Source: Halomonas halmophila (GTDB lineage: Bacteria > Pseudomonadota > Gammaproteobacteria > Pseudomonadales > Halomonadaceae). Taken from it: a stretch of DNA of 64,000 bases. Made by a program: the position numbers and the translations under genes. The notes below the pieces were generated by a model, which did not search any database, was not told the DNA's origin, and worked only from the letters and a program-made list of their open reading frames with translations. The stretch is from contig NZ_BJOC01000013.1 in the NCBI RefSeq assembly GCF_006540005.1, forward strand, positions 1 through 64,000, read 5' to 3'. Shown here piece after piece: positions 1 to 64,000 of this stretch. Within the stretch, counting starts at the first letter, position 1; the number at the start of each line of letters is the position of its first letter.

Positions 1-19
1 CCCCGCCGTAATGGCGGGG
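1..19 (-). terminator. Hairpin downstream of the L,D-transpeptidase gene
   Basis: Perfect 7-bp stem (CCCCGCC / GGCGGGG) with the loop gtaat, lying just after the stop codon of the minus-strand L,D-transpeptidase gene. Any T-tract that would complete an intrinsic terminator for that gene would fall outside the left edge, so the assignment rests on stem and position. Confidence 0.55.
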
Positions 20-45
20 CCCTTGTCGTAGGGGGAGTGGCAGGC

Positions 46-1197
46 TCAGCGAGCTGACTCGTACGGCTCGCCAGTGTAGGCAAGATGATTGTGAAAACCG
101 GGGTAGGCGAACTGCAGGTCAAGCTGGTCATAGAACGGCGTGGGCCTGAGTTCCGGTTGCGGCGGCTCCTGCGGTTCCGGCGGAGCTTTCAGCGCCACTG
201 GTATACCGCTCGGCACTTCGACCACCTCCTTCAGGCGAGCGTAATCGACCTGGTACTCCTTGCCCTCGAGGGCGGCCTGTACTTCCGAGAGCGCTTCCGT
301 GATCCGCTGGATGGTGGTGCCCTGCTGTTCATCCAGATAGGGGTAGGCCTGGACATGGAGCTTGCCGTCGGCCCAGCCGAGCTTGAGGCTTTCATTGATG
401 ATGCGCACCCGAGTGCCCACCGAGACCTGGGCGAAGAGGGTTTCCACGTCATCCGGCAGCATCCGCACGCAGCCGTGGGAGACGCGCATGCCAACGCCTT
501 CCGGCTTGTTGGTGCCGTGGATCAGGTAGCCCGGAATGCCCAGGCGCATCTTGCGGGTGCCCAGTGGGTTGTCCGGGCCGGCCGGTACCACCTCGGGCAG
601 TGGGTTTCCGGCTTCGGCGCGCTCCTGGCGGATTGACTCGGGCGGATACCAGGCCGGGTTCTTGACCATCTGGGTAATCGTGGTATTGCCCAGTGGCGTT
701 TCCCAGTTCTGGCGGCCGACCCCGAGTGGATAGGTCTGGACGGTGCGGGGTTCGCCGTCCTCGGCCGGCGGATAGTAGTAGAGGCGCATTTCGGCGACAT
801 TGATCACGATGTCCTCGCGGGGGGCATCGGGCAGAATGAAGCGGCCCGGAATGGTCACTTCGGTGCCTTCGCCGGGGTACCAGACGCTGACCTCGGGGTT
901 GGCGCGCACCATGGCCCGGTAGCCGATACCATGGGCGTGACCGATGTCGATCAGGGTGTCCTCCTTATCGGCCTCGACCGTGGTGATCTCGCCGACCAGG
1001 TCGCCTTGTTCGGGAAGCCGGAAATGCCCGGCGGGAAGGTCTTCCGCGTCGGCCATTGACGGCGTGGCGAGGGCGCCGCCGAGGGCGATGGCCAGAGCGA
1101 GGCGGGCAGAAGGCCCGCGCAGGAATCCAGGTCTCATTGCTGTCATCATCATGGTCTGCCGTTGAGTCGTCGCCATGCCCGCCTGTGAGGCGGCCAT
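46..1197 (-). CDS. L,D-transpeptidase, YkuD/ErfK family
   Basis: Periplasmic L,D-transpeptidase expected to make 3-3 peptidoglycan cross-links or attach lipoprotein to the wall. The catalytic signature is clear: HGTNKPEGVG followed by SHGCVRM, with His and the nucleophilic Cys. A LysM-like segment (roughly residues 75-115) precedes the YkuD domain, as in the ErfK/YbiS/YcfS/YnhG group. The C-terminal ~100 residues are Pro- and Glu-rich. The N-terminus is uncertain: the ATG at 1197 gives 383 aa, but a good signal peptide begins at the internal Met at 1137 (MRPGFLRGP..., ending near ATPSMADA). No strong ribosome binding site separates the alternatives. The gene lies 62 bp downstream of mfd on the same strand. 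It cannot be told from sequence alone which L,D-transpeptidase paralogue this is. Confidence 0.9.
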   Translation of the reverse strand: MAASQAGMATTQRQTMMMTAMRPGFLRGPSARLALAIALGGALATPSMADAEDLPAGHFRLPEQGDLVGEITTVEADKEDTLIDIGHAHGIGYRAMVRANPEVSVWYPGEGTEVTIPGRFILPDAPREDIVINVAEMRLYYYPPAEDGEPRTVQTYPLGVGRQNWETPLGNTTITQMVKNPAWYPPESIRQERAEAGNPLPEVVPAGPDNPLGTRKMRLGIPGYLIHGTNKPEGVGMRVSHGCVRMLPDDVETLFAQVSVGTRVRIINESLKLGWADGKLHVQAYPYLDEQQGTTIQRITEALSEVQAALEGKEYQVDYARLKEVVEVPSGIPVALKAPPEPQEPPQPELRPTPFYDQLDLQFAYPGFHNHLAYTGEPYESAR

Positions 1198-1230
1198 GGG
1201 CTTGCATTGGAGTTGGCCACCGCGGGAAAG

Positions 1231-1250
1231 TTCGTCACCCGGGTGAAGAA
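1231..1250. repeat. 20-bp near-perfect palindrome between mfd and the L,D-transpeptidase gene
   Basis: TTCGTCACCC followed by GGGTGAAGAA reads the same on both strands except for one mismatched pair; the inner TCACCCGGGTGA is a perfect 12-bp palindrome. There is no loop, so a protein-binding site is more likely than a terminator. It lies just after the mfd stop codon and upstream of the L,D-transpeptidase start. Confidence 0.4.
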
Positions 1251-1259
1251 AGCGCGCAT

Positions 1260-4200
1260 TCAGGCGGCTTCCGCCTTGCGGTTGAGCAGGTCCAGCAGCT
1301 CCTCGACGAAGGCGAAGCGTTGGGTCTCGTCCTGCATGTCGGCCGAAAAGCGCAGGGTGTCGGCCCCTTCCAACCGGTAGGTGTCGGGCTGATGCTGGAT
1401 CAGCTCGACCAGTGCCAGGGGGTCGACCGGCGTCTGGGCGGAAAAGATCACCCGACCACGCTCGCTGCCGGCCTCGAGCTTGAGGATCCCCAGCCGTTCG
1501 GCGCGCTGGCGCAGCCGCGTCTGGCGCAGTAGCGTCTTGACCGAATCCGGCAGCAGGCCGAAGCGGTCGACCATCTCGACCTGCAGTTCCTTGAGGTCGG
1601 CCTCGTTCTCGGCGTGGCTGATGCGCTTGTACATGACCAGCCGCTGCTGGACGTCATGCAGGTAATCGTCCGGGATCAGGGCCGGCAGGTTCAGGCTGAG
1701 CTCGACGCCCTCGTCGAGCGGGGCCTCGATATTGGGCGTCTTGCCGTCGCGGATGGCCTTCACGGCCCGATCCAGCATCTGCATGTAGAGGCTGTAGCCC
1801 AGGGCTTCCATCTGCCCGCTCTGTTCATCGCCGAGCAGCTCGCCGGCGCCACGGATCTCCATGTCGTGGCTGGCCAGGGTGAAGCCGGCGCCCAGGTCCT
1901 CGGCCTGGGCGATGGCTTCGAGGCGTTTGGTGGCGTCTCGGGTCATGGCGCGCGGCGGCGGGGTCAGTAGATAGGCGTAGGCCTGATGGTGACTGCGGCC
2001 GACACGGCCGCGCAACTGGTGGAGCTGGGCCAGCCCGAACTTGTCGGCTCGCTGGATGACGATGGTGTTGGCGCTGGGCACGTCGATGCCGGTCTCGATG
2101 ATGGTCGAGCATACCAGCACATTGAAGCGCTTGTGATAGAAGTCGGACATCACGCGTTCCAGGGAACGCTCCGGCAACTGGCCGTGTGCCACCCCGACCC
2201 GGGCGTCGGGCACCAGCTCGCGCACCGTCTCGGCCGCGGTCTCGATGGTCTTGACTTCATTATGCAGGAAGTAGACCTGGCCACCACGCAGGATCTCGCG
2301 CAGGATGGCCTCCTTGATGACGGCTTCGTCGCGCTGCTGGACGAAGGTCTTGACCGAGAGGCGGCGGGCCGGCGGGGTGGCGATGATCGACAGGTCGCGT
2401 ATGCCGCTCATGGCCATGTTAAGCGTGCGGGGAATGGGCGTGGCCGTCAGCGTCAGGATGTCCACTTCGGCGCGCAGCTGCTTCAGCCGCTCCTTCTGGG
2501 CGACCCCGAAGCGGTGTTCCTCGTCGATGATCAGCAGGCCCATGTTGGCGAACTGCATGGATTTTGACAGCAGCTTGTGGGTGCCGATGACGATGTCGGC
2601 GCGTCCATCCTCGATACGCTGCTTGGCCGCCCCCTGTCCCTGACCGCCGGTAAAGCGTGATACCAGCTCGATGTTTACGGCGGTGTCGGCGAAGCGGTCG
2701 CGGAAGTTCTCGTAGTGCTGGCGGGCCAGCAGGGTGGTGGGGACCAGCACGACCACCTGGCGGTCGGAGTGCACGGCCAGGAAGGCGGCGCGCATGGCCA
2801 CCTCGGTCTTGCCGAAGCCGACATCGCCGCAGACCACGCGGTCCATGGGGCGTGGTGCTGTCATGTCGCCGACCACGGCCTCGATGGCGGCGCGCTGGTC
2901 CGGGGTTTCCTCGAACGGGAAGCTGCCGGCGAAGCGGGCGTAGTCGCTGTCCGGCATGGCGCAGGCGAAGCCCTCGCGTGCCTCCCGGCGGGCGTAGACA
3001 TCGAGCAGCTCGGCGGCGGTGTCGCGGATCTTCTCGGCGGCCTTCTTCTTGGCCTTGTCCCACTGTTCCGAGCCCAGTCGGTGCAGGGGCGCCAGGTCGT
3101 CGTCGACGCCGGCATAGCGGGAGATCATGTGCAGGCTGTCGACCGGCACATAGAGCTTGGCGCCATCGGCGTATTCAAGCGACACGAACTCGGCGGCCTG
3201 GCCGCTGGCCGCGATGGTTTCCAGACCCTGATAGCGGCCCACGCCATGCGCCTGGTGCACCACCGGCGCCCCGGGGCGCAGTTCCGACAGGTGGCGAATG
3301 GCCAGCTCGTCGTTGTCGGTGGCTTTTTCGCGGCGTCGGCTCTGGCGTACCACTTCGCCGAACAGTTCGGTCTCGCTGATGACGGCCAAATCGGGGGAAT
3401 CGAGCCACAGTCCGGCGTCGATGGTGCCCTCGGTGATCGCCAGGCGCTGCTCGCCGGCGAGAAAGGCGGGGAAATCCTCGACATGCGGCAGCTCCAGGCG
3501 CAGGGGGGCCAGGGTCTCCTCGAGGGCCTCGCGTCGCCCGCGGGACTCCGCCACGAAGAGGATGCGGGTCGGATGCTCGGCGAGAAAGCCGGACAGCGAT
3601 GCCAGCGGCTCCCTGGCTCGGGCGTTGACCGTGACCTCCGGTACCGGACGCGCCGCCGGCAGGATGGCGTGCGGGTGTTCGGGGTCGTCGGTCAGCTCGA
3701 CCCGGGGGAGACGCTTGATGCCGGCAAACACCTCGGCAACCGGCACGAAGGCTCTGTGCGGCGGCAGCAGGGGCCGGGTGGGGTCGACCCCGAGGTTATC
3801 AAAGCGACTCTCGATGGCGGCCCAGTGGTGCTCGGCGGCCTCATGGACCCCCGGGGTCAGGGCGACTCGCGACTGGCTCGAGAGGTGGTCGAAGAGGGTG
3901 GCGGTCTCCTCGAAGAACAGGGGCAGATACTGCTCCAGGCCCGGGGAGGGGATGCCCTTGAGGGCGTCCACATAGAGCGGACACTGGCGCGGATCGACAT
4001 CGAAGAGCGTTTCGAAACCCTCGCGAAAACAGGCAATCGCCCCGCGTGACAGCGAGTACTCGTGGGCCGGCAGCAGGTCGAGACGTTCGATCCTGTCCTG
4101 GCTGCGCTGGGTGTCCGGATCGAAGCTGCGCAGGGTGTCGACCTCGTCATCGAACAGATCGATACGCAGTGGGGTGTCATGGCCCATGGGGTAGAGGTCG

Positions 4201-4706
4201 ATGAGGGCTCCCCGCAGGGCGAACTCGCCGGGCTCGTAGACCGTCTCCACGGCACGGTAACCGGCACGAGACAGGCGTTCGCGGAAGCCTTCGCGATCCA
4301 GCGTCATGCCGACCTCCAGGGTCATGACCCGGCCGGCGATGTAGTCGACCGGCGGCAAGCGTTGCATCAGGGTGTTGACGGGCACCAGCACGATGCCGTG
4401 TTCGCCCTCGTGCAGGCGTCGCAGGGTCCGCAGCCTGGCCGAGACGATGTCCTGGTGCGGCGAGAAGCTGTCGTAGGGCAGGGTTTCCCAGTCGGGGAAG
4501 GGCAGGACCGGCAGATGCGAGTAGAAGGCCAGGTCGCCTTCCAGGCGCTGGGCGGCGGCCGTGTCGGCGGTGATGACCAGCAGCGGTGCGTCCTCGGCCA
4601 GATGGGCCAGGGCCAGGGCCGTGGCGCTGCCCGGCGGGGTCTGCCAGTAGAGGGTGTCACGCAGCCCTTGGGGACGACGAGGGTCGAGTGGCGAAAAGGT
4701 CGTCAT
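1260..4706 (-). CDS. mfd: Transcription-repair coupling factor Mfd
   Basis: Mfd removes RNA polymerase stalled at DNA lesions and recruits UvrA. At 1148 aa it is full length (E. coli Mfd is 1148 aa). Visible parts in order: the UvrB-homology N-terminal module, the RNA polymerase-interacting domain around HQAHGVGRYQGLE, a RecG-like translocase with Walker A GDVGFGKTEVA (near residue 627) and the DEEH box LLIIDEEHRFGV (near residue 727), helicase motifs TLTATPIPRTL and QLRGRVGRS, and a C-terminal TRCF domain. It is divergent from the GAPDH gene at 4889. The mfd-gap-nqr arrangement is also found in Pseudomonas aeruginosa. No truncation or frameshift is seen. Confidence 0.98.
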   Translation of the reverse strand: MTTFSPLDPRRPQGLRDTLYWQTPPGSATALALAHLAEDAPLLVITADTAAAQRLEGDLAFYSHLPVLPFPDWETLPYDSFSPHQDIVSARLRTLRRLHEGEHGIVLVPVNTLMQRLPPVDYIAGRVMTLEVGMTLDREGFRERLSRAGYRAVETVYEPGEFALRGALIDLYPMGHDTPLRIDLFDDEVDTLRSFDPDTQRSQDRIERLDLLPAHEYSLSRGAIACFREGFETLFDVDPRQCPLYVDALKGIPSPGLEQYLPLFFEETATLFDHLSSQSRVALTPGVHEAAEHHWAAIESRFDNLGVDPTRPLLPPHRAFVPVAEVFAGIKRLPRVELTDDPEHPHAILPAARPVPEVTVNARAREPLASLSGFLAEHPTRILFVAESRGRREALEETLAPLRLELPHVEDFPAFLAGEQRLAITEGTIDAGLWLDSPDLAVISETELFGEVVRQSRRREKATDNDELAIRHLSELRPGAPVVHQAHGVGRYQGLETIAASGQAAEFVSLEYADGAKLYVPVDSLHMISRYAGVDDDLAPLHRLGSEQWDKAKKKAAEKIRDTAAELLDVYARREAREGFACAMPDSDYARFAGSFPFEETPDQRAAIEAVVGDMTAPRPMDRVVCGDVGFGKTEVAMRAAFLAVHSDRQVVVLVPTTLLARQHYENFRDRFADTAVNIELVSRFTGGQGQGAAKQRIEDGRADIVIGTHKLLSKSMQFANMGLLIIDEEHRFGVAQKERLKQLRAEVDILTLTATPIPRTLNMAMSGIRDLSIIATPPARRLSVKTFVQQRDEAVIKEAILREILRGGQVYFLHNEVKTIETAAETVRELVPDARVGVAHGQLPERSLERVMSDFYHKRFNVLVCSTIIETGIDVPSANTIVIQRADKFGLAQLHQLRGRVGRSHHQAYAYLLTPPPRAMTRDATKRLEAIAQAEDLGAGFTLASHDMEIRGAGELLGDEQSGQMEALGYSLYMQMLDRAVKAIRDGKTPNIEAPLDEGVELSLNLPALIPDDYLHDVQQRLVMYKRISHAENEADLKELQVEMVDRFGLLPDSVKTLLRQTRLRQRAERLGILKLEAGSERGRVIFSAQTPVDPLALVELIQHQPDTYRLEGADTLRFSADMQDETQRFAFVEELLDLLNRKAEAA

Positions 4707-4888
4707 GATGTCGGTCGCGTCGTGTCGAGTGGGTCAATGCTGGCATCATATCAGCCCGGTGGATCATGTAGTGAGACAACCGTTGTTGTAATCCGCCTAC
4801 ACCGCCTGCGACCATCCCGTGATTGCTCTTCACAGGCCGGCCTCGGATAATGCAGTGCGTTTTTCCATCCCCGATAAAGAGGCCTCAC

Positions 4889-6352
4889 GTGAGTCAGCAA
4901 TCCCTCGATACCGTCTTCCAGGAGTGGCACGACAACCAGGCGATTGCCGAGCAGATGATCCCGTTGATCGGCAGCCTGTATCGCTGCAACAACGTGGTGA
5001 CCACCATGTTCGGGCGTTCACTCTTCAACCGCAGCGTCATCCGGATCCTCAAGGATCACCGCTTCGTCCGCAAGATCGAGGGCACCGAGCTTTCCGTCCA
5101 GGACACCTTTCCGCTGATTCAGGCCATGCAGAGCCTCAATCTGGGGCCTGCGCACGTCGACGTCGGCAAGCTGGGCGTGGCCTTCAAGCATCGTGGCGGC
5201 GGTGATGCCGAGGCCTTCCTGCGCGAGGAACTGGCCGAGATCGTCGATGGCCATGACCCGGATGCCGGCACCGGCCAGCCCAAGGACGTGGTGCTCTATG
5301 GCTTCGGCCGCATCGGCCGCATCCTGGCACGCGTGTTGGTGGAAAAGGCCGGGGGCGGCAACCTGCTGCGCCTCAAGGCCATCGTCGTGCGGGGCCGCGG
5401 CGACATCGCCAAGGACCTCGAGAAGCGCGCCAGCCTGTTGCGTCGCGACAGTGTGCATGGGCCCTTCGACGGCACCATCAGCGTGGATGCCGAGGCCCGT
5501 ACGCTGACTGCCAACGGTAATGTCATCAAGGTGATCTATGCCGACTCGCCGGCCGAGATCGACTATACCGACTACGGCATCGACAATGCGGTGGTGGTCG
5601 ACAATACCGGCATCTGGCGCGACGAGTCGGGCCTCGGCCAGCACCTGGATTGCCGGGGTGTGGCCAAAGCCCTGTTGACCGCACCGGGCAAGGGCGATGT
5701 CAAGAACATCGTCTATGGCATCAATCATCAGGACATTACCGGCGACGATCGCATCATCTCGGCGGCGTCCTGCACCACCAATGCCATCGTGCCGGTGCTC
5801 AAGGTGGTCAATGACGAGTTCGGCATCGCCCACGGCCATGTCGAGACCGTGCACTCCTATACCAATGACCAGAACCTGATCGACAACTACCACAAGGGCG
5901 ACCGCCGTGGGCGCAGTGCACCGCTCAACATGGTGCTCACCGAAACCGGTGCCGCCAAGGCCGTGGCCAAGGCCCTGCCGGAGCTCGATGGCAAGCTCAC
6001 CGGTAATGCCATTCGCGTGCCGACGCCTAATGTCTCCATGGCGATTCTCAACCTGACCCTGGACAAGGAAGCCGATGTCGACACGCTCAACGACTATGTG
6101 CGTCGCATGTCGATCGGCTCCGATTACCAGAAGCAGATCGACTTCGTCGACTCGCCTGAGGTGGTGTCCACCGACTTCGTGGGCAATCGCCATGCCGGCA
6201 TCGTCGATGCCCAGGCGACCATCGCCAATGGCAAGCATGTCGTCCTGTATGTCTGGTACGACAACGAATTCGGTTACAGCTGTCAGGTGATCCGCATCCT
6301 GCAGCAGGTTTCCAACGTGAGCTTTCTCAAGCTGCCCCGCGCCCAGGCATGA
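4889..6352 (+). CDS. gap: Glyceraldehyde-3-phosphate dehydrogenase, long form
   Basis: GAPDH of the ~487-aa form found in Pseudomonas and relatives, about 150 residues longer than canonical GapA. The extra N-terminal ~125 residues precede the Rossmann start VVLYGFGRIGRI. The catalytic Cys motif SAASCTTNAIVP and the C-terminal WYDNEFGYSCQV are intact. I chose GTG at 4889 because AAAGAGG lies six bases upstream; the upstream in-frame ATG at 4823 has no such signal and would add residues of unlike composition. In Pseudomonas the equivalent gene likewise lies between mfd and nqr. Whether this enzyme works in glycolysis or gluconeogenesis, and which cofactor it prefers, cannot be read from the sequence. 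Confidence 0.93.
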   Translation: MSQQSLDTVFQEWHDNQAIAEQMIPLIGSLYRCNNVVTTMFGRSLFNRSVIRILKDHRFVRKIEGTELSVQDTFPLIQAMQSLNLGPAHVDVGKLGVAFKHRGGGDAEAFLREELAEIVDGHDPDAGTGQPKDVVLYGFGRIGRILARVLVEKAGGGNLLRLKAIVVRGRGDIAKDLEKRASLLRRDSVHGPFDGTISVDAEARTLTANGNVIKVIYADSPAEIDYTDYGIDNAVVVDNTGIWRDESGLGQHLDCRGVAKALLTAPGKGDVKNIVYGINHQDITGDDRIISAASCTTNAIVPVLKVVNDEFGIAHGHVETVHSYTNDQNLIDNYHKGDRRGRSAPLNMVLTETGAAKAVAKALPELDGKLTGNAIRVPTPNVSMAILNLTLDKEADVDTLNDYVRRMSIGSDYQKQIDFVDSPEVVSTDFVGNRHAGIVDAQATIANGKHVVLYVWYDNEFGYSCQVIRILQQVSNVSFLKLPRAQA

Positions 6353-6360
6353 CCCCTGCC

Positions 6361-6387
6361 GCCGCCCCGGCTTTCGCCCGGGGCGGC
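6361..6387 (+). terminator. Hairpin after gap
   Basis: Perfect 10-bp stem (GCCGCCCCGG / CCGGGGCGGC) with a 7-base loop, starting 9 bases after the gap stop codon. No T-tract follows, so termination would be inefficient or Rho-assisted. The 295-bp stretch 6353-6647 otherwise holds only the proposed nqr promoter. Confidence 0.5.
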
Positions 6388-6491
6388 CATACCCGCTGTT
6401 GTCCCGCCCTCGAACACCTCCTTGCACGCCGCGTGCTGCCCCGGATGTCGCGCAACGACGTCACCCAACCCGGATTGCGACCTTAGGTCGG

Positions 6492-6520
6492 TAGTCAGGG
6501 GACTGGCTTCTCTTTATAAT
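6492..6520 (+). promoter_or_regulatory. Probable sigma70 promoter of the nqr operon
   Basis: A perfect TATAAT at 6515-6520 is preceded, 17 bases upstream, by TAGTCA (6492-6497), which matches four of six bases of the -35 consensus. It lies about 130 bp upstream of nqrA in the only sizeable gap before the operon. Inferred from motif and position. Confidence 0.5.
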
Positions 6521-6647
6521 ATCCATGATTTTCGGGGTGGTCCGAGTGCATCTCGGGCCTGACTGGTAACATTCTGACAACCAATAGAATCTGAACCCGT
6601 TCGTACCCCTTTCCTTCGTATATCCGATCCATCAACTGGGCGAGACT

Positions 6648-7997
6648 ATGATCGAAGTCAAGAAAGGCCTGGATCTCCCCATCACGGGGGCCCCGGAACA
6701 GCGTATCGAGGATGCGCGTCCGGTACGCCACGTGGCCGTACTCGGTACCGACTATATCGGCATGAAGCCGACCATGGAGGTCCGGGAGGGGGACAAGGTC
6801 AAACTGGGCCAGCTGCTCTTTACCGACAAGAAGATCGAGGGTGTGCGTTTCACGGCACCTGCTGCCGGTGAGGTCGTGGCCATCAACCGTGGCGAAAAAC
6901 GCAAGTTACTGTCCGTCGTGATCAAGGTCGACGACACCGAGGAAGCGGAATCCTTCACCGCTCACGGTCGCGACAAACTGGAATCCCTCGAGCGCCAGAC
7001 CGTGGTCGACCAGCTGGTTGAGTCAGGGCTGTGGACGGCACTGCGCGGGCGGCCCTACTCGCGGACCCCGGCGCTGGATGCCGAGCCCGAGAACATCTTC
7101 GTGACGGCCATCGACACCCACCCGCTGTCCGCCGACCCCGGCGTGATCATCAACGAGCAGGCCGAGGCCTTCGCGGATGGTCTGAAGGTGCTCAAGCGGC
7201 TCACCCAGGGCAGTGTCTTCCTGTGCGGCGCGCCGGATGCCGACCTTCCCGGCGGTGACGTCCAGGGCGTCGAGACCGAGACCTTTGCCGGGCCCCATCC
7301 GGCAGGCCTGGTCGGCACGCACATCCACCATCTCTCGCCAGTGGCCTTGCACAAGTCGGTGTGGCACATCGGCTATCAGGATGTCATTGCCTTCGGCAAG
7401 CTGTTCGCCGAGGGCAAGCTCGACGTCGACCGGGTGGTTGCCGTGGGTGGCCCGCGTGCCGAGCAGCCACGCCTGCTGCGTACCCGCATGGGGGCCAGTA
7501 CCGAGGAGCTGCTCGACGGCGAGGTCGTGAATCCCGAGGATACCCGGGTGATCTCCGGCTCGGTGTTTTCGGGCTTCACCGCCGAAGGCAGTCTGCGTTA
7601 CCTGGGGCGTTTCAACAGTCAGTTCAGCCTGATCGAGGAAGGCAACAAACGCACCCTGATGGGCTGGTTGTCGCCGGGCAGCGACCGGCACTCCGTGATG
7701 GGGATCTATCTCTCCAAGATCAAGGGCCTGAGAAACTATGCGCCGACTACCTCCACCAATGGCTCGGAACGTGCCATGGTGCCGGTAGGGGTCTATGAGG
7801 AAGTGATGCCGCTGGACATTCTGCCCACGCAGCTGTTGCGTTCGTTGATTGTCGGTGACATCGAGACGGCCATGCAGCTTGGCTGTCTGGAACTGGATGA
7901 GGAAGACCTGGCATTGTGCACCTATGTATGCCCGGGCAAGTACGAATATGGTCCCATCCTGCGCGATAACCTCACCACGATCGAGAAAGAGGCCTGA
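6648..7997 (+). CDS. nqrA: Na+-translocating NADH:quinone reductase subunit A
   Basis: NqrA is the peripheral cytoplasmic-side subunit of Na+-NQR, the respiratory complex that couples NADH oxidation and quinone reduction to Na+ export. The 449-aa product has the family start [12 protein letters not shown], the region [17 protein letters not shown], and length typical of NqrA (446-450 aa). It opens the nqrABCDEF-nqrM run; its stop overlaps the nqrB start (TGATG), implying translational coupling. In a halophile this complex would set the Na+ gradient. Confidence 0.97.
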
Positions 7998-9223
7998 TGA
8001 TGGGTATCCGACAGACACTCGACAATCTTGAGCCGCACTTCCACAAAGGTGGCAAGTACGAGCAGTTCTATCCGCTGTATGAAGCGGTGGACACCATCTT
8101 CTATACCCCACCCAGTGTCGCCAAGACCACGGCGCATGTGCGTGACGGCATCGACCTGAAACGCATCATGATCACGGTCTGGCTGTGCACCTTCCCGGCC
8201 ATGTTCTTCGGCATGTGGAATGCCGGCTGGCAGGCCAACCTGGCGATCGCCGACGGCTTCGGTGCCGCCAGCGGCTGGCGCGAGGCCATTGTCATGACCC
8301 TCGGCGGCGGGCATGACGCGGGCAGCCTGTGGAGCAACTTCGTGCTCGGGGCCACCTACTTCCTGCCCATCTACCTGGTGACCTTCGTGGTCGGCGGATT
8401 CTGGGAAGTCCTTTTCGCCATCAAGCGTGGCCATGAGGTCAACGAGGGCTTTTTCGTCACCTCGGTGCTGTATGCGCTGATCCTGCCGGCGACCATTCCG
8501 CTGTGGCAGGTGGCCCTGGGCATTACCTTCGGGGTGGTGATCGGCAAGGAGATCTTCGGCGGTACCGGCAAGAACTTCCTCAACCCGGCGCTCACGGGTC
8601 GTGCCTTCCTCTACTTCGCCTATCCGGCCCAGCTTTCCGGTGATGCCGTCTGGGTGGCCGCTGATGGCTATACCGGGGCGACGGCTCTGTCGACGGCCTT
8701 CCAGAGCGGCATGAGCACCCTCACGGACCAGTTCAGCTGGTGGGATGCCTTCCTCGGCTTCATCCCCGGCTCGGTGGGCGAGACTTCCACGCTGGCGATC
8801 CTGATCGGCGCGGCCGTGTTGCTGTGGACCAAGATCGCCTCCTGGCGCATCATGTTGGGGGTCTTCCTGGGCATGGTGGTGACCAGCACCTTGTTCAATC
8901 TGATGGGTTCCGATAGCAACCCGATGTTCGCCATGCCCTGGTACTGGCACCTGGTGGTCGGCGGTTTCGCCTTCGGCATGGTGTTCATGGCCACCGATCC
9001 GGTGTCCGCTTCCATGACCCAGCAGGGGCGTCTGATCTTCGGCGCACTGATCGGTGTCATGACCGTGCTGATTCGTGTGGTGAACCCGGCCTTCCCGGAA
9101 GGCATCATGCTGGCGATCCTGTTCGCCAACCTGTTCGCCCCGCTGATCGACCACTTCTTTGTTCAGGCCAACATCAAGCGCCGTCAGCGGCGTACTGGTG
9201 AACTGGCCGAGGAGAATGCCTGA
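7997..9223 (+). CDS. nqrB: Na+-NQR subunit B
   Basis: Integral membrane subunit carrying a covalently bound FMN and helping to form the Na+ path. The product has many hydrophobic helices, and the FMN-accepting threonine lies in GYTGATALS at about residue 229, matching T236 of the Vibrio enzyme. Length 408 aa is normal. Two adjacent ATG codons (7997 and 8000) are possible starts; AAAGAGG at 7986-7992 is spaced slightly better for 8000, so the true protein may lack the first Met. The gene overlaps nqrA and nqrC by one base each. Confidence 0.97.
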
Positions 9224-10035
9224 TGGCACAGAGCAACAACTCCATCAAGAAGATCCTGACGGTGGCGTTCGCACTCTGCATCGTGTGTTCGATCATCGTG
9301 TCCACTGCTGCAGTGGCGCTGCGCGCCAAGCAGCAGCTCAATCAGGAACTGGACCGCAAGACCAACATTCTCAACGTCGCGGGCTTGTATGAGCCGGGCG
9401 ATGATGTGGCGGAAAGGTTCCAGCAGGTCACGCCCAAGGTCGTTAACCTGCGGACCGGTGAGTACACCGACGAGTTCGACCCGAACAAGTACAGTGGCTT
9501 TGAGGCGGCGCGTGATCCTGCCCAGTCGCGTACCCTGTCCGGTGAGAGGGACATCGCGGGTCTCTCGCGTCAGGAAAACTACAGCACCGTCTACCTGGTG
9601 GGCGACCCGCAGAACCCCGAACAGCTGATCCTGCCGATTCGCGGTCAGGGCCTGTGGGGGCTGATGCGTGGCTATCTGGCGGTGGAAGGTGACGGCAATA
9701 CCATCGTCGGTATCACCTACTACTCGCACTCCGAGACGCCGGGTCTGGGCGCCAAGGTCGACACACCTCGCTGGAAGGCCAAGTGGGATGGCAAGAAGAT
9801 CTATGGAGAAGGCGGCGACACTGATCCGGAAATAGGTCTGGTGAAGGGGGGTGCCGATGCCAAGACTGAGGTCGATGCGCTCTCCGGCGCCACGCTGACC
9901 AGTAATGGTGTCAGCAATATGCTGGAGTTCTGGTTGGGGCCACAAGGGTTTGGTAAGTACCTGGCAAAATTCCGCAGCGGTATCGATCAGGAAGCCGTGA
10001 AGACGGTTTCCATTGACGAGCCTGAAGGAGCCTGA
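9223..10035 (+). CDS. nqrC: Na+-NQR subunit C
   Basis: Subunit with one N-terminal membrane anchor (about residues 11-31) and a periplasmic flavin domain. The covalent FMN site [11 protein letters not shown] is present with the acceptor threonine at residue 224, equivalent to T225 in Vibrio. Length 270 aa fits the family. FMN attachment requires the transferase ApbE, which is not encoded in this operon. Confidence 0.97.
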
Positions 10036-10037
10036 AG

Positions 10038-10706
10038 ATGTCTGCACCGACTGCCAAGGGCGTCCTGACGACGCCGATTTTCAAGAATAACCCGATCGCC
10101 CTGCAGATCCTCGGGATCTGTAGTGCGCTGGCGGTAACCAGCAGCATGAGTGTGTCGCTGGTCATGTCGCTGGCGGTAATCTTCGTGACGGCCTTTTCCA
10201 ACTTCTTCGTCTCGTTGATCCGCCATCATATTCCGTCCTCGATCCGTATCATCGTCCAGATGACCATCATCGCCTCACTGGTCATCGTGGTGGACCAGAT
10301 CCTCAAGGCCTATGCCTACGAGATGTCCAAGCAGCTGTCGGTCTTCGTTGGTCTGATCATCACCAACTGCATCGTGATGGGGCGTGCCGAAGGCTTTGCC
10401 ATGACCAATTCGCCGGGCCTGTCCTTCCTGGACGGTGTCGGCAACGGTATCGGCTATGGCTTCATCCTGATGACCGTCGGTTTCTTCCGTGAACTGTTCG
10501 GTTCCGGCAGTGTGTTCGGCTTCACCGTGCTCGAGCCGGTGGCCACCGGCGGTTGGTACGTGCCCAACGGCCTGATGCTGCTGCCACCCTCGGCGTTCTT
10601 CATCATCGGCTTCATCATCTGGGGGCTGCGCGCCATCAACCCGGAGCAGGTCGAGGAGAACGAGTTCGAGATGAAGGCCAATACTCAGCCGAAGGAGGCC
10701 GTGTAA
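10038..10706 (+). CDS. nqrD: Na+-NQR subunit D
   Basis: Six-helix membrane subunit of 222 aa, homologous to NqrE and to RnfE/RsxE. The motif [11 protein letters not shown] with [11 protein letters not shown] is typical of NqrD. NqrD and NqrE together hold the intramembrane iron cofactor. Starts two bases after the nqrC stop. Confidence 0.96.
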
Positions 10707-10707
10707 C

Positions 10708-11325
10708 ATGGAACATTATCTGAGCCTTTTCGTTGCCTCGGTCTTTGTCGAGAACATGGCCCTGGCATTCTTTCTGGGCATGTGTACCTTTCTGGCGGTA
10801 TCCAAGAAGGTATCCTCGGCGTTCGGCCTGGGGATTGCCGTCATCGTGGTGTTGACCATTACCGTGCCGGTCAACAACCTGATTCTGACCTATCTGCTGG
10901 GCGAGGGTGCCCTGACCTGGACCGGGATTCCCGGGGCCGCGAACATCGACCTGACCTTCCTCGGCTATCTGAGCTACATCGGCGTTATCGCGGCGATCGT
11001 GCAGATTCTCGAGATGTTCCTCGACAAGTATGTCCCGGCGCTCTATAACGCCCTGGGGGTCTTCCTGCCGTTGATCACCGTAAACTGTGCGATCCTCGGT
11101 GCGACCCTGTTCATGTCCGAGCGCAATTACAACCTCGGCGAGTCCGTGGTTTATGGACTGGGTGCCGGTGTCGGCTGGGCGCTGGCGATCACCGCCCTGG
11201 CCGGTATCCGCGAGAAACTCAAGTACAGCGACGTGCCCGCCTCACTGCAGGGCCTGGGCATTACCTTCATCACCGTTGGCCTGATGTCGCTGGGCTTCAT
11301 GTCCTTCTCCGGCATCAAGATCTGA
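10708..11325 (+). CDS. nqrE: Na+-NQR subunit E
   Basis: Six-helix membrane subunit of 205 aa, partner and paralogue of NqrD and related to RnfA/RsxA. Begins [20 protein letters not shown], the conserved NqrE start, and contains [12 protein letters not shown] with the conserved cysteine. Starts two bases after the nqrD stop. Confidence 0.96.
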
Positions 11326-11395
11326 GGTGAGTCGTGTTCTGCCGGTGGCCGTCGCGCCACCGGTCACCAGGCAACGCAAGCAATAGGAAACCGAC

Positions 11396-12628
11396 ATGGT
11401 TGATACAACAGTCATATTGCTCGGTGTGGTCATGTTCACCGTGGTCATCATCGGTCTGACAGGAGTGATCCTGGGCGCGCGCAGCAGGCTCGTGAGTACC
11501 GGGGATGTCGCCATCGAGATCAACGGTGACCCCGAGCATACGCTAACGACCCAGGCGGGTGGCAAGCTGCTCAACACCCTGGCCGCCAACGGCATCTTCC
11601 TCTCTTCCGCCTGTGGTGGTGGCGGCTCCTGCGCACAGTGCCGCTGCCGTGTGGAGGAGGGCGGTGGCTCCATCCTGCCCACCGAGGAATCGCACTTCAC
11701 GCTGCGCGAGAAGAAGGAAGGCTGGCGCCTTTCCTGCCAGGTACCGGTCAAGCAGGACATGAAGATCGAGGTCCCTGAAGAGGTCTTCGGCGTCAAGAAG
11801 TGGGAATGCGAGGTCATCGAGAACCCCAACGTCGCCACCTTCATCAAGGAGCTCAACCTGCGCCTCCCCGAAGGCGAGGAAGTGGACTTCCGTGCGGGGG
11901 GCTATGTGCAGCTGCTGGCGCCTCCCTACGACATCAAGTTCTCCGACTTCGACGTCGAGGAAGAGTATCGTGGCGACTGGGAGAAGTTCAGTCTCTTCGA
12001 TGTGTCGCACAAGAACAACGAGGAGATCATCCGCGCCTATTCCATGGCCAACTACCCGGAAGAGAAGGGTATCCTCAAGTTCAACGTGCGGATCGCCACG
12101 CCGCCGCCCAACACCAGCCATCCGCCCGGTGTGATGTCGACCTATGTGTTCAACCTCAAGCCGGGCGACCAGGTCACCGTCATGGGGCCCTTCGGCGAGT
12201 TCTTCGCCAAGGATACCGATGCCGAGATGGTCTTCGTGGGTGGTGGTGCCGGCATGGCACCGATGCGCAGCCACATCTTCGACCAGCTCAAGCGCCTGGA
12301 CACCAAGCGCAAGATCAGCTTCTGGTACGGGGCTCGCTCCTGGCGCGAGACCTTCTACAATGAAGAGTATGACAAGCTGGCCGAAGAGCATGACAACTTC
12401 GAGTGGCACCTGGCGCTGTCCGATCCCTTGCCGGAAGACAACTGGGAAGGCGCGACGGGCTTCATCCACAATGTGCTGTACGATGAGTACCTCAAGGACC
12501 ATCCAGCGCCCGAGGACTGCGAGTACTACATGTGTGGTCCGCCCATGATGAACGCTTCCGTCATCAAGATGCTGGTCGATCTTGGTGTCGAACCGGAAAA
12601 CATCATGCTCGACGACTTCGGCGGCTGA
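11396..12628 (+). CDS. nqrF: Na+-NQR subunit F, NADH-oxidising subunit
   Basis: Electron entry subunit. It has one N-terminal membrane helix (about residues 5-27), a [2Fe-2S] ferredoxin domain with Cys73, Cys79, Cys82 and Cys114 ([10 protein letters not shown] plus LSCQ), then an FAD domain ([11 protein letters not shown]) and an NADH domain ([20 protein letters not shown]). Length 410 aa is full. It lies 70 bp after nqrE, the only sizeable gap within the operon, and is followed by two strong inverted repeats. Confidence 0.97.
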
Positions 12629-12642
12629 TACGCCGGGTCAGC

Positions 12643-12668
12643 CAGGGCCGGCCGGAGTGCCGGCCCTG
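12643..12668 (+). repeat. Inverted repeat between nqrF and nqrM (first)
   Basis: Perfect 10-bp stem CAGGGCCGGC / GCCGGCCCTG with a 6-base loop, 14 bases after nqrF. There is no T-run, so it is more likely an RNA-stabilising or attenuating hairpin than a simple intrinsic terminator. Confidence 0.55.
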
Positions 12669-12676
12669 TGCTTCTG

Positions 12677-12717
12677 GTCGGGTATGCCGATAGCAAGAAG
12701 CTGTCGGCATACCCGAC
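12677..12717 (+). repeat. Long inverted repeat between nqrF and nqrM (second)
   Basis: 14-bp perfect arms (12677-12690 and 12704-12717), extended inward by one G-T wobble and three more pairs to an 18-bp stem with the loop AAGAA. It follows the first hairpin by eight bases and precedes nqrM by 80 bases. No T-tract. The tandem stems may reduce nqrM transcription or protect the upstream mRNA end. Confidence 0.6.
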
Positions 12718-12797
12718 AAGGAGTGCAGGGGATCACATGACCGGATGTCGTGGTCATAAATGATAGACCCCATGTCTTTTCAATCTGGAGCTATGCC

Positions 12798-13055
12798 ATG
12801 AGTACTTTTCTGGTTGTTCTGGCAGTGATGCTGCTTATCGTGGCCGCCATGGCCGTGGGCGTAATCCTGGGACAGCGACCGATTCAGGGCTCCTGCGGCG
12901 GTCTCAACAATCTGGGCCTCAAGGAAGGCTGTGAGGTCTGTGGTGGCCAGGACAAGGTCTGTGAGGAAGAGAGCCGCAAGCGCGGCGGCCTGCGTCGCAG
13001 CAGTGACGAGAACAGCGGTGCCGATCTGGGCTATGATGCCAGCTCTCGCCGTTGA
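12798..13055 (+). CDS. nqrM: Na+-NQR maturation protein NqrM
   Basis: Small membrane-anchored protein (85 aa) needed for Na+-NQR assembly, proposed to deliver iron to the NqrD/NqrE site. One N-terminal helix (residues 3-24) is followed by four conserved Cys residues at 33, 45, 48 and 55 (GSCGG, CEVC, KVC). I chose the ATG at 12798 over 12750 because TGGAG lies seven bases upstream and the helix then starts at once. In Vibrio, apbE sits between nqrF and nqrM; here only the two hairpins occupy that position. Confidence 0.93.
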   Translation: MSTFLVVLAVMLLIVAAMAVGVILGQRPIQGSCGGLNNLGLKEGCEVCGGQDKVCEEESRKRGGLRRSSDENSGADLGYDASSRR

Positions 13056-13080
13056 TCCGTGCCGCGCATGACGTGAACCG

Positions 13081-13112
13081 CACAACCCCGGCCACGAGCC
13101 GGGGTTGTGCTT
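13081..13112 (+). terminator. Terminator between nqrM and the DUF488 gene
   Basis: Perfect 12-bp stem CACAACCCCGGC / GCCGGGGTTGTG with the loop cacga, followed by CTTT. It lies between convergent genes and probably serves both directions; it closes the nqr operon. Confidence 0.75.
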
Positions 13113-13544
13113 TCAGGCATCGTGGTGATGGTCCTGCGTCATAAAGCAGGGCGATGAAGCAGGTTCGCGATCGGCGGCATCCTCGTCGTGCAAGGCCGCC
13201 AGCACCGCTTCCTTGAGAACCGGTAGGTGCGATGCGTCCAGGTCACGGGCCGCCGAGAGCAGGGTCAGGCGACCCTGCCGAGCCAGTCGCATCAGCGGCA
13301 GCAGACTATCCGGGGAATCGCGCAACTCGCCCCGGTAGCGGGTGGCAAAGACGCCGAAGCTGATGTCGCCTTCATGGTAGAGCCGCCTCAGGGCCGGGGA
13401 GGGCGAGGCGTCGCGGTACCAGTCGGTGAGTGCCAGGGATTCGCGAAGCTTGCCGCGTGGCCATAGCCGATCCACCAGCAGACGAGCGCCATCCTCTGGC
13501 TCGACGGGGTGATAGATTCGCTTCAACGCGATGTCGTAGCTCAC
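13113..13544 (-). CDS. DUF488 family protein (YeaO-like)
   Basis: Small soluble protein of 143 aa. The family signature RIYHPVEPEDGARLLVDRLWPRG at the N-terminus and the region TLLSAARDLDASHLPVL are visible; DUF488 proteins have no firmly established function. The C-terminal ~25 residues (Asp/Glu/His-rich, ending QDHHHDA) lie outside the conserved domain and contain one Cys. Stands alone between two terminator-like boundaries. Identification at family level is confident, function unknown. Confidence 0.85.
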   Translation of the reverse strand: MSYDIALKRIYHPVEPEDGARLLVDRLWPRGKLRESLALTDWYRDASPSPALRRLYHEGDISFGVFATRYRGELRDSPDSLLPLMRLARQGRLTLLSAARDLDASHLPVLKEAVLAALHDEDAADREPASSPCFMTQDHHHDA

Positions 13545-13568
13545 TTCAGGCCTCCTTACCTGCTTGCT

Positions 13569-14525
13569 TTAGTCCAGTTGCCGCCGGGCGCGCTCCTGCC
13601 AGGGCCCGGGGAGTCGAGCGACTCTGGCGATGGCCTGACGAGCTGCGCTTTCCCGCCCCTGTGCCTGCAGCAGCAGGCCGAGATTCAGCCAGGCGGCCCC
13701 CAGCGTCGGATCGCGATCCGTGGCGGCGCGAAAGGCGTCGATGGCGCCATCGACAGCGCCGGTGGCATGCCAGGCATTGCCGAGTGCGAAGTATGGCATT
13801 GCGGCATCATCATGCCGCTCGGCCAGAGCCTGCCACGCCGGCAGGGCCGCCTCGGGTCCCTGGACATCCTCGAAGTTGCTGATCGCTTGCATGCCACTGG
13901 AGACGTCGATACGCGCCGGCAGCTCGCCGGGGGCCAGAGCGACAAGGCCCCAGCGTTGGCTGCGCGACCAGGTGGCATCGAAACGGTCGAAGTCGGTGCG
14001 CTGGCGAGGTGTCATGCCGCTGTGCAGGATCATCTGCTGTGCACGACGATCGTAGCCGATGGCGACGGCATAGTGCCAGACCGGCCACCAGGGCAGTGAC
14101 AGGTTCTGCATCACGATCACCGGGTGTCCGGCCGCCAGTTCGCCGAGCAGGCCCTCGAAGCCGCCTTCCAGCAGGAAGGGAATGCGCCCCTGGCGACGCA
14201 CAGTGGCGAGCATTTCCGGCTGCACACTGCCTCGCTTGCCGGGCAGGAAGACCTGGGGAATCAGCGTATCCACCTCCACGTCCACGCCGCTGGCGGCCAG
14301 GGCCATGGCCAGGGAGGCCGGGCCGCACTGATACTCGCGCTGGCCATGGAAGGGGACATCCTCGATGAGCGTGTCGCGGGCCAGGGTGCGAGATGCCTCG
14401 GCCGACAGGCTCGGCGTCGTGGCGCAGCCGCTCAGGCTGATGATCAGCAGCATCAACGCGAAGACGCCCGCTAGGCGGGCGTCCGGTATCTTGCGTGATG
14501 GCTGTTGCATGAGGGAGATCGCCAT
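13569..14525 (-). CDS. Lipoprotein C39-like cysteine peptidase with TPR domain (PA2778 family)
   Basis: 318-aa predicted outer-membrane or periplasmic lipoprotein: hydrophobic signal segment then the lipobox LSGC. The papain-like C39 fold is indicated by QREYQCGPASLAMAL (catalytic Cys), later PVWHYAVAIGYD (catalytic His and the Asp/Asn region). About residues 210-300 form tetratricopeptide-like helices (PYFALGNAWHATGAVDGAI, then LGAAWLNLGLLLQAQGR). It follows the small membrane gene at 14525-14914 with a one-base overlap, so the two are translated together; the pair matches the PA2778/PA2779 neighbours of Pseudomonas. C39 peptidases usually cleave double-glycine leaders during export, but no exporter or leader peptide is nearby, so the substrate is unknown. 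Confidence 0.85.
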   Translation of the reverse strand: MAISLMQQPSRKIPDARLAGVFALMLLIISLSGCATTPSLSAEASRTLARDTLIEDVPFHGQREYQCGPASLAMALAASGVDVEVDTLIPQVFLPGKRGSVQPEMLATVRRQGRIPFLLEGGFEGLLGELAAGHPVIVMQNLSLPWWPVWHYAVAIGYDRRAQQMILHSGMTPRQRTDFDRFDATWSRSQRWGLVALAPGELPARIDVSSGMQAISNFEDVQGPEAALPAWQALAERHDDAAMPYFALGNAWHATGAVDGAIDAFRAATDRDPTLGAAWLNLGLLLQAQGRESAARQAIARVARLPGPWQERARRQLD

Positions 14526-14914
14526 CAGCGGGTGAACGGATAGACGTCGGTCAAGCCGAGGATATCGGTCACCAGCAGTATCACGAAGACGGCGAAGAGG
14601 GCACCGACGACGCTGGCGCCGGCCGGCATCTGGTCGAGGCGATCTGCCATTTCGCTGACCTCGGCATCCGAGAGGGCGGCGACCCGGGACTTCACTTCAT
14701 CGGCATCCACGCCCTGCAGTTTCAGCTGGCGCTGTACGTCCTCCCGGGCAAGCACCTCACGGATGCGTTCGCGGTCCTGCTGGATGGTGCTGGCCTCCAG
14801 GACCTCGGCCGTGCCGACCAGGTCCGTTTGTGGCGAGGCGGCCACGGCCGGCAGGCTGCCAAGGACCAGGGCGGCGATCAGCAATGGGCTGAGCAGGCGG
14901 CTGAGTCGTTTCAT
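14525..14914 (-). CDS. Small exported membrane protein of the PA2779 family
   Basis: 129 aa with an N-terminal signal or anchor (residues 8-26, LLIAALVLGSLPAVAA), a helical middle containing REVLAREDVQRQLKLQG and VAALSDAEVSEMADRLDQ, and one C-terminal membrane helix (GALFAVFVILLVTDILGLT). The layout is that of PA2779 family proteins, which consistently sit beside PA2778-type peptidases. Stop codon overlaps the peptidase start. Function is not established; a regulator, substrate or partner of the peptidase is inference from the pairing. Confidence 0.8.
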   Translation of the reverse strand: MKRLSRLLSPLLIAALVLGSLPAVAASPQTDLVGTAEVLEASTIQQDRERIREVLAREDVQRQLKLQGVDADEVKSRVAALSDAEVSEMADRLDQMPAGASVVGALFAVFVILLVTDILGLTDVYPFTR

Positions 14915-15010
14915 GTCGGGTATCCTTCAATCGAAAAGGTGAGTGAGAACGGCTCTCGTCGGCTCCAGTCGAGGCATCCGTGCCTGATGATGGTGGCGAT
15001 GATGCGCCAG

Positions 15011-15042
15011 ATTATAGCGGAAGGCCAGTGTCTCCTGCACCT
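15011..15042 (-). promoter_or_regulatory. Possible promoter of the PA2779-PA2778 pair
   Basis: On the minus strand a perfect TATAAT -10 hexamer (15011-15016) lies about 100 bases upstream of the 14914 start, in the only gap before the pair. The -35 region 17 bases further up is poor. Motif-based and tentative. Confidence 0.35.
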
Positions 15043-15080
15043 GCGCTTTTCTAACATCGAAGTGACCACCGCGCATGCCG

Positions 15081-16139
15081 TCAGGCACCGATGCGATACG
15101 ACGAGGGCAATTCCGCCAGCGGTCCGCGTCCACCGGCCAGGGTCAATGCCAGGTCATGCAGGCCATCCCATAGCGGAATGCTGCCGGCGCCCTTGATGGC
15201 CAGATCCAGGCGCTGGGCGAACAGCAGGAGTTTATGCAGGCGTTTCATGGGCAGGCGCTTCAGGGCCTGCTGGTAGGCCGGACGGCGCTTGTCGAAGATC
15301 GGCGGCTTCTGGGCCTTGCAGGCATGTTCCAGGCTTTGCCCCTGGTCGAGATGCTGCTGCAGGGAAAGCAACAGGCGCAATTCCCGGGTCAGGGCCCAGA
15401 GCACGATGGGCGGTTCCACCCCTTCGCCGCGCAGTCCGCTCATGATGCGCGAAACACGCGAGCGTTCGCCTTTCAGGCAGGCATCCAGCAGGGTGAAGAC
15501 ATCGAAACGTGCGCTGTCCTCCACGCCGCCGGTCACCTGTTGCGGCGAGACACGAGCGCCCGGCGGCAGCAGCAGGGCCAGTTTCTGCAGTTCCTGGTCG
15601 GCCGCCAGCAGGTTGCCCTCGGTACGCTCGCCGAGCACGCGGGCGGCATCCAGATCCAGCCCGAGGTTGTGGCGCGAGGCGCGGTCGCGCAGCCAGTAAT
15701 GCAGTCGCGAGGCATCCACCGGCCAGACCGGGACGAAGAGACCGGCCTTGTCCAGGGCCTTGAACCAGGCCGCCTTCTGCTCGCGATAATCCAGCCGGGG
15801 CGAGGCGATCAGGAGGACGTTGTCGCTGTTCGCCATGCCGTCGGCGTACTCCTTGAGTGCCTTGGCGCCTTCCTGGCCGGGTTTGCCGCTGAGGCGCAGC
15901 TCGATGAGCTTGCGCGAGGCGAACAACGACATGCTGGCGGCACTCTCGGTCAGGCGCCCCCAGGCGAAGTTGGCCTCGACATGCAGTACCTCGCGTTCCT
16001 CGATGCCATCGCGACGCACTGCCTCGCGCACCGCATCACAGGCCTCCATGTGCTGCAGCGGCTCGTCGCCGGCCACGATGACCGCCGCTGGCAGCGAACT
16101 GGCCAGGGCATTCTCCAGCTTGTCGGCAAAGACCTTCAT
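15081..16139 (-). CDS. holA: DNA polymerase III subunit delta
   Basis: HolA is the delta subunit of the clamp loader, opening the beta sliding clamp. The 352-aa product begins MKVFADKLENAL and shows the family features: AVIVAGDEPLQHMEACDAVR, FASRKLIELRLSGKPG (clamp contact region), EYADGMANSDNVLLIASP and a helical C-terminal collar domain. I start it at the ATG at 16139, with AGGAGG four bases upstream; a GTG three bases earlier is too close to the ribosome site. It follows lptE by nine bases in the leuS-lptE-holA order common in gammaproteobacteria. Confidence 0.96.
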   Translation of the reverse strand: MKVFADKLENALASSLPAAVIVAGDEPLQHMEACDAVREAVRRDGIEEREVLHVEANFAWGRLTESAASMSLFASRKLIELRLSGKPGQEGAKALKEYADGMANSDNVLLIASPRLDYREQKAAWFKALDKAGLFVPVWPVDASRLHYWLRDRASRHNLGLDLDAARVLGERTEGNLLAADQELQKLALLLPPGARVSPQQVTGGVEDSARFDVFTLLDACLKGERSRVSRIMSGLRGEGVEPPIVLWALTRELRLLLSLQQHLDQGQSLEHACKAQKPPIFDKRRPAYQQALKRLPMKRLHKLLLFAQRLDLAIKGAGSIPLWDGLHDLALTLAGGRGPLAELPSSYRIGA

Positions 16140-16148
16140 CACGCCTCC

Positions 16149-16640
16149 TCAGGCGTCGTCGAGCACATGCAGGCGATGGAAGAGCTGTTCCACGGCCGTT
16201 TCGCGCAGGCGCTGCCGGACCTCGTCACGCCTGTCATCCGCCGCGAGCAGGTTGTCGCTGCTGATCGAGAAACGCTCCTGGACCTCGAGCTGCTGCTCCG
16301 CCAGGCGGTAGGCATCATCCGCACTGCGTTGCACCGAATAGGACACCTTCAGCGTCATGTCGTATTCCTGATAGCCCGAATTGAGCACGCTCAGGCGCTG
16401 CTCGTGAAAGGTCTCGCGGCCCAGGTTGAGACGCAGGGGAGCGGCGTCGCCGACGGCGACACCTGCGGCCGTCAGGCGCTCCCGAACCAGGCGCGTGAAG
16501 GCGTCGTTCGGGCCGGCCAGGTCCAGCTCGGCGAAAGGCAGGGCATCACTGCCCAGGCCGCGAAGCTGGAAACCGCATCCGGCCAGCGCCAGGCTGGCGC
16601 CGGCGGCGAGAGAGAAGCGAAGCAGGCTGCGGCGATGCAT
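16149..16640 (-). CDS. lptE: LPS-assembly lipoprotein LptE
   Basis: LptE plugs the LptD barrel and helps place lipopolysaccharide in the outer membrane. 163 aa with a lipoprotein signal peptide and lipobox LALAGCGFQLRG, the GFQLRG segment being typical right after the lipidated Cys. Downstream, YDMTLKVSYSVQRS and the segment ending LFHRLHVL fit the family. Lies between leuS and holA, the usual place. The N-terminus contains an Arg pair (MHRRSLLRF), but the lipobox points to Sec and Lol export. Confidence 0.94.
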   Translation of the reverse strand: MHRRSLLRFSLAAGASLALAGCGFQLRGLGSDALPFAELDLAGPNDAFTRLVRERLTAAGVAVGDAAPLRLNLGRETFHEQRLSVLNSGYQEYDMTLKVSYSVQRSADDAYRLAEQQLEVQERFSISSDNLLAADDRRDEVRQRLRETAVEQLFHRLHVLDDA

Positions 16641-16661
16641 GAAGACTCCTTTGGCCGTCGC

Positions 16662-19298
<2,637 letters not shown>

Positions 19299-19474
19299 TC
19301 AGCGAGTCGATGTCAGCCGAGGCCACCCGGAGGATCCTTCGCGAGGTGGAATCTGCTTGATTCACCGACGGCGTGCCGTCTAAATGGAAAATGTGTCGGC
19401 CAGCAAGGATACCCCAGGAGCCCGGGTTCCGGCTATGGGCCGGCGAATGTCAGGCGCCACACGAGGAGAATGTC

Positions 19475-19993
19475 ATGAGCGACCATCCGGATCCGCGTCA
19501 TCAGGATCACCGCCTCAAGGCGGCTTACGAACGCATGCTGGGGCGCCTGAAGGAAGGGGCCGGGGATCTCAATCGCGAGAACCTGCAGCATGAGCTCGAT
19601 GACGCCGTCGAGTTCGAGGCCGAGGTGGAAGAGTTCACCCGCGATGAGCTGGCGCTGCTGCGCGCCTGGGTCGAACGCGACCTCAAGGAGATGCGCCGTT
19701 ACTTGAGCGCCGGCGGCGAAGGCGTGGCCAGCTGGCTGGGCATCGACCTCTCGGCCCTGTCACGCACGGTCACCGAGGCGCTGTTCTCGATCGCCGACCG
19801 CAGTCGCATCGAGCGCGAGCGGCTCGAGGATGACCTGGAAGCCTCGCGCGCCGACTACACGGCCGGGGAAATGGCCGTGCCGGGGCGCATGGCCTGTGTG
19901 CATTGCGATGCCATTGTCGAGCTGACCGGCGTGGAGCGTATCGAGCCCTGCCACAAGTGCGGTCATCGTTATTTCGTGCGTGCGCCGAGCTGA
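19475..19993 (+). CDS. Zinc-ribbon protein, DUF1451 family (YbeL-like)
   Basis: 172-aa soluble protein. The N-terminal two thirds is rich in charged helices (ERMLGRLKEGAGDL, EFTRDELALLRAWVERDL); the C-terminus holds a four-Cys zinc ribbon, CVHC then CHKC. This is the layout of the DUF1451/YbeL family, whose gene is found near leuS in many gammaproteobacteria, as here in divergent orientation. The ATG at 19475 is chosen because AGGAGAA lies just upstream; the longer frame from 19373 has no ribosome site. Molecular role unknown. Confidence 0.88.
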   Translation: MSDHPDPRHQDHRLKAAYERMLGRLKEGAGDLNRENLQHELDDAVEFEAEVEEFTRDELALLRAWVERDLKEMRRYLSAGGEGVASWLGIDLSALSRTVTEALFSIADRSRIERERLEDDLEASRADYTAGEMAVPGRMACVHCDAIVELTGVERIEPCHKCGHRYFVRAPS

Positions 19994-20013
19994 GGCATTC
20001 CCGCGCTGGCCTC

Positions 20014-20156
20014 AGAGGGTGTTTACAAATTACTGCGCTCGCCCATGCGGCGTTGAAATCAGCCTCAAAATGCTCATTTACCAGCTCGTAAACTCCGCTT
20101 TTTCGGCTGATTTCGCCTGGCCTGGCCGTCGCTCGTGACTTTTGTAAACACCCTCT
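20014..20156. repeat. 143-bp palindromic dispersed repeat (MITE/REP-like), intact copy
   Basis: The ends are 16-bp perfect inverted repeats, AGAGGGTGTTTACAAA and TTTGTAAACACCCTCT. The interior is also an imperfect palindrome: GAAATCAGCC (20065-20074) recurs inverted as GGCTGATTTC (20105-20114), and the centre is TTTAC-n6-GTAAA near 20085-20100, so the whole unit can fold on itself. It encodes nothing of its own. A diverged copy lies at 63183-63281, and the two share both DNA stretches (CGGCGTTGAAA, CTCATTTAC) and the look-alike peptides VNEHFEADFNAAWA and VNEYFESIFNAEWA in one frame. The last base falls in the stop codon of the neighbouring minus-strand gene. Confidence 0.85.
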
Positions 20157-21499
20157 CAGTCGGCCAGCAGCCACAGCACTGCTACCACCAGCAGCGCCAT
20201 GACCAGCGCATAGCCCAGGTTATGGCGCATCATGCGGGTGCCGCTGACGTCATAGCGGCCCTGCAGCGAGAGGTTGATGCCCGACAGCGGACCGACGCTG
20301 GTGCCGATGGCCCAGGCGCTGAGCGCCACGAAGGCAAACAGCGTCTGCTCGCCGGGGGCCAGTTCGAGCATCGACGCCAGTACCGAGACCCCGATGATGG
20401 GGTGCAGGCCGGCCACGGCACTGGCCACGATGGCCAGGAAGCTCAGGCTGGCCTGGGCGATGCCGAAGTCGGCAAACAGGGTCCAGCCGCTGCCGGTGGC
20501 GGCATCCAGCAGGGTCGAGAGGCCCTGCGTCAGCAGTCCGGCGCACAGGAAGAGGGAAATCTCGCCGCGCATGGCCGGCAGCCGGGTCAGGGTATGCTGG
20601 CGCAGCCGATACAGGGTCCAGGCGGGGCCGCGGCTCAGGTTGGTGGCCAGGGCCACGCTCGGCATCAGGAAGGTGATGATGCTGACGATGGACAGCTGCG
20701 GTGTCAGCCCGTAGTGGAAGAGCATCACCAGCCCGGCCATGGCCACCGGCATCAGCAGGCTGCGGGGTGACATCGAAAAGCCGGCCGTGGCGCTCAGGTC
20801 GAAACGCCGGGGCAGTTCCAGCAGAGTCAGCAGGCCGGAGCACAGCGCCAGTGGCAGGCCGAGCATGACGACAGTGGCATAGTCCATCTCGGGCGCCAGG
20901 GTCATCACGATGCCCATGGAGGCGAAAAAGGGCGACCACCAGGCGGCACTCGACAGGCCGCGATTCAGACCCAGCAGTTGGGGCATGCTCAGGGGGCCGC
21001 GGCGCTGCAGGCGGTCGCCGACCATGAAGACCGTCGACAGGTTGAGGATGGTCCCCAGCAGGTGCACGCCCAGCCAGGTGCCGGCGAGTCCGCGGCGCCC
21101 GGTGATCGCCTGGCCGCCGGGTGGCCGTGACTGGCCACGCAGGTTGCCGATCAGGCCGATGAAGCTGACCCCGACCAGCATGGCGACCACATAGGTATTG
21201 CCATCCAGGATGGCCCACCACGCGATATCGGCATCGAAGACCAGATGAGCGACCAACAACAGGCTCAGCCCGATCGCCGCCAGCCAGCCTGCCTGGCGGC
21301 GGTTGCGGGGCGGCAGGTCGCGCCATAGCAGGGCGGTACTCAACCACAGGAGGTAGCCGACCCCATGCGGGGCGAGCGTGATGCCGGCAAACTGGGCGAT
21401 CTGCAGGGCGAGGCCGGCGACGATGGCCAGGCCGGCCAGGGCATGGCGCCAGGCCACCCGTTCGGCGGGCGAGTGATCGGGATCGGCTTTCCGGGACAT
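20156..21499 (-). CDS. Polytopic membrane protein, probable transporter, unassigned
   Basis: About 447 aa with some ten to twelve hydrophobic segments. The phrase SAAWWSPFFASMGIVMTLAPEMD and the C-terminal IGVSVLASMLELAPGEQTLFAFVALSAWAIGTSVGPLSGIN look like the helix-breaking signatures of ion-transporter-superfamily carriers, but I cannot place it in a named family. The ATG at 21499 is preferred to the TTG at 21511. The stop codon abuts the palindromic repeat, so its 3' untranslated region is the repeat. It shares an intergenic space with the LysR gene but in the same orientation, 77 bases downstream of it; no pathway context is obvious. Confidence 0.65.
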   Translation of the reverse strand: MSRKADPDHSPAERVAWRHALAGLAIVAGLALQIAQFAGITLAPHGVGYLLWLSTALLWRDLPPRNRRQAGWLAAIGLSLLLVAHLVFDADIAWWAILDGNTYVVAMLVGVSFIGLIGNLRGQSRPPGGQAITGRRGLAGTWLGVHLLGTILNLSTVFMVGDRLQRRGPLSMPQLLGLNRGLSSAAWWSPFFASMGIVMTLAPEMDYATVVMLGLPLALCSGLLTLLELPRRFDLSATAGFSMSPRSLLMPVAMAGLVMLFHYGLTPQLSIVSIITFLMPSVALATNLSRGPAWTLYRLRQHTLTRLPAMRGEISLFLCAGLLTQGLSTLLDAATGSGWTLFADFGIAQASLSFLAIVASAVAGLHPIIGVSVLASMLELAPGEQTLFAFVALSAWAIGTSVGPLSGINLSLQGRYDVSGTRMMRHNLGYALVMALLVVAVLWLLAD

Positions 21500-21576
21500 G
21501 GTCGAGGCCAACGAAATTTATAGCATCCTAAGCAACTGTCCGGCGCGGCTCAAGTCGGCCACGGCGTCCGCTGCGC

Positions 21577-22500
21577 TCACGCCTCGCTCGCCGGTGCTGA
21601 CGAGCCCGGGCTCCAGGCCTGCGCCTCCGCTGTGCGCGCCGCATCGAACATCTCGAGCATGGCCCGCGCGGCGTTGGACAGGGTGCGATTGCGGTGGACC
21701 AGATAGCCCAGCGGTCGCTGGATGGGGGGATGGTCGACGTCCAGCTCCTGCAGTTCCTCTCCCAGCATGCTCTCCGGCAGCAGGCTCCAGCCCAGCCCGA
21801 TGCCGGTCATCATCTTGAGGGTCTCCAGGTAGTTGGTGGAGATGGCCACCGGCAATTCGAGGCCGGCCGCCGCGAAGCGGGATTCGACCAGGCGACGGGT
21901 GAAGGTCATCGGACCGGGCAGCACGGCATCATGCGCGCAGAGTTCCTGCAGGCCCAGTTGCCGGCGGCGCGCCAGGGGGTGATGCCGGGCGCAGACGAAG
22001 CACAGCCGGTCGATCCACACCGGCACCGTGGTCAATTGAGGCTCCGGTGTGGGCGACAGGGTAGCCGCGGCGATTTCCAGCTCGCCATCCAGCACGCCCT
22101 GATAGGCCTGCTCGGAGTCGAGAAAATGCAGATCCAGGCGGACCCGGCGGTGGCGGTGGGTGTAGTCCTCCAGCAGGGACGGCAGACGGTGCAGCCCCAG
22201 GTGGTGGCTGGTGGCCAGCGTCAACCTGCCGGCCACATCGCCGCTCAGGTTGCCCAGGGCACGCCGGCTGTCGTCGACCATGACCAGGATGCGCCGTGCC
22301 CGGGGCAGCAGCAGTCGGCCGGCCTCGGTCAGCGCCACTCGCCGCCCGATGCGATCGAAAAGGCGCGCATCGATCTGTCCCTCGAGCACGGCGATGCGCT
22401 TGCTGACTGCCGGTTGCGTCAGATGCAGCTGCTCGGCGGCACGCGAAAAGCTGCCGCTGTCGGCCACCGCAAGGAAGGCTTGCAGGCTCTGGGTATCCAT
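21577..22500 (-). CDS. LysR-type transcriptional regulator divergent from leuC
   Basis: 307 aa. The N-terminal winged helix reads MDTQSLQAFLAVADSGSFSRA then LTQPAVSKRIAVLEG, the classic LysR start; residues ~90-290 form the effector-binding domain. It is divergent from leuCDB, as is the LysR gene next to leuC in Pseudomonas, so control of leucine synthesis is plausible but inferred. A 15-bp palindrome sits 19 bases upstream of its start, fit for autoregulation and control of leuC. The C-terminal tail (SSAPASEA) is outside the family core. Confidence 0.92.
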   Translation of the reverse strand: MDTQSLQAFLAVADSGSFSRAAEQLHLTQPAVSKRIAVLEGQIDARLFDRIGRRVALTEAGRLLLPRARRILVMVDDSRRALGNLSGDVAGRLTLATSHHLGLHRLPSLLEDYTHRHRRVRLDLHFLDSEQAYQGVLDGELEIAAATLSPTPEPQLTTVPVWIDRLCFVCARHHPLARRRQLGLQELCAHDAVLPGPMTFTRRLVESRFAAAGLELPVAISTNYLETLKMMTGIGLGWSLLPESMLGEELQELDVDHPPIQRPLGYLVHRNRTLSNAARAMLEMFDAARTAEAQAWSPGSSAPASEA

Positions 22501-22518
22501 GGCGACTCCCGCTTAACT

Positions 22519-22533
22519 ATTCCATTATGGAAT
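22519..22533. promoter_or_regulatory. Probable LysR operator between the regulator and leuC
   Basis: ATTCCAT-t-ATGGAAT is a perfect 7+1+7 inverted repeat with the T-N11-A core expected for LysR-type sites, flanked by TTAAC and GTTAA that extend the symmetry. It is 19 bases upstream of the LysR start and about 125 bases upstream of leuC. Binding is inferred. Confidence 0.55.
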
Positions 22534-22658
22534 GCGTTAAATAAATAACATGAATTGCTTTTATGCGCACGCCGCGGGACACTTGTCATCATACTCAATA
22601 AGGGCAGATTCACTGCCCCACCGTGACGCAACATGCGGGCCCTGCCCGGGAGGAAGAC

Positions 22659-24095
22659 ATGCCAGGCCAGACACTCTATGACAAGCTGTGGTCCCAGCAT
22701 CTGGTGAAGCAGCGCGACGACGGCACCGCGCTCATCTATATCGACCGACACCTGCTGCACGAGGTCACCTCGCCGCAGGCCTTCGAGGGCCTGCGGCTGG
22801 CCGGCCGGCGCCCGTGGCGCATCGACACCAACCTGGCCACCCCGGATCATAACGTGCCCACCACCCTGGTCGAGCGTTCCGAAGGCAATGCCGGCATCAA
22901 GGACCAGGTCTCCCTGATTCAGGTGCAGACCCTGGATGACAACTGCGAGTCCTTCGGCATCGAGGAATTCCGCATCAATGACCCGCGCCAGGGCATCGTG
23001 CACGTGGTCGGGCCGGAGCAGGGCGCAACCCTGCCGGGCATGACAGTGGTCTGCGGGGACTCGCATACGGCGACCCACGGTGCCTTTGCGGCCCTGTCGC
23101 ATGGCATCGGCACCTCCGAGGTCGAGCATGTGCTGGCGACCCAGTGCCTGCTGGCGCAGAAGATGAAGAACATGCAGGTGCGTGTCGAAGGCGAACTTGG
23201 CGAAGGCGTGACCGCCAAGGATGTCGTGCTGGCCATCATCGGCCGCATCGGCACCGCCGGCGGCACGGGCTACGCCATCGAATTCGCCGGCAGCGCCATT
23301 CGCGGGCTTTCCATGGAAGGCCGCATGACCGTCTGCAACATGGCCATCGAGGCAGGCGCCCGGGTCGGCCTGATCGCCGTGGACGACACCACCATCGACT
23401 ATCTGCGCGACCGCCACTATGCCCCGCGTGGCGAGATGTGGGACGCCGCCGTGGCCGACTGGCGTCAGCTGGTGTCGGATGCCGAGGCCGAGTTCGACAA
23501 GGTCGTCAACCTGGATGCCGCCGATATCGAGCCGCAGGTGTCCTGGGGCACCAGCCCGGAAATGGTTACCGGCGTGGGCGGTGAAGTGCCCGATCCGGAC
23601 GAGGCCGGCGATGACACGGCGCGCACCGGCATCATCCGCGCGCTGGACTACATGGGGCTGGCGCCGCGGCAGAAGATTACCGATATCCGTCTCGACAAGG
23701 TCTTCATCGGCTCCTGTACCAACTCACGGATCGAGGATCTGCGCGCCGCCGCCAAGGTCGCCAGGGGTCACAAGGTGGCCGATTCGGTGGCACTGGCCAT
23801 GGTGGTGCCGGGGTCCGGGCTGGTGAAGCGCCAGGCCGAGGAAGAGGGCCTGGACAAGGTCTTCCTGGACGCCGGTTTCGAATGGCGCGAGCCCGGCTGC
23901 TCCATGTGCCTGGCCATGAATGCCGACAAGCTGGGCGCCGGCGAGCACTGCGCCTCGACGTCGAATCGTAACTTCGAAGGTCGCCAAGGCTATGGAGGGC
24001 GCACCCACCTGGTCAGCCCGGCGATGGCCGCTGCCGCTGCCATTGCGGGTCACTTCGTCGACATTCGCCATTTCGACACTGCCCAGGAGGCCTGA
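22659..24095 (+). CDS. leuC: 3-isopropylmalate dehydratase large subunit
   Basis: [4Fe-4S] hydro-lyase subunit that with LeuD isomerises 2- to 3-isopropylmalate in leucine synthesis. 478 aa, aconitase family; cluster Cys motifs [11 protein letters not shown] and GCSMCLAMN are intact, and [16 protein letters not shown] is the conserved active-site segment. The ATG at 22659 is preceded by GGGAGGAAG, which decides it over the GTG at 22623. leuD starts three bases after the stop. Confidence 0.98.
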
Positions 24096-24098
24096 GCC

Positions 24099-24743
24099 AT
24101 GCAGCAATTTCATTACCTCGACGGCCTGGTGGCCCCGCTGGATCGCGCCAACGTCGATACCGACCTGATCATCCCCAAGCAGTTCCTGAAGTCGATCAAG
24201 CGCACCGGCTTCGGCGTCAACCTGTTCGACGAGCTGCGCTATCTCGATGAGGGCTATCCCGGTCAGGACGCCTCGCAGCGTCCGCTCAACCCGGACTTCG
24301 TGCTCAATCAGCCGCGTTATCAGGGCGCCAGCATCCTGCTGGCGCGCCACAACTTCGGTTGCGGCAGCTCCCGCGAGCACGCGCCCTGGGCGCTGGAGGA
24401 CTTCGGCTTTCGCGTGGTCATCGCGCCGAGCTTTGCCGATATCTTCTACAACAATGCCTTCAAGAACGGCATCCTGCTGGTCAGGCTGAGCGAAACCGAG
24501 GTCGACCGCCTGTTCGAGGAAGTCGCCGCCAATGAGGGCTACCGGCTGGAGGTGGATCTGGAGAAGCAGCGCGTGACCACGCCGTCCGGGGAACTGCTGG
24601 AGTTCGAGGTCGACGACTTCCGCAAGCACTGCCTGCTGGAAGGGCTCGACGACATCGGCATCACGCTCAAGGACGAAGACGCGATTCACGCCTTCGAGCA
24701 GCGCCATCGAGTCGAGCGGCCCTGGATGTTTCGCGAAGCCTGA
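24099..24743 (+). CDS. leuD: 3-isopropylmalate dehydratase small subunit
   Basis: Swivelling-domain partner of LeuC, 214 aa. Conserved [29 protein letters not shown] and the late [10 protein letters not shown] are present. Followed by a 198-bp gap with short tandem repeats before leuB; in many relatives leuD and leuB are close or separated by one small gene. Confidence 0.97.
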
Positions 24744-24827
24744 CCCGGCTGCGCCGGGAGCTATAAGCTGTAAGCTTTAAGCGGTAAGAAAAATCTTGAC
24801 CCCCAGGGGGGCGGTAGAAGTCCGCTT

Positions 24828-24922
<95 letters not shown>

Positions 24923-24941
24923 TTACAAGGATTAATTGGTC

Positions 24942-26021
24942 ATGACACGCAAGATTCTGGTTCTCCCGGGCGACGGTATCGGCCCGGAAATTACCGCTCA
25001 GGCGAGCCGTGTGCTGGCGGCTTGCCAGGCGCGGGGCCTGGATGTCGAGGTCGAGGAGGCGCCGGTGGGCGGCACGGCCTATGACCTGCATGGTACGCCC
25101 CTGCCGGACAGTACCCTCGATCGCGCCCGGGCGGCGGATGCGGTGCTGCTGGGGGCCGTGGGCGGGCCACAGTGGGACGCGATCGAGGATATCAGCAAGC
25201 GCCCGGAGAAAGGGCTGCTGGGGCTGCGCAAGGAGCTGGGACTGTTCGGCAACCTGCGTCCGGCGTTGCTGTATCCGCAGCTGGCCGAGGCTTCGAGCCT
25301 CAAGCCGGAACTGGTCGCCGGCCTCGACATCATGATCGTGCGCGAGCTCACCGGGGGCATCTACTTCGGCCAGCCGCGCGGCATCGAAGAGCGCGATGGT
25401 CAGCGCGTCGGCTTCAACACCTACATCTACTCCGAGGCGGAGATCGAGCGTATCGGCCGCGTTGCCTTCGAGATGGCACAGAAGCGTGGCAAGAAACTCT
25501 GCTCCGTGGACAAGGCCAATGTGCTCGAAGTGACCATGCTGTGGCGCGAGGTCATGGAACGCCTGGCACCCGAGTATCCGGATGTCGAACTGACCCACAT
25601 GTATGTCGACAACGCTGCCATGCAGCTGGTACGGGAGCCCAAGCAGTTCGACGTGGTGGTGACCGGCAACATGTTCGGCGACATTCTCTCGGATGCCGCC
25701 GCCATGCTCACCGGCTCGATCGGCATGCTGCCGTCCGCCTCGCTCAACGAGAGCGGCCAGGGCATGTACGAACCGTGTCACGGCAGCGCCCCGGATATCG
25801 CCGGCCAGGGGCTGGCCAACCCGCTGGCGACGATTCTCTCGGTGGCCATGATGCTGCGTTACTCGCTGGGCGAGAACGCACTCGCCGAGCGTATCGAAGC
25901 GGCGGTCGGCAAGGTGCTGGATGATGGCCTGAGGACCGCGGATATCGCCCCGCAGGGTGGCCCGTATGTATCCACGGTCGAGATGGGTGATGCGGTGCTG
26001 GCCGCGCTGGAAGCGTCCTGA
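24942..26021 (+). CDS. leuB: 3-isopropylmalate dehydrogenase
   Basis: NAD-dependent oxidative decarboxylase of leucine synthesis, 359 aa. Family features: [14 protein letters not shown] at the start, [10 protein letters not shown], the substrate-contact REL in [12 protein letters not shown], and [19 protein letters not shown] with the metal-binding Asp residues. ATG at 24942 has AAGGA ten bases upstream; a TTG at 24936 is in frame but too near. The heptamer array ends nine bases before the ribosome site. Confidence 0.98.
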
Positions 26022-26034
26022 GGCAGCCATGTGG

Positions 26035-26050
26035 TGTCGCGATCGCGACA
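26035..26050. promoter_or_regulatory. Perfect 16-bp palindrome between leuB and asd
   Basis: TGTCGCGATCGCGACA is fully self-complementary with no loop, 14 bases after the leuB stop and ~70 bases before asd. Lack of a loop and of a T-run argues for a dimeric protein site. The binder is unknown. Confidence 0.4.
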
Positions 26051-26121
26051 GCAGGGTGGGCGCTGATACGGCATCGTTTTTTCTGTAGTATTAATCGTTC
26101 ACTTTTTCTGGAGGACTTCAC

Positions 26122-27234
26122 ATGTTGAAAGTCGGTTTCGTCGGATGGCGTGGCATGGTCGGCTCCGTGCTGATGCAACGCATGATCGAGGATGGCGATT
26201 TCAGCGGTATCGAGCCGATCTTCTTCACGACCTCCCAGGCCGGTCAGCCCGGTCCCGATGTCGGTGTGGACGTGCCCGCGCTGAAGGATGCCCACGATCT
26301 CGAGGCGCTGAAGGCCCTGGACGTGATCATCACCTGTCAGGGTGGCGATTACACCCAGGCGGTCTACGCCGACCTGCGCGGCGAAGGCTGGAAAGGCTAC
26401 TGGATCGATGCCGCCAGCACCCTGCGCATGGCCGATGACGCCACCATCGTTCTCGACCCGGTCAACCGCAAGGTCATCGACGAGCAGCTGGCGCGTGGTG
26501 CCAGGACCTTCACGGGTGGTAACTGCACGGTCAGCCTGATGATGATGGGCCTCGGCGGGCTCTTCGAGTCCGACATGGTCGAATGGATGACCTCCATGAC
26601 CTATCAGGCGGCTTCCGGCTCGGGTGCCAAGCACATGCGCGAACTGCTCAACCAGATGGGCACGCTGCGTGACAGTGTGGCCACCGAGCTGGCGGATCCG
26701 GGCAGTGCCATTCTGGATATCGATCGCCAGGTGACCGCGGCCATGCGCGGCGGCGACTTCCCGGTCGACAACTTCGGTGCCCCTCTGGCCGGCAGCCTGC
26801 TGCCATGGATCGACTCCAAGCTCGATAATGGCCAGAGCCGCGAAGAGTGGAAGGGCTCGGTGGAGACCAACAAGATTCTCGGTCGCCAGGACAACCCGAT
26901 CCCCATCGACGGGCTCTGTGTGCGGATCGGCGCCATGCGCTCGCACAGCCAGGCCTTCACCATCAAGCTCAAGCAGGATGTGCCGCTCGACGAGATCGAG
27001 GAGCGCATCGCGACGCACAACGACTGGGTCAAGCTGATCCCCAACGACAAGGATGCCACCAACGACAGCCTGACGCCGGCCGCCGCGACCGGCACCCTGA
27101 CGGTCCCGGTGGGCCGCCTGCGCAAGCTGGCCATGGGCGGTGAATACCTGTCCGCCTTCAGCGTCGGCGACCAGCTGCTGTGGGGTGCCGCCGAGCCGCT
27201 CAAGCGTATGTTGAAGATCCTGCGCGAGCAGTAA
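26122..27234 (+). CDS. asd: Aspartate-semialdehyde dehydrogenase
   Basis: Makes aspartate semialdehyde, the branch point to lysine/diaminopimelate, methionine and threonine. 370 aa. N-terminal [19 protein letters not shown] (nucleotide binding), the catalytic Cys in [17 protein letters not shown], and the His-containing [15 protein letters not shown] region are present, typical of the proteobacterial type. A clear ribosome site (CTGGAGG) precedes the ATG. A strong terminator follows. In Pseudomonas fimV lies between asd and truA; there is no such gene here. Confidence 0.98.
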
Positions 27235-27263
27235 ATCGGCTCGCCCGCCATGCGCGTGCGTCG

Positions 27264-27297
27264 CGGGGCGCCCTGACAGGGGCGCCCCGTTTCTTTT
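27264..27297 (+). terminator. Intrinsic terminator after asd
   Basis: Perfect 10-bp stem CGGGGCGCCC / GGGCGCCCCG with the loop tgacag, then TTTCTTTT. It starts 29 bases after asd and ends the leu-asd transcription unit. Confidence 0.88.
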
Positions 27298-27405
27298 CAG
27301 GCCGGCCCCACGGCTGGCGTTATGCGCGTCTGGCAGGGATAATGTGGCGTCATATCTTTCCGGGCAGCCGCCTGGTGAATCCCGAGCCGATGACCCGATC
27401 GCACC

Positions 27406-28386
27406 ATGAGCTTTTTTCGACGTCTTGACGAGAACCAGCCCCTGACAGGCCGCCTGGCCATGTCCGTGGAGTATGACGGCAGTCATTACTGTGGCTGGCA
27501 GCGCCTCAAGCATGCGCCTTCCATCCAGGGCGCCCTCGAGAGGGCCCTGTCGCGGGTAGCCAGTGCGCCGGTCGATCTGCATGCCAGTGGACGCACCGAC
27601 TCCGGGGTGCACGCCACGCGACAGATCCTGCACTTCGACCCGCCGGCAGCGCGCTCCGCCAAGGCCTGGGTGTTCGGCGGCAATGCCAACCTGCCCGGTG
27701 ACATTGCCATCCGCTGGGTCAAGCCGGTGGACGAAGCCTTCCATGCGCGCTTCATGGCGCTGGCCCGGCGCTATCGTTATGTCTGGCTCAACCAGCCCAC
27801 CCGGCCGGTACTCGAGCGTGCCAACGTCACCTGGTGTCGTGATCCGCTGGACGCCGAGGCCATGAACGAAGCGGCCCAGGTGCTGGTCGGCGAGCATGAC
27901 TTCTCCAGTTTTCGCGCCGCCGGCTGTCAGTCGCGAACACCCTGGCGCCACCTGCACTTCATCGAGGTGAAGCGCCATGGCCCCTATCTGGTGCTGGATG
28001 TCCAGGGCAATGCCTTCCTGCACCACATGATCCGCAATATTGCCGGCGCCCTGATGCGGGTCGGGCGTGGCGAACAGGGCACCGACTATCTCGGCCGCCT
28101 GCTGGCGCTGCAGAACCGGGCGCTGGGCGATATCACCGCGCCGGCGCACGGTCTGCATTTCGTCGACTCGATCTATGACGCGGCCTGGGACCTGCCCGCT
28201 GAGCCACTGGGCCCCAATCTGCTGGCCTTGCTCGGCGAGTGGACCGGGGAGCGCCCCTTGCCGAGCATACGCCCCGAGCTGTTGCGGGGGCGGAGTCGGG
28301 AAGAGGGGCTGGCCTTTGCCGCGGCGCGCGCCGCGGCCGCCGAGGCTCAGTCCCACGGCGATGAACAGGAGTCCGCCGATGCTTGA
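27406..28386 (+). CDS. truA: tRNA pseudouridine(38-40) synthase
   Basis: Modifies U38-U40 in tRNA anticodon arms. The catalytic Asp lies in HASGRTDSGVHA; MSVEYDGSHYCGWQR near the start and DVQGNAFLHHMIRNIAGAL are conserved. At 326 aa it exceeds E. coli TruA (270 aa), through ~17 extra N-terminal residues and a C-terminal tail rich in Ala and Glu. The ATG at 27406 is the first; the internal Met before SVEYDG is also possible. Overlaps trpF by eight bases. Confidence 0.95.
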   Translation: MSFFRRLDENQPLTGRLAMSVEYDGSHYCGWQRLKHAPSIQGALERALSRVASAPVDLHASGRTDSGVHATRQILHFDPPAARSAKAWVFGGNANLPGDIAIRWVKPVDEAFHARFMALARRYRYVWLNQPTRPVLERANVTWCRDPLDAEAMNEAAQVLVGEHDFSSFRAAGCQSRTPWRHLHFIEVKRHGPYLVLDVQGNAFLHHMIRNIAGALMRVGRGEQGTDYLGRLLALQNRALGDITAPAHGLHFVDSIYDAAWDLPAEPLGPNLLALLGEWTGERPLPSIRPELLRGRSREEGLAFAAARAAAAEAQSHGDEQESADA

Positions 28387-29020
28387 TCATGCCAGCCGGG
28401 TCGCGCGAACCCGGGTGAAATTCTGTGGCCTGACGCGGGCCGAGGATATCGATGCGGCCGTGGCGGCGGGGGTCGATGCCCTCGGCTTCGTGCTGTGGCC
28501 GGGCAGCAAGCGCGCCATCTCGCTGGACCGGCTGGCCGTGCTGAGCGACCGGGTGCCGGCCTTCGTGACCCGGGTGGGACTCTTTGTCGATGCATCGCCC
28601 GAGGAGGTCGAGGCGGCGGCGGCGCACCTCGATCTGCTGCAGTTTCATGGTGACGAGTCGCCCGCGGCCTGTGCGGCTTCCGGCCGTCCCTGGATCAAGG
28701 CGCTGCGCATGCGCGACGAGCTCGATCTCGACGCGGCAGCCGCGCGCTTCAGCGGGGCGCGGGCGCTTTTGCTGGATGCCTATCGGCCCGGTGTGCCGGG
28801 CGGTACCGGCGAGACCTTCGACTGGTCGCGGATCCCCGCAAGCCTGGCAAAACCTGTTATCCTCGCCGGAGGTCTTGCGCCGACCAATGTCGGCGAGGCC
28901 ATCGCCGGGGTGGCCCCCCATGCGGTGGATGTTTCCGGCGGCATCGAGGCCGAGTCCGGCATCAAGGATGCCGGTGCCATGACGGCCTTCATGAGCGCGG
29001 TGCGCCGCGCCGATTCATGA
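28379..29020 (+). CDS. trpF: Phosphoribosylanthranilate isomerase
   Basis: Third step of the tryptophan branch, a TIM barrel of 213 aa. Motifs: VKFCGLTRAEDIDAAV (catalytic Cys), FVDASPEEVEAAA, LLQFHGDE, LLLDAY (catalytic Asp), ILAGGLAPTNV and DVSGGIEAESGIKD (phosphate binding). The ATG at 28379 overlaps the truA end, with AGGAG ten bases before it, so it is translationally coupled. Followed by trpB after 60 bases. Confidence 0.96.
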   Translation: MLDHASRVARTRVKFCGLTRAEDIDAAVAAGVDALGFVLWPGSKRAISLDRLAVLSDRVPAFVTRVGLFVDASPEEVEAAAAHLDLLQFHGDESPAACAASGRPWIKALRMRDELDLDAAAARFSGARALLLDAYRPGVPGGTGETFDWSRIPASLAKPVILAGGLAPTNVGEAIAGVAPHAVDVSGGIEAESGIKDAGAMTAFMSAVRRADS

Positions 29021-29080
29021 TTCCATTCACCGTTGTGCTGTGCATCGACAACGCTACACCGATCCTGTGAGGTGTCTTTC

Positions 29081-30295
29081 GTGAGCAAGTTCAGTGACCT
29101 GACCCGACTGCCGGACGACCGCGGCCACTTCGGCCCCTATGGTGGCCGGTTCGTCTCGGAGACCCTGAGCTTCGCCCTGGAGGATCTGGAGAAGACCTAC
29201 CGGCGTCTTCGTGAGGATCCGCAGTTCCAGGCCGAGTTCGACCATGATCTGGCCCACTATGTGGGGCGTCCATCACCGCTCTATCATGCCGAGCGATGGT
29301 CGAACCGGATCGGTGGGGCACAGATCTGGCTGAAGCGCGAAGACCTCAACCACACCGGGGCGCACAAGGTGAACAACACCATCGGCCAGGCACTGCTCGC
29401 CAAGAACAGCGGCAAGCCCAGGGTGATCGCCGAGACCGGGGCCGGCCAGCATGGCGTGGCCACGGCCACGGTGGCCGCGCGCCTGGGACTGCAGTGCGAG
29501 GTCTACATGGGGGCCGCGGATGTCGAGCGCCAGAAGCTCAACGTCTATCGCATGCGGCTGCTCGGTGCCACGGTCATTCCGGTCGAGTCGGGCACCCGTA
29601 CGCTCAAGGACGCCATGAACGAGGCATTGCGTGACTGGGTGACCAATGTCGATGACACCTTCTACATCATTGGCACCGTCGCGGGGCCGCATCCCTATCC
29701 CATGCTGGTGCGCGACTTCAACGCCGTGGTCGGGCGTGAAGCACGCCGCCAGTCGTTCGAGGAGTTTGGCCGCCTGCCCGACGCCCTGGTGGCCTGTGTC
29801 GGCGGCGGTTCCAATGCCATCGGCCTTTTCTATCCGTTCGCCGAGGATGACGAGGTGGCCATGTTCGGTGTCGAGGCCGGCGGCGATGGCGTCGCCACCG
29901 GGCGGCATGCGGCACCGCTGACGTCCGGTGCGCCACATGGCGTGCTGCATGGCAATCGCACCTACCTGATGTCCGACGAGGGTGGCCAGGTTTCCGATAC
30001 CCACTCGATATCGGCGGGCCTCGATTATCCGGGTGTGGGCCCCGAGCATGCCATGTGGAAGGATGTCGGCCGCGTCGAGTATGTGGCCGCCGATGATGAT
30101 GCCGTGCTCGAGGCGTTTCGCGAGCTGACGCATGTCGAGGGCATCATGCCGGCGCTCGAGTCGGCCCATGCACTGGCCCATGCCAAGCAGCTGGCAGCGA
30201 CCATGCGGCCCGACCAGCACATCGTGGTCAACCTTTCCGGGCGCGGTGACAAGGACATCATGACCGTTGCCAAGCTTGACGGCATCGAATTCTAA
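29081..30295 (+). CDS. trpB: Tryptophan synthase beta chain
   Basis: PLP enzyme joining indole and serine to tryptophan; 404 aa. The PLP lysine is in [14 protein letters not shown], the phosphate cup is GGGSNAIG, and the start [13 protein letters not shown] is typical. GTG at 29081 is chosen because GTGAGG lies nine bases upstream and the extra residues from 29033 do not resemble the family. trpA follows after nine bases. Confidence 0.98.
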
Positions 30296-30304
30296 GGAAG
30301 CCTG

Positions 30305-31108
30305 ATGAATCGTATCGATCAACGTTTTGCCGATCTGAAGGCGCAGGGCCGCCGCGCACTGATTCCCTATATCACCGCCGGCGATCCGTCCCCGGCGTAC
30401 ACCGTGGGCTTCATGCATGCCCTGGTGCGCGGCGGTGCCGATGTCATCGAGCTGGGGGTGCCGTTTTCCGACCCCATGGCCGATGGCCCGGTCATCCAGA
30501 AGGCCTGTGAAAGGGCCCTGCGCCATGACGTTCGCCTGGTGGACCTTCTGGAGATGGTCAGCGAGTTCCGCCGTGACGATCCGCATACCCCGGTCGTGCT
30601 GATGGGCTACCTCAACCCCGTCGAGCGCCTGGGGGGCGAGCACTTTGCCGACCGGGCCGCCGAGGCCGGTGTCGATGGCGTGCTGCTGGTCGACATGCCG
30701 CCGGAAGAAGCCGACCTGCTCGGGCCGGTGCTCAAGGCGCGCGGCCTGGCCTCGATCTTCCTGGTGGCCCCTACCACTTCGCATGCTCGGGCCGCTACAA
30801 TATGCGCCCATGGTGAGGGGTATCTCTATTATGTCTCGCTCAAGGGCGTCACCGGCGGGGCGGCGGCCGATGCCGCGGACATCGCGGACCACCTGGCGCC
30901 TCTGCGCGAGATGACCGACCTGCCGTTATGCGTCGGGTTCGGCATTCGCGACGGCGCCTCGGCGGCGGCCGTCGGCCAGGTGGCGGATGGCGTCATCGTC
31001 GGCAGTGTCCTGGTGCAGCAGATCGCCGACAACGCCGAGACACCCGAGGCGATCCCCGCGGCTCTGGAAGCGGTGCTGGGGGAAATGCGTCAGGCCCTGG
31101 ACACCTGA
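30305..31108 (+). CDS. trpA: Tryptophan synthase alpha chain
   Basis: Releases indole from indoleglycerol phosphate and channels it to TrpB; 267 aa TIM barrel. Catalytic Glu in [15 protein letters not shown], catalytic Asp in [11 protein letters not shown], phosphate binding at [13 protein letters not shown] and CVGFGIRDG. Forms the usual trpBA pair; here trpFBA sits between truA and accD. Confidence 0.98.
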
Positions 31109-31180
31109 ACGCCTTGCTGGGCTCTCGCTCGCTGGACCTGCAACAGGCGCTGACGAACTTGAGTCGACCGATTTGATTTG

Positions 31181-31199
31181 GCCCCCGCCCGGCGGGGGC
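31181..31199 (+). repeat. Hairpin between trpA and accD
   Basis: Eight-base GC stem (GCCCCCGC / GCGGGGGC) with a three-base loop, in the 118-bp gap before accD. No T-run follows, so it could be an attenuating or processing hairpin rather than a terminator. Confidence 0.5.
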
Positions 31200-31226
31200 G
31201 ACAGTACAAAGGGAAGCGATTCTGAC

Positions 31227-32273
31227 ATGAGCTGGCTAGACAAGATCGTGCCCTCGGTGGGGCGCATTCAGCGCAAGGACCGGCGTACCACGAGCGTTCC
31301 CGACGGCCTGTGGCGTAAGTGTCCCAAGTGCGAGTCGGTGCTCTACCTGCCGGAGCTCGAGAAGCATCACAACGTCTGCCCCAAGTGTGAGCATCATCTG
31401 CGCCTGACCGCTCGCAAGCGGCTCGACTGGTTCCTCGACAAGGAAGGGCGGGAGGAAATCGCCGCCGACCTCGAGCCGGTCGACCGCCTGCGATTCCGCG
31501 ACTCCAAGAAGTACAAGGACCGCCTGGCGGCCGCTCAGAAGTCGACCGGCGAGAAGGATGGCCTGATCGCCATGCGCGGCTCGCTGGAAGGCCTGCCGGT
31601 GGTCGCCGTGGCCTTCGAGTTCACTTTCATGGGCGGCTCGATGGGCACCGTGGTCGGCGAGAAGTTCGTGCGTGCCGCGACCCTGGCCCATGATGAAGGC
31701 GTGCCGCTGGTCTGCTTCGCCGCCTCCGGCGGGGCGCGCATGCAGGAAGCGCTGTTCTCGCTGATGCAGATGGCCAAGACATCGGCCGCGCTCGAGAAGC
31801 TCAAGGAAGCCGGGGTGCCCTATATCTCGGTGCTCACGGATCCGGTGTTCGGTGGTGTCTCGGCATCGCTGGCCATGCTCGGCGATCTCAACGTGGCCGA
31901 GCCCAATGCCCTGATCGGCTTTGCCGGCCCGCGGGTCATCGAGCAGACCGTGCGCGAGCAACTGCCGGAAGGCTTCCAGCGCAGCGAGTTCCTGCTTGAG
32001 CATGGCGCCGTGGACATGATCGTCCACCGCCAGGAGATCCGCGAGCGCCTGGGCGGCGTGCTGCGCAAGCTCACGCATCAGCCGGCCAATGGACCGGCGG
32101 CGCGTGGCGGCGAAGTACCGGACCTCGTGGATCGCGCCGAACAGGCCGAAGAGTCGACGCAAGAGCCGCTGCCACAAGAGCCGGCGGCGTCCGAGGAGGT
32201 TCCGCAAGAGTCTGGCGGCGACAGCGAGAGTCCGGAATTCGAGCCGACGCCACGCTCCGACGGCCAGCGCTGA
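31227..32273 (+). CDS. accD: Acetyl-CoA carboxylase carboxyltransferase subunit beta
   Basis: Transfers carboxyl from carboxybiotin to acetyl-CoA, the first step of fatty-acid synthesis. 348 aa. N-terminal zinc finger CPKC and CPKC separated by 16 residues; carboxyltransferase motif [19 protein letters not shown] and oxyanion region [12 protein letters not shown]. The ATG at 31227 is the family start (MSWLDKI). The conserved domain ends near residue 285; the remaining ~60 residues form an acidic Glu/Ser/Pro-rich tail not typical of E. coli AccD, as expected for a salt-adapted protein. Confidence 0.96.
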
Positions 32274-32283
32274 GTTAGGCGTC

Positions 32284-33594
32284 ATGAACGAAACGGCGTC
32301 ACCCACCGAGCTCGAGGCCTGGCTGAGGCGACTGGAGGCGGCTCATCCGGTGGATATCGACCTCGGCCTGGAGCGTGTGGCCGAGGTGGCGCAGCGCATG
32401 GGGCTGTTCGACGGCCCCGTCGCCGAGCGGATCATCAGCGTCGCCGGTACCAACGGCAAGGGTTCAACCGTGGCCATGCTGGAATCGCTGGCCAGCCAGC
32501 ACGGCCTGTCCACGGCCACCTACACTTCTCCCCACCTGCTTCGCTACAACGAGCGGCTCCACCTGAACGGCCAGGAGGCCGATGACGCGACGCTGATGGA
32601 CGCCTTCAGGGCCGTCGAAGCGGCGCGCCTGGCGGGTGAGCCGGTCAGCCTGACCTATTTCGAGGTCGGCACCCTGGCCGCCCTGCATGCCATTCGTAGC
32701 CTGTCACCTCAACTGGCCATTCTCGAAGTCGGCCTGGGCGGCCGCCTCGATGCGGTCAATGTCGTCGACGCGGATGTGGCCGTGGTGACCACCATCGCGC
32801 TGGACCATGCGGCCTTTCTGGGCGATGACCTGGCGAGTATCGGTCGCGAAAAGGCCGGCATCATGCGGTCGGGACGACCGGCCGTCCTGGGATCCCGCAG
32901 CCTGCCCGCCAGTGTCCGCGAGGCGGCGGACTCCTTGCCGGCGCCGGCCTTTGCGCTGGACGAGGCCTATGGCCTGGAGCAGGAAGCGGCGACCTGGCAC
33001 TGGTGGCGTCGGGCGGGAGAGCGCATTACGCACCTGCCCGATCCGGGCCTGCCCCTGGACAATGCCGCCACCGCCCTGGCGGCCCTGGCGCTGACAGGTA
33101 TCACCCTGAGCCCCGAAGCCTGTCGGGCCGCCATGGCCAATGTCCGCCTGCCGGGGCGCATGCAGTGGGAGGGCGCCTGGTGCCTGGATGTGGGGCACAA
33201 CCCCCAGGCGGCGGCTTATGTGGCGACCCGGCTGGCCGAATGGGGCGTCGCCGGCAAGACCTATGCACTCATCGGCATGCTGGGTGACAAGGATGCCGAT
33301 GGGGTGATCGAGGCTCTGTCGCCGGTCATCGATGCCTGGGTGCCGGCCTCGCTGGAAGGCAGTCGCGCGCGAAGCGCCGATGACCTGGCCGCCTGCCTGC
33401 TGCGCCATGGTCAGGAAGTCGTCGCCCGGGCCGCGTCGCCCGCCGCCGGGGCGCACTGGCTGGAAGGCCGGCTCGAGCCGGAAGATCGTGTACTGGTCTG
33501 TGGTTCCTTCTTCACGGTCGCCGAGGTGCTGGCCGCCCGGGGGAATCCGGCGCAGACTGGTCGGGATGACACGTCCATCGAGGGAATGACATGA
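32284..33594 (+). CDS. folC: Bifunctional folylpolyglutamate / dihydrofolate synthase
   Basis: Adds glutamate to dihydropteroate and to folates. 436 aa. The ATP-binding loop SVAGTNGKGSTVAML, the YTSPHLLRYNERL motif and LEVGLGGRLDAVNVVD are conserved. Starts ten bases after accD, the usual order. Its stop overlaps the next start by four bases (ATGA). Confidence 0.95.
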   Translation: MNETASPTELEAWLRRLEAAHPVDIDLGLERVAEVAQRMGLFDGPVAERIISVAGTNGKGSTVAMLESLASQHGLSTATYTSPHLLRYNERLHLNGQEADDATLMDAFRAVEAARLAGEPVSLTYFEVGTLAALHAIRSLSPQLAILEVGLGGRLDAVNVVDADVAVVTTIALDHAAFLGDDLASIGREKAGIMRSGRPAVLGSRSLPASVREAADSLPAPAFALDEAYGLEQEAATWHWWRRAGERITHLPDPGLPLDNAATALAALALTGITLSPEACRAAMANVRLPGRMQWEGAWCLDVGHNPQAAAYVATRLAEWGVAGKTYALIGMLGDKDADGVIEALSPVIDAWVPASLEGSRARSADDLAACLLRHGQEVVARAASPAAGAHWLEGRLEPEDRVLVCGSFFTVAEVLAARGNPAQTGRDDTSIEGMT

Positions 33595-34274
33595 AATACG
33601 GTATGCGTGAGCGGGTCAGTGGGGCACTGGTACTCATTGCCCTGGCAGTGATCTTTGTGCCTCTCTTGCTGGATGACCCGGCGCCGCGAGAGGAACGCCC
33701 CGATCCCGTGCTGACCATCGAGCAACCGGTCGATGTCGAGCAGCGTGACGTGGCGGAGCCGACACCGCCGGAAAGCGTCGAATCGCAGCAGGACGCGTCG
33801 GCCACGACCGCCGATGAAACAGAGGTGTCCCGGGATACGGTCGAGCCGGTCGCCACCGAGGATGCCGCTGCCCCGCAGCAGGCTGAGCAGGATTCGTCGT
33901 CGGTGACAACGCCGGCCGAGGAGACTGAGCCGGCATCCTCGACGGACACCGCCAGTGAGTCGACGTCGAATGACTCGCAGCAGACCGATGACCCCATCGC
34001 CGAACTGGCGCGGGCGGCCGACGAGCGTCAGGCGAACGCCATCCCGGACGGCGAGTGGGCCGTGCAGGTCGGCAGTTTCGCTCAGCCCAGCAACGCCGAA
34101 GGTCTTCATGCGCGCCTGCAGGAGCAGGGCTATCCGGCTTATCAGCGGGCGCGTGACAACAACATGACGACGGTCTATGTCGGCCCTTATGCCAGTTCGG
34201 AAACGGCCGAGAACGTCATGGGCAAACTCAAGGCGGCGCTGAACCTGCAGGGCCTGCTGGTGAGGACAGAGTGA
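33591..34274 (+). CDS. dedD: SPOR-domain cell-division protein, DedD-like
   Basis: 227 aa: short cytoplasmic N-terminus, one membrane helix (VLIALAVIFVPLLL, about residues 11-26), a long low-complexity acidic linker rich in Thr, Glu, Ser and Asp, then a C-terminal SPOR domain (EWAVQVGSFAQPSNAEGL and YVGPYASSETAENVM). SPOR domains bind septal peptidoglycan stripped of stem peptides. Overlaps folC by four bases and cvpA by four. Position between folC and cvpA matches DedD of enterics and the SPOR protein of Pseudomonas. Confidence 0.9.
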   Translation: MKYGMRERVSGALVLIALAVIFVPLLLDDPAPREERPDPVLTIEQPVDVEQRDVAEPTPPESVESQQDASATTADETEVSRDTVEPVATEDAAAPQQAEQDSSSVTTPAEETEPASSTDTASESTSNDSQQTDDPIAELARAADERQANAIPDGEWAVQVGSFAQPSNAEGLHARLQEQGYPAYQRARDNNMTTVYVGPYASSETAENVMGKLKAALNLQGLLVRTE

Positions 34275-34852
34275 GCGACATGGCGCTGACCTGGATAGAC
34301 TGGCTGTGTATCGCCGTGCTGGCGCTCACGGCCATCACCGGGCTGTTCCGCGGGCTGGTGCGCGAGGCCCTGGGGCTGGCGTCCTGGGTGGTGGCGCTGC
34401 TGGCGGCCCGCTGGTTGTCGCAGCCCGTTGCCGAGCGCCTGGCGAGTCTGATCGAGAGCCCTGATGGGCGCCTGGTGCTGGCCTTCGTGCTGGTGGTCTT
34501 CGCGGTCATCCTGGCCTGCGGTCTGGTGATCCGCGTCATGCATGCGGCGGTCGAATGGGTTGGCATGGGGCTCTTCAATCGCCTGGCGGGCGCCGCCTTC
34601 GGTGCCGCCAAGGGGGCTGCCGTACTGGTACTGGCGACGGTACTGATCGGCCTGACCCCTCTGTCGCAGTTGAATGCCTGGCAGGATGCCGAGCTTCGCC
34701 CTCGACTGGAACAGCTGCGTGGCTGGGCCGTCGGGTATCTGATGGAATGGGGAGAACGCCTGCCGGGGTCGACGACCAGCCTGGAACGCCTGGCGTCACC
34801 GGCAGCGACCGAAACGCAGAGTGCTGCGGGCGACGGCGCGAGCACGGAATGA
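34271..34852 (+). CDS. cvpA: CvpA family membrane protein
   Basis: 193 aa with four hydrophobic segments; starts WIDWLCIAVLALTAITGLFRGLVREAL, the CvpA signature. CvpA was named for a role in colicin V production and is linked to envelope homeostasis; its biochemical action is unclear. Either GTG 34271 (overlapping the dedD stop) or ATG 34280 could start it. Usual neighbour of purF. Confidence 0.92.
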   Translation: MSDMALTWIDWLCIAVLALTAITGLFRGLVREALGLASWVVALLAARWLSQPVAERLASLIESPDGRLVLAFVLVVFAVILACGLVIRVMHAAVEWVGMGLFNRLAGAAFGAAKGAAVLVLATVLIGLTPLSQLNAWQDAELRPRLEQLRGWAVGYLMEWGERLPGSTTSLERLASPAATETQSAAGDGASTE

Positions 34853-34911
34853 TCGGAATATTGAGATGGAACGCCCATCTCCTCCACTTTTGGCAAGCGA
34901 GGTAAGCAGTA

Positions 34912-36429
34912 ATGTGCGGGATCGTGGGCCTGATGGCCAAGCAGGCGGTGAACCAGGGGATCTATGATGCCCTGACGGTATTGCAGCACCGCGGCCAGGA
35001 TGCCGCCGGCATGATGACCTGGAACGAAGGACGCTTCCTGCTGCGCAAGAGCAACGGTCTGGTGCGGGATGTCTTTCATACCCGTCACATGACGCGCCTC
35101 AAGGGCAATCTGGGCATCGGCCATGTACGCTATCCGACGGCAGGGTCCTCCAGCGAGGCGGAGTCCCAGCCGCTGTATGTCAATTCCCCCTATGGCATCA
35201 CCCTGGCGCACAACGGCAACCTGACCAACTCCGAGCAGCTCAAGCAGGAGCTGTTCTCCTCGGACCTGCGTCATATCAACACCAGCTCGGATTCCGAGGT
35301 GCTGCTCAACGTCTTCGCCCATGAGCTGGGCAAGCAGGGGCTGCACCTGGCGCCCGGGGATATCTTCGATGCGGTGCGTCGGGTGCATCGTCGCTGTCGG
35401 GGCGCCTATGGGGCCGTGGCCATCATCAATGGCGTGGGTCTGGTGGCCTTCCGGGATCCCAACGGCATTCGCCCGGTGGTCTTCGGCACGCGCGACGAAG
35501 GGGAAGGGCAGGAAGTGATGATCGCCTCGGAGTCGGTGGCGCTGGACGTCGGGGGCTTCGAGCTGCACCGCGATCTGGCGCCGGGCGAGGCGATCTTCGT
35601 CGACATGGACGGCAAGATTCACACCCAGGGCTGTGCCGACACGCCGCGCCTGGCGCCCTGCATCTTCGAGCATGTCTATCTGGCGCGTCCCGATACCCTG
35701 CTGGATGGTGCCTATGTGTATGGCACGCGCATGCAGATGGGGCGCAAGCTGGGTGATCGCATCCAGCAGGAGTGGCCGGATCACGATATCGATGTGGTGA
35801 TCCCCATTCCGGATACCTCGCGGACCTCGGCACTGGAGCTGGCTCAGCACCTGGGCGTGACCTATCGCGAAGGCTTCATGAAGAACCGTTATATCGGACG
35901 CACCTTCATCATGCCCGGCCAGACCCAACGCAAGAAGTCGGTACGCCAGAAGCTCAATGCCATCGACATCGAGTTCAAGGGCAAGAACGTGCTGCTGGTG
36001 GATGATTCCATCGTGCGGGGCACGACCTGTCGCCAGATCATCCAGATGGCGCGGGAAGCCGGTGCCAACAAGGTGTATTTCGCCTCGGCGGCGCCCCCGG
36101 TACGCTATCCGAATGTGTACGGCATCGACATGCCGGCGGCCAACGAACTGATTGCCCACGGTCGCAGTGAGGCCGAGGTCGGTGAACTGATCGGTGCCGA
36201 TCGCATGGTCTATCAGGACCTGGAAGACCTGAAGCAGGCGTGCCGCGATGTCAATCCGGCGCTCGACGAGTTCGACTGCTCGGTCTTCGATGGCCAGTAC
36301 ATCACCGGTGATATCGATGACGCCTACCTGGCCGACCTCGAAGCGATGCGCAACGACGAGGCCAAGCTGACGAGTGCCGGCGACCATGCGCTGGTCGGCA
36401 TGCACAACCAGGAAGATGACATCGACTAG
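34912..36429 (+). CDS. purF: Amidophosphoribosyltransferase
   Basis: First committed step of purine synthesis; 505 aa. The N-terminal nucleophile Cys follows Met directly (MCGIVGLM), with glutaminase motifs RYPTAGSS and AHNGNLTN. The phosphoribosyltransferase domain has the PRPP loop [13 protein letters not shown]. Operon with cvpA upstream and metZ ten bases downstream, as in Pseudomonas. Confidence 0.98.
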
Positions 36430-36439
36430 GGAGAGCGTC

Positions 36440-37636
36440 ATGCAGGATGACCAGCATACCCCGGAGGACTGGGGGCTTGCGACGCTGGCGGTGCGGGCCG
36501 GGCATCGGCGGACGGCCGAGCAGGAGCACAGTGAGCCGATCTTTCCGACCTCCAGCTTCGTCTATGGCAGTGCCGCCGAGGCGGCTCGCAAGTTCGGCGG
36601 CGAGGAGCCGGGCAACGTCTATTCGCGCTTCACCAACCCCACGGTGCATACCTTCGAGCGGCGCCTGGCGGCGCTCGAGGGCGGGGAGCGCTGCGTGGCC
36701 ACGGCATCCGGCATGTCGGCGATTCTCGCCACGGCACTGGCGCTGCTGTCCGCCGGTGACGAGATCGTGGCCTCGCGCTCGCTGTTCGGGTCCACGGTGA
36801 GCCTGTTCGACAAGTACCTGAGCAAGTTCGGCATCACTACCCGCTATGTGGAACTGTCCAATCTCGACGACTGGGAAGCGGCCCTGAGCCCGGCCACCCG
36901 GCTGCTGTTTGCCGAGACGCCGTCCAACCCGCTGGCCGAAGTAGTCGATATCGCCGCCCTGTCGCGTATCGCGCAGCGTCACGGGGCCTGGCTGGCCATC
37001 GACAACTGCTTTCTGACCCCGGCGTTGCAGCAGCCGCTGGCGCTGGGGGCCGACCTGATCATTCACTCGGCAACCAAGTACCTGGATGGTCAGGGCAGGG
37101 CCGTTGGTGGCGCCGTGGTCGGCTCCGACAAGTTGCTCGAGGAAGTCTACGGCGTCGTGCGCACCTGTGGCCCCTGCATGAGCCCCTTCAATGCCTGGAT
37201 CTTCACCAAGGGGCTCGAGACGCTGAGCCTGCGCATGAAGGCGCATTGCGCCAGTGCCATGGAACTGGCGCAGTGGCTGGATGGGCATCCGGCTGTCGAG
37301 CGTGTGCATTACAGTGGCCTGCCGCATCATCGCCAGCACGACCTGGCAGCCCGGCAGCAGTCGGCGTTCGGGGCCGTGCTGGGAGTCGAGGTCAAGGGCG
37401 GGCGCGACGCCGCCTGGTCGGTGATCGATGCTACCCGCCTGCTGTCGATCACCGGCAACCTCGGCGATGCCAAGACGACCATCACTCATCCCGGAACCAC
37501 GACCCATGGGCGGCTGTCCGCGGAGCAGAAGGCGGCGGCCGGCATCGAGGAAGGCCTGATTCGCCTGGCCGTGGGGCTCGAGGACCTGGATGATATTCGG
37601 CGGGACCTGGCGCGAGGGTTGGACGCCCTGGTTTAA
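36440..37636 (+). CDS. metZ: O-succinylhomoserine sulfhydrylase
   Basis: PLP enzyme forming homocysteine directly from O-succinylhomoserine and sulfide. 398 aa, Cys/Met metabolism family; PLP lysine in IIHSATKYLDGQGR, other motifs YSRFTNPTVHTFE and ASGMSAILA. The ATG at 36440 (ribosome site GGGAGAG) is preferred to 36374, which lies within purF. The assignment as metZ rather than metB relies on similarity and the purF-metZ order of Pseudomonas. Confidence 0.93.
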   Translation: MQDDQHTPEDWGLATLAVRAGHRRTAEQEHSEPIFPTSSFVYGSAAEAARKFGGEEPGNVYSRFTNPTVHTFERRLAALEGGERCVATASGMSAILATALALLSAGDEIVASRSLFGSTVSLFDKYLSKFGITTRYVELSNLDDWEAALSPATRLLFAETPSNPLAEVVDIAALSRIAQRHGAWLAIDNCFLTPALQQPLALGADLIIHSATKYLDGQGRAVGGAVVGSDKLLEEVYGVVRTCGPCMSPFNAWIFTKGLETLSLRMKAHCASAMELAQWLDGHPAVERVHYSGLPHHRQHDLAARQQSAFGAVLGVEVKGGRDAAWSVIDATRLLSITGNLGDAKTTITHPGTTTHGRLSAEQKAAAGIEEGLIRLAVGLEDLDDIRRDLARGLDALV

Positions 37637-37751
37637 CCCCGGCGTTCGGCAGTGGTTTTTCCGAATGAAGCGTTCGGCAATTTTCAGCGGACGCCGCGAT
37701 CTTGGCATCGTATAGTGCTGTGCAAGTCATGACGTCGCGGGAAGATCGACC

Positions 37752-38306
37752 ATGTGGACCAATACGCGTAGTGGATGGGGTTGGATCAGCATACTGCTGC
37801 ACTGGGTGAGTGCACTGGCCGTTGTCGGCCTCTTTGTGCTCGGCTGGTGGATGACCGGGCTGGGTTACTACTCTGACTGGTACAACCTGGCGCCCTGGTG
37901 GCATCGCAGTATCGGCGTGCTGCTGTTGCTGGCGACCCTGGGCAGGCTGGCATGGCGCCTGCTGCAGCCCGCTCCGGCCTCGCGCGGCCACCGCCTGGAA
38001 CGGCTGGCAGCCCATGCCGGTCATGTCCTGCTGTATGTCCTGATGCTGCTGGTATTGATCAGCGGCTATCTGATCTCCACGGCCGAGGGCAAGGGCATCG
38101 ATGTCTTCGGCTGGTTCCAGGCACCGCCGCTGCTCACCGGACTGCCGGATCAGGCCTCGCTGGCCGGCATGATCCACTGGTATGCCGCCCTGGCACTGAT
38201 CATCCTGTCCGCGGGTCATGCCCTGGCGGCAATCAAGCACCACCTGGTCGACCGCAACGATGTTCTCGTGCGCATGCTGTTTCCACGCTATACCCGCCGA
38301 CGTTGA
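37752..38306 (+). CDS. Cytochrome b561
   Basis: Four-helix diheme b-type cytochrome of 184 aa (CybB family), expected to pass electrons across the inner membrane. Heme-ligand His candidates: ILLHWVSALAVV (helix 1), WWHRSIGVLLLL (helix 2), HAGHVLLYVLMLL (helix 3), IHWYAALALIILSAGHALAA (helix 4). Directly upstream of a YceI gene, a common pairing in which YceI binds an isoprenoid quinone-like lipid; co-transcription is likely (47-bp gap). Confidence 0.9.
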   Translation: MWTNTRSGWGWISILLHWVSALAVVGLFVLGWWMTGLGYYSDWYNLAPWWHRSIGVLLLLATLGRLAWRLLQPAPASRGHRLERLAAHAGHVLLYVLMLLVLISGYLISTAEGKGIDVFGWFQAPPLLTGLPDQASLAGMIHWYAALALIILSAGHALAAIKHHLVDRNDVLVRMLFPRYTRRR

Positions 38307-38353
38307 CCGTGATAAAGGTGGGCCTCGCATCATCCCCAACTCAGGAGAGCGAC

Positions 38354-38941
38354 ATGATGTTCAAGAAGACCGTGATGGGCGCCAGCCTTGCCGCTGCCGC
38401 TCTGGTACCCCTGGCTCAGGCCCAGGCTGCCGAGTACAAGATCGATACCGAAGGCCAGCACGCCTTCGTGCAGTTCAAGATCAGCCACCTGGGCTATTCC
38501 TACATCCTGGGGTCCTTCGAGGAGTTTTCCGGCAGCTTTCAGTATGACCCGGACAACCCCGAGGCCTCTGCGGCCAGTGTCGAAGTCGACGTCACCAGCC
38601 TGACCACCAATCATGCCGAGCGCGACAAGCACATCAAGAGCGCTGATTTCCTCGATGCCGGCGAGTACCCGACGGCCAGCTTCACGAGCACGGACTTCGA
38701 GCCGACCGGTGAGGGAGAAGGCGTGCTGACCGGCGACCTGACCCTGCATGGGGAAACCCAGGAAATCGAAATGCCGGTGACCCTGCTGGGCGAGGGCGAA
38801 GACCCCTGGGGCGGTTATCGTGCGGGTTTCGAGGGCAGCACCAGCCTGACATTGTCCAACTACGGCATCGACATGTCGCAGTTCCCCGACGCCATGCAGG
38901 AACTCGAGCTCTACGTGACCTTCGAGGGCGTGCGCCAGTAA
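38354..38941 (+). CDS. yceI: YceI family periplasmic lipid-binding protein
   Basis: 195 aa with a signal peptide (cleavage near AQAQAAEYK) and an eight-stranded lipocalin-like barrel shown by YKIDTEGQHAFVQFKISHLG, DFLDAGEYPTASFTST and GDLTLHGETQEIEMPV. YceI proteins bind polyisoprenoids. ATG at 38354 follows GGAGAGC; a longer frame from 37898 overlaps the cytochrome gene and is spurious. A strong terminator follows. Confidence 0.95.
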   Translation: MMFKKTVMGASLAAAALVPLAQAQAAEYKIDTEGQHAFVQFKISHLGYSYILGSFEEFSGSFQYDPDNPEASAASVEVDVTSLTTNHAERDKHIKSADFLDAGEYPTASFTSTDFEPTGEGEGVLTGDLTLHGETQEIEMPVTLLGEGEDPWGGYRAGFEGSTSLTLSNYGIDMSQFPDAMQELELYVTFEGVRQ

Positions 38942-38993
38942 CGCCGACCCGCGAGACGCGCCATCCGGCACCTCGTGGTGCCTGGTAAACGAG

Positions 38994-39023
38994 AGAACCC
39001 CCTGGCGTCAGCCAGGGGGTTCT
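38994..39023 (+). terminator. Terminator after yceI
   Basis: Perfect 13-bp stem AGAACCCCCTGGC / GCCAGGGGGTTCT with the loop gtca, followed by GTTGT. Ends the cytochrome b561-yceI unit. Confidence 0.8.
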
Positions 39024-39038
39024 GTTGTAGAGGGTATC

Positions 39039-39065
39039 GACAAAGGGCGTCTCGAGACCTTTGTC
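39039..39065. repeat. Inverted repeat between yceI and the dioxygenase gene
   Basis: GACAAAGG (39039-39046) and CCTTTGTC (39058-39065) are perfect arms, with the palindrome TCTCGAGA in the loop. It lies between convergent genes, 50 bases before the stop of the minus-strand dioxygenase, so it may act as its terminator, though T-rich sequence is lacking. Confidence 0.4.
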
Positions 39066-39114
39066 ACCCCTCAAGGGCGATGGCGAGATGACTCACCATC
39101 GGACGCGGAAGGAC

Positions 39115-39906
39115 TCAGCCTTCGTTGAGGATGGCGTCGGGGAAGTGACGACGCAGGATGCGGTTCTGGTAGGGATCGACGAACCGACTGTTGATGATGA
39201 TGATGAAGCGCTCGAATGCCTGATGAGGCGCCTGCTGCGTGATGGCGTCCACGCTGTGGTAGAGCCTGTCGTCACGTAGATGCAGGATATCCCCGGGCGC
39301 CAGGGTGGCGTTGGCCACGAGCTCGGTTCCAGCCTTGTCGGTGTAGAGATGGTTATCCGCCCCGACCAGGTTCTGTCGGCTGACCACCATGATGCTCAGG
39401 GCCTTGCAGCCATCCGCATGAATCCCCTGGCCCTGCAGAGGGTCGATCTTGCCCTCGCCACGCACGCCGGTTATCTGCATCAGGATTGGCTCATTGGCCT
39501 GCAGGCCCCAGAGTCCTGCCCAGGCTTCCACGAAGCGCTTGACGTCGTGCCGCTCCAGGAATGCTCGGGTTAAGGGGGCGTAATAGCGGAGCTTGTCGGC
39601 CATGCTCTCGGCATCGTTGAAGGCGCCACCCTGTGCCATGGGGCAGTGGCCAAGATCCTGCATTTCGCCAGCCTGGTCCAGGGCGAGCCATGCCATGCGC
39701 TTCCAACGCTGTTCCACGTAGGGATCGCGGGGCAGGTCCGTGGTATGCGATTGCCATGCCGACAAATCAATGCGGTTGCGGATATGGGTCAGCGCCCAGT
39801 CCTGATGAGCCAGCTGTTGCGTGACTTCCCGTGACCAATAGCCGGTGTGGCTCGTCTCGGGCATTGCAGTGTGGTCAAAGCCATGCTTGAGCTTGTCGAG
39901 TTTCAT
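39115..39906 (-). CDS. 2-oxoglutarate/Fe(II) dioxygenase family protein (PF10014-like)
   Basis: 263-aa soluble enzyme. An HxD...H facial triad is visible: His-Ala-Asp in GQGIHADGCKALSIM and the distal His in DDRLYHSVDAI; an Arg after it (FERFIIIINSR) could hold 2-oxoglutarate. This layout resembles the 2OG-Fe dioxygenases that include the free L-isoleucine 4-hydroxylase of Bacillus, so a free amino acid is a reasonable guess as substrate, but nothing in the sequence proves it. It stands alone between convergent yceI and a divergent GGDEF-EAL gene, with no transporter or pathway partner. Not the EctD type. Confidence 0.75.
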   Translation of the reverse strand: MKLDKLKHGFDHTAMPETSHTGYWSREVTQQLAHQDWALTHIRNRIDLSAWQSHTTDLPRDPYVEQRWKRMAWLALDQAGEMQDLGHCPMAQGGAFNDAESMADKLRYYAPLTRAFLERHDVKRFVEAWAGLWGLQANEPILMQITGVRGEGKIDPLQGQGIHADGCKALSIMVVSRQNLVGADNHLYTDKAGTELVANATLAPGDILHLRDDRLYHSVDAITQQAPHQAFERFIIIINSRFVDPYQNRILRRHFPDAILNEG

Positions 39907-40149
39907 TTTCTATATCCCTTCCAGTTGATTACAGGATTGGTCTTCGTTGCCGAGAAAGCTCAGGCAACAGTAAGGAAAGGAAGAGAAAACGCGCCCAATG
40001 TCAAAGTGAGGACGGAGCGAAGAGGGGCGGGTGGGACCGCCTGGGTGCCCGAGTGGGAGCGGAGACGTGGACTGAGAGTTGCACTAAGTCGTCATCGATG
40101 ACATTTTGCAGGTCTCAAGACGTCGGGTTGTAAGAAATGACTGCGCGAC

Positions 40150-41997
40150 ATGTCGTTTCTTCCTACAGCATCGGGGATCAACATGCTAGGTCGCGTAGCG
40201 CGTCTACGAAGGTGGTGGAACAAGATTATCAGGCGACGTCACGGCCTCTTTGGGCGCTTTCAGCCGGCATCGATCGCATCCGATGGCGTGGAGCGCGTCA
40301 GGCAGCAGTACCTGGAAAGCGAGCAGCGTTTCCGCGTTCTCCTGGAGAGCCTCCCCAAGGTGGCTGTCCAGGGGTATGACCGTGAACGCCGCGTCATATA
40401 CTGGAACGAGGCCAGCACTCGGCTGTACGGCTACACAGCGGCAGAGGCGAGGGGCCGGGCCCTGGAAGACCTGATCATCCCCGGTGAGATGCGTGAGTCG
40501 ATGATCGAAGCGCATCGGGCCTGGGTCGATGAAGGCAAGGAAATCGCGGCAGAAGAAGTGGAGCTCGTGCATCACAGTGGTGAGCGTGTGCCGGTGTTCT
40601 CGCATCATGTCATGTTGGGCGAACATACCGACTCGCCGACCATGTTCTGTGTCGATGTCGACCTTTCCGATCAGAAGCAGGCCCACCGTGACCTGGATTT
40701 TGCCAAGCGCTTCGATGCCCTCACGCATCTGCCCAATCGCACGGCATTCGAGGCCGAGCTCGAGGAAGCACTCGAGACATGTCTGGTGCGTCATGCCGGC
40801 CTGGCCGTGATGTATCTGGACGTCGATCGTTTTTCCGAGATCAATGATGCCCTGGGCTACGACCAGGGGGACCGCCTGCTGGCCCAGATGGCGGGCCGGC
40901 TGAGTGAGGAGCAGCGTCTGACGGATCTGATCTCGCGAGTGTCGAGCGATGAGTTCGTGCTGGTCTTTCTGGGGGTCGGGCAGCGCGATGATGTCAGCCG
41001 CCTGGTGAGCAAGGTCCAGCACGCCATGCGGCGACCCTTCCTGATCAATGGCGTCGAGCGACGCGTGACGGCAGCCCTCGGGGTCAGCCTGTATCCCGAG
41101 CATGGCACCAGCGCCCGCGAGTTGATCCGCAATGCCGATGTGGCCAAGAATCGCGCCAAGATGGATGGTCTGGGGGGGCTGCGGTTCTTTCAGCAGCACC
41201 ATTATGATGAACTGGTGCGCCAGCAGCATCTGGTGGAAAAGCTGGAGCAGGCGATCGAGCGTGAGGAGCTCAGCCTGCATTATCAGCCTCAGTTGTCGGT
41301 TGCCAGCGGTCGCATCGAGAACCTGGAGGCCCTGCTGCGCTGGAAGCCGAGCGACGCTGAGGCCTTCGTGTCACCTGCCGAGTTCATTCCACTGGCGGAG
41401 CGGACCGGCCTGATTCACCGTCTGGGTGATTGGGTCATGGAGGAAGCCTGTCGTCAGCAGGCTGCCTGGAAACAGGCGGGATTGACCGGGATACGCGTCG
41501 ATATCAATCTGTCCGGGCGGCAAATGCTGAGGGCCAACTGTCTTGCCCGTTTCGAGGCATGTCTGGAACGACACGACCTGGCGCCTCAGGATGTCGGTAT
41601 CGAGCTGACCGAGAACGTTTTGATCGAAGCCGCTTCCATGGTGCTGGAAGATCTGCGGCGGCTCTATCATCGAGGGGTGCGTATCGCCATCGATGATTTC
41701 GGCACCGGCTATTCGTCGCTGAGCTACCTCAAGCATTTTCCCGTGACCTCACTCAAGGTCGATCGCACCTTCATGCAGGACGCTCATCTGCGACCGGAAG
41801 ATCGCTCCATCCTCGAAGCGGCCATCTTCATTGGCCACCGTCTCGGCCTCGAGGTAGTGGCCGAGGGTGTCGAGTGTGCCGAGCAATTGACGCTGATCCG
41901 TCAGATGCACTGTGACCTGGCCCAGGGCTATTACTTCCACCGGCCCATGGCCGTCGCGGATGTTCAGCGGTTGCTGGAGACTAGTGAATTGCCCTGA
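40150..41997 (+). CDS. PAS-GGDEF-EAL protein, probable c-di-GMP phosphodiesterase
   Basis: 615 aa. Residues ~55-175 form a PAS sensor (FRVLLESLPKVAVQGYD), then a GGDEF domain and a C-terminal EAL domain. The GGDEF signature is degenerate: RVSSDEFVLVF has SSDEF in place of GGDEF, so cyclase activity is unlikely. The EAL domain keeps EALLRW, ENVLIEA and IDDFGTGYSSLSYL, so phosphodiesterase activity is expected. The N-terminus is basic, without a membrane segment. An alternative start lies at 40183. The 243-bp upstream gap (39907-40149) shows no recognisable element. Confidence 0.9.
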   Translation: MSFLPTASGINMLGRVARLRRWWNKIIRRRHGLFGRFQPASIASDGVERVRQQYLESEQRFRVLLESLPKVAVQGYDRERRVIYWNEASTRLYGYTAAEARGRALEDLIIPGEMRESMIEAHRAWVDEGKEIAAEEVELVHHSGERVPVFSHHVMLGEHTDSPTMFCVDVDLSDQKQAHRDLDFAKRFDALTHLPNRTAFEAELEEALETCLVRHAGLAVMYLDVDRFSEINDALGYDQGDRLLAQMAGRLSEEQRLTDLISRVSSDEFVLVFLGVGQRDDVSRLVSKVQHAMRRPFLINGVERRVTAALGVSLYPEHGTSARELIRNADVAKNRAKMDGLGGLRFFQQHHYDELVRQQHLVEKLEQAIEREELSLHYQPQLSVASGRIENLEALLRWKPSDAEAFVSPAEFIPLAERTGLIHRLGDWVMEEACRQQAAWKQAGLTGIRVDINLSGRQMLRANCLARFEACLERHDLAPQDVGIELTENVLIEAASMVLEDLRRLYHRGVRIAIDDFGTGYSSLSYLKHFPVTSLKVDRTFMQDAHLRPEDRSILEAAIFIGHRLGLEVVAEGVECAEQLTLIRQMHCDLAQGYYFHRPMAVADVQRLLETSELP

Positions 41998-42087
41998 CGG
42001 CCGCCTCAGCGGCCTGGTGAGCACTGGAGGCCCACGCTTCGCCATGCATGACGTAGAATGGTCGCATTGTCATGCACTGGAGTCCCT

Positions 42088-43443
42088 GTGAGCCGTAACG
42101 ATTCGACCGCGACGTCCTCCCTGGGCGCCACGCTGTGGCGCCAGACCTGGCCGATGGCTATCGGCGTGCTGTCCCTGCTGGGGTTTCAACTGGTGGACAG
42201 TGCCTTCATTGCCCGTCTGGGCACCGCGCCCCTGGCCGCCCAGACCTTCACCTTTCCGCTGGGCTTTCTGATCATTGGTGTCCAGGTGGGTATGGGGATC
42301 GCCATTGCTGCCTTGATCTCGCGTGCGCTGGGGGCCGGCGAGCTCGATTCGGCCAGACGCCTGGGGAGCCTGGTACTGATCAGTGGTGCCGGCGTGATCG
42401 CGTTGCTGGCGCTGTTGCTGTGGTGGTGGCAGGCGCCGATCTTTCTGCACCTGGGAGCAGCGCCCGAGTCCCTGTCGCTGATTCGCAGCTACTGGAATCC
42501 GCAGCTGGTGGCTGCCTGGGTCGGCGCCTGTCTGTACTTTGGTTATAGCCTGTTTCGTGCCCATGGGGATACGCGTCTGCCGGGCATCCTGATGGTTGCG
42601 ACCAGCGTCGCCAACCTGGTTCTCGATCCACTGTTGATCTTCGGTATCGGCCCCTGGGAGGGGCTGGGGCTGCCGGGTGCCGCCATTGCCACCGTGCTCG
42701 CCTTTGGCCTTGGGCTGGCCATTCTGGCGTGGCGGCTGTCGCGACATGACTGGTTGTCGACCCGAGGGCTGACAGGAGAGCTGCGTGTTTCCGTGCGCCC
42801 CTTCGCCGGTATTGCCGGGCCGGCCATGATCAGCCAGTTGATGCCGCCCCTGGCCGCCATGCTGGCGCTCTCGGCGGTGGCCGGTCTGGGGGAGTCGCAA
42901 GTGGCGGCCTGGGGGCTGGCCAATCGTCTGGAGACCGTCTCGCTGATGGTGGTGCTGGCCCTGACCATGTCGCTGCCACCCTGGCTGGGGCGCTGCTATG
43001 GTGCAGGCGATTGGCAGCAGGTGCATCGGCTACTGCGGCTGGCCTTGCGTGTGGTGATCATCTGGCAGTTGGCGCTGGGACTTATACTGGCGGTGGCCGC
43101 CCCCTGGCTGGCTCAGGCGCTGGCCGGCAACCCTGAAGTGCGTGACGACCTCGCCATGCTGATTCGCTTCATGCTGCCGAGTTATGCAGCCCTGGGTGTG
43201 TGCATGCTGGTCGTTTCGGCCGGCAATGCATTGGGTTGGCCCCTGCGGGCGATGCTGATGTCGGCGGCGCGACTCTTCGTCTTCTATCTGCCCTGTCTCT
43301 GGGCCGGGGTCTGGCTGGCGGGGCTCGTCGGCCTGGCGGCCGGGGCGGCACTTGGCAATCTGCTGGCAGGCCTGGCCGCCTGGTGGCTGCTGCGTCGGGT
43401 GCTGGCCAGCCCGCGGCGTGCCGTTGCCGAGCCGGCCGGATGA
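42088..43443 (+). CDS. MATE family efflux transporter
   Basis: 451 aa with twelve hydrophobic helices; the opening WRQTWPMAIGVLSLLGFQLVDSAFIARLGTAPLAA and IAALISRALGAGE are MATE hallmarks. Such carriers export drugs or metabolites using Na+ or H+; substrate and ion cannot be told. GTG at 42088 has CTGGAG five bases upstream and is preferred to 42058. No local regulator. Convergent with the aromatic aminotransferase gene. Confidence 0.9.
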   Translation: MSRNDSTATSSLGATLWRQTWPMAIGVLSLLGFQLVDSAFIARLGTAPLAAQTFTFPLGFLIIGVQVGMGIAIAALISRALGAGELDSARRLGSLVLISGAGVIALLALLLWWWQAPIFLHLGAAPESLSLIRSYWNPQLVAAWVGACLYFGYSLFRAHGDTRLPGILMVATSVANLVLDPLLIFGIGPWEGLGLPGAAIATVLAFGLGLAILAWRLSRHDWLSTRGLTGELRVSVRPFAGIAGPAMISQLMPPLAAMLALSAVAGLGESQVAAWGLANRLETVSLMVVLALTMSLPPWLGRCYGAGDWQQVHRLLRLALRVVIIWQLALGLILAVAAPWLAQALAGNPEVRDDLAMLIRFMLPSYAALGVCMLVVSAGNALGWPLRAMLMSAARLFVFYLPCLWAGVWLAGLVGLAAGAALGNLLAGLAAWWLLRRVLASPRRAVAEPAG

Positions 43444-43483
43444 GGGGCTTCAGCAGAGGGCGTGCTTCAGCCTGTCGCCATGC

Positions 43484-43510
43484 AAAGAGGCCCCGCGATC
43501 CCGCGAGGCC
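43484..43510 (-). terminator. Terminator of the phhA-phhB-aminotransferase operon
   Basis: GGCC-c-CGCG / CGCG-a-GGCC stem (43489-43497 and 43502-43510) with one mismatch and a four-base loop. On the minus strand it is followed by CTCTTT, which fits an intrinsic terminator for the minus-strand operon; it also separates the convergent MATE gene. Confidence 0.65.
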
Positions 43511-43539
43511 CCGAGTGCTGACAGCCTGTCGGCCAGCGC

Positions 43540-44727
43540 CTAGTTGACGGCAGCGATTGCCTTCGCCAGATAGGGCAGGTTGTCGTGAGAAAAGCCGGCC
43601 ACATTGGCGCGGCCAGAACGCACCATGTAGATGCTGAATTCGTCACGCAGGCGGTCGACCTGTTCCGGTGTTAGTCCGGTATACGAGAACATGCCCTTCT
43701 GTTCGGCCACATGGGCGTACTTCTCGTCCAGTCCGTAGGGCTTGAGGGCCTCGACGAAATCGCGGCGCAGGCTGTTGATGCGGTCGCGCATTTCAGTGAG
43801 TTCTTCACGCCAGGTGGCGGTGAGTTCCGGCGAGTGCAGGATCTCCGCGACGATCGAGCCGCCATGGGCGGGCGGGTTGGAGTAGTTCTCGCGGGCCACG
43901 ATGGCGACCTGGGAGCGGATGTTTTCCATCTGCTCGTTGTTGCGGGCGACCATGATCAAGCAGCCGGTACGCTCGCAGTAGATGCCGAAGTTCTTGGAAC
44001 AGGAGCTGGTGATGATCACTTCGTCGAGGTTTTCGGCCAGTAGGCGCGGGCCATAGGCGTCTTCGTCGAGCCCCTTGCCGAAGCCCTGGTAGGCGAAGTC
44101 GACCAGGGGCAGCAGCTTGCGTTCCTTGAGGACTTCCAGGACTTGTCCCCATTGATCGCGGGAAAGGTCGAAGCCCGTGGGGTTGTGGCAGCAGGCATGC
44201 AGCAGCACCACATCGCCTTCGGGGATCTGCTTGAGGGCCGCCAGCATGCCGTCGAAATCCAGGCGGTTGTTGCCGTCGACATAAGGGTACTTCTTGAGGG
44301 TCAGGCCGGCGGCCGGAAAGATGCCCAGATGATTGGGCCAGGTGGGGTCACTGACCCAGATGCTGCGGCCCGGCAGTTGAGTGGCGATGAAGTCGGCGGC
44401 CAGGCGCAGGGCGCCGGTACCGCCGGGGGACTGGGTGGCGCTGGCACGACCGGCCTCGAGCACCGGGGAGCCCTCCCCGAGTACCAGCGGCAGGACGGCC
44501 TGGCCATAGCGCGGATCGCCGTGAGAGCCGATGTAGGTCTTGGTCATTTCGTTTTCGAGCAGTTGGGCCTCGGCATCCTTGACCGCGCGCATGACCGGTG
44601 TATTGCCCTTGGCATCACGATACACGCCGACACCGAGGTCGACTTTCTGAGGATTGGTATCCTTCTTGAAGGCCTCGATGAGACCCAGGATGGCGTCCCC
44701 GGGGACCCGCTCTATTTGCTCGAACAT
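43540..44727 (-). CDS. phhC: Aromatic amino acid aminotransferase
   Basis: Class I PLP aminotransferase, 395 aa, of the TyrB/AspC group. PLP lysine in SSCSKNFGIYCERTG; other motifs GVGVYRDAKGNTPVM and ACCHNPTGFD. Last gene of phhA-phhB-aminotransferase, one base after phhB; in Pseudomonas the same operon supplies PhhC, which turns tyrosine into 4-hydroxyphenylpyruvate. Substrate preference for tyrosine is inferred from context; sequence alone also allows an aspartate aminotransferase. Confidence 0.92.
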   Translation of the reverse strand: MFEQIERVPGDAILGLIEAFKKDTNPQKVDLGVGVYRDAKGNTPVMRAVKDAEAQLLENEMTKTYIGSHGDPRYGQAVLPLVLGEGSPVLEAGRASATQSPGGTGALRLAADFIATQLPGRSIWVSDPTWPNHLGIFPAAGLTLKKYPYVDGNNRLDFDGMLAALKQIPEGDVVLLHACCHNPTGFDLSRDQWGQVLEVLKERKLLPLVDFAYQGFGKGLDEDAYGPRLLAENLDEVIITSSCSKNFGIYCERTGCLIMVARNNEQMENIRSQVAIVARENYSNPPAHGGSIVAEILHSPELTATWREELTEMRDRINSLRRDFVEALKPYGLDEKYAHVAEQKGMFSYTGLTPEQVDRLRDEFSIYMVRSGRANVAGFSHDNLPYLAKAIAAVN

Positions 44728-44728
44728 G

Positions 44729-45067
44729 TTACGTCGCTACCTCGTCGGTTCTGGCGGCAAGAATGAAGTCGTTCTTGTGCAGGCCCTTCATTTCGTGGGA
44801 CCACCAGGTCACGGTGACCTTGCCCCACTCGGTCAGCAATGCCGGGTGGTGTCCCGCTTGCTCGGCGATTTCACCCACTTCATTGGTGAAGGCCAGGGCC
44901 TGACGGAAGTTGCGGAACTTGTAGCTCCGCTCCAGTTGCATGATGCCATCGCGTTCGACGATCTGCCACTCGGGGATGTCGCGTCGATAGGACTCGATCT
45001 CGCTGTCGGTGACATGCGGGGCGTCCCAGCTGCAGGCTTCGCACTGTTGTTCTGAGAGGTCGCTCAT
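44729..45067 (-). CDS. phhB: Pterin-4a-carbinolamine dehydratase
   Basis: Regenerates the pterin cofactor used by phenylalanine hydroxylase. 112 aa; the motif [21 protein letters not shown] and GHHPALL are conserved (dehydratase His residues). Start at 45067 has an excellent AAGGAGG upstream; the in-frame ATG at 45130 is in poor context. Middle gene of the phhABC operon. Confidence 0.95.
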
Positions 45068-45142
45068 CTTGCCTCCTTCATCGCGGATGGATGTATCCCA
45101 TTGTCTGGGGCTGGTGTCGCCTCCTGTCAAGCAGGCCCGGCT

Positions 45143-45973
45143 TCAGGCCGTGGTGGGCTCGGCGGAGGCGGGAGTGAAATGCGGGGCGTACAGGCCCAGT
45201 TCCATGGCCTGATGCACCAGGCCCATGATGTCTTCCCGGGCGAGCTGCTCCAGTGTGCCCAGGCCGTCCAGCACATAGTAGAGCGGCTGCAGAATATCGA
45301 TGCGGTAGGGCGTCCGCAGGGCGTCGAGGGCATCGAAGTCGGCATGCAGCGGCGTGTCGGAGAGGGCATGGAGCGTTTCCCGGGGTGACGAGAGGATACC
45401 GCCGCCGTACAGGCGTCGCCCGGCGGGCGTATCGACCAGCCCGAACTCGACGGTCATCCAGTAAAGCCTGGCTAGATAGACGCGCTCCCGGGAGCTGGCC
45501 GCGAGACCCAGTCGTCCATAGGTGGCAGTGAACTCGGCGAAGGCCGGGTTGGTCAGCATCGGGCAATGACCGAAGACTTCATGGAAAATGTCCGGTTCCT
45601 TGAGATACTCCATTTCTTCCGGTGAGCGGATGAAGGTGGCCACCGGAAAGCGCCGCTCGGCTAGCAGCTCGAAGAAGGTGTCGAAGGGAATCAGGGCGGG
45701 TACCGCCGCGGTACGCCAGCCGGTGGTGGCGGTCAGCACGCGATCGATGTCGGCGAGTTGCGGCACACGGTCGCGGGGCAGGGCGAGGCGCTCCAGGCCT
45801 TCCAGGTATTCGCTGCAGGCGCGCGCTTCGACCAGGGGCAACTGGCGGTTCATGAGGCTGCGCCAGGTGGCATTCTCGCGCGATGACCAGTCGATCCGGC
45901 CGTCGTCATTCGGGGAATGAACGCGATACCCTGTCTTGCTGGTGGCAGCATCCGTGGTCGTCTCGGCTTTCAT
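45143..45973 (-). CDS. phhA: Phenylalanine 4-monooxygenase
   Basis: Iron- and pterin-dependent hydroxylase converting phenylalanine to tyrosine. 276 aa, the bacterial catalytic-domain form. Iron ligands: two His in PDIFHEVFGHCPML and Glu in YWMTVEFGLVD. First gene of the operon, divergent from phhR, with a TyrR/PhhR-like box about 104 bases upstream of its start. Confidence 0.97.
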   Translation of the reverse strand: MKAETTTDAATSKTGYRVHSPNDDGRIDWSSRENATWRSLMNRQLPLVEARACSEYLEGLERLALPRDRVPQLADIDRVLTATTGWRTAAVPALIPFDTFFELLAERRFPVATFIRSPEEMEYLKEPDIFHEVFGHCPMLTNPAFAEFTATYGRLGLAASSRERVYLARLYWMTVEFGLVDTPAGRRLYGGGILSSPRETLHALSDTPLHADFDALDALRTPYRIDILQPLYYVLDGLGTLEQLAREDIMGLVHQAMELGLYAPHFTPASAEPTTA

Positions 45974-46076
45974 GACGGCTCCCGTTGTTGTGTTGTGATT
46001 TGCTCTGAGTCTAGGCCTCGGGAGCGGTCATGGTGGATCGAGGCGATGAATCCTTGAGCGGGATGTACGGCTCTTG

Positions 46077-46094
46077 TGTAAAGAATTCGTGACA
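46077..46094. promoter_or_regulatory. TyrR/PhhR-like box between phhA and phhR
   Basis: TGTAAA-GAATTC-GTGACA fits the TyrR box pattern TGTAAA-N6-TTTACA: the left half is exact, the right half matches four of six. It lies ~104 bases before phhA and ~161 before phhR. The same central GAATTC recurs in the box upstream of hpd. The rest of 45974-46254 shows no clear -24/-12 promoter. Confidence 0.6.
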
Positions 46095-46254
46095 TCTGAT
46101 TCTGTCGAGGCCGAGACAGGTCAGGATAAGCGCCATGTGCTGAATTGCCGTGGCGCCGCTGTCACGTTAGGTTGCCAGTTGAGGCATGCCGGCTTGACGA
46201 TGACTGCGCCACTGCCGGCATCGATATCACTGTTCAGCGAGGGAAGAGCCCGGC

Positions 46255-47820
46255 ATGCGCTTGAGATTTCACTGTCAGAATCGTATCGGCATCCTGCGCG
46301 ATATCGTCGCGCACTTTGCCGATTATGGCCTGAACGTGGCGCATGGCGAGGTGGGCGGTGACCATGGCAATGCTATCTACCTGCATGTACCGAACCTGCT
46401 CAATGCCCAGTTCACCACCCTGCGCCCAGAACTGGAGAAGGTCCCCGGGGTGTTCGGGGTGCGCCGGGTGAGTCTGTTGCCCAGCGAGCGACGCCACCTG
46501 GAACTGGATGCGCTACTGTCGTCCCTGAGCGACCCGGTGATGTCCATCGACATGGAAGGTCACCTGGTGGCGGCCAACCGGGCGGCGGGGCAGTTGCTGG
46601 GCGTCCGGGTCGATGAAGTGCCGGGCCTGTCGCTGGATCGCTACCTTCCGGACCTCGACCTGCCGGGCCTGATTCGACGCAACAATGCCCGGGTCAATGG
46701 CTTGCGGCTGCAGCTGCATGACGCCACCTATCTGGCCGATATCGAGCCCCTGCACCGCGAACACCTGGAGGATGTCGCCTCCCTGGCAGGCGCCGTGGTG
46801 ACCCTGCATCGCGCCGACCGCATCGGCGAACGCATCTATCAGGTACAGCGTCAGGCATCACCGGGATTCGAATCGCTGTTTCAGGCCAGCCCCCGGCTCG
46901 AAGTGCTGATGCGCGAAGCACGACGCATGGCGCCGCTGGATGCGCCCTTGTTGATTCAGGGAGAAACCGGCACCGGCAAGGAACTGCTGGCGCGTGCCTG
47001 TCATCTGGCAGGCGCGCGCGGCCAGTCGCCCTTCATGGCACTGAATTGTGCCGGCCTGCCGGAATCCATGGCCGAGACCGAGCTCTTCGGTTATGCGCCG
47101 GGCGCCTTCGAAGGGGCGCGTCCCGAGGGCAAGCTCGGGCTGCTGGAGTTGACCTCGGGCGGCACCATCTTTCTCGACGAGGTCGGCGAAACCAGCCCAC
47201 GCATGCAGGTCAAGCTGTTGCGCTTTCTGCAGGACGGCGGATTCCGCCGCGTGGGCAGTGACGAGGAAACCTATCTGGATGTCCGCATCATCTGCGCCAC
47301 CCAGCAGGACCTGCCGAGCCTGTGCCGTGAAGGGCGCTTTCGCGAGGACCTGTATCACCGTCTGAATGTGCTGACATTGAGCGTGCCCCCCTTGCGTGAC
47401 TGCCTGGACGGCATGGAAACGCTGGCCGAGCAGTGCATCGATCGTGCCGCCAGGCAGATCGGCTGTGCGTTGCCGCACCTGTCGCCGGCGGCGCTGGCCC
47501 GACTGCGTGGCTACCATTGGCCGGGCAATGTGCGCCAGCTGGAAAACGTGCTGTTCCAGGCCGTGTCGCTTTGCGAGGGAGGCGTCATCGAGCCCGAGCA
47601 GTTGCGCATGCCGGATGTGGGCCAGGCAGCGCGCCTTGCCGGCATCGACCTGGATGGCTCGCTGGCCGACATCCTCGGGGAGGTCGAGCGACAGGTTCTG
47701 AATCGTCTCTACCCCGAGAATCCGTCGAGCCGTCAACTGGCCAGGCGCCTCGGGGTCTCGCATACGACCATTGCCAACAAGCTCAAGCGCCATGGCATCG
47801 ATGGCGGGGATTCACCATGA
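46255..47820 (+). CDS. phhR: TyrR/PhhR-type aromatic amino acid regulator
   Basis: 521 aa with the TyrR domain order: N-terminal ACT domain (MRLRFHCQNRIGILRDIV), PAS (~78-190), AAA+ domain with Walker A IQGETGTGKELLA and Walker B GGTIFLDEVGE, and a C-terminal helix-turn-helix (SRQLARRLGVSHTTIANKLKRH). The loop that contacts sigma54 in NtrC-type activators is GAFTGA; here it reads GAFEGA. E. coli TyrR has lost this motif and acts at sigma70 promoters, whereas P. aeruginosa phhA is reported to need RpoN, so the mechanism here is open. Divergent from phhA; its stop overlaps the next start. Confidence 0.94.
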   Translation: MRLRFHCQNRIGILRDIVAHFADYGLNVAHGEVGGDHGNAIYLHVPNLLNAQFTTLRPELEKVPGVFGVRRVSLLPSERRHLELDALLSSLSDPVMSIDMEGHLVAANRAAGQLLGVRVDEVPGLSLDRYLPDLDLPGLIRRNNARVNGLRLQLHDATYLADIEPLHREHLEDVASLAGAVVTLHRADRIGERIYQVQRQASPGFESLFQASPRLEVLMREARRMAPLDAPLLIQGETGTGKELLARACHLAGARGQSPFMALNCAGLPESMAETELFGYAPGAFEGARPEGKLGLLELTSGGTIFLDEVGETSPRMQVKLLRFLQDGGFRRVGSDEETYLDVRIICATQQDLPSLCREGRFREDLYHRLNVLTLSVPPLRDCLDGMETLAEQCIDRAARQIGCALPHLSPAALARLRGYHWPGNVRQLENVLFQAVSLCEGGVIEPEQLRMPDVGQAARLAGIDLDGSLADILGEVERQVLNRLYPENPSSRQLARRLGVSHTTIANKLKRHGIDGGDSP

Positions 47821-48422
47821 AGTATCCTGAGCGGCGTCGCTTGCCGTTGTGGCTGAAGCTCGCCTTCACCCTGTGGATCCTGTTCTGGGCACCTGCGGTC
47901 GCTATCCAGGTGGGGGTCCAGAATTATCTCTGGATGTGCAATCTGGCCAATTTTCTGTTGCTGATAGGGCTGTGGTCGGAGAGCCGCCTGCTGGTCTCCA
48001 TGCAGTGGCTGGCGACGGCCCTTGTGGGCAGCCTCTGGGCGCTGGATGCCGGCACGGCCTGGCTCAGTGGCTGGCATCCGATCGGTGGGACCGAGTACAT
48101 GTTCGATGCCGCCACACCACTGGGTGTCAGGCTGTTATCGCTCTATCACTTGATTCTCCCGCTGGTGGCCGGGGTCGGCATCGCGCGCCTCGGGTATCAG
48201 CCACGGGCCCTGTTCTGGCAGACAGGTGTCACCTGGCTGGCAGTGCCTGCGGCCTATCTGTTGACCGACCCTGTGCGCAACGTCAACTGGGTTCAGGGGC
48301 CCTTCGGGAACGTACAGACCTGGTTCGAACCCGTTGTCTATGTTGGCGTGCTGATGCTGGTCTGGCCGCTGTTGCTGTATCTGCCGGTGCACCTGCTGAC
48401 GACTCGCAAGCTTGCGGGTTAG
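47817..48422 (+). CDS. Multi-TM membrane protein translationally coupled to phhR
   Basis: 201 aa with about six hydrophobic segments, e.g. LAFTLWILFWAPAVAIQ, LANFLLLIGLWSES, LIGLW-flanked and VVYVGVLMLVWPLLLYL. Conserved-looking polar phrases lie between helices: GGTEYMFDAATPLGVRLLSLYH and NVNWVQGPFG. No motif I recognise assigns a function. The ATG overlaps the phhR stop (ATGA), with GGGG eight bases upstream, so it is made together with PhhR. A role in sensing or moving an aromatic compound is only inferred from this coupling. Confidence 0.75.
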   Translation: MKYPERRRLPLWLKLAFTLWILFWAPAVAIQVGVQNYLWMCNLANFLLLIGLWSESRLLVSMQWLATALVGSLWALDAGTAWLSGWHPIGGTEYMFDAATPLGVRLLSLYHLILPLVAGVGIARLGYQPRALFWQTGVTWLAVPAAYLLTDPVRNVNWVQGPFGNVQTWFEPVVYVGVLMLVWPLLLYLPVHLLTTRKLAG

Positions 48423-48428
48423 ACGACG

Positions 48429-49334
48429 TCAGCGGCTGGCGACGACCTGATTGCGTCCTTGATGCTTGGCGGCATAGAGGTTGCTGTCGGCGCGTTCCAG
48501 CAATCTGTTGCGATCCTCCCCGACGCGGTGTTCGGCAATCCCCATGCTGACCGTGATCTTGCCATCCTCCAGCGCGAAGTCATGGGCGGCGATGCGTTCT
48601 CTGAGCCGCTCGGCCAGGTTCTCGGCATTGCCGCGAGCGGTAAGCGGCAGGACCAGAGCGAACTCTTCTCCGCCCAGCCGGCCCAGAAAGTCCTCGCGGC
48701 GCAGCAGGTCACGAATGTAATGGGCGAGATTGATCAGCACGTCATCGCCCTTGAGGTGTCCCCAGCTGTCATTGATGTGCTTGAAATGGTCTAGATCGAG
48801 GATGACCAGCGACAGCGGCAACGCATGTCGATTGCTGAGCGAGATTTCCTCGTCGAGGCGCTGCAGCAGCTTGCGTCGGTTGGCCAGTCCCGTCAGCGAG
48901 TCGGTATCAGAGAGCAAGCGCAGGCGCTCTTCCTCGGCGACCTGTTCACTGATGTCGAGCATGATGCCGTGCCACAAGGTGCCCGACTCGACCTCTTCGG
49001 GCTGTGCGCGCACGGCGATCCAGCGATCATGGCCCTCCCGGGTGCTGAGTCGGAATTTGCCCATCAGCGGTGTCTGCCATCGGGCAGAGCGCTCGATGGA
49101 CGCCATCCAGCGGGGATAATCGGTCTCGTCCAACTGCTCGAAGGCAAGGGACGCGTCTCCGGCCAGCCGCTCCGGCGCCACGCCCAGCAGCCGTCTGCCA
49201 CTACCAACGAGATAGGGGAAATGCATGTGGCCCCCGGGGCTGCGGTGCAGCTGGAAGAGCAGGCCGGGCAGTTGTTCGGCCAGGGTCTTCAGGGGCTGCA
49301 ACGTATGGTCAGGCATGACATCGTCGACCGGCAT
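48429..49334 (-). CDS. PAS-GGDEF diguanylate cyclase
   Basis: 301 aa. N-terminal PAS-like sensor (~1-135, ending with a PAC segment LWHGIMLDISEQ), then a GGDEF domain. The active site is intact as GRLGGEEFALVLP, and the inhibitory I-site RRED lies exactly five residues ahead of it, so product feedback is expected. No membrane segment. ATG at 49334 with AAGGA upstream. Its stop is seven bases from the convergent phhR-linked gene. Confidence 0.92.
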   Translation of the reverse strand: MPVDDVMPDHTLQPLKTLAEQLPGLLFQLHRSPGGHMHFPYLVGSGRRLLGVAPERLAGDASLAFEQLDETDYPRWMASIERSARWQTPLMGKFRLSTREGHDRWIAVRAQPEEVESGTLWHGIMLDISEQVAEEERLRLLSDTDSLTGLANRRKLLQRLDEEISLSNRHALPLSLVILDLDHFKHINDSWGHLKGDDVLINLAHYIRDLLRREDFLGRLGGEEFALVLPLTARGNAENLAERLRERIAAHDFALEDGKITVSMGIAEHRVGEDRNRLLERADSNLYAAKHQGRNQVVASR

Positions 49335-49604
49335 GCGCTCATCCTTTTGTTCCGTCTGCGTTCGAGTTCGTTGTTGGTTATACCCAGGCCAGTTCCTTGT
49401 GCGGGTAGTTATTTATTTAATGCCTGTCATTAGGCGCGACATCATACCTCGGGCCCATGTTCCAGACATCCGGCAAACGTTGTAGGAAATTGACTACAAG
49501 CACGCTGGCTTCGTGGATCGGTCGGCTCTTTCGGTGGCTTCGGGACTGGTCAGGTCGCTCGAATATCGAGCGGGAGCGGGTGGGCTTTCGGAGCGACTCT
49601 TACA

Positions 49605-49859
49605 TCAGATATTAGCAAAGTGTCGTAAATGTCGCGTCAATTCTGTACAGGACCTTGATGACTTGCCTGTCAGGCGACGCGAGTAGACGACCTGCCTCAG
49701 CGGCAGGTCGCGGGCTCGAAAGGCACCGGCATAGACCGAGAGGTAGTAGCGGAACATGTGTCGGGTGCATTCGTTGTAGCGGTCCGCGATTTCAGGCCAG
49801 TGGGTGCCGAAATTGGTCAGCCAGGCCATCAGGGTCTTGTCGTAGTCGGGACCGGGGTT
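49605..49859 (-). pseudogene. Duplicated C-terminal fragment of cfa
   Basis: Remnant of a second cyclopropane-fatty-acid synthase. On the minus strand it reads GPDYDKTLMAWLTNFGTHW... through GAFRARDL to VVYSR, matching the last ~60 codons of the neighbouring cfa, then an unrelated ~20-residue tail (RLTGKSSRS...). It lacks the methyltransferase core, so it cannot be active. It lies directly after the 3' end of cfa, in the same orientation. Confidence 0.85.
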
Positions 49860-50101
49860 ACGTGAGTGCCAATCCTCCCGGCGACTCAGCGGGGCGCATC
49901 ATAGCGGCGATCACGTTGGCGCGAGTAGACGACCTGCCACAGCTGCAGGTCGCGGGCTCGAAAGGCACCGGCACAGACCGAGAGGTAGTAGCGGAACATG
50001 CGTCGGGTGCGTTCGTTGTAGCGGTCCGCGATTTCCGGCCAGTGGGTGTCGAAATTGGTCAGCCAGGCCATCAGGGTCTTGTCGTAGTCAGGACCAAAGT
50101 T
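49679..50101. repeat. Direct repeat of 181 bp spanning the 3' end of cfa
   Basis: 49679-49859 and 49921-50101 are copies of the same ~181 bases, differing at only about a dozen positions, separated by 61 bases that contain the cfa stop codon. The homology begins exactly at the codons for VVYSR and ends near FGPDYDK. The second copy is inside cfa and the first is the pseudogene fragment, so this is a local partial gene duplication. Confidence 0.9.
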
Positions 50102-51037
50102 CTGCCAGTCCTCCATCAGCAGCCTTCTCTCGCTGGCATCGGCGATATGCTTGATCGCCGGCAATACGCCGTTGGGAAATATATAGCGATGAATCCAAGG
50201 GTCGGCACTGATCTCGGAAGTGTTGGAGCCGATGGTGTGCAGGACGAAGAGGCCATCATCGGCCAGCAGTTGCTGCACCGTATCGAAATAGGTCGCATAG
50301 TTGCGGTGCCCGACGTGCTCGAACATGCCGATGGAGACGATGCGATCGAAGGTGCCCTCGAGGTCACGATAATCCTCAAGCAGGATTTCGACCGGCAGCC
50401 CGGCACAACGCCGGCGTGCCAGCTCGGACTGTTCCTGCGAGATGGTAATGCCCGTCACCTCGACGCCATAGTGGCGCGCGGCATGTTCGGCGAAACTGCC
50501 CCAGCCACAGCCGATATCCAGGACCCGCATGCCGGGTTCCAGCTGCAGCTTGCGACAGGCGAGGTCCAGCTTGGCCACTTGAGCCTGGTGCAGGCTATCG
50601 GCATCTTTCCAGTAGCCGCAGGAGTAGCACATGGTGTCATCGAGCATGCGCTCGAAGAGGTCATTGCCCAGATCATAGTGGGCCTTGCCGACAATGTAGG
50701 CCCTGGCGCGACTCTGCAGGTTCATGACGCCTGCCTGAAGGCGGTACTTGAGGCGGTCGGCGCGTGTCTTGGCATGCGCGCCGAGCCCCTGACGCAGCAG
50801 CAGATGGGCCATCTCGTCGATACGATCGCACTCCCACCAGCCATCCATGTAGGACTCACCCAGCCCCAGGGTGCCGTGGCGCAGGACGCGCGAGAAGAAG
50901 CCTGGATGATAGACGCGAAGATCATGGGGCGCGTTACCATTCAGGGTGACACCTGAGCCCTGCAGCAGTTGCTCGACAGTGTGTCGGGCGCGGGTATCGG
51001 GGAGTTCGACGGGGCCAAGTTTTGGCTGGCTGGTCAT
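49886..51037 (-). CDS. cfa: Cyclopropane-fatty-acyl-phospholipid synthase
   Basis: SAM-dependent enzyme that cyclopropanates unsaturated acyl chains in membrane lipids, often as stress protection. 383 aa, close to E. coli Cfa (382 aa). SAM site VLDIGCGWGSFAEHAA; active-site region YSCGYWKDADSLHQAQ; FEHVGHRNYATYF; C-terminal FRYYLSVCAGAFRARDLQLWQVV. Divergent from the thiamine-binding-like gene. Its last 60 codons are duplicated just downstream. Confidence 0.96.
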   Translation of the reverse strand: MTSQPKLGPVELPDTRARHTVEQLLQGSGVTLNGNAPHDLRVYHPGFFSRVLRHGTLGLGESYMDGWWECDRIDEMAHLLLRQGLGAHAKTRADRLKYRLQAGVMNLQSRARAYIVGKAHYDLGNDLFERMLDDTMCYSCGYWKDADSLHQAQVAKLDLACRKLQLEPGMRVLDIGCGWGSFAEHAARHYGVEVTGITISQEQSELARRRCAGLPVEILLEDYRDLEGTFDRIVSIGMFEHVGHRNYATYFDTVQQLLADDGLFVLHTIGSNTSEISADPWIHRYIFPNGVLPAIKHIADASERRLLMEDWQNFGPDYDKTLMAWLTNFDTHWPEIADRYNERTRRMFRYYLSVCAGAFRARDLQLWQVVYSRQRDRRYDAPR

Positions 51038-51206
51038 GAATGTCCTCCTGATCCTTGTAAAGCGACAGGGGGTGTACGGGTCGGGTGACGACGATTACCC
51101 GCGATGAAGGCATGGCCGACCGCGTTACGCTATCAATACGAGCATAGTGCATGCCATGCCTCATCTGTTAGCCCGCTCATCCAAGCCTTGATTCGGAGAT
51201 ACTGGA

Positions 51207-51515
51207 ATGCATGTGATCATTGATATCTGCGTAGTTCCCATTGGCGTCGGCGTGTCGGTGTCACCTCATGTAGCGGCCTGTCAGAAAGTGATTGGCGAGG
51301 CCGGGCTTGAACATCGTCTGCATGCCTACGGTACCAATGTGGAGGGTCCCTGGGATGAGGTCATGGCCGTGGTCAAGCGTTGTCACGAGGTCGTACATGA
51401 CATGGGGGCGCCTCGCATCACGACGACGATGAAGATTAGCACGCGAACAGATCGTGTGCAGCATCTGGATGAAAAGGTCGCAAGTGTGACGGCCCGGACG
51501 CCTGAGCGGGACTGA
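51207..51515 (+). CDS. MTH1187/YkoF family thiamine-binding-like protein
   Basis: 102-aa ferredoxin-fold protein. The start MHVIIDICVVPIGVGVSVSPHVAACQKVI, the segment HRLHAYGTNVEGPWDEVMAVV and the strand PRITTTMKISTRTDR are the family pattern. MTH1187 proteins bind small ligands and several bind thiamine or its pyrimidine part; the ligand here is not proven. No thiamine gene is nearby; neighbours are cfa (divergent) and hpd 300 bp downstream. Confidence 0.85.
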   Translation: MHVIIDICVVPIGVGVSVSPHVAACQKVIGEAGLEHRLHAYGTNVEGPWDEVMAVVKRCHEVVHDMGAPRITTTMKISTRTDRVQHLDEKVASVTARTPERD

Positions 51516-51579
51516 GTGGGGCGGTGGGTTGCATTTCCAGGGCCTGGCCATGGCGTGGCGTCAGGGGGATGTGACGCCT

Positions 51580-51597
51580 TGTAAGGAATTCTTTACG
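51580..51597 (+). promoter_or_regulatory. TyrR/PhhR-like box upstream of hpd
   Basis: TGTAAG-GAATTC-TTTACG matches the TyrR box TGTAAA-N6-TTTACA at ten of twelve positions and is itself nearly symmetrical (TAAGGAATTCTTTA core). It lies ~220 bases before the hpd ATG and shares GAATTC with the phhA-phhR box. Otherwise 51516-51815 shows no clear promoter. Confidence 0.7.
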
Positions 51598-51815
51598 CAT
51601 GGCGGCGCTGAATCGGGCGCTGCGCGGGGCCGTCACGCAGGCCTTACGGCCAGACCCGAAAGGCGGCCTGGTGGGGCGCTCGAAAGCCGGAGTAGACGGC
51701 TGCCAGGGCCGCCCGGATGACTCTAGTCTTGAGGGCATCGAAGGGGGAGGCCAGCGCATTTCACGCGAAGTGCGGGTGGTCTCCTGGAAGGAACTGTCAC
51801 TCTGGAGGAATCATC

Positions 51816-52922
51816 ATGAACGCACCTGCCACCACTCCGCGCACCATCAGCGCCGAGAACCCCATCGGGACCGACGGCTTCGAGTTCGTCGAGTATACCG
51901 CTCCCACTCAGGAAGGCATTGACGCTCTGCGGGCGCTCTTCCTGGCCATGGGCTTCAGTGAGACGCGGCGTCACCGTTCCAAGGCCGTGACACTCTTTCA
52001 GCAGGCGGATATCAATTTCGTGCTCAATGCCGAGCCGAACAGCCATGCGGCGGCCTTTGCCGCCACCCACGGCCCATCCGCCTGTGCCATGGCCTGGCGT
52101 GTGGCCGATGCGCGGCAGGCCATGGAGCAGGCCCAAAGTGCCGGTGCCAGGGCCGTCGAAACCTCGGTCGGACCGGGGGAGGTGGGCATCCCGGCCGTCG
52201 AGGGCATCGGTGGCTCGCTGCTGTATTTCGTCGACCAGAGCCGGGATGATCAGGGGCGCAGCATCTATGACATCGACTTCGAGCCGATACCCGGTGCCGG
52301 TGCCGATGATAATGCGGTTGGCCTCGAGGTACTCGATCACCTGACCCACAATGTCGACCGCGGCCAGATGGACGTCTGGGCGGGCTTCTATACTCGCCTG
52401 GCCAATTTCCGCGAGAATCGTTACTTCGATATCGAAGGCAAGAAGACCGGCCTGCATTCGCGTGCCATGACGGCGCCCTGCGGCAGGATGCACATTCCGA
52501 TCAATGAGTCGGCCGATGACACCTCGCAGATCGCCGAATTCCTGCGCGACTACAACGGCGAGGGCATTCAGCACCTGGCCATGGCCACCAACGATATCTA
52601 TGCCACGGTACGCGCCCTCAAGGCCAACGGCATCAGCTTCATGACCACACCGGCGACCTACTACGAAAAGGTCGATCAGCGCGTGCCCAACCATCAGGAA
52701 GATCTCGAGGCGCTGCGCGAGCTGAACCTGCTGGTCGATGGCGGACCGGACCAGGGAGTGCTGTTGCAGATCTTCACGAATACCGTGATCGGCCCGATCT
52801 TCTTCGAGATCATACAGCGCAAGGGCAACGATGGTTTCGGGGAAGGCAACTTCAAGGCACTGTTCGAGTCCATCGAGGAAGACCAGATTCGCCGCGGTGT
52901 ACTGGGTGCCGATGACGCCTGA
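51816..52922 (+). CDS. hpd: 4-hydroxyphenylpyruvate dioxygenase
   Basis: Fe(II) enzyme turning 4-hydroxyphenylpyruvate into homogentisate. 368 aa, vicinal-oxygen-chelate fold duplicated. Iron ligands: His in VLDHLTHNVDRG, His in GEGIQHLAMATNDI and Glu in GPIFFEIIQRKGNDGFGEGNFKALFESIE, which also contains the conserved C-terminus. ATG at 51816 has CTGGAGGAA ahead. Next step of the pathway after PhhA/PhhC; genes for homogentisate breakdown are absent from the window. Confidence 0.97.
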   Translation: MNAPATTPRTISAENPIGTDGFEFVEYTAPTQEGIDALRALFLAMGFSETRRHRSKAVTLFQQADINFVLNAEPNSHAAAFAATHGPSACAMAWRVADARQAMEQAQSAGARAVETSVGPGEVGIPAVEGIGGSLLYFVDQSRDDQGRSIYDIDFEPIPGAGADDNAVGLEVLDHLTHNVDRGQMDVWAGFYTRLANFRENRYFDIEGKKTGLHSRAMTAPCGRMHIPINESADDTSQIAEFLRDYNGEGIQHLAMATNDIYATVRALKANGISFMTTPATYYEKVDQRVPNHQEDLEALRELNLLVDGGPDQGVLLQIFTNTVIGPIFFEIIQRKGNDGFGEGNFKALFESIEEDQIRRGVLGADDA

Positions 52923-53138
52923 GGGGCAAGCCTCTCGAAAACGGCAGTGGGGGTGGGCAGCCGGGCCATACACCGCCTGACCGACCTGCAGGCAGGTGCC
53001 TGGCGCCGGATCGACAGGCATCCGGGGTCAGGCCGTTGCCTCACTGCCCAATCACGACAAAATCCGTCACAATATGGCGCTTCTCGCTGCCATGTCGCGT
53101 GATGGGCGACAACAAGATTTCCGTGATTCTGGTGCAAC

Positions 53139-54599
53139 ATGACAAAGACTGATCGACCTCGTGCCCAGTGGCTAGGCCGCTGGGGCTTCGTGCTGGCGGC
53201 AACCGGCTCAGCGGCTGGCCTCGGCAATGTCTGGAAATTTCCTTACATGACCGGTGAATACGGTGGTGCGGCCTTCGTGCTGGTCTACCTGGTGTGCATA
53301 CTCTCGGTCGGCGTGCCGGTGATGATGACCGAAATCGCGCTCGGCAGGCGTGGCCGGGGTAGCCCCATCGATGCCATCCGCCGCATGGCCAGCGAGTCGG
53401 GACGCTCCCCGGCCTGGTCGTTGCTGGGCTGGATGGCCATGCTGTGCGGCTTCTTGATTCTCAGCTTCTATGTAGTCGTGGCCGGCTGGTCGTTCGCCTA
53501 TCTGTGGAAGATGCTGAGTGGTGGTCTGGCCGCCTCCAGTGTCGATGATATGGCGGCCATCTTCGCGGCCAACAATGCCAATCCCTGGAGCCTGGGGGCG
53601 TGGAGCAGCCTGGTGACCCTGGCGACCATGCTGATCGTCGGCAAGGGGGTGCAGTCCGGTATCGAAAGGAGTGTCAGCTGGATGATGCCGGGCATGGTCA
53701 TCATGTTGATGATCATGATCGGTTATGGCGCCTTCTCCGGTGGTTTCAGCGAGGCGCTGGCTTTCCTGTTCGCCTTCAATGCCGGCAGCCTGTCCAGTGA
53801 AGGCATGCTGGCGGCCATGGGACACGCCTTCTTCACACTCTCGCTGGCCTCCGGGGCCATCCTGACCTACGGCAGCTATTTGCCACGCGAGGTTTCCATC
53901 GCTCGCACTACCCTGACCGTGGCGGTAGCCGATACCCTGGTGGCCCTGATGGCCGGGTTGGCGATCTTCCCGGTGATCTTCGCCAACGGCATGGAACCCG
54001 GCAGTGGCCCGGGTCTGATTTTCATGAGCCTGCCGCTGGCCTTCCAGGCCATGCCGCTGGGTACCCTGTTCGGTACCCTCTTCTTCGTGATGCTTTCCAT
54101 GGCCGCGCTGACGTCTTCGATCTCGATGGTCGAGGCCACGGTGTCCTGGCTCACCGACAACAAGGGCCTCAGTCGTCGGGCGGCCGCCTGGGGCACGGGG
54201 ATCGTGCTGTGGTTCATCAGTACCCTGGCCATGCTGTCATTCAATGTGGGAGCAGAGTGGACGCTGCTCGGCAAGCACTTCTTTGACTGGCTGGACTTCC
54301 TGACATCGCGCCTGATGATGCCCCTGGGCGGACTCGGCATGGCCTTGATGGCCGGCTTCGTGCTCAGTAGCGAAGCGCTGCGGGAAGAGCTGGGGCTGTC
54401 ACCGCTGGCGCATGGACTCTGGCTGTTCATGGTCCGCTATGTCAGTCCGCTGGGCATATTGGTGATCTTTGTCGATGCCCTGGGCTGGCTCGATATCGAC
54501 TTTGCCGCTCAATGGCCCTGGTTGCTGCTGGCCCTGGCGGTCATGGCGGTAATCGGCGAGTTGACGCGTCCTGGCTTGAGGCGCGCTCTGTCCTGTTGA
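53139..54599 (+). CDS. Sodium-dependent transporter, NSS family
   Basis: 486 aa with about eleven helices; the signature FVLAATGSAAGLGNVWKFPYM and PVMMTEIALGRRGRGSP in the first helices is that of neurotransmitter:sodium symporters (SLC6/LeuT fold), which import amino acids with Na+. The bacterial tyrosine carrier Tyt1 is of this type. Its place 216 bp downstream of hpd suggests an aromatic amino acid substrate, which is inference. No PhhR box is seen in front of it. Confidence 0.9.
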   Translation: MTKTDRPRAQWLGRWGFVLAATGSAAGLGNVWKFPYMTGEYGGAAFVLVYLVCILSVGVPVMMTEIALGRRGRGSPIDAIRRMASESGRSPAWSLLGWMAMLCGFLILSFYVVVAGWSFAYLWKMLSGGLAASSVDDMAAIFAANNANPWSLGAWSSLVTLATMLIVGKGVQSGIERSVSWMMPGMVIMLMIMIGYGAFSGGFSEALAFLFAFNAGSLSSEGMLAAMGHAFFTLSLASGAILTYGSYLPREVSIARTTLTVAVADTLVALMAGLAIFPVIFANGMEPGSGPGLIFMSLPLAFQAMPLGTLFGTLFFVMLSMAALTSSISMVEATVSWLTDNKGLSRRAAAWGTGIVLWFISTLAMLSFNVGAEWTLLGKHFFDWLDFLTSRLMMPLGGLGMALMAGFVLSSEALREELGLSPLAHGLWLFMVRYVSPLGILVIFVDALGWLDIDFAAQWPWLLLALAVMAVIGELTRPGLRRALSC

Positions 54600-54630
54600 A
54601 CGGTTCTGTCCCTCCTGCCTGGCTATGTAT

Positions 54631-54649
54631 CGCCCCGCTCAGCGGGGCG
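54631..54649 (+). terminator. Hairpin after the NSS transporter
   Basis: CGCCCCGC-tca-GCGGGGCG, an 8-bp stem 31 bases after the transporter stop, without a T-tract. It is followed by a direct repeat of GGCTGTGTGGGGC-like sequence. The 181-bp gap then has a T-rich run (54727-54735) before cobA. Confidence 0.55.
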
Positions 54650-54780
54650 ATGCTGTGTGGGGCAAGGCTGTGTGGGGCTAGGCGCTGGTTATATGCTTGC
54701 GCTCAGACGTTAGTAGCGTTACTGCCTTTTTTTCATTACGTTACGGCATATTAATCACTCGATTCCAGGTGTCAGGGAAT

Positions 54781-55650
54781 ATGGCAGCTAACTCTTCAGC
54801 GTGCCCGCCGGCGGCGACCTCTCCTCCGATAACGGCGTTCGAGCCGGGGCGGGTGTGCCTGGTCGGAGCGGGGCCGGGCGATCCGGAGCTGCTGACGATC
54901 AAGGCGCTGCGCCGTCTGCAGCAGGCCGAAGTCATCCTGCATGATCGCCTGGTCAGCGACGCCATCCTGGCGCTTGCCAACCCGGACGCTCAGCGCCTGT
55001 ATGTGGGCAAGCAACGCTCGCGGCACAGCGTGCCCCAGGGGGAAATCAATCAGGCCCTGGTGGAGTGGGCACAGGCCGGCAAGCGGGTGGTGCGTCTCAA
55101 GGGGGGGGATCCCTTCATCTTCGGGCGTGGTGGAGAAGAGCTGGAAACTCTGGTCGGTGCCGGCGTACTGGTCGAGGTCGTGCCCGGCATCACGGCTGCT
55201 TCGGGGTGTGCTGCCTATGCCGGCATTCCCCTGACCCACCGGGATCACGCGCAGTCGGTGCGCTTCATCACCGGCCATCTGCGCGACGGTGGCTGTGAGC
55301 TCGATTGGCCGACGCTGGCGCAACCCGGCCAGACCCTGGTGTTCTACATGGGGCTTGGCAGCCTGGCGATCATCGGGGAACGTCTGCAGGCCCATGGACT
55401 GGCCGCCCGAACACCGCTGGCGCTGATCGAGCAGGGTACGACGCGCCGCCAGCGGGTACACCTGGGAACGCTGGGCGATTTGCCTTCGGGCGGCGAGGTG
55501 GATAAAATCTGTCCACCGACATTGATCATCGTCGGAGATGTGGTGACGTTGCATGACGCTCTGAATTGGTTCGACTCGACACGAGCCAGTGCAGATGGGT
55601 GGTTGCAGGGAAAGCACCCAACGCCGTCTGACGCGTCTCGAGGCGCCTGA
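54781..55650 (+). CDS. cobA: Uroporphyrinogen-III C-methyltransferase
   Basis: SAM-dependent methylation of uroporphyrinogen III to precorrin-2, for siroheme or cobalamin. 289 aa; [33 protein letters not shown] and [21 protein letters not shown] are the family motifs. No CysG N-terminal domain is fused. Start ATG at 54781, weak ribosome site; the longer frame from 54697 begins in an AT-rich, unconserved stretch. No partner (nitrite, sulfite or cobalamin gene) is adjacent, so which product is served is not known. Last ~30 residues are outside the domain. Confidence 0.93.
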
Positions 55651-55693
55651 CCCGCGCGAAGGGCAGGGCGTACAAGCCGTTGTGAGGTGACGA

Positions 55694-56101
55694 ATGGGAT
55701 TTTCTTGCAGGACCAGGGGCGTTGGGCCCCCGGGCTTTATCCGCCAGGGTGTCATGGCCATGGTGCTGGTGATGCTATCCGGCTGCGCCAGTGAGTCGCA
55801 GGCCAATAGCCCGATCCAGAAGGGCGTGGCTTCCTACTACGCAGATCGTTTTCAGGGCCAGACGACGGCCAGTGGTGTACCCTTCGATCAAACGGATCTG
55901 ACCGCTGCGCACAAGTCGCTGCCTTTCGGTACCCGTGTGCTGGTGACGCGCCGCGATACCGGTCGCCAGGTCGAGGTGCTGATCAATGACCGTGGCCCCT
56001 ATGTCGATGGGCGTATTATCGATCTGTCCAAGCGCGCTGCCCGTGAATTGGGCATGCTGGGACGTGGTGTCGCCCCGGTCGAACTGACCTACGCACGCTG
56101 A
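55694..56101 (+). CDS. rlpA: RlpA-like lipoprotein, septal-ring type without SPOR domain
   Basis: 135 aa with lipoprotein signal and lipobox VMLSGCAS; the rest is a double-psi beta-barrel: GVASYYADRFQGQTTASG, LPFGTRVLVTR and VLINDRGPYVDGRIIDLS. RlpA lytic transglycosylases act on naked glycan; this copy has the catalytic-type Asp of NDRGP but lacks the SPOR domain that targets E. coli and Pseudomonas RlpA to the septum. Related short RlpA paralogues are common, so the gene symbol is tentative. Confidence 0.82.
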   Translation: MGFSCRTRGVGPPGFIRQGVMAMVLVMLSGCASESQANSPIQKGVASYYADRFQGQTTASGVPFDQTDLTAAHKSLPFGTRVLVTRRDTGRQVEVLINDRGPYVDGRIIDLSKRAARELGMLGRGVAPVELTYAR

Positions 56102-56182
56102 ACTCGTCGCACGCCCGGTGTCACGCCGGGCCCTGGTACTCACCCCTCTGTCTATTATCCCTCGCGCTATTACATATCACCC

Positions 56183-56217
56183 TCACTCCTCACTCCTCAC
56201 TCCTCACTCCTCACTCC
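56183..56217. repeat. Five tandem heptamers (tcactcc) between convergent genes
   Basis: Five exact copies of tcactcc, then a partial copy, in the 123-bp gap between rlpA and the binding-protein gene. Noncoding. Second seven-base tandem array of the window; sequence is unlike the leuB array. Confidence 0.85.
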
Positions 56218-56224
56218 TCACCAC

Positions 56225-57310
56225 TCACTCATTACTCCCTGACACCGCTTCTCGGGATTGGCTGTCGTCGCGCTTGAACTCGCGTTGCCAGCGGCTCAAC
56301 AGGGCCTGTCGCTTGAGTTCGTCCAGGGTGGCCAGCAGGCCGGGGCCGATGGTCAGTGGCCGCAGGGCATCACCATGCGTCGTGCGCCAGGCCGCCGCCG
56401 TACCGGGGCCGCTAAGGTCCGGGTGGATGGCACCGAGAGAGGTTTCCCCGGCAATCACCGCCTGCCCCCGTCGGCTGATCAGGTAATCGAGAAAGCGCCG
56501 GGCATTGTCCGGGTGCGGCGCCTGGCGAGGCATGAAGGCCAGGCGCTGGATCACCAGGGTATAGTCATCGGGGATAATCATCTCGAGATCGGGGTTTGCC
56601 GCGACGAACTGCCGGGCATAACTGCCCAGGAGGTTGTAGCCGATCCAGTAGCGTCCCTCGGCAAGCCCGTCCAGCATCTCGCCGGTGGTGGCGGCAAGAG
56701 AGGTTTCGACATCGCCCAGGGCCGCCACCAGATCCCAGTAACGTGGCGAGAGCCGGGACTCCTCGATGGCGTAGGTATAGCCTGCCCCGCTGAGGCGGGG
56801 ATCATAGGTCACCACCCGGCCTGTCAGAGGTTCCCGCTGCTGCCGTAGCAGCGCCAGCAGTTCGGCATGGTTGTCGGGGCGGGAGTAGCGCTCCAGCAGC
56901 TCGCGGTGCACGACCATGACGATGGGCTCGAAGGTGAAGGCGAATAGCTCCTGTCGCCACCTGGCCCATGCCGGCCATTGTTGTGCTGACGGTGTCTTCA
57001 GTGGTTGAGCATAACCATCGTTGGCAAGACGGTATTGCCAGGGCATGGCGGAGGAAATCACCACGTCGGCCTCATCTGGTGCGGCCAGGAAGTCGCGGTA
57101 TAGCGGCAGCGTATCGCGATTGCGGTAGTCCACCTCAAGGGTGGGGTGTTGCTGCCGGAAGTCTGCCAGCAGGGGGCGCATGTACGGTTTGTCCAGGGCG
57201 CCATGGATGATCAGCGTCGATGCCTGCTGATGTGTGTCGCCCGGGGGCGGGTCGGCATCGGCGATCAGTGACAGGCCGCCGAGCATCAGGATAGCCAGGC
57301 CTCGTCTCAT
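56225..57310 (-). CDS. Periplasmic ABC-type substrate-binding protein in a tctDE operon
   Basis: 361 aa with a signal peptide (GLAILMLGGLSLIADA) and the two-lobed class II fold of iron/spermidine-type binding proteins (STLIIHGALDKPYMRPLLADF, DADVVISSAMPWQYR-like, LEMIIPDDYTLVIQRLAFM). No ABC permease or ATPase follows. It overlaps the kinase gene by four bases, so it is probably a sensing partner of TctE rather than a transport component. Salmonella PgtC, a binding-protein-like inducer of the PgtB kinase, is a described precedent for this order. Ligand unknown, a tri- or dicarboxylate is inferred. Confidence 0.85.
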   Translation of the reverse strand: MRRGLAILMLGGLSLIADADPPPGDTHQQASTLIIHGALDKPYMRPLLADFRQQHPTLEVDYRNRDTLPLYRDFLAAPDEADVVISSAMPWQYRLANDGYAQPLKTPSAQQWPAWARWRQELFAFTFEPIVMVVHRELLERYSRPDNHAELLALLRQQREPLTGRVVTYDPRLSGAGYTYAIEESRLSPRYWDLVAALGDVETSLAATTGEMLDGLAEGRYWIGYNLLGSYARQFVAANPDLEMIIPDDYTLVIQRLAFMPRQAPHPDNARRFLDYLISRRGQAVIAGETSLGAIHPDLSGPGTAAAWRTTHGDALRPLTIGPGLLATLDELKRQALLSRWQREFKRDDSQSREAVSGSNE

Positions 57311-58692
57311 GCCGGATCTCCTTCGGGGAATGTCAGGGTTACGCGCAGCCCCTGGCCTGCCTTGCCGTCGGCAAGGCCCAGACGGGCGCCATGACTGCGC
57401 GCGATGCCGTCGACGATGGTCAGCCCCAGGCCGGAGCCGTCAGGATCCTCGCTGTGCCGGTGGAAGGGGCGCAGCATCAGAAGCTGCTTGGTCGCCGGAA
57501 TGCCGGGCCCATCATCTTCCACTTCCAGCTGGGGAGGTGCCGCGCTGACGCGCACCGTTATGCGAGTGGCACCGTAGCGGCGACTGTTGTCGACAAGATT
57601 GGTCACGGCCTCTTCCAACTGCCAGTCCAGTCCGCTCACCATTACCTGGGTCGCCGGCAACTCGGCCCCCAGGTCGATGGCCTGACGATGACAGTCACTC
57701 CAGTAGCGCTTCACCAGGCGTCTGGCCAGGTCGCCGAGGTCGAGCGTCGCGAGCTCCGGCTGGTACTCCGGGTTGTCGAGGCGGGTCAGGGACAATAGCT
57801 GCATGGCCAGGCGAGACGTTCTGGCACTGGTCTCGTGCATGGCACTCAAGGCCTGATGCCATTGCGCCGGGTCATCCTGTCGTAGCGCCAGTTCGGCACG
57901 TGCCGAGAGCCCCGCCAAGGGGGTGCGCAACTGATGTGAGGCGTCGCCGATGAAGCGCTCCTGGTTGGCGCGCACCCGGCGCATGCGGGCGAGCAGTTCA
58001 TTGAGCGTTTCGCGAAGTTCGGCCAGTTCGCGGGGCAATGGCAGTTCGAGGGGAGACAGGGTGCGCGGGTCTCGGGCGCGGATGGCACGGCGCAGGCGGG
58101 TCAGCGGCGCCAGGGCGCTGCGAATGGCGATGAACAGCGTAATGGCAGCCAACAGTGCCATGCCGAAGATGTACATCAGGTTGCCGCGGAGCAGCTGTTC
58201 GGCGAGTTGCTGGCGACCTTCGCGCGTATGGGCCACGCGTATCTCGAAGCGTTCGCGCTGGCGCCAGTCCTCGATATGGGTGCGCCGCACGCCCAGGCGC
58301 AGGGCCAGGTCATGCCAGCGAATGTCCTGATAGAAGAGCGCATCGGTGGTGTCGCGATTCTCCGCGACAGGTGCGTCGACGCCGGGCAGGTCGGCATTGC
58401 CGGTTACAAAGTGGCCCCGGTCGTCGTAGATGGCGTAGAAGACCCGCTCCTCGGCGTCCGTTGCCAGCATTTCCAGGGCGGCCGGGGGCAAGTCGAGCCA
58501 CAGGCGGCCATCCTGCCACTGAACCTGTTCGGCGATCGCCAGGGTCGAGGCTTCCAGCAAGCGGTCGAAGGCCCGGTCGGCAGTCTGACGCGCATCCAGC
58601 CAGGCCTGGAACAGCATCAGGCCCCCCAGCGCCACCATGGGCAGCATCAGCCACGACAGCAGGCGGCGGTAGAGGCTATCCCGACGAATCAC
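57307..58692 (-). CDS. tctE: TctE-type sensor histidine kinase
   Basis: 461 aa: two membrane helices (~15-30 and ~155-177) enclosing a periplasmic domain, a HAMP region, the H-box DASHQLRTPLAGLSAR with the phosphorylated His, and an ATPase domain with N-box NLVDNSRRY and G-boxes DDGPGIP and GSGLGLTIV. Neighbours identify it as the kinase for the regulator at 58689-59351 (four-base overlap on both sides). Confidence 0.93.
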   Translation of the reverse strand: MIRRDSLYRRLLSWLMLPMVALGGLMLFQAWLDARQTADRAFDRLLEASTLAIAEQVQWQDGRLWLDLPPAALEMLATDAEERVFYAIYDDRGHFVTGNADLPGVDAPVAENRDTTDALFYQDIRWHDLALRLGVRRTHIEDWRQRERFEIRVAHTREGRQQLAEQLLRGNLMYIFGMALLAAITLFIAIRSALAPLTRLRRAIRARDPRTLSPLELPLPRELAELRETLNELLARMRRVRANQERFIGDASHQLRTPLAGLSARAELALRQDDPAQWHQALSAMHETSARTSRLAMQLLSLTRLDNPEYQPELATLDLGDLARRLVKRYWSDCHRQAIDLGAELPATQVMVSGLDWQLEEAVTNLVDNSRRYGATRITVRVSAAPPQLEVEDDGPGIPATKQLLMLRPFHRHSEDPDGSGLGLTIVDGIARSHGARLGLADGKAGQGLRVTLTFPEGDPA

Positions 58693-59351
58693 TCGGCCTC
58701 CAGCAGGTATCCAATACCGCGCACGGTGCGCAGTGCGATACCGACGTCGCTGAGCCGTTTGCGCAGTCGGTGGATATAGACCTCGATGGCATTATCGCCC
58801 ATGGCGGCTCCCTGAAAGGCTTCTTCGGTCAATTGTGCCTTGTCGACCGGTTCGCCGGCATGACGCATCAGGCAGGCCAGCAGGCGCTGTTCCCGTGGTG
58901 GCAGCGCAAGCGGCTGGTCGTTCAGGCTGAAGGCCTGGGACAGGCTATCGAACTGCAGGGGCCCGACCTGGAGAACTTGACGCCGCTCGCGTCGCCGTAG
59001 CAGCGCTCGCATGCGAGCTTCCAGTTCATCCAGCGCGAAAGGCTTGGCCAGATAGTCGTCGGCCCCCAGGTCCAGTCCGCGTACCCGGTCTTCCACGGCG
59101 CCGCGGGCGGTCAGAATCAACACCGGCGTATCCCGGTCATGCTGTCGCAGAGCTTCGAGAACCGCCAGCCCGCTGCAGCCGGGAAGATTGAGGTCCAGCA
59201 GGATCAGGGCATGCCCATGGCGCGGCGTGTCCAGTGCCTGGTGCGCCGCCGTGCCGTCGGTCAGATGCTGGACGCAGTGGCCCTCGAGTTCCAGCGCATC
59301 GACGAGGGTCTCGGCCAGCAGGTGATCGTCCTCTACCAGCAGCACTGTCAT
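58689..59351 (-). CDS. tctD: TctD-type response regulator
   Basis: 220 aa: receiver domain (MTVLLVEDDHLLAETL, phosphoacceptor Asp in LILLDLNLPGCSG, Lys in DYLAKPFALDEL) and OmpR-type winged helix (LPPREQRLLACLMRH, NAIEVYIHRLRKRL). The ATG at 59351 begins the receiver; 67 residues from an upstream frame belong to the overlapping iclR-like gene. Presumed activator of tctCBA, as in Salmonella. Overlaps the iclR-like gene by four bases. Confidence 0.94.
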   Translation of the reverse strand: MTVLLVEDDHLLAETLVDALELEGHCVQHLTDGTAAHQALDTPRHGHALILLDLNLPGCSGLAVLEALRQHDRDTPVLILTARGAVEDRVRGLDLGADDYLAKPFALDELEARMRALLRRRERRQVLQVGPLQFDSLSQAFSLNDQPLALPPREQRLLACLMRHAGEPVDKAQLTEEAFQGAAMGDNAIEVYIHRLRKRLSDVGIALRTVRGIGYLLEAE

Positions 59352-59947
59352 GTTGTCATCTCCTCGCTCGGTCGGAGCGTTGCCAGCGCCTTGTCCAGGC
59401 ACCGCCCCGCCCGGGATGGCGTGAGTCGGCTGGCCGGTCCCGACAGGGTCAGCCAATGCAGTGGTGTCGCGGCGGGCGTTTCGAGGGCGCGATACCCCAT
59501 GGTGCCCCCCGGCAAGGCTGGACGGGGATCCTCGGTGGATGCCGAGGTCCAACGCTGGCCGGGGCGCAGCTCATGACGCAGGGCATTGTCGGGCAGAGCC
59601 ACCAGACGGCACTCGACGCAACCGGCCTGGACTTCCAGTAAGGCCGCAGTTTCGCCGGTTTCACTGGCCATCCGGTCGAGCAGGGGTTGCAGGCGCGTGG
59701 CAAGCCATTGAGAGGGGGCATGGCGGCGCGCCAGGCGCGACGGGCTGCCGCCCAATCGCCAGCGGCTGTCATCGCCTCGCTGGACATAGTCGTGTCGTTC
59801 CAGAGAGCCCAGCAGACGCAGCAGGGTGCTCTTGTAGTAGCCGGTGGCCTGGGCGAGCTCGGCCAGTGTGAAGTGCTCCTGAGACGAGTCGAAGGCCTCG
59901 AGAATCCTCAGGGCGCGTTCGACGGCTTCCACACGATCCTGTGCCAT
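59348..59947 (-). CDS. IclR-family regulator, short
   Basis: 199 aa. The N-terminal winged helix is clear (AVERALRILEAFDSS, FTLAELAQATGYYKSTLLRLLGSLERHDYV); the effector domain is short and weakly conserved beyond residue ~100 (IclR proteins are usually 250-270 aa), so ligand binding may be changed or lost. It overlaps tctD by four bases and is divergent from tctC, so it can control both units. Having an IclR gene in the same operon as a two-component pair for one transporter is unusual. Confidence 0.85.
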   Translation of the reverse strand: MAQDRVEAVERALRILEAFDSSQEHFTLAELAQATGYYKSTLLRLLGSLERHDYVQRGDDSRWRLGGSPSRLARRHAPSQWLATRLQPLLDRMASETGETAALLEVQAGCVECRLVALPDNALRHELRPGQRWTSASTEDPRPALPGGTMGYRALETPAATPLHWLTLSGPASRLTPSRAGRCLDKALATLRPSEEMTT

Positions 59948-60075
59948 GCCGGGGCTCCGTGTCTGGTGAGGTGACGTTGGTCCTGGAGGTTAAACTTTGG
60001 TCGCAATTTCTCTCGGCAGCGTTGACCTGAAGCGGCGCTACGCCTAGCTTTCTATCCTAAGGAACGTTGTTCTGC

Positions 60076-60091
60076 CTTACAGAATTGTAAG
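60076..60091. promoter_or_regulatory. Inverted repeat in the iclR-tctC divergent promoter region
   Basis: CTTACA-gaat-TGTAAG, perfect 6-bp arms, midway between the two divergent starts (59947 and 60149). A candidate operator for TctD or the IclR-like protein; which one binds is not known. A second smaller repeat, GAAC-gtt-GTTC, lies just upstream (60062-60072). Confidence 0.5.
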
Positions 60092-60148
60092 CCAGCCGTC
60101 AGCGTTCTTCAAGCGAACTTCATTTCACGACTCAAGGGGACAACAATA

Positions 60149-61135
60149 ATGTCCATCAAGACGCCTCTCACGATTGTTGCAGTTGCTACCCTGTCGGTGA
60201 GTGCCGGCTCTGCCATGGCCTTCGAGCCCGAAGGCAAGGTGGAATGCCTGGCACCCGCCGATCCGGGCGGCGGCTGGGACTTCACCTGTCGCAGTGTAGG
60301 CAATGTCCTGGAAGAGCTGGGCCTGGTACCGGGCAGCGTTCAGACCATCAACATGGCCGGAGCCGGTGGCGGTGTGGCGTATGCTCACACCGTCAGCAAG
60401 CGCGCCGGGGATGAGGAACTCCTGGTGGCCGCTTCCACTGCCACCACTACGCGACTGGCTCAGGGACAATTTCCGGGCATGAATGCCGATATGGTCAACT
60501 GGATCGGTGCCCTGGGTGCCGACTACGGTGTCATCGGTGTGGCCGAGGATTCCGAATACGATGACCTGCCCGAGCTGATGAGTGCTCTCGAGGAAGACCC
60601 GAGCAGCGTCAAGTTCGCCGGTGGCAGCGCCAAGGGTGGCTGGGACCATCTCAAGGTATTGATCGCTGCCCAGGCGGCAGGCGTGGATAATCTGCCGAAA
60701 ATCCCATATCTGTCCTATAACAATGGCGGTGAGGCCATGACACAGGTGGTCGGCGGGCATGTCGACGCTTTCACCGGGGACATCAGTGAAGCACAGGGCT
60801 TCATGGAATCCGGGGATTTGCGTGTGCTGGCCATTCTGTCCGAAGAGCGCCTGCCGGGCGAATACAGCGACATTCCCACCGCCAAGGAACAGGGAATCGA
60901 TGCTGTCGGCCCCAACTGGCGAGGCTTCTACATGCCGGCGGATATCTCCGACGAGGCCAAGGCCTACTGGACGGATGCCATGGATACCATCTATGCCAGC
61001 GAAGAGTGGAAATCCGTCATGAAGCAGAACGGATTGATGCCGTTCCACATGAGTGCCGGTGAATTCGAGGACTTCGTCAAGAACCAGATCGACGACATCG
61101 AAAAACTCTCCAAGGATATCGGGCTGATCAAGTAA
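60149..61135 (+). CDS. tctC: Tripartite tricarboxylate transporter binding protein
   Basis: 328 aa with a signal peptide (cleaved near GSAMAFEPE) and the TctC fold: VECLAPADPGGGWDFTCRSVG, NMAGAGGGVAYA, GWDHLKVLIAAQAAG. Presents a carboxylate such as citrate to TctAB in the inner membrane. Shares its last bases with tctB. Substrate cannot be read from sequence; this subfamily has Cys residues near the binding site. Confidence 0.94.
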   Translation: MSIKTPLTIVAVATLSVSAGSAMAFEPEGKVECLAPADPGGGWDFTCRSVGNVLEELGLVPGSVQTINMAGAGGGVAYAHTVSKRAGDEELLVAASTATTTRLAQGQFPGMNADMVNWIGALGADYGVIGVAEDSEYDDLPELMSALEEDPSSVKFAGGSAKGGWDHLKVLIAAQAAGVDNLPKIPYLSYNNGGEAMTQVVGGHVDAFTGDISEAQGFMESGDLRVLAILSEERLPGEYSDIPTAKEQGIDAVGPNWRGFYMPADISDEAKAYWTDAMDTIYASEEWKSVMKQNGLMPFHMSAGEFEDFVKNQIDDIEKLSKDIGLIK

Positions 61136-61587
61136 TGACCTTCAACGACCGTATCTGCGGTATTCTGCTGATCGTCCTGGCCGTCGCGTACGGCTGGGGC
61201 GCCAGCCAGTTTCCCGTACCATTCGGGGGGTCCGAGGCTGTCGGGCCCGAGACCTTTCCCTATCTGCTGTCGGCAGTGCTCGTGCTCAGCAGTCTTTACA
61301 TGATCGTGCGGCCCGACCCTGACAATGCCTGGCCCTGGAGCCGCACCGGTGTCGAGCTGATCATCGCCGTGGTGGTCCTGTTGCTGTATACCGCACTGCT
61401 GCAGCCGCTCGGCTTCATCATCAGCACCACCCTGGCCGTGGGCACCCTCTGCTGGCGCATGGGCGCCACGCTGGCCAAGGCCTACATGACCGGCGCCGCG
61501 GCCGGTGTAGTGGTGTTCCTGGTATTCAATTACGCACTGGGTCTGGCGTTGCCGCTGGGTGTACTTTCCTTCCTGGAGGCTGGCTGA
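61135..61587 (+). CDS. tctB: Tripartite tricarboxylate transporter small subunit
   Basis: 150 aa with four hydrophobic helices, the small membrane subunit of the TctABC system. Contains WGASQFPVPFGGSEAVGPETFPY in the first loop, a feature of the family. Overlaps tctC by one base and tctA by one base. Confidence 0.92.
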   Translation: MTFNDRICGILLIVLAVAYGWGASQFPVPFGGSEAVGPETFPYLLSAVLVLSSLYMIVRPDPDNAWPWSRTGVELIIAVVVLLLYTALLQPLGFIISTTLAVGTLCWRMGATLAKAYMTGAAAGVVVFLVFNYALGLALPLGVLSFLEAG

Positions 61588-63110
61588 TGGAAACCCTGGG
61601 ATATTTGATGGATGGTTTTGCGGTTGCCCTGGCACCGCATAACCTGATGTTCGCCCTGCTGGGGGCATTTCTGGGTACCCTGATTGGTGCCTTGCCGGGG
61701 CTGGGCCCGGCCAATGGCGTGGCCATTCTGATTCCTTTGGCCTTTACCCTTGGCCTACAGCCGGAAACCGCTCTGATCATGCTGACCTCAGTTTATGCCG
61801 GGGCCATGTATGGTGGACGCATTTCCTCGATTCTGCTCAACATCCCCGGTGACGAGCCGGCGATGATGACCTGCCTGGATGGCTATCCCATGGCGCAGAA
61901 GGGCAAGGCCGCCGAGGCCCTGGCGATTTCGGCCGTGGCGTCCTTCATGGGCAGTCTGATTGCCACCATCGGCTTGATTCTGCTGGCGCCGTTACTGGCG
62001 GATTTTGCCCTGACGTTCGGTCCAGCAGAATATTTCGCGCTTTTCCTGCTGGCTTTTGCCACCCTGGGGGGCATCACCGGCAAGAACCCCATGAAGACCG
62101 TGGTGGCGGCCTGTATCGGCTTGATGATCGCGACCGTGGGCATCGATACCACCGGCGTGCAACGCTATACCTTCGGTGTGCTGGAGCTTTATGAAGGCGT
62201 CGACTTCATCATCGCTATCGTTGGCCTGTTTGCCATCTCCGAGCTGCTGTTCTTCATCGAGGACAAGGCGGGTGGCGGCAAGGAAAAGATGTCCGTCAAC
62301 AAGTTGACTCTGTCCTTCAAGGACTTGCGCGCGATCATGCCGTCCAGCATTCGTGGCGGCATCCTGGGCTTTATTGCCGGGGTTCTGCCGGGGGCAGGGG
62401 CGTCGCTGGGCAGCTTTATCGGCTATACACTGGAAAAGAAGGTCGTCGGCAAGAAGGGCTACTTCGGTCAAGGTGATCCGCGCGGTGTGGCCGGTCCCGA
62501 GGCCGGCAACAATGGTGCGTCCAGCGGTGCACTGGTGCCCATGCTGACGCTTGGTGTCCCGGGGAGTGGTACCACCGCCGTGCTGCTGGCGCTATTGATC
62601 TCGTTGAATATCACCCCCGGGCCGCTGATGTTCACGCAGAATGCCGATATCGTCTGGGGCGTGATCGCGGCCCTGCTGATCGGCAACTTCCTGCTGCTGG
62701 TGCTGAACATCCCGCTGGTGGGCATCTTCGTCAAGCTGCTCTCGGTACCGCCGATGTATCTGCTGCCGATCGTCACCATGATCGCCTTCGTGGGTATCTA
62801 CTCGATCTCCAACACCGCCTTCGATCTCTACTTCATGGTGGCCTTCGGGGTGGCCGGGTACCTGTTGCGCAAGCTGGAGATACCCTTGGTGCCGGTCATA
62901 CTCGGCCTGTTGCTGGGGCCAGAGATGGAGAAGAATCTGCGCCATGCCATGACCCTGTCCGAGGGCGACTGGAGCATCCTGTGGAGCAGCGGCCTGGCCA
63001 TCGGTCTGTGGGTCTTCGCCGGCCTGGGGCTGATTCTGCCGTACATCGTCGGCCCCATACTGCGTCGACGCATGAAGGTAGAGACGGCCGATGCAGGTAC
63101 CGATGATTAA
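61587..63110 (+). CDS. tctA: Tripartite tricarboxylate transporter large subunit
   Basis: 507 aa, about twelve helices. The duplicated family motif appears as LIGALPGLGPANGVAILIPL and GVLPGAGASLGSFIGYTLEKK. GVAGPEAGNNGASSGALVPMLTLGVPGSGTTAV is the core signature. Last gene before a terminator. Confidence 0.96.
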   Translation: METLGYLMDGFAVALAPHNLMFALLGAFLGTLIGALPGLGPANGVAILIPLAFTLGLQPETALIMLTSVYAGAMYGGRISSILLNIPGDEPAMMTCLDGYPMAQKGKAAEALAISAVASFMGSLIATIGLILLAPLLADFALTFGPAEYFALFLLAFATLGGITGKNPMKTVVAACIGLMIATVGIDTTGVQRYTFGVLELYEGVDFIIAIVGLFAISELLFFIEDKAGGGKEKMSVNKLTLSFKDLRAIMPSSIRGGILGFIAGVLPGAGASLGSFIGYTLEKKVVGKKGYFGQGDPRGVAGPEAGNNGASSGALVPMLTLGVPGSGTTAVLLALLISLNITPGPLMFTQNADIVWGVIAALLIGNFLLLVLNIPLVGIFVKLLSVPPMYLLPIVTMIAFVGIYSISNTAFDLYFMVAFGVAGYLLRKLEIPLVPVILGLLLGPEMEKNLRHAMTLSEGDWSILWSSGLAIGLWVFAGLGLILPYIVGPILRRRMKVETADAGTDD

Positions 63111-63141
63111 GCCCTGACGGGTCAGCTGGCTGAAAAGGAAC

Positions 63142-63168
63142 AAGGCGCCGCTCAAACCGGCGCCTTTT
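63142..63168 (+). terminator. Terminator after tctA
   Basis: Perfect 9-bp stem AAGGCGCCG / CGGCGCCTT, loop of seven bases, then TT. It lies 31 bases after tctA. Confidence 0.82.
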
Positions 63169-63182
63169 CGTTGTGCGCTTTG

Positions 63183-63281
63183 TCTGAAAACTGACTACCC
63201 GCGCCCATTCGGCGTTGAAAATCGACTCGAAATACTCATTTACACGACGCAAACTCCAGTTCGTCGGCTTTGCCTTGCCTC
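63183..63281. repeat. Decayed copy of the palindromic dispersed repeat
   Basis: Aligns with 20031-20120: both contain GCCCAT-n-CGGCGTTGAAA, CTCATTTAC, AAACTCC and TCGGC, in the same order and spacing, with scattered mismatches. The 16-bp termini of the intact copy are not preserved. On the opposite strand it reads VNEYFESIFNAEWA, like VNEHFEADFNAAWA of the other copy, showing the likeness over a longer span. Confidence 0.75.
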
Positions 63282-63290
63282 AGGGAAACG

Positions 63291-63545
63291 CTGAATAAAA
63301 TGCCGAGTATAGTGAAGCGCAAGGCCCCGGAGCACAGAAAGCGATACATAACAGATAGTTAGGCGAGATTTCGACCGGGCTGGCGCACCAGCACCGCGCA
63401 CAAATTCGCCAGGAGCGAATTTGAACCTTCTTTCGACGGGCCCGCAGGGTAGCCGCCAAGGATTGCGGCTATAACGCAGCGATTTGAATGCGCAGGCATT
63501 TAGGCAGTGTTTCCTCAGCAGTCTCGTCGACTTTCAGACTAAAGC
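63291..63545. other. Noncoding stretch with two hairpins
   Basis: No open frame of note. Contains AAATTCGC-cagga-GCGAATTT (63402-63422, perfect 8-bp arms) and TAGCCGC-caaggatt-GCGGCTA (63450-63471, perfect 7-bp arms). The flanking sequence CGACGGGCCCGCAGGG has the look of a repeated noncoding element or a small structured RNA, but I cannot name a family. It is downstream of the minus-strand YihY gene. Confidence 0.45.
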
Positions 63546-64000
63546 TTAGTTTACGCGAGTCACGGCCTGATGACGCGAGTCGACATGCCAGGGCAGGCCG
63601 AGCCGGGTGTTGCGTTCCAGCTCGGCAATCACCTGGGCACCGAGCAGCAGGATGATGGCGCCGACCTCGAGGATCAGCAGGATGACGATCAGGGTCGCCA
63701 GGGAGCCATAGACGGCGTTGACGAACGACAGGTTGGTGAAATAGAAGACCAGCAGCAGGCGCGCGCCTTCCCACATCAAGGCGGCCACAAAGCCGCCGAT
63801 CAGGGCGCGATGAATGGCAATGCGCACCACCGGAAGCACCTTGTAGATGGCACTGAACAGCAGGAATACGCCGATGAAGCTGGTCAGGTTGAGCATCGAG
63901 CCGGACAGCCCCGCCAGCGGAAGCTCGCGGCCCAGCAGTGCCATCCAGACGGTATTGACGGTATTGGCCAGGCTGACCATCAGCGTCAGACTCAACAGGG
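63546..64000 (-). CDS. YihY/BrkB family membrane protein, partial
   Basis: Only the C-terminal half is in the window; the frame stays open to the right edge, and the first codon that could be read as a start (a TTG at 63995) is internal. Visible helices: SFIGVFLLFSAIYKVLP, ALIGGFVAALMWEGARLLLVFYF and SLATLIVILLILEVGAIILLLGAQV, with NAVYGSLATLIV characteristic of the family (once misnamed RNase BN). Function of YihY is not established. Confidence 0.85.
   Translation of the reverse strand, partial: LLSLTLMVSLANTVNTVWMALLGRELPLAGLSGSMLNLTSFIGVFLLFSAIYKVLPVVRIAIHRALIGGFVAALMWEGARLLLVFYFTNLSFVNAVYGSLATLIVILLILEVGAIILLLGAQVIAELERNTRLGLPWHVDSRHQAVTRVN

Follow-up and report, generated by a model that had tools for sequence, protein, structure and literature searches.

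Two predicted PhhR operator arrays at the phhA and hpd promoters of Halomonas halmophila

In Halomonas halmophila, two 18-bp boxes with the same GAATTC centre are best read as the strongest members of two arrays of PhhR operators, one in the phhA–phhR gap and one upstream of hpd, which would govern phhABC and hpd; the GAATTC identity would be a coincidence, and hmgA would be controlled otherwise. We place the probability of this reading at roughly 0.85. Positions refer to the window, the whole stretch of 64,000 nucleotides that was analysed, in which the locus genes and the two reported boxes are as follows.

43540-44727, minus strand: aromatic amino acid transaminase (phhC), NF006719 above cut-off
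44729-45067, minus strand: 4a-hydroxytetrahydrobiopterin dehydratase (phhB), NF002016 above cut-off
45143-45973, minus strand: phenylalanine 4-monooxygenase (phhA), TIGR01267 above cut-off
46077-46094, plus strand: predicted PhhR box on the phhA side, TGTAAAGAATTCGTGACA, 10/12 arm matches, full core GTMA-N8-TKAC
46255-47820, plus strand: phhR, TyrR-family regulator, TIGR04381 at 74.9 bits (cut-off 30)
51580-51597, plus strand: predicted PhhR box of hpd, TGTAAGGAATTCTTTACG, 10/12 arm matches, full core
51816-52922, plus strand: 4-hydroxyphenylpyruvate dioxygenase (hpd), TIGR01263 above cut-off

The initial annotation was correct in describing both 18-mers as TyrR-like in their half-sites and alike in their centre. 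The TGTAAAGAATTCGTGACA box occupies the gap between phhA and the divergently transcribed phhR, a gene order conserved in relatives, and the hpd start codon lies 236 bp past the start of the TGTAAGGAATTCTTTACG box. Each matches 10 of the 12 positions of the arm consensus TGTAAA-N6-TTTACA around an identical 6-bp centre. A strong TyrR box is defined, in the accessible text of PMC4374768, by at least 10 of 12 arm matches together with the G-C pair of the arms, and both boxes have these features. Judged from sequence, PhhR, the TyrR-family regulator whose gene lies between the two, very probably uses them as operators.

Two other features of the intervening DNA were recorded. An ORF directly 3' of phhR (47817-48422) has no Pfam or NCBIfam match and is kept at that place in many Halomonas loci. 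A 176-bp direct repeat (49678-49853 and 49920-50095, 95% identical) has its second copy in the 3' part of a cyclopropane fatty acid synthase gene and its first just beyond the end of that gene, like a partial gene duplication.

The reported pair stands out when the whole 18-mer is considered. With up to two mismatches, a degenerate pattern found only the two reported places in the window (four matches over both strands, 0.07 expected), in which the word GAATTC itself occurs 13 times. Across the whole genome (3.25 Mb), the symmetrical 18-mer TGTAAAGAATTCTTTACA has matches with up to three mismatches only at the phhA and hpd promoters, and a reversed control gave none. When the centre was left free and two mismatches were allowed, 26 places were obtained against 13 in the control, so the arms alone fail to single out the pair. 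That enrichment is weak, and two other loose patterns showed none genome-wide, with four places against five in the control and, for the full core, 18 against 25, although three of the four and four of the 18 fall within the hpd and phhA promoters, and the top profile scores among the 18 belong to the reported boxes, which are part of the profile's training set. The weight of the case therefore comes from location and conservation. Regulon members elsewhere in the genome were sought at four of the 14 full-core places outside the two promoters (C22:66524, C18:121313, C3:134927 and C21:140367) and rejected as candidates: by eye, from the ORF lists, we take none of the neighbouring genes to have an aromatic link.

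Conservation was assessed upstream of phhA and hpd in 34 genomes of the genus for each gene. The profile was trained on these same promoters, and our conclusions accordingly rest on counts that use the arms only or the core only. Boxes with at least 9 of 12 arm matches numbered 111 in the 68 upstream regions, compared with a mean of 2.7 in shuffled sequences and none in 400-bp coding stretches; the hpd upstream regions of two genomes (G032 and G034) had no box at this threshold. The core GTMA-N8-TKAC, absent from 62,743 positions of coding sequence, occurs upstream of phhA as three sites at spacings of 22 and 82-84 bp in 32 of the 34 genomes. The other two, H. halmophila and its closest named relative found, Halomonas almeriensis (PhhA 92% identical), have one full core only. 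Upstream of hpd, 28 genomes have two full cores, five have three and one has a single core; the 28 pairs are 72 bp apart in 23 genomes, 21 bp in four and 73 bp in one, and the five triplets, that of H. halmophila included, share spacings of 21 and 51 bp. Outside the genus, the hpd scan covered one stretch (L141) of the 10 with full-length hpd matches.

Four weaker boxes, absent from the initial annotation, lie in register with the reported ones.

46160-46177, plus strand: weaker PhhR box of the phhA array, 83 bp from the 46077 box, 8/12 arm matches, 7/8 core
46182-46199, plus strand: third and weakest box of the phhA array, 22 bp further towards phhR, 6/12 arm matches, 7/8 core
51559-51576, plus strand: weak predicted PhhR box in the hpd array, 6/12 arm matches, full core
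51631-51648, plus strand: predicted PhhR box of intermediate strength in the hpd array, 51 bp from the 51580 box, 7/12 arm matches, full core

Each promoter thus has an array of three boxes, spaced by 22 and 83 bp at phhA and by 21 and 51 bp at hpd. Relatives have a strong box as the counterpart of the 46160 box, and a full core stands at the place of the 46182 box in 32 of the 34 genus genomes. When boxes with equal cores are compared, centre positions 8-11 have an AT fraction of 0.97 and 0.92 in the two strong phhA boxes, against 0.76 at hpd and 0.31 in the weak phhA box. The seven spacing classes examined (21-22, 42, 51, 62, 72, 83 and 96 bp) fall near whole helical turns (Rayleigh p ~0.01; simulation 0.009), the classes having been picked by hand after the data were seen and the later single spacings of 93 and 115 bp left out. 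The natural reading that these spacings suggest is of PhhR dimers cooperating on one face of the DNA.

It is nevertheless conceivable, if rather unlikely, that only the two strong boxes function in H. halmophila and that the four weaker ones are decayed sites or other promoter elements. The 46160 and 46182 boxes have each lost one core base, both here and in H. almeriensis, the low AT fraction given above makes the centre of the third phhA box GC-rich, and in some genomes that box contains TTGAC on the phhR strand, resembling a -35 element. Yet the first T of TTGAC is variable, the third box is conserved on both arms in relatives as the others are, with the exact 22-bp spacing in 32 of 34 genomes, and both weaker hpd boxes retain full cores here. 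As a more specific and tentative form of the array reading, for which we claim somewhat less than even odds, PhhR of Halomonadaceae may activate catabolic promoters as a higher-order complex made up of three dimers and perhaps hexameric, which would occupy three boxes spaced by whole turns along one DNA face; the spacing would have evolved in near-whole-turn steps (42, 51, 62, 72 and 83 bp), and strong sites would be set apart from weak ones by the AT content of their centre. A literature search on TyrR hexamers and helical phasing gave no helpful title among the matches listed.

The identity of the two centres had been taken in the initial annotation as a hint that PhhR reads a fixed GAATTC spacer, and this suggestion did not withstand comparison. 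Base-by-base reading of GAATTC has very little credibility: although the word is common to both reported boxes, and G7 and C12 occur in 94 and 89 of the 111 boxes (both in 73), G and C each making up ~0.29 of the flanks, only three of the 111 contain GAATTC, phhA and hpd promoters have the same centre in two of 33 genomes (H. halmophila and G067), and the H. almeriensis centres differ, with GAATAC (reverse complement GTATTC) at the phhA box and GGTTTC at the hpd box. What survives, at the level of sequence, is a preference milder than a fixed word, for G7, C12 and an AT-rich middle. PhhR probably senses the centre by its shape and by bases 7 and 12, and the GAATTC identity of the reported boxes looks like a coincidence within this looser preference.

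The boxes also track with phhR. In a named set of 80 loci kept from 100 PhhA relatives, whose Halomonadaceae members overlap with the 34 genus genomes, full-core boxes lie upstream of phhA in 72 of 72 loci with phhR and in none of eight without it, where 'without' means no match in the fetched stretch, which reaches 786 to 9,000 bases upstream of phhA. These eight loci come from few lineages, and some stretches are short, so they do not amount to eight independent losses. Among the 53 Halomonadaceae loci, three full cores were found in 45, two in seven and one in one. All 19 of the 22 Pseudomonadaceae loci that have phhR carry boxes exactly 62 bp apart, with both cores full in six pairs and one full core beside one of 7/8 in 13; the three phhR-less Azotobacter loci have no full core. 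Upstream of phhA in Azotobacter chroococcum lies a short phhR-like stretch (L218:163-324), perhaps a remnant of a lost regulator, in a locus that lacks boxes and starts where its contig does. In five distant genomes retrieved by genomic position, the stretch contains no close phhR, and three of them have no full core. The other two break the pattern in part: G045 has a 12/12 box at phhA yet no phhR match in its 6-kb stretch, and its phhR may be encoded elsewhere in the genome, while in G051 an 11/12 box stands next to a TyrR-like protein whose identity is only 32%.

PhhR itself has the domain order ACT (27.4 bits, cut-off 27), PAS_8, Sigma54_activat and HTH_50 (Pfam) and matches the solved TyrR domains 2jhe and 1g2h. 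Its match to the TyrR equivalog model NF008085 is full-length but below cut-off (499 against 576 bits), which makes it a TyrR-family relative rather than TyrR itself. At the position of GAFTGA, 113 locus matches from overlapping genomes read GAFEGA (99), GAFDGA (11) or GAFAGA (1), with no such motif in two; replacement of this sigma-54 contact motif would mean that sigma-54 activity is absent. A related system is GcsR of P. aeruginosa, a TyrR-like protein that binds three sites of 18 bp in which position 7 is G, according to the accessible part of PMC4894688; it differs in being glycine-responsive, working with RpoN and controlling another operon. That the boxes serve some other regulator, for example a TyrR relative resembling GcsR, is highly improbable: the GcsR sites, TGTAACG-N4-CGTTCCG in that part of the source, share G7 and come in threes, but PhhR is the only protein of the genome whose TyrR-type HTH passes the cut-off (one further protein reaches 27.9 of the 30 bits required), and the boxes occupy the gap between phhA and phhR and, across the named set, occur together with phhR.

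The extent of the regulon can be drawn from the same comparisons. Boxes at both promoters across relatives uphold the proposal that phhA and hpd belong together, and phhA(BC) and hpd are very likely members of one PhhR regulon. Control of hpd across 5 kb, the other half of that proposal, is unneeded, since each promoter has its own boxes. Nor does the regulon appear to extend to hmgA, near which the initial annotation had proposed looking for sites: none of 37 hmgA upstream regions from 37 genomes has a box at a profile score of at least 10. The hmgA gene of H. halmophila is found on a different contig, together with genes for fumarylacetoacetase and a GST-family protein. IclR-family and MarR-family genes adjoin the hmgA operon (L148:2589-3896), and one or the other of these neighbours may control it. 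Next to hpd lies a further gene.

53139-54599, plus strand: sodium-dependent transporter after hpd, NF037979 above cut-off

Of 30 genus loci, 29 have a transporter gene following hpd. The transporter in the window, which we take to be COG0733, is possibly co-regulated with hpd and is a candidate for importing aromatic amino acids within the PhhR regulon. A COG0733 transporter is predicted under TyrR in Vibrionales, according to the accessible text of PMC5343134.

Sites for other components of the promoters were also sought. A sigma-70 promoter scan passed no site, and one IHF pattern had no match in either set of 34 upstream regions. Sigma-54 promoters were rejected, the one pattern used being near absent from the 34 upstream regions per gene (0 on the gene strand and 1/34 on the opposite strand, for each gene). 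A conserved CTAGKCT occurs less than 200 bp from hpd in 31 of 34 genus genomes.

51723-51729, plus strand: CTAGTCT, putative -10 element for hpd

CTAGKCT may be the -10 region of hpd, in which case the hpd boxes would be centred or placed some 97, 147 and 168 bp upstream of the start. In the mechanism that we propose, PhhR dimers carrying phenylalanine or tyrosine would bind the strong box, and the weaker phased boxes would be filled on the same DNA face. Bound PhhR would activate sigma-70 transcription of phhABC and hpd, and probably of the adjacent transporter gene, and the regulon would convert Phe via Tyr and 4-hydroxyphenylpyruvate to homogentisate, with the hmgA operon under other control.

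This arrangement resembles the PhhR regulon of P. aeruginosa and P. putida, in which phhR lies in the phhABC locus; the accessible text of PMC5343134 places both phhABC and hpd of P. aeruginosa under PhhR. The Pseudomonadaceae loci with phhR have two boxes upstream of phhA, spaced by 62 bp, whereas most Halomonadaceae loci have 82-84 bp and a third box. The boxes of E. coli and Enterobacter TyrR share the arms TGTAAA-N6-TTTACA and the placing of strong and weak boxes side by side, and TyrR binds such pairs and, in the presence of tyrosine and ATP, assembles into hexamers, according to the accessible text of PMC4374768. In contrast, TyrR there serves largely biosynthesis and transport, whereas the H. 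halmophila boxes would serve catabolism, position 4 is often C and G7/C12 are preferred. Literature searches on PhhR/TyrR in Halomonas and on TyrR box spacers in Pseudomonas listed no title on such an array, part of which the original PhhR papers may already describe.

Taken together, the predicted operators assign the genes for Phe/Tyr catabolism in H. halmophila to a PhhR regulon that is defined and apparently very small, and they single out the transporter that follows hpd as a candidate for the import of aromatic amino acids. The natural promoter variants, with spacings of 62, 83, 51 and 72 bp and strong and weak boxes that swap places, could be used to address whether TyrR-type activators act as dimers or as larger assemblies.
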